Of a stretch of 9,523 nucleotides of DNA, positions 1-9,523 are shown piece after piece (the stretch's first letter is position 1; the number at the start of each line of letters is the position of its first letter). The notes beneath the pieces were generated by a model. The model worked only from the letters and a program-made list of their open reading frames with translations. It searched no databases and was not told the DNA's origin. A program made the position numbers and the translations under genes. The DNA is taken from assembly GCA_021129445.1 (NCBI GenBank), contig JAJOLG010000025.1:1-9523 (forward strand). The letters are read 5' to 3'. The DNA comes from Candidatus Altimarinota bacterium (GTDB taxonomy: Bacteria; Patescibacteriota; Gracilibacteria; GCA-2401425; JAJOLG01).

Positions 1-86
1 CAATCATTTTGAGTTGTAGAATTATCATCTTGTGGTGGTATTGGTGGTGGTGGAGTAGGAATTCAAGTGTTTTGTAAGTCTGACAT
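1..86 (-). CDS. Proline-rich N-terminus of an unidentified protein (partial, table 25)
   Basis: Only the first 28 codons are inside the window; the gene runs off the left edge. It starts at the ATG whose complement lies at 84-86 and reads MSDLQNTG, then a run rich in Pro (IPTPPPPIPP), then a polar Asp/Asn/Thr/Gln stretch. One codon (complement of 63-65) is TGA and is read as Gly, as in the other genes here. No signal peptide or membrane segment appears in the visible part. A short Pro-rich polar N-terminal tail is common in small bacterial membrane proteins, but the family cannot be named. The start lies 20 bases downstream of the tRNA-Arg on the same strand with no terminator between them, so the two could share a transcript. 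No Shine-Dalgarno sequence is visible; the leader is A/T only. Confidence 0.6.
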
Positions 87-106
87 AATAATTTTTATTT
101 TTTAAA

Positions 107-182
107 TGGTAGTCCCAGCAGGGTTCGAACCCACGGTCTCCAGGTCCGCATCCTGGCGATTTACCAACTAATCTATGGGACC
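107..182 (-). tRNA. tRNA-Arg (anticodon GCG)
   Basis: The reverse strand folds into a complete 76-nt cloverleaf with CCA encoded. The acceptor stem is GGTCCCA / TGGGACT (7 pairs, first pair G-U), with discriminator A. The D arm is GATT / AATC around a loop containing GG. The anticodon stem CCAGG / CCTGG encloses the loop ATGCGGA, with T33 before the anticodon GCG. The variable loop is AGACC. The T arm is GTGGG / CCTGC around TTCGAAC. Anticodon GCG reads CGC and CGU. Most bacteria instead use an ACG anticodon edited to inosine, which also reads CGA, so this isoacceptor would leave CGA without its usual reader. The G-U first pair and two wobbles in the T stem are slightly unusual, but all conserved positions are present. 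Amino acid identity is inferred from the anticodon. Confidence 0.93.
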
Positions 183-322
183 ATTTTTTGATAAAATAGT
201 TTTTATTTTTTTAAAATCAAGTTTAAAATATTTTTACATTTGATAAAAAAATTTTTTTTTATCCAAAAAAAATTTTACACAGTTAAAAAAAATTTTTTTT
301 ATGTAAAAAAAATAATTTTTAA
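183..322. other. Divergent A/T-tract intergenic region
   Basis: This 140-base gap separates the leftward tRNA unit from the rightward giant gene and must hold the start signals of both. It is almost entirely A and T. A palindrome near 241-262 (GATAAAAAAA facing TTTTTTTATC) is followed by a similar but imperfect A-run/T-run block near 284-306. TTTACA at 274-279 could be a -35 for the plus-strand gene, but I see no convincing -10 at normal spacing. No Shine-Dalgarno sequence precedes the ATG at 323. Long A/T tracts here could bend DNA or exclude nucleoid proteins, or may only reflect base composition. Confidence 0.4.
193..220 (-). promoter_or_regulatory. Candidate promoter for tRNA-Arg
   Basis: On the reverse strand TTGATT (215-220) lies 16 bases upstream of TATTTT (193-198), which ends 10 bases before the mature tRNA 5' end. 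Spacing fits a sigma-70 type promoter with a leader of a few bases. In DNA this AT-rich such matches arise easily by chance, so it is only a candidate. Confidence 0.3.
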
Positions 323-394
323 ATGAAAAAAATTTTTCAAAAAACAATTTCGGCAATTTTAATTTTTGCAATTTGTTCAACGAATGTTTTTGCT
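323..394 (+). other. Signal peptide coding segment of the giant protein
   Basis: Residues 1-24: KK at positions 2-3, a hydrophobic core rich in Ile, Leu and Phe, then a small-residue exit ending VFA before LNG. This matches a Sec signal peptide with type I cleavage after Ala24. C18 is not followed by a lipobox-like context, so a lipoprotein is unlikely. It also fixes the start: no other in-frame ATG nearby would leave a usable signal peptide. Confidence 0.85.
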
Positions 395-3300
395 TTGAAT
401 TGACAAATTCAGGACGAATGAAAATTTGAAGATTGAAAATTATTTGCGATTTTGTTGGATGAAAAATTATCTGAAAATACGAAAATTTTTGATTGAGTAA
501 AAAAATATTGAAAAAATATTGCAAAAAAATTTCCAGATTTAACTCCAAAAATTTTTTTAATTGATGAAAATCAAACTCAAAAAGAAATTTTTTCAAAGCT
601 TGAATTGCTTTATTTTAACGGGTTAAAAGAGTGAAATGCAAAATTATTTTTAGATTGATTTTTTGCAATTTGAGATATTCCAATTCCTGAAATTGAAATT
701 TGAGAAGGTTTTGAGACAAAAAAAAGTTTTTTTCCTTACACGGATTTTGAAGAAAAATTTTTTGTTTTTGATAATAAAAAACAAAATTTTGTCAGACAAG
801 AAGAAATTTCTGAGCAGAAATCAGAAGTATTTTTTTGATTTTTGAGAAAATCTGAAAAACAAAAGGATTTGTGAGATGAATTTTATGAAAATTATTTTGA
901 TAAATTAAATAATTTTTATGACGAATGAGTAAAAAATTTTGATGAAAATAAGATTTTTTTGGCAGATTTGGATGAGGAGAGAAAGTCTGCGAACGAAACT
1001 TTGATGAAGCAATATGAAAAAGCAAGCGAGTTTCAGTATGAAATTGCATATCAGAAATTTTCAAGTGAGTTTGCGAATAAATTGCAGGATGATATGGTTA
1101 AAGATTTGTTGGAGCCAGTTTGTGCGACATATCAGTCGGATGAAGAAAAAAAGATAGGTTTGCCAGCAAGTGAACATTGTGTTGTGCCAAATAAAGAGGC
1201 TTTGACTGCAAAAATTGGGAATTCAGATTTAATTTCGGTTTTTCAGGTCAAAAAACTTTTACCTGAATATTACGATGTTGTTGAGAGTTATGTTAAAAAA
1301 GCAAATGATTTGATTTTTAAAAGTTGAGAAAAAAAAGCAAATTTAGAAACAATTCCAAAAGAGATTTTTATAAAAGATTTTTTAGCGAGAGAATATATAA
1401 AAGCTGTAAATCAAACAATTGAGGAGAGGATAATTAGCGATTTACAGAATTATGTTGATGGTGTAAATCAAAAAGTTGAGGAGTTGTATTGTTGATGTTT
1501 ATGGTGATATTCTTGGTATGCCTATAATCAGAGAAAATATAATTGTAATAATTATACATATAATTATACAAACTGACAATATAATATTTGTCAAAATGTT
1601 CCAAATAAAATCATTTTGGAAATAAATAATTGACCAACAAAAAAAGATATAAAAAATCAAATTGAAAATTGATTAGAGAAAAAGAATTGATTATCTTTAA
1701 AAGTTGATCAAAAAAATAATATTTATTTTAAAGATGATTGGAATGAATTTAATTTTTATTTACCAAATTTATTTGAGTCGGAGTGAAATTTGGATAAATA
1801 TGTTGATAAATACTTGATTTATTTAAATTGACATGTAAATAAATTTTCTGATACAGAGTTTCGTTTAGAGTATTCTAAATATTTATATGAATACCACAAG
1901 CAAGAACTTGGTTATTATGATGGTAATTTTTGATGAATAACTACAAGTAATAATTATGTAAACACAGGAAAAAAACTTACTTTTGATGAATTTATTCAGG
2001 GAAAAGGTAAAAAAAGTATTCCAAAAAGTTTTTTTACCGACATAATTCAACAATCAAAAGATGATTTTAAATATTTTTTTGATTGGATGAAAGTAAAAAA
2101 ATGAGAAAATTTTGAATATCGTGATATAAATTCAAAAAGAAAAAAAATTTTGGAGGATAAAATTTTTCAAAATAAGGAAAAAATTTATCAAGCAGAGCCT
2201 GAAAAAAATTTTTCCAAAATAGATAATTTTTCAACTCTTTATTTTAGATCTTGAAATTTTTGAAAGTGAGAAAATTTTTATATTCAAGATATTAATTGGT
2301 GGGAAAAAAATCGTAATTCAAAATTTGAATTAGCATATTTTTGAGATTGAAATAAAAATATTGATGATGAATTAAAAGAAAAATGTTGATCTTATAATTG
2401 AGTTCCTTTGCCGAAGTGGTTTGGTGCGATTAAATGTTGGATTAAAGATATTTCAAAAATGTGAGATAAACAGATTTGTTGATGATGAAATAAAGATTCT
2501 TGGGAAAATTTTTGGAATTGAAAAGAATTTACAAATGATATAAATGAAAGAAATATTGATTTTCAGACAGCAGAGGAGTTTGAAGAAGCGATAAATCCAC
2601 AAGAACAAAAGGATTATGAGTTTTGAGGTGATAAGGATTATATTGCAGATTGAGAAATTTTGCAATTTACAGTTGCTCAAAAATGAGTTTGAATAATAAA
2701 AGACTGACATTATAATTCTGTTCAGCTTGAATTTAAAACAGTTGATAAAGATGGAAATTTGGTTGATTTTACTTGATATGCGAGGTTTGAATTTGTTAAT
2801 GATAAATGAAATGCAAATTGATTGATTGCAGATGAGGATTTATTTTTTGAAAATTGAGTTGCAACAACTGGATTAGTGACAAAAGAAAAACGTCCTTATT
2901 TAAAATTGTACAGACCTTGATTTAAAAATTGAACTTTATATTTGTCGTTTTCAAAGTCTTGGCTTGCAAAAGATTTAGTTTCTGTTGATATTCCTGATGA
3001 TGTCGAAAAAATTGATATAAAGTGAGCAAATTTTTATTCTGCATATTTGTTTTGAAATAAATATGTAAATTTAAAAAATTGAGTTGCTTTTGATTTGATA
3101 AATACTTGATCAACATTGGCTATTTTTAGTGCAATTGATGATTATAATTTTTATAATTGGGCTGATGATAAAATTGTAAAAATTGATAAAATTAAAAGCA
3201 GAATTGATGATAATTATTTTTGAATTTGATTTTGAGATGATGAAAAATCAATGATGAAGTTTTTATCATGAGATTTTATTTGAAATTCTGTAAAAACAGA

Positions 3301-6109
3301 AAATTGAATTTTTTCTGCGGTTTTAGGAGATCCGATGATTTCTTTTGAAAATAAAAAAGATGAGGCTTGATTTACAAAAACAATTTGAAAATCAGTTTAC
3401 AAATTTTCGTGAGATATTGATAAAATCGAGATTATTGATTATAATTCTGATTGACAAGAAGATTTTTTAGCTTTTATGAATGATTGATTTATTAAACTTT
3501 TTAAATGAGAAAATTGAAGTTTTACGAAAAAATGAGATTTGGCATATTTTTCTTCAAATGTTGAAAAGCAATTTGTTTGAGATATTGATTGAGATTGAGA
3601 TCAGGATTTTATTGTAAAATTGTACGATTGACGAGAGGTTTTTTTTGAAAATAAAGATGAAAAATTTTCTAAAAAACTTTTGGGGCATTCTGTGATTGAA
3701 AATTATTTGCAATGAAAAACTGAGAGATTTGATTTGCCAAAAAATGTTTTAAATGAAGATGATGCAAAAAATCAAGAATATTGAAAAAGTGATATTCAGT
3801 GAATTTTGGAAAAAGCTTGGGGAGTTGATAATGATTTGGAATACGCTAATTGATATGATGAAAAAACTTTAGATGAAAAATTACAAGAATTAAATTGAAA
3901 ATTATCTGATGCTGTGGATTTAGTGTCAAATTTAACCTGTATGGGATGATCTTGTATTTCTTCACCTGTAAACTGGGCTTTTATGGTGCCATGAGCAGTT
4001 AATGTTCCATGATTTTTAAAACAAGCAATTTCCTTTCCTACTGCTCCAGTTCCATGATCACCTGTATTTTGAATTGTTTGGTGGCCAACTCCTCCAGATT
4101 GAACATATAAACCATTTCCATGCTCTTGACTTGCATGTTATTGACCAGCTCCCTGAATTCCAACTAATAGATATTATATTTCACCAACAATAACTTGATG
4201 ATTATGATTTGCATATTGTAAGTGACCACAATATATTCCTTTCTGAAGCCCATCAGCAATGTGTTTTGTGACAGCATTACCAGTAAATCAATTATGAATT
4301 TGTAAACAAACAAGTTTAACAGGTTTAGCAATGTGAGCTATTTGATGATCACCTTTTAAGTCTTGATGAGGTGATTGAAAAAATTCAGTATTTTCTCAAA
4401 TGCTTTGATCTTGATGAATTCCAGAAAATGATGATGCTTATGTTATTTGATTAGATAAAACAAAAATTAAAATTTTTGATGAAAATAATAAAACAATGAA
4501 TCCGTTTTTTTCTTGATTCTTGACAAGATGGTGGGATAAACAAGTAAAAGAAATTGTTGTAAATTGACTTGATTTTCCAGTTATAAAATTAATTTTACCA
4601 GATTTTAATTCTTGATTTGAGACATTGAAAAGTTCTTGGGATAAAATAAAATTAAAAGATAATAAAAAAATTTTTAATTTTGAATCAAATTTAAAAGATG
4701 AAAAAGAAAAATTAAAAAATTATCAGAAAAGTTTAGAGAAAAAAAATGATAAAAAATGATTGTTTAAAACAATAAAATCTGATAAATTGAAAACTGATAA
4801 ATTTATTGAATTTAAATGAAATGTTCAGTGAACTGCAAAAACAATTGAAGAATCTTATGATGAGATTTTTAAACAAATTGATAATCTACCAATTTTACAA
4901 TTAAAAAGAGAAAAAATAAATTTAGATATACCACGGATAAATCCATACAAACTAAATTCTTTAATTATTCAAATAAATGATTTCATTGAAAGAAATGAAG
5001 AGATTTTAAATGATTTGCCAAAAGATCAGTTTCCTTATCTAAGGAATTACATCAAGCAATTGAAAAAAAATCTTGAAGTTTTAAAAACATACAGAGATTT
5101 TCCGAAGGAGATAATGAAATACAGATTTTTATTGTCAAAATATATTTGAGATGTTATTTCTTTGATTGACTGTTTAACAGATTATTTATGATGATGGATA
5201 GCTAGAAATAAGAAAATTGCCATAGCTTATATAAAACTTTATTATGAAATAAAAGCAATTTTAGAATTACTGAATAATATTTCTTTGGTTTTTGATGATT
5301 ATAAAAATTCTTGTTCAGCGTGTAAAGCTAGTTCTTATTTATCAAATTTTTCACTTGCGCAACTTTTTATGTCTTTGATTCCTGAGCCTCCGGTTATAAA
5401 AATGCCAAAATGGCCAGATATTATTATTGATTTGTCGGATGTTCAACTTTGAATTACTGTAAATATTCCAGAAATTAATTTTAGAGTTAGGGAAGTTTAT
5501 ATTCCAAATTTAGACTTACCAACTTTGTGATTTTGAAATTTGAATTTACCAATGTTAAAAATTCCACCTTTTGATTTAAAATTACCTGAATTACCAGAAA
5601 TTCCAGCTGTTGAAATTCCAAAATTGCCAGATTTACCACCACCACCAAAATTACCTGAATTGCCATTTTTAGACTCAATAAATAGTTTAATGGATACGAT
5701 AAAATTGGTTTTAAAGCTATATTGTTTAATTTTTCAAAAATGATTATTTGTTTATCCTGAAAATACAGTAAAACAAATTGTTGAATGACTTACAAATAGA
5801 TCATCGTCAAATTTTTTGCCACTAGATTTTCTCTTTTTACAATTCCCAAATATTTCATATCCAACTTTAAAGTCAATAAATATTGATACACATTTGAATT
5901 TAAAATTTGAGGATAATACAATGTATGAAAAATTACAAGAAGAGGCTGATAAATTAAATATTTACAAAAAACTTTGAGAGGATATAAATAATGTTATTTG
6001 AACTTTCAATGAAAAATCATCTGAGCTTTGAAGTGAATTAAATGAAAAAACAAATCAGGATGTGAAGATTTGAGATGATTATAAGGTGAAACCGGTGGAA
6101 TTTAAGTAA
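323..6109 (+). CDS. Giant secreted multidomain protein with VCBS/FG-GAP-type repeats (table 25)
   Basis: With TGA read as Gly this frame is open for 1928 codons and ends at TAA; I read every codon and found no internal TAA or TAG. By hand count about 117 of its glycines are TGA and only about 20 are GGN. Residues 1-24 are a classic signal peptide (two Lys, hydrophobic core, cleavage after NVFA), so the protein is exported. Residues 30-145 alternate predicted strands and helices and include AIGDIPIP (115-122) and FFPYTDF (136-142). Cys-rich patches follow: C390/C392/C408/C423 in a Tyr/Asn-rich stretch, C688/C705/C719, and a Pro/Gly/Cys-rich block at 1206-1352. Residues about 770-1000 look beta-rich and Ig-like. 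Two Asp-rich loops at 1039-1047 and 1087-1095 mark VCBS/FG-GAP-type repeats. Residues 1434-1680 are mainly helical with a CxxC (1664-1667), and 1714-1783 is a Leu/Pro repeat tract. No C-terminal membrane anchor or sorting signal is visible. Function is unknown; a large adhesin, a surface-associated enzyme or a contact protein are all possible. No Shine-Dalgarno sequence is visible. Confidence 0.92.
3410..3667 (+). repeat. Two VCBS/FG-GAP-type calcium-loop repeats
   Basis: Within the giant protein, residues 1030-1066 and 1086-1115 align with a 48-residue offset between their loops. The first loop is D1039-x-N-x-DG-x-x-D1047 and the second D1087-x-D-x-DG-x-x-D1095. Each is followed by a hydrophobic strand, a [N/Y]DG turn and a strand ending near Phe. 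This DxDxDGxxD loop is the calcium site of integrin-like FG-GAP and VCBS repeats, which normally build beta-propellers. Only two copies are clear; more degenerate blades may lie upstream. The glycines of the DG pairs are TGA codons, strong internal evidence for UGA = Gly. Confidence 0.75.
3938..4378 (+). other. Cys/Pro/Gly-rich module of the giant protein
   Basis: Residues 1206-1352 differ sharply from the Lys/Asn/Asp-rich rest of the protein. The block starts TCMGGSCISSPVNWAF and carries about nine cysteines, many Pro and Gly, and few charged residues. Its DNA is visibly less A-rich. The even spread of Cys in an exported protein suggests a disulfide-stabilised domain. I cannot name a family; the composition change suggests a separately conserved, or possibly acquired, module. 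Confidence 0.55.
5462..5671 (+). repeat. Leu/Ile-Pro repeat tract near the C-terminus of the giant protein
   Basis: Residues 1714-1783 consist of short irregular units of the form [L/I]P-x(1-3), for example LPELPEIP and IPKLPDLPPPPKLPELP. The same triplets (cca gaa, tta cct gaa) recur in the DNA. Such a tract should form an extended polyproline-like rod and could act as a spacer through the cell wall or S-layer, or as a binding surface for proline-recognising partners. It has drawn no large repeat expansion here. Confidence 0.7.
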
Positions 6110-6116
6110 GAATATA

Positions 6117-6144
6117 AGATTCCTCGCCTTGTTCAGAATGACAG
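6117..6144. repeat. Putative dispersed intergenic repeat element
   Basis: Just after the stop codon of the giant gene lies a GC-richer block (AGATTCCTCGCC, then TTGTTCAGAATGACAG) in an otherwise A/T-dominated gap. Its reverse complement, CTGTCATTCTGAACAAGG followed by CGAGGAATCT, strongly resembles the 'GTCATTCTGA...GAATCT' type of short repeat seen between genes in many bacterial genomes. ATTC and GAAT ends could pair. There is only one copy in this window, so repeat status rests on recall of similar elements. Confidence 0.45.
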
Positions 6145-6180
6145 AAATGATACTAAGAATAACAACAATACTAAAATATT

Positions 6181-6217
6181 AAAATTGCAGAAAAATTATT
6201 TTTTGCAATTTTTTTTT
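6181..6217 (+). terminator. Intrinsic terminator of the giant gene
   Basis: AAAATTGCAGAAAA (6181-6194) pairs with TTTTTTGCAATTTT (6199-6212) around the loop ATTA, a 14-bp stem with a single G-T pair, followed directly by a T run to 6217. Position (72 bases past the TAA at 6109) and architecture fit Rho-independent termination of the upstream gene. The stem is A/T rich, as expected for this genome, so efficiency is uncertain. Confidence 0.75.
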
Positions 6218-6246
6218 GACGAAAAATAATTTTTTTTGAGTAGAAT
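6216..6246 (+). promoter_or_regulatory. Candidate promoter for the SLH surface-protein gene
   Basis: TTGACG (6216-6221) and TAGAAT (6241-6246) resemble -35 and -10 boxes, separated by 19 bases, slightly longer than the optimal 17. The start point would be near 6253, giving a leader of about 20 bases before the ATG at 6272. The -35 overlaps the T tail of the upstream terminator, a compact stop-and-restart arrangement. Confidence 0.45.
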
Positions 6247-6271
6247 TCTTTGATTAAAAAACAAAAATAAA

Positions 6272-8284
6272 ATGAAAAATTTTTTCAAAAAGGTAAAAAA
6301 TAATTGGTTAAATTTTGAAAATAAAATTGAAAACTTGGATTCGAGGGACAAGGTAAGTATTTTGATTTGAATGTTTTCTTTTTTGATTTTGATGAATTTT
6401 ACAGATTTTTCGTGATTTAAAGCGGATATTTTTTCAAGTTCAACTTGAACACAAGTTGAGGAAAGTTATGAGTCTGATATTCAAAATGAAGAAAAAACTA
6501 TTGAAAAAGAAAGTGAGCAAAAAGATAAAGTTGAAATTGTAAATGATCAAAAAAATACAGAGGAAATTGAGCAAAATACAAGCGAAGACCAGGTTTCTGA
6601 AATTTCTCTTGAAGAGCAAAAAAAGATTGAAGAGCAAATTATTTCTGATCAAAATCAAGAAATTCAAAATGAAATTTTAGCTGAAAATTTAAATGAAAAT
6701 AAGGAAATAAAAATTGTTGAAAATCCTGTTTTGGTTGAAAATAGTTCTGGTGCTTGAAAAATTTCTGATTGAGAAATAATAATTTCTGAAAATATTTCTG
6801 GTGAAGAAAAAAAAATAGATTGATGAAAAAATTTTTCTGGAACTTGAAAAAATATTTGAGAATGAAGTGAAAAAAATAATTGAGAAAAAGATTTTTTTAA
6901 CGATGAAAAAAAATCTTTTTTGACAAATATTTGATTAAAAAAAGTTGATAAAAATGCAATTGCTTTGAAAAAACTTGAAGAAGATGAGAAAAATAATCAA
7001 ATTGAAGTTGTGGTTGAGACAAAGGTTGAGGATTTACAAAAAACAGAAAACATTTCTCAAAATGATGATGAAAAAAATATTTTAAATGAAGAAAAATCTG
7101 ATCTTGATAAAAAAATTGAATGAGTAATTTCTGATATTCAAAATATTGAAGAAGAAAAAAAACAACAAGCGATAATTGAGGAAAAAGCAAAACAGCTTGC
7201 AGAGGAAATGCTTGCAGAACAAAAAAAATCTCAATGAATCTCTGAAAGTGAATTTATGGTTTCATGAGCAGAAAGCGAGGCTTACAATGAAATGGTGAGA
7301 AAAAAGAAAGAAGAGGAGTTAAAAGCAAAATATGAAAAACAAATTTCTGAACAAGAAAAAGAGAAAAAAGATTTAGCTGATAGGCTGGAAATGCTTGAAA
7401 ATAAATTGAAAAATCTGCAAACAAAAACTCCTGAACAAATTGCAGAGGAAAAACAACAGGTTTCGTTGAGACAAAAACAAAAAGAGGATGAAGAGAAAAG
7501 ACAGAAAGAATTGGCTGAAAAAAAAGCAGAGGAATTAAAAGTTAAACAAGCAGAGCTTGAAAAAAAGAAAATTGCAATTGAAAAATTTAACCATGATACT
7601 GATTGAGATTGACTTTCTGATCATATTGAAAAAATTTTGGAGACAAATTCAAAACTGATTGACACTGATTGAGATTGATTTTGAGACAAAAGAGAGATTG
7701 AAAAATTTTTTGATCCAAATTCAAAATGATGAATTCTATTTTCTGATATTCCAGAAAGAAGTGTAAAAAGAGATGTTATCATAAAATGAGCAAAAAAATG
7801 ATTGGTTTTTGTAAGAACTGGTGATAAATTTTTGCCTGATGAGGAAATTTATAGAGATGAGGCAATAAAAATTATTGTTTCTGCAATGTATCCGTCAGAA
7901 ATTTACAGAGAAGATGAATTTTTTGAATGAGTTGAGTTACATTCTGATGTTTCAAGAAATGATGATTTTGCAAGATATTTAGCAATTGCAATTAAACACT
8001 GAATTTTAAATTGAATTGTTGCAGATAATTTTAATCAATATTCAACTTTTTCTAGGGCAGATTTTATTTCAATTTTGGTAAAAGCGACTTGAAAATGAAC
8101 ATCGAAAAAGAAGTTAAAATGGGTTGATACTGAATATGACAACTGGTTTACAGGATATTTGTCAAAATCAAAAGAATTATGAATTGTGAGAGTTGAAACT
8201 TTTAACAGGATTTTCCCATTAAAATGAATTTCAAGATATAAAGCAGTTTTATATGCTTTAAGAGCAAGTAAATATTGAAATTAA
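6272..8284 (+). CDS. Membrane-anchored coiled-coil surface protein with TSP3 calcium repeats and SLH-like domains (table 25)
   Basis: A 670-aa frame from ATG to TAA, with over 30 TGA glycines and about five GGN. Residues 1-27 are Lys-rich and probably cytoplasmic; 28-43 form one hydrophobic segment, either a signal anchor or an uncleaved signal. Residues 50-290 are a low-complexity Glu/Lys/Asn/Gln linker. Residues about 291-438 are a long charged coiled coil. Two TSP3 motifs, DTDGDGLSD (442-450) and DTDGDGFGD (464-472), precede three SLH-like repeats at about 490-540, 559-610 and 617-667. The first opens FSDIP and includes a YRDEAIK segment, the second ends with FSRADFISILVKATG, and the third has the aromatic WFTGYL segment. 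SLH domains usually bind secondary wall polymers or S-layer, so the likely role is to bridge the membrane and outer envelope; this is inference. No Shine-Dalgarno sequence is visible. The next gene begins two bases later, suggesting co-transcription. Confidence 0.92.
7595..7687 (+). repeat. Two thrombospondin type-3 calcium-binding repeats
   Basis: Residues 442-472 of the SLH protein hold DTDGDGLSD and DTDGDGFGD, 22 residues apart, with an E...TNS linker similar to the usual 'E..GTNP' element and a closing FDPNSK after the second. In DNA, ACTGATTGAGATTGA occurs in both. All four glycines inside the DGDG loops are TGA, and Trp at these sites would destroy the calcium site. This is the cleanest proof of the code in the window. 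Confidence 0.85.
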
Positions 8285-8286
8285 TT

Positions 8287-9523
8287 ATGCAAGTACCAAG
8301 TTTTATTTTAAAACACACCGAGATAAAAGGTGAAAAAATGTGGCAATTTTATATTTTAATCGCTTGATGGACAGCGATTTATACTGCGATGTCAATTTCT
8401 GTTTTGCTTTTTTTACAACATGTCTTTGATAGTTTGTTTATTGCGTGATTAGCAATTGCAATTTGAAATTCTGTTTCATTTTTTTTAGATTGATTTATAG
8501 CTTCACTTCAAAAAAGATTTCATTCAAGGCAATTATTTTTATCTTGAATTTGATTAATGATTATTTCGTTGGTTTTGTTTATTATTTTTTCAAATCCAAT
8601 TTTTGTATTTTTTGCTGCAATAATTTTTTCAGTTTCATTTGATATTGTTGATATTACTTCAATGTCTTATATTATGGCAAAAACTTTGCCGGCAAATTAT
8701 TGAATAGGTTTATCATATAAAGAAACTTCAAGATGAATTTGACTGCTTTTTTGACTTTTAATTTCATGAATCTTGATTTCATCATCTTATTTTTTATGAG
8801 ATTTATCAGATTGAACAATTAAAATGACAGCGGAAATGCTAAAAATTCAAAATGCAAATTTTGAATCTAGTTTATTTATTTCTCAAATTTTATTGATGGT
8901 TATTTTATTGGCATTGTTTTTTTTCGCATTTATTCTTTTTGATAAAGATGCTAAAATTTTATCAAAAGATTATGTGGTTGCATCATTTCAGGAATTAAAA
9001 TCAGAAACAATAAAATGATTAAAAAATTCTGCAATTTCCATAAAACAACAGGCTTTTGATAAGGTTAAAAATTTAAAAAACTCAATTGAATTAAAATCAA
9101 CTTATGAAAAAAAATCTTTAAATTGGAATGAGATTTTTTGAGAAATTTTTATTTGAATTGCTTTGTTAAAAGATATTTTTGTAAATAAAAATAAAAATTT
9201 TTCATTATTTTGGTTAATTATTGTAAGTACAATTTTTTCTTACTGGGATACATTTTTATGAACATTTTTCCCTTTATTTTTTACGGAATTTTTGAAAGCA
9301 CAAACGTGATGGTTAAGGGAAATTCCTGGTTCAATTTTATCGCTTCTTTTAATTTTACCAGTTTTATGACTTTTTCCAGTTATGTCAAAAATGGGAGATA
9401 GGTTTTGAAGATTTAAATTTATCTACTGATGACTTTGAGCAACTGCATTTGCAGTTTTTATGATGTGAATTATGGATTATCAAAGATTTACAATGTTTAT
9501 TTTTATGTGATTGGTGACTTCTG
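8287..9523 (+). CDS. MFS-type membrane permease (C-terminus beyond the window, table 25)
   Basis: The frame stays open to the right edge, giving 412 residues. About ten hydrophobic segments are visible: six, then a charged loop of roughly 80-90 residues (about 219-300), then four more before the sequence ends. A six-plus-six helix plan with a long central loop fits the major facilitator superfamily. MGDRFGRF (369-376), between the eighth and ninth segments, matches MFS motif A (GxxxDRxGRR-like), and a degenerate version (LDGFIASLQKRF) follows the second. Substrate cannot be inferred. Glycines are nearly all TGA, and Arg is only AGA or AGG. The start is uncertain: ATG 8287 follows the upstream stop by two bases, but ATG 8338 has a Shine-Dalgarno-like site. 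Either way, no promoter is seen and co-transcription with the SLH gene is likely. Confidence 0.85.
8328..8333 (+). promoter_or_regulatory. Shine-Dalgarno-like site before an internal ATG of the permease gene
   Basis: AGGTGA lies 4 bases before the ATG at 8338, which is in frame with the ATG at 8287. It is the only Shine-Dalgarno-like sequence found before any candidate start in the window. It favours translation of the permease from 8338, at MWQFYILIAG, which would place the first membrane helix directly at the N-terminus. The 17-codon stretch between the two ATGs also has codons that are less typical here (CAC, ACC, GGT). Confidence 0.45.

What the first reader, a model, noticed from the sequence alone, without database searches (positions are those of the whole stretch)
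323..6109. 1928-residue exported protein with a mosaic of unrelated-looking modules
A single gene fills over 60% of the window in a lineage with small genomes. The order is signal peptide, alpha/beta region, several Cys patches, Ig-like beta region, calcium-loop repeats, a Cys/Pro/Gly module, a helical region and a Leu/Pro rod. No single known family covers this. Large surface proteins are plausible effectors of the epibiotic or predatory lifestyle described in these phyla, but that role is inference.
Basis: partly seen in the sequence, partly recalled or inferred. Interest (0 to 1): 0.7.

Follow-up and report, generated by a model that had tools for sequence, protein, structure and literature searches.

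The report
Class-wide giant surface protein, shortened copy
The 1928-residue protein is the shortest known member of an exported giant protein (typically about 4200 residues) shared by most of the Gracilibacteria/Peregrinibacteria class, in some relatives encoded beside type IV pilus genes and probably used for cell-surface contact with other microbes, though its function is untested.

Summary
The gene is real: window 323-6109, code 25, 1928 aa, 117 TGA codons that align with conserved glycines. It is not a one-off mosaic. It is a shortened orthologue of a single-copy giant found in most genomes of its class (30 of 40 genomes searched; 26 same-class genomes against none of 342 others in the phylum). 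Complete relatives are 3279-7861 aa (median 4201) and carry the same modules in the same order. The window copy lacks their last ~1000 residues, which in 19 of 22 code-11 members carry S-layer-homology (SLH) anchors.

The N-terminal alpha/beta domain (aa ~36-205) resembles the non-catalytic subdomain of gingipain proteases; the conserved histidines are lost here. The FG-GAP repeat is confirmed. The helical/Leu-Pro part matched no solved fold.

In part of the code-11 lineage the giant sits just downstream of pilB-pilC-prepilin genes, and is followed in about 17 loci by four conserved exported proteins. The window genome keeps pilus genes and one partner, unlinked.

Best reading: a surface protein working with type IV pili in cell contact. 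Family membership is firm; function is inferred. Large extracellular proteins in these bacteria were already reported; I found no description of this family or its pilus linkage.

The parts
323..6109 (+). giant exported protein, 1928 aa, genetic code 25 (shortened orthologue of a 3.3-7.9 k-residue family)
323..394 (+). putative signal peptide (aa 1-24, VFA^L)
   Evidence: sequence; hydropathy; not tested with a signal-peptide predictor
428..937 (+). N-terminal alpha/beta domain, aa ~36-205, gingipain A-subdomain-like fold
   Evidence: AlphaFold pLDDT mostly >80; VIA-align to RgpB 4ief_D Z 11.0, 1cvr Z 8.3
938..2557 (+). helical and Cys-containing region aa 206-745, conserved in relatives (with large insertions there), poorly modelled
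2600..3199 (+). Ig-like beta region aa ~760-959
   Evidence: relatives hit Big_1/Invasin_D3/Glyco_hydro2_C5 in the region N-terminal of FG-GAP; no hit in the window protein itself
3203..3682 (+). FG-GAP / calcium-loop region aa 961-1120 (FG-GAP_3 at 1039-1098)
   Evidence: Pfam PF13517 E 4e-6; conserved block
3938..4327 (+). Cys/Pro/Gly module aa 1206-1335 with conserved Cys 1206, 1211, 1299, 1314, 1327
4622..5326 (+). helical region aa 1434-1668 with long helix
   Evidence: AlphaFold model; no convincing fold match
5381..5659 (+). Leu/Pro rod aa 1687-1779 (PKWPD ... LPDLPPPPKLPEL), family signature
   Evidence: invariant columns
5900..6106 (+). C-terminal coiled-coil start aa 1860-1928; relatives continue ~1000 aa further, window copy stops
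6236..8284 (+). neighbour: TM + coiled coil + TSP3_bac + SLH protein (ORF opens at TTG 6236; likely start ATG 6272); not shown to be the missing anchor
8275..9522 (+). neighbour: MFS transporter, cut by the contig end

Best explanation
The protein is a Sec-exported surface giant of the Gracilibacteria/Peregrinibacteria class. An N-terminal protease-like but probably non-catalytic alpha/beta domain, an Ig-like stretch and an FG-GAP calcium-loop region form a binding head; disulphide-stabilised Cys/Pro/Gly, helical and Leu/Pro rod modules form a stalk; in most code-11 relatives C-terminal SLH domains pin it to the wall. It probably acts together with type IV pili and four small exported partners in attachment to another cell or surface. 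The window copy is a minimal version that keeps head and stalk but has lost the C-terminal anchor region. Shown: family, module order, class restriction, C-terminal loss, SLH anchors in code-11 relatives, pilus-gene linkage in part of that lineage. Inferred: export, head/stalk geometry, partnership with the pilus, adhesion.
For: Class-wide orthologues with collinear blocks; 122 confirmed loci, titles almost all Gracilibacteria/Peregrinibacteria/Peribacteria. SLH in 19 of 22 code-11 C termini. PilB, PilC and prepilin genes immediately upstream on the same strand, preceded by a PilN-like gene in G016 and a PilO-like gene in G025; PilB-PilC-prepilin in L060, and a prepilin just upstream in L062, L077, L091, L125, L132. 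Four-gene exported partner set downstream in 17-24 code-11 loci. Partner 3 occurs in 20 of 30 giant-bearing and 2 of 10 giant-less genomes (Fisher two-sided p 0.025, not corrected for kinship). The window genome keeps PilB/PilC-type pilus genes (two PilC genes) and a partner-3 homologue. Vampirococcus lugosii, of the same broad group, has giant surface proteins thought to attach to prey (PMC8080830).
Against: No functional data. Pilus linkage is confined to part of the code-11 lineage; the window, its order-mate G001 and the code-25 clade lack it. Code-25 relatives have no detectable SLH (0 of 31) and the window copy has no C-terminal anchor, so how it stays on the cell is unknown. Partner 3 was not found in 10 genomes that have the giant.
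Confidence: 0.45

Rival explanations
1. PilY1-like role: the giant is a pilus-tip or pilus-priming component rather than a wall-anchored adhesin.
For: Sits directly after the prepilin gene in G016, L060, L062, L077, L125, L132; FG-GAP propeller-type repeat and calcium loops; Saccharibacteria T4P-2 needs a beta-propeller protein, PilX2, likened to PilY1 (PMC12206443).
Against: No PilY1/PilC propeller family hit in Pfam up to E 10; C-terminal SLH anchors in relatives point to the wall; linkage absent in window and code-25 clade.
Confidence: 0.2
2. Structural role: building block of the fibrous or S-layer-like coat or of a stalk, without specific binding.
For: SLH anchoring in relatives; length, rod and Cys modules; fibrous cell surface attributed to giant proteins in Vampirococcus.
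Against: One copy per genome in most genomes and a complex, ordered set of globular modules are unlike repetitive coat proteins.
Confidence: 0.2
3. Degenerating copy: in this 0.67 Mb genome the gene is eroding and no longer works.
For: Shortest of all members, C-terminal ~1000 residues absent and not found elsewhere in the genome; long branch; conserved His lost.
Against: 1928 codons without a stop, all core blocks and most conserved Cys/Pro columns kept.
Confidence: 0.12
4. The N-terminal domain is an active C25-type cysteine peptidase.
For: Fold resemblance to gingipains.
Against: Only the A-subdomain is matched (1cvr residues 8-135); no C25 Pfam hit; the three conserved His columns of the family are F, N and N in the window.
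Confidence: 0.03

Closest known systems
Giant membrane/surface proteins of Vampirococcus lugosii (PMC8080830)
   Same: same broad lineage, sizes 1392-4163 aa, integrin, PKD and other adhesion-type domains
   Different: paper does not define this family or its gene neighbourhood in its main text; orthology of a given protein not checked here
Large Cys-rich extracellular proteins of Ca. Peribacter riflensis (PMC4736985)
   Same: large, exported, Cys-containing, two annotated with FG-GAP repeats, proposed attachment role
   Different: described as a set, not as this orthologous giant
PilY1 / PilX2 pilus adhesins
   Same: next to pilin genes in some relatives, propeller-type repeat, calcium loops
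   Different: no PilY1-family match; SLH anchors in relatives; much longer
Gingipain RgpB/Kgp (peptidase C25)
   Same: A-subdomain alpha/beta fold (Z 11.0, rmsd 2.4 A, 123 residues, 15% identity)
   Different: catalytic B-subdomain and dyad not found
SLH-anchored surface proteins
   Same: C-terminal SLH repeats in 19 of 22 code-11 relatives
   Different: window copy has none; none detected in 31 code-25 members

Membership tests
Class-restricted giant family (this work) | helical + LPxLP rod module with conserved PxxPKWPDI and LPDLPPPPK | tested here: met
   profile E 5e-105 in window genome (the window sequence is part of the profile)
Class-restricted giant family (this work) | collinear N-terminal, FG-GAP, Cys/Pro/Gly and rod blocks | tested here: met
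SLH-anchored surface proteins | SLH domains in the protein | tested here: not met
   window protein: none; relatives: 19 of 22 code-11, 0 of 31 code-25
PilY1/PilC pilus-tip adhesins | PilY1-type propeller domain by HMM | tested here: not met
   no such Pfam family at E up to 10; FG-GAP only
PilY1/PilC pilus-tip adhesins | gene next to pilins | tested here: inconclusive
   yes in part of code-11 relatives; not in the window
PilY1/PilC pilus-tip adhesins | located at pilus tip, needed for assembly | not testable with these tools
   needs experiment
Peptidase C25 (gingipain) | A-subdomain fold | tested here: inconclusive
   VIA-align Z 11.0 / 8.3; Foldseek alone gave no match below E 0.05; no C25 Pfam hit
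Peptidase C25 (gingipain) | catalytic His-Cys dyad | tested here: not met
   conserved His columns of the family are F171, N196, N435 in the window

The most novel reading that the evidence does not exclude
The giant, the four exported partner proteins and a PilN/O-B-C-prepilin set form an undescribed, class-specific cell-contact apparatus that has been dispersed and trimmed in reduced genomes such as this one.
Probability: 0.3. Interest if true: 0.8.

Novelty: new variant of a known kind. Interest (0 to 1): 0.55.

Why it matters
How Gracilibacteria, Peregrinibacteria and Absconditabacteria hold on to host or prey cells is unknown. A single-copy giant that most of the class shares, that the rest of the phylum lacks in this sample, and that in some genomes sits in a type IV pilus locus with four conserved exported partners, is a concrete candidate for that machinery. 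The 1928-residue window copy marks a natural minimal core, more tractable for expression than 4000-residue relatives.

Tried and rejected
Split-giant idea (the missing SLH anchor moved to the next gene, 6236-8284): its TSP3+SLH part does match giants' C termini, but its best matches in relatives are separate 533-1071 aa proteins, so not supported. Missing C-terminal region elsewhere in the genome: not found with the code-25 tail profile, which itself missed one code-25 genome, so remote remnants could be overlooked. Sequence relatives with solved structures: none for aa 26-745, only insignificant hits for aa 1145-1928. Fold search of aa 1145-1928: best Z 6.0 over 84 residues, not informative; this does not show the fold is new. 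Foldseek alone did not list gingipain in its top 50. Independent origin of code 25 in the window lineage: suggested by grouping with code-11 G001 (SH-aLRT 97), but long branches meet and one code-25 clade is not rejected (p-AU 0.106).

Full report
Observation. The ORF at 323-6109 exists as described: 1928 aa in code 25, 117 TGA codons, stop TAA, followed by 126 bases before the next ORF opens at TTG 6236. In code 11 nothing longer than 122 aa is open there. TGA reads as glycine: in the code-11 relatives, 36 well-conserved columns under window TGA codons are Gly and none is Trp. The window is a complete contig (C30) of a 0.67 Mb, 77-contig genome, 94.8% complete.

What it is. Pfam finds only FG-GAP_3 (aa 1039-1098, E 4e-6); NCBIfam nothing. 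A protein search of 40 genomes (the window's own included) found it in 30, mostly in very long ORFs. BLAST of the window protein against 19 reconstructed relatives gives the same blocks in the same order: aa 1-400, in some 670-730, 960-1120, 1190-1440 and 1515-1910. A multiple alignment with 73 relatives shows conservation along most of the window protein. Complete relatives number 55: length 3279 to 7861 aa, median 4201, in both code-11 and code-25 genomes. So the window gene is the shortest member seen here, not an unusually large one.

Distribution. With a profile of the rod module, 26 genomes matched among 379 drawn from the phylum; all 26 are of the window's class (37 sampled), and none of the 342 outside the class matched. 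Within the class, family f6 has only weak matches in proteins of 1.0-1.35 thousand residues, and f9 has none. A scan of 84,980 species gave 122 confirmed loci; the 80 kept have titles almost all Gracilibacteria, Peregrinibacteria or Peribacteria.

C terminus. Relatives go on for roughly 1000 residues or more after the rod. In 19 of 22 code-11 members this tail carries SLH domains and in 11 TSP3 repeats; in 31 code-25 members no SLH was found. The window copy stops after the rod at a coiled-coil start, and the code-25 tail profile finds nothing in the window genome. The next gene has a TM helix, coiled coil, TSP3 and SLH, but its closest matches are separate proteins, so I do not claim that it replaces the anchor.

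N terminus. AlphaFold models aa ~36-205 with high confidence. Before the fold search the sequence pattern (GDIPLPVV, PYTDF, EIWHG) had suggested a C25-type domain. VIA-align then ranked gingipain RgpB first (4ief_D Z 11.0, rmsd 2.4, 123 residues; 1cvr Z 8.3 over chain residues 8-135), above caspases at 6-7. Only the A-subdomain is covered; that the catalytic residues of gingipains lie in the B-subdomain is from my own knowledge. The three well-conserved His columns of the family are F, N and N in the window, so a catalytic dyad is not met there. Foldseek by itself gave no convincing match, so membership stays inconclusive. The helical and Leu/Pro part gave no usable match.

Neighbourhood. In code-11 genomes the giant is followed by four conserved exported, Cys-containing proteins (~197, 228, 600, 383 aa) in 17-24 loci; Pfam gives no significant match for the set tested. 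Upstream, in G016 the order on the same strand is PilN-like, a 189-aa protein without Pfam hit, PilB, PilC, prepilin, giant; in G025 it is a 412-aa protein without hit, PilO-like, PilB, PilC, prepilin, a 272-aa ORF, giant. L060 shows PilB, PilC and prepilin; L062, L077, L091, L125 and L132 show a prepilin immediately upstream; G012 has PilC and prepilin five and four genes upstream. In the code-25 clade and in the window this linkage is not seen: the window genome has PilB- and PilC-type genes after two upstream ORFs on contig C8 and a second PilC gene on C45, and a partner-3 homologue on C25. Over the same 40 genomes, partner 3 occurs in 20 of 30 with the giant and 2 of 10 without (two-sided Fisher p 0.025, kinship not corrected).

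How it probably works. Sec export, a binding head (protease-like fold, Ig-like stretch, FG-GAP region), a Cys- and proline-stiffened stalk, wall anchoring by SLH in many relatives, and cooperation with type IV pili in contact with another cell. Only the first-order anatomy and the linkage are shown; the rest is inference. Published work attributes attachment to giant or large surface proteins in Vampirococcus (PMC8080830) and Peribacter (PMC4736985), and host binding to a propeller-bearing pilus protein in Saccharibacteria (PMC12206443), which makes the reading reasonable but not proven.

Verdict. Real, and ordinary in the sense that it belongs to a conserved family; but the family itself, its pilus linkage and the natural minimal form seem undescribed in the papers searched.

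Noticed in passing
window 323-6109 versus G001 (L054): The only other genome held of the window's order (G001) appears to use code 11 while the window uses code 25, and the two giants group together (SH-aLRT 97). Either TGA=Gly arose twice or the placement is a long-branch artefact; one origin is not rejected (p-AU 0.106).
   Followed up: partly
window 6236-8284: Envelope protein with one N-terminal TM helix, long coiled coil, TSP3 repeats and C-terminal SLH: the layout of a membrane-to-wall tether.
   Followed up: partly
L064, L094, L138: In three code-25 contigs a same-strand ORF of 851-1275 aa directly upstream forms one cluster and, in L064, reads as the giant's N-terminal part: split genes or frameshifts.
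   Followed up: no
G036, G196, G329, G026, G402, G305; G013, G032: Family f6 has proteins of 1.0-1.35 thousand residues that match only the helical/rod module; f14 genomes have ~640 aa proteins matching only the N-terminal domain: modules exist on their own.
   Followed up: partly
L070, L082, L093, L101, L107, L138 downstream of the giant: Tandem small exported proteins, mostly 120-150 aa, with two hydrophobic stretches (VirB2/TrbC-pilin-like by eye) near the giant in code-25 genomes.
   Followed up: no
L099 +1, L134 +1: A prepilin-type gene (1079 aa in L099; cut by the contig end in L134) directly downstream of the giant in code-25 genomes.
   Followed up: no
G003:C6 (L052+L053): Largest member, 7861 aa in one ORF.
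   Followed up: no
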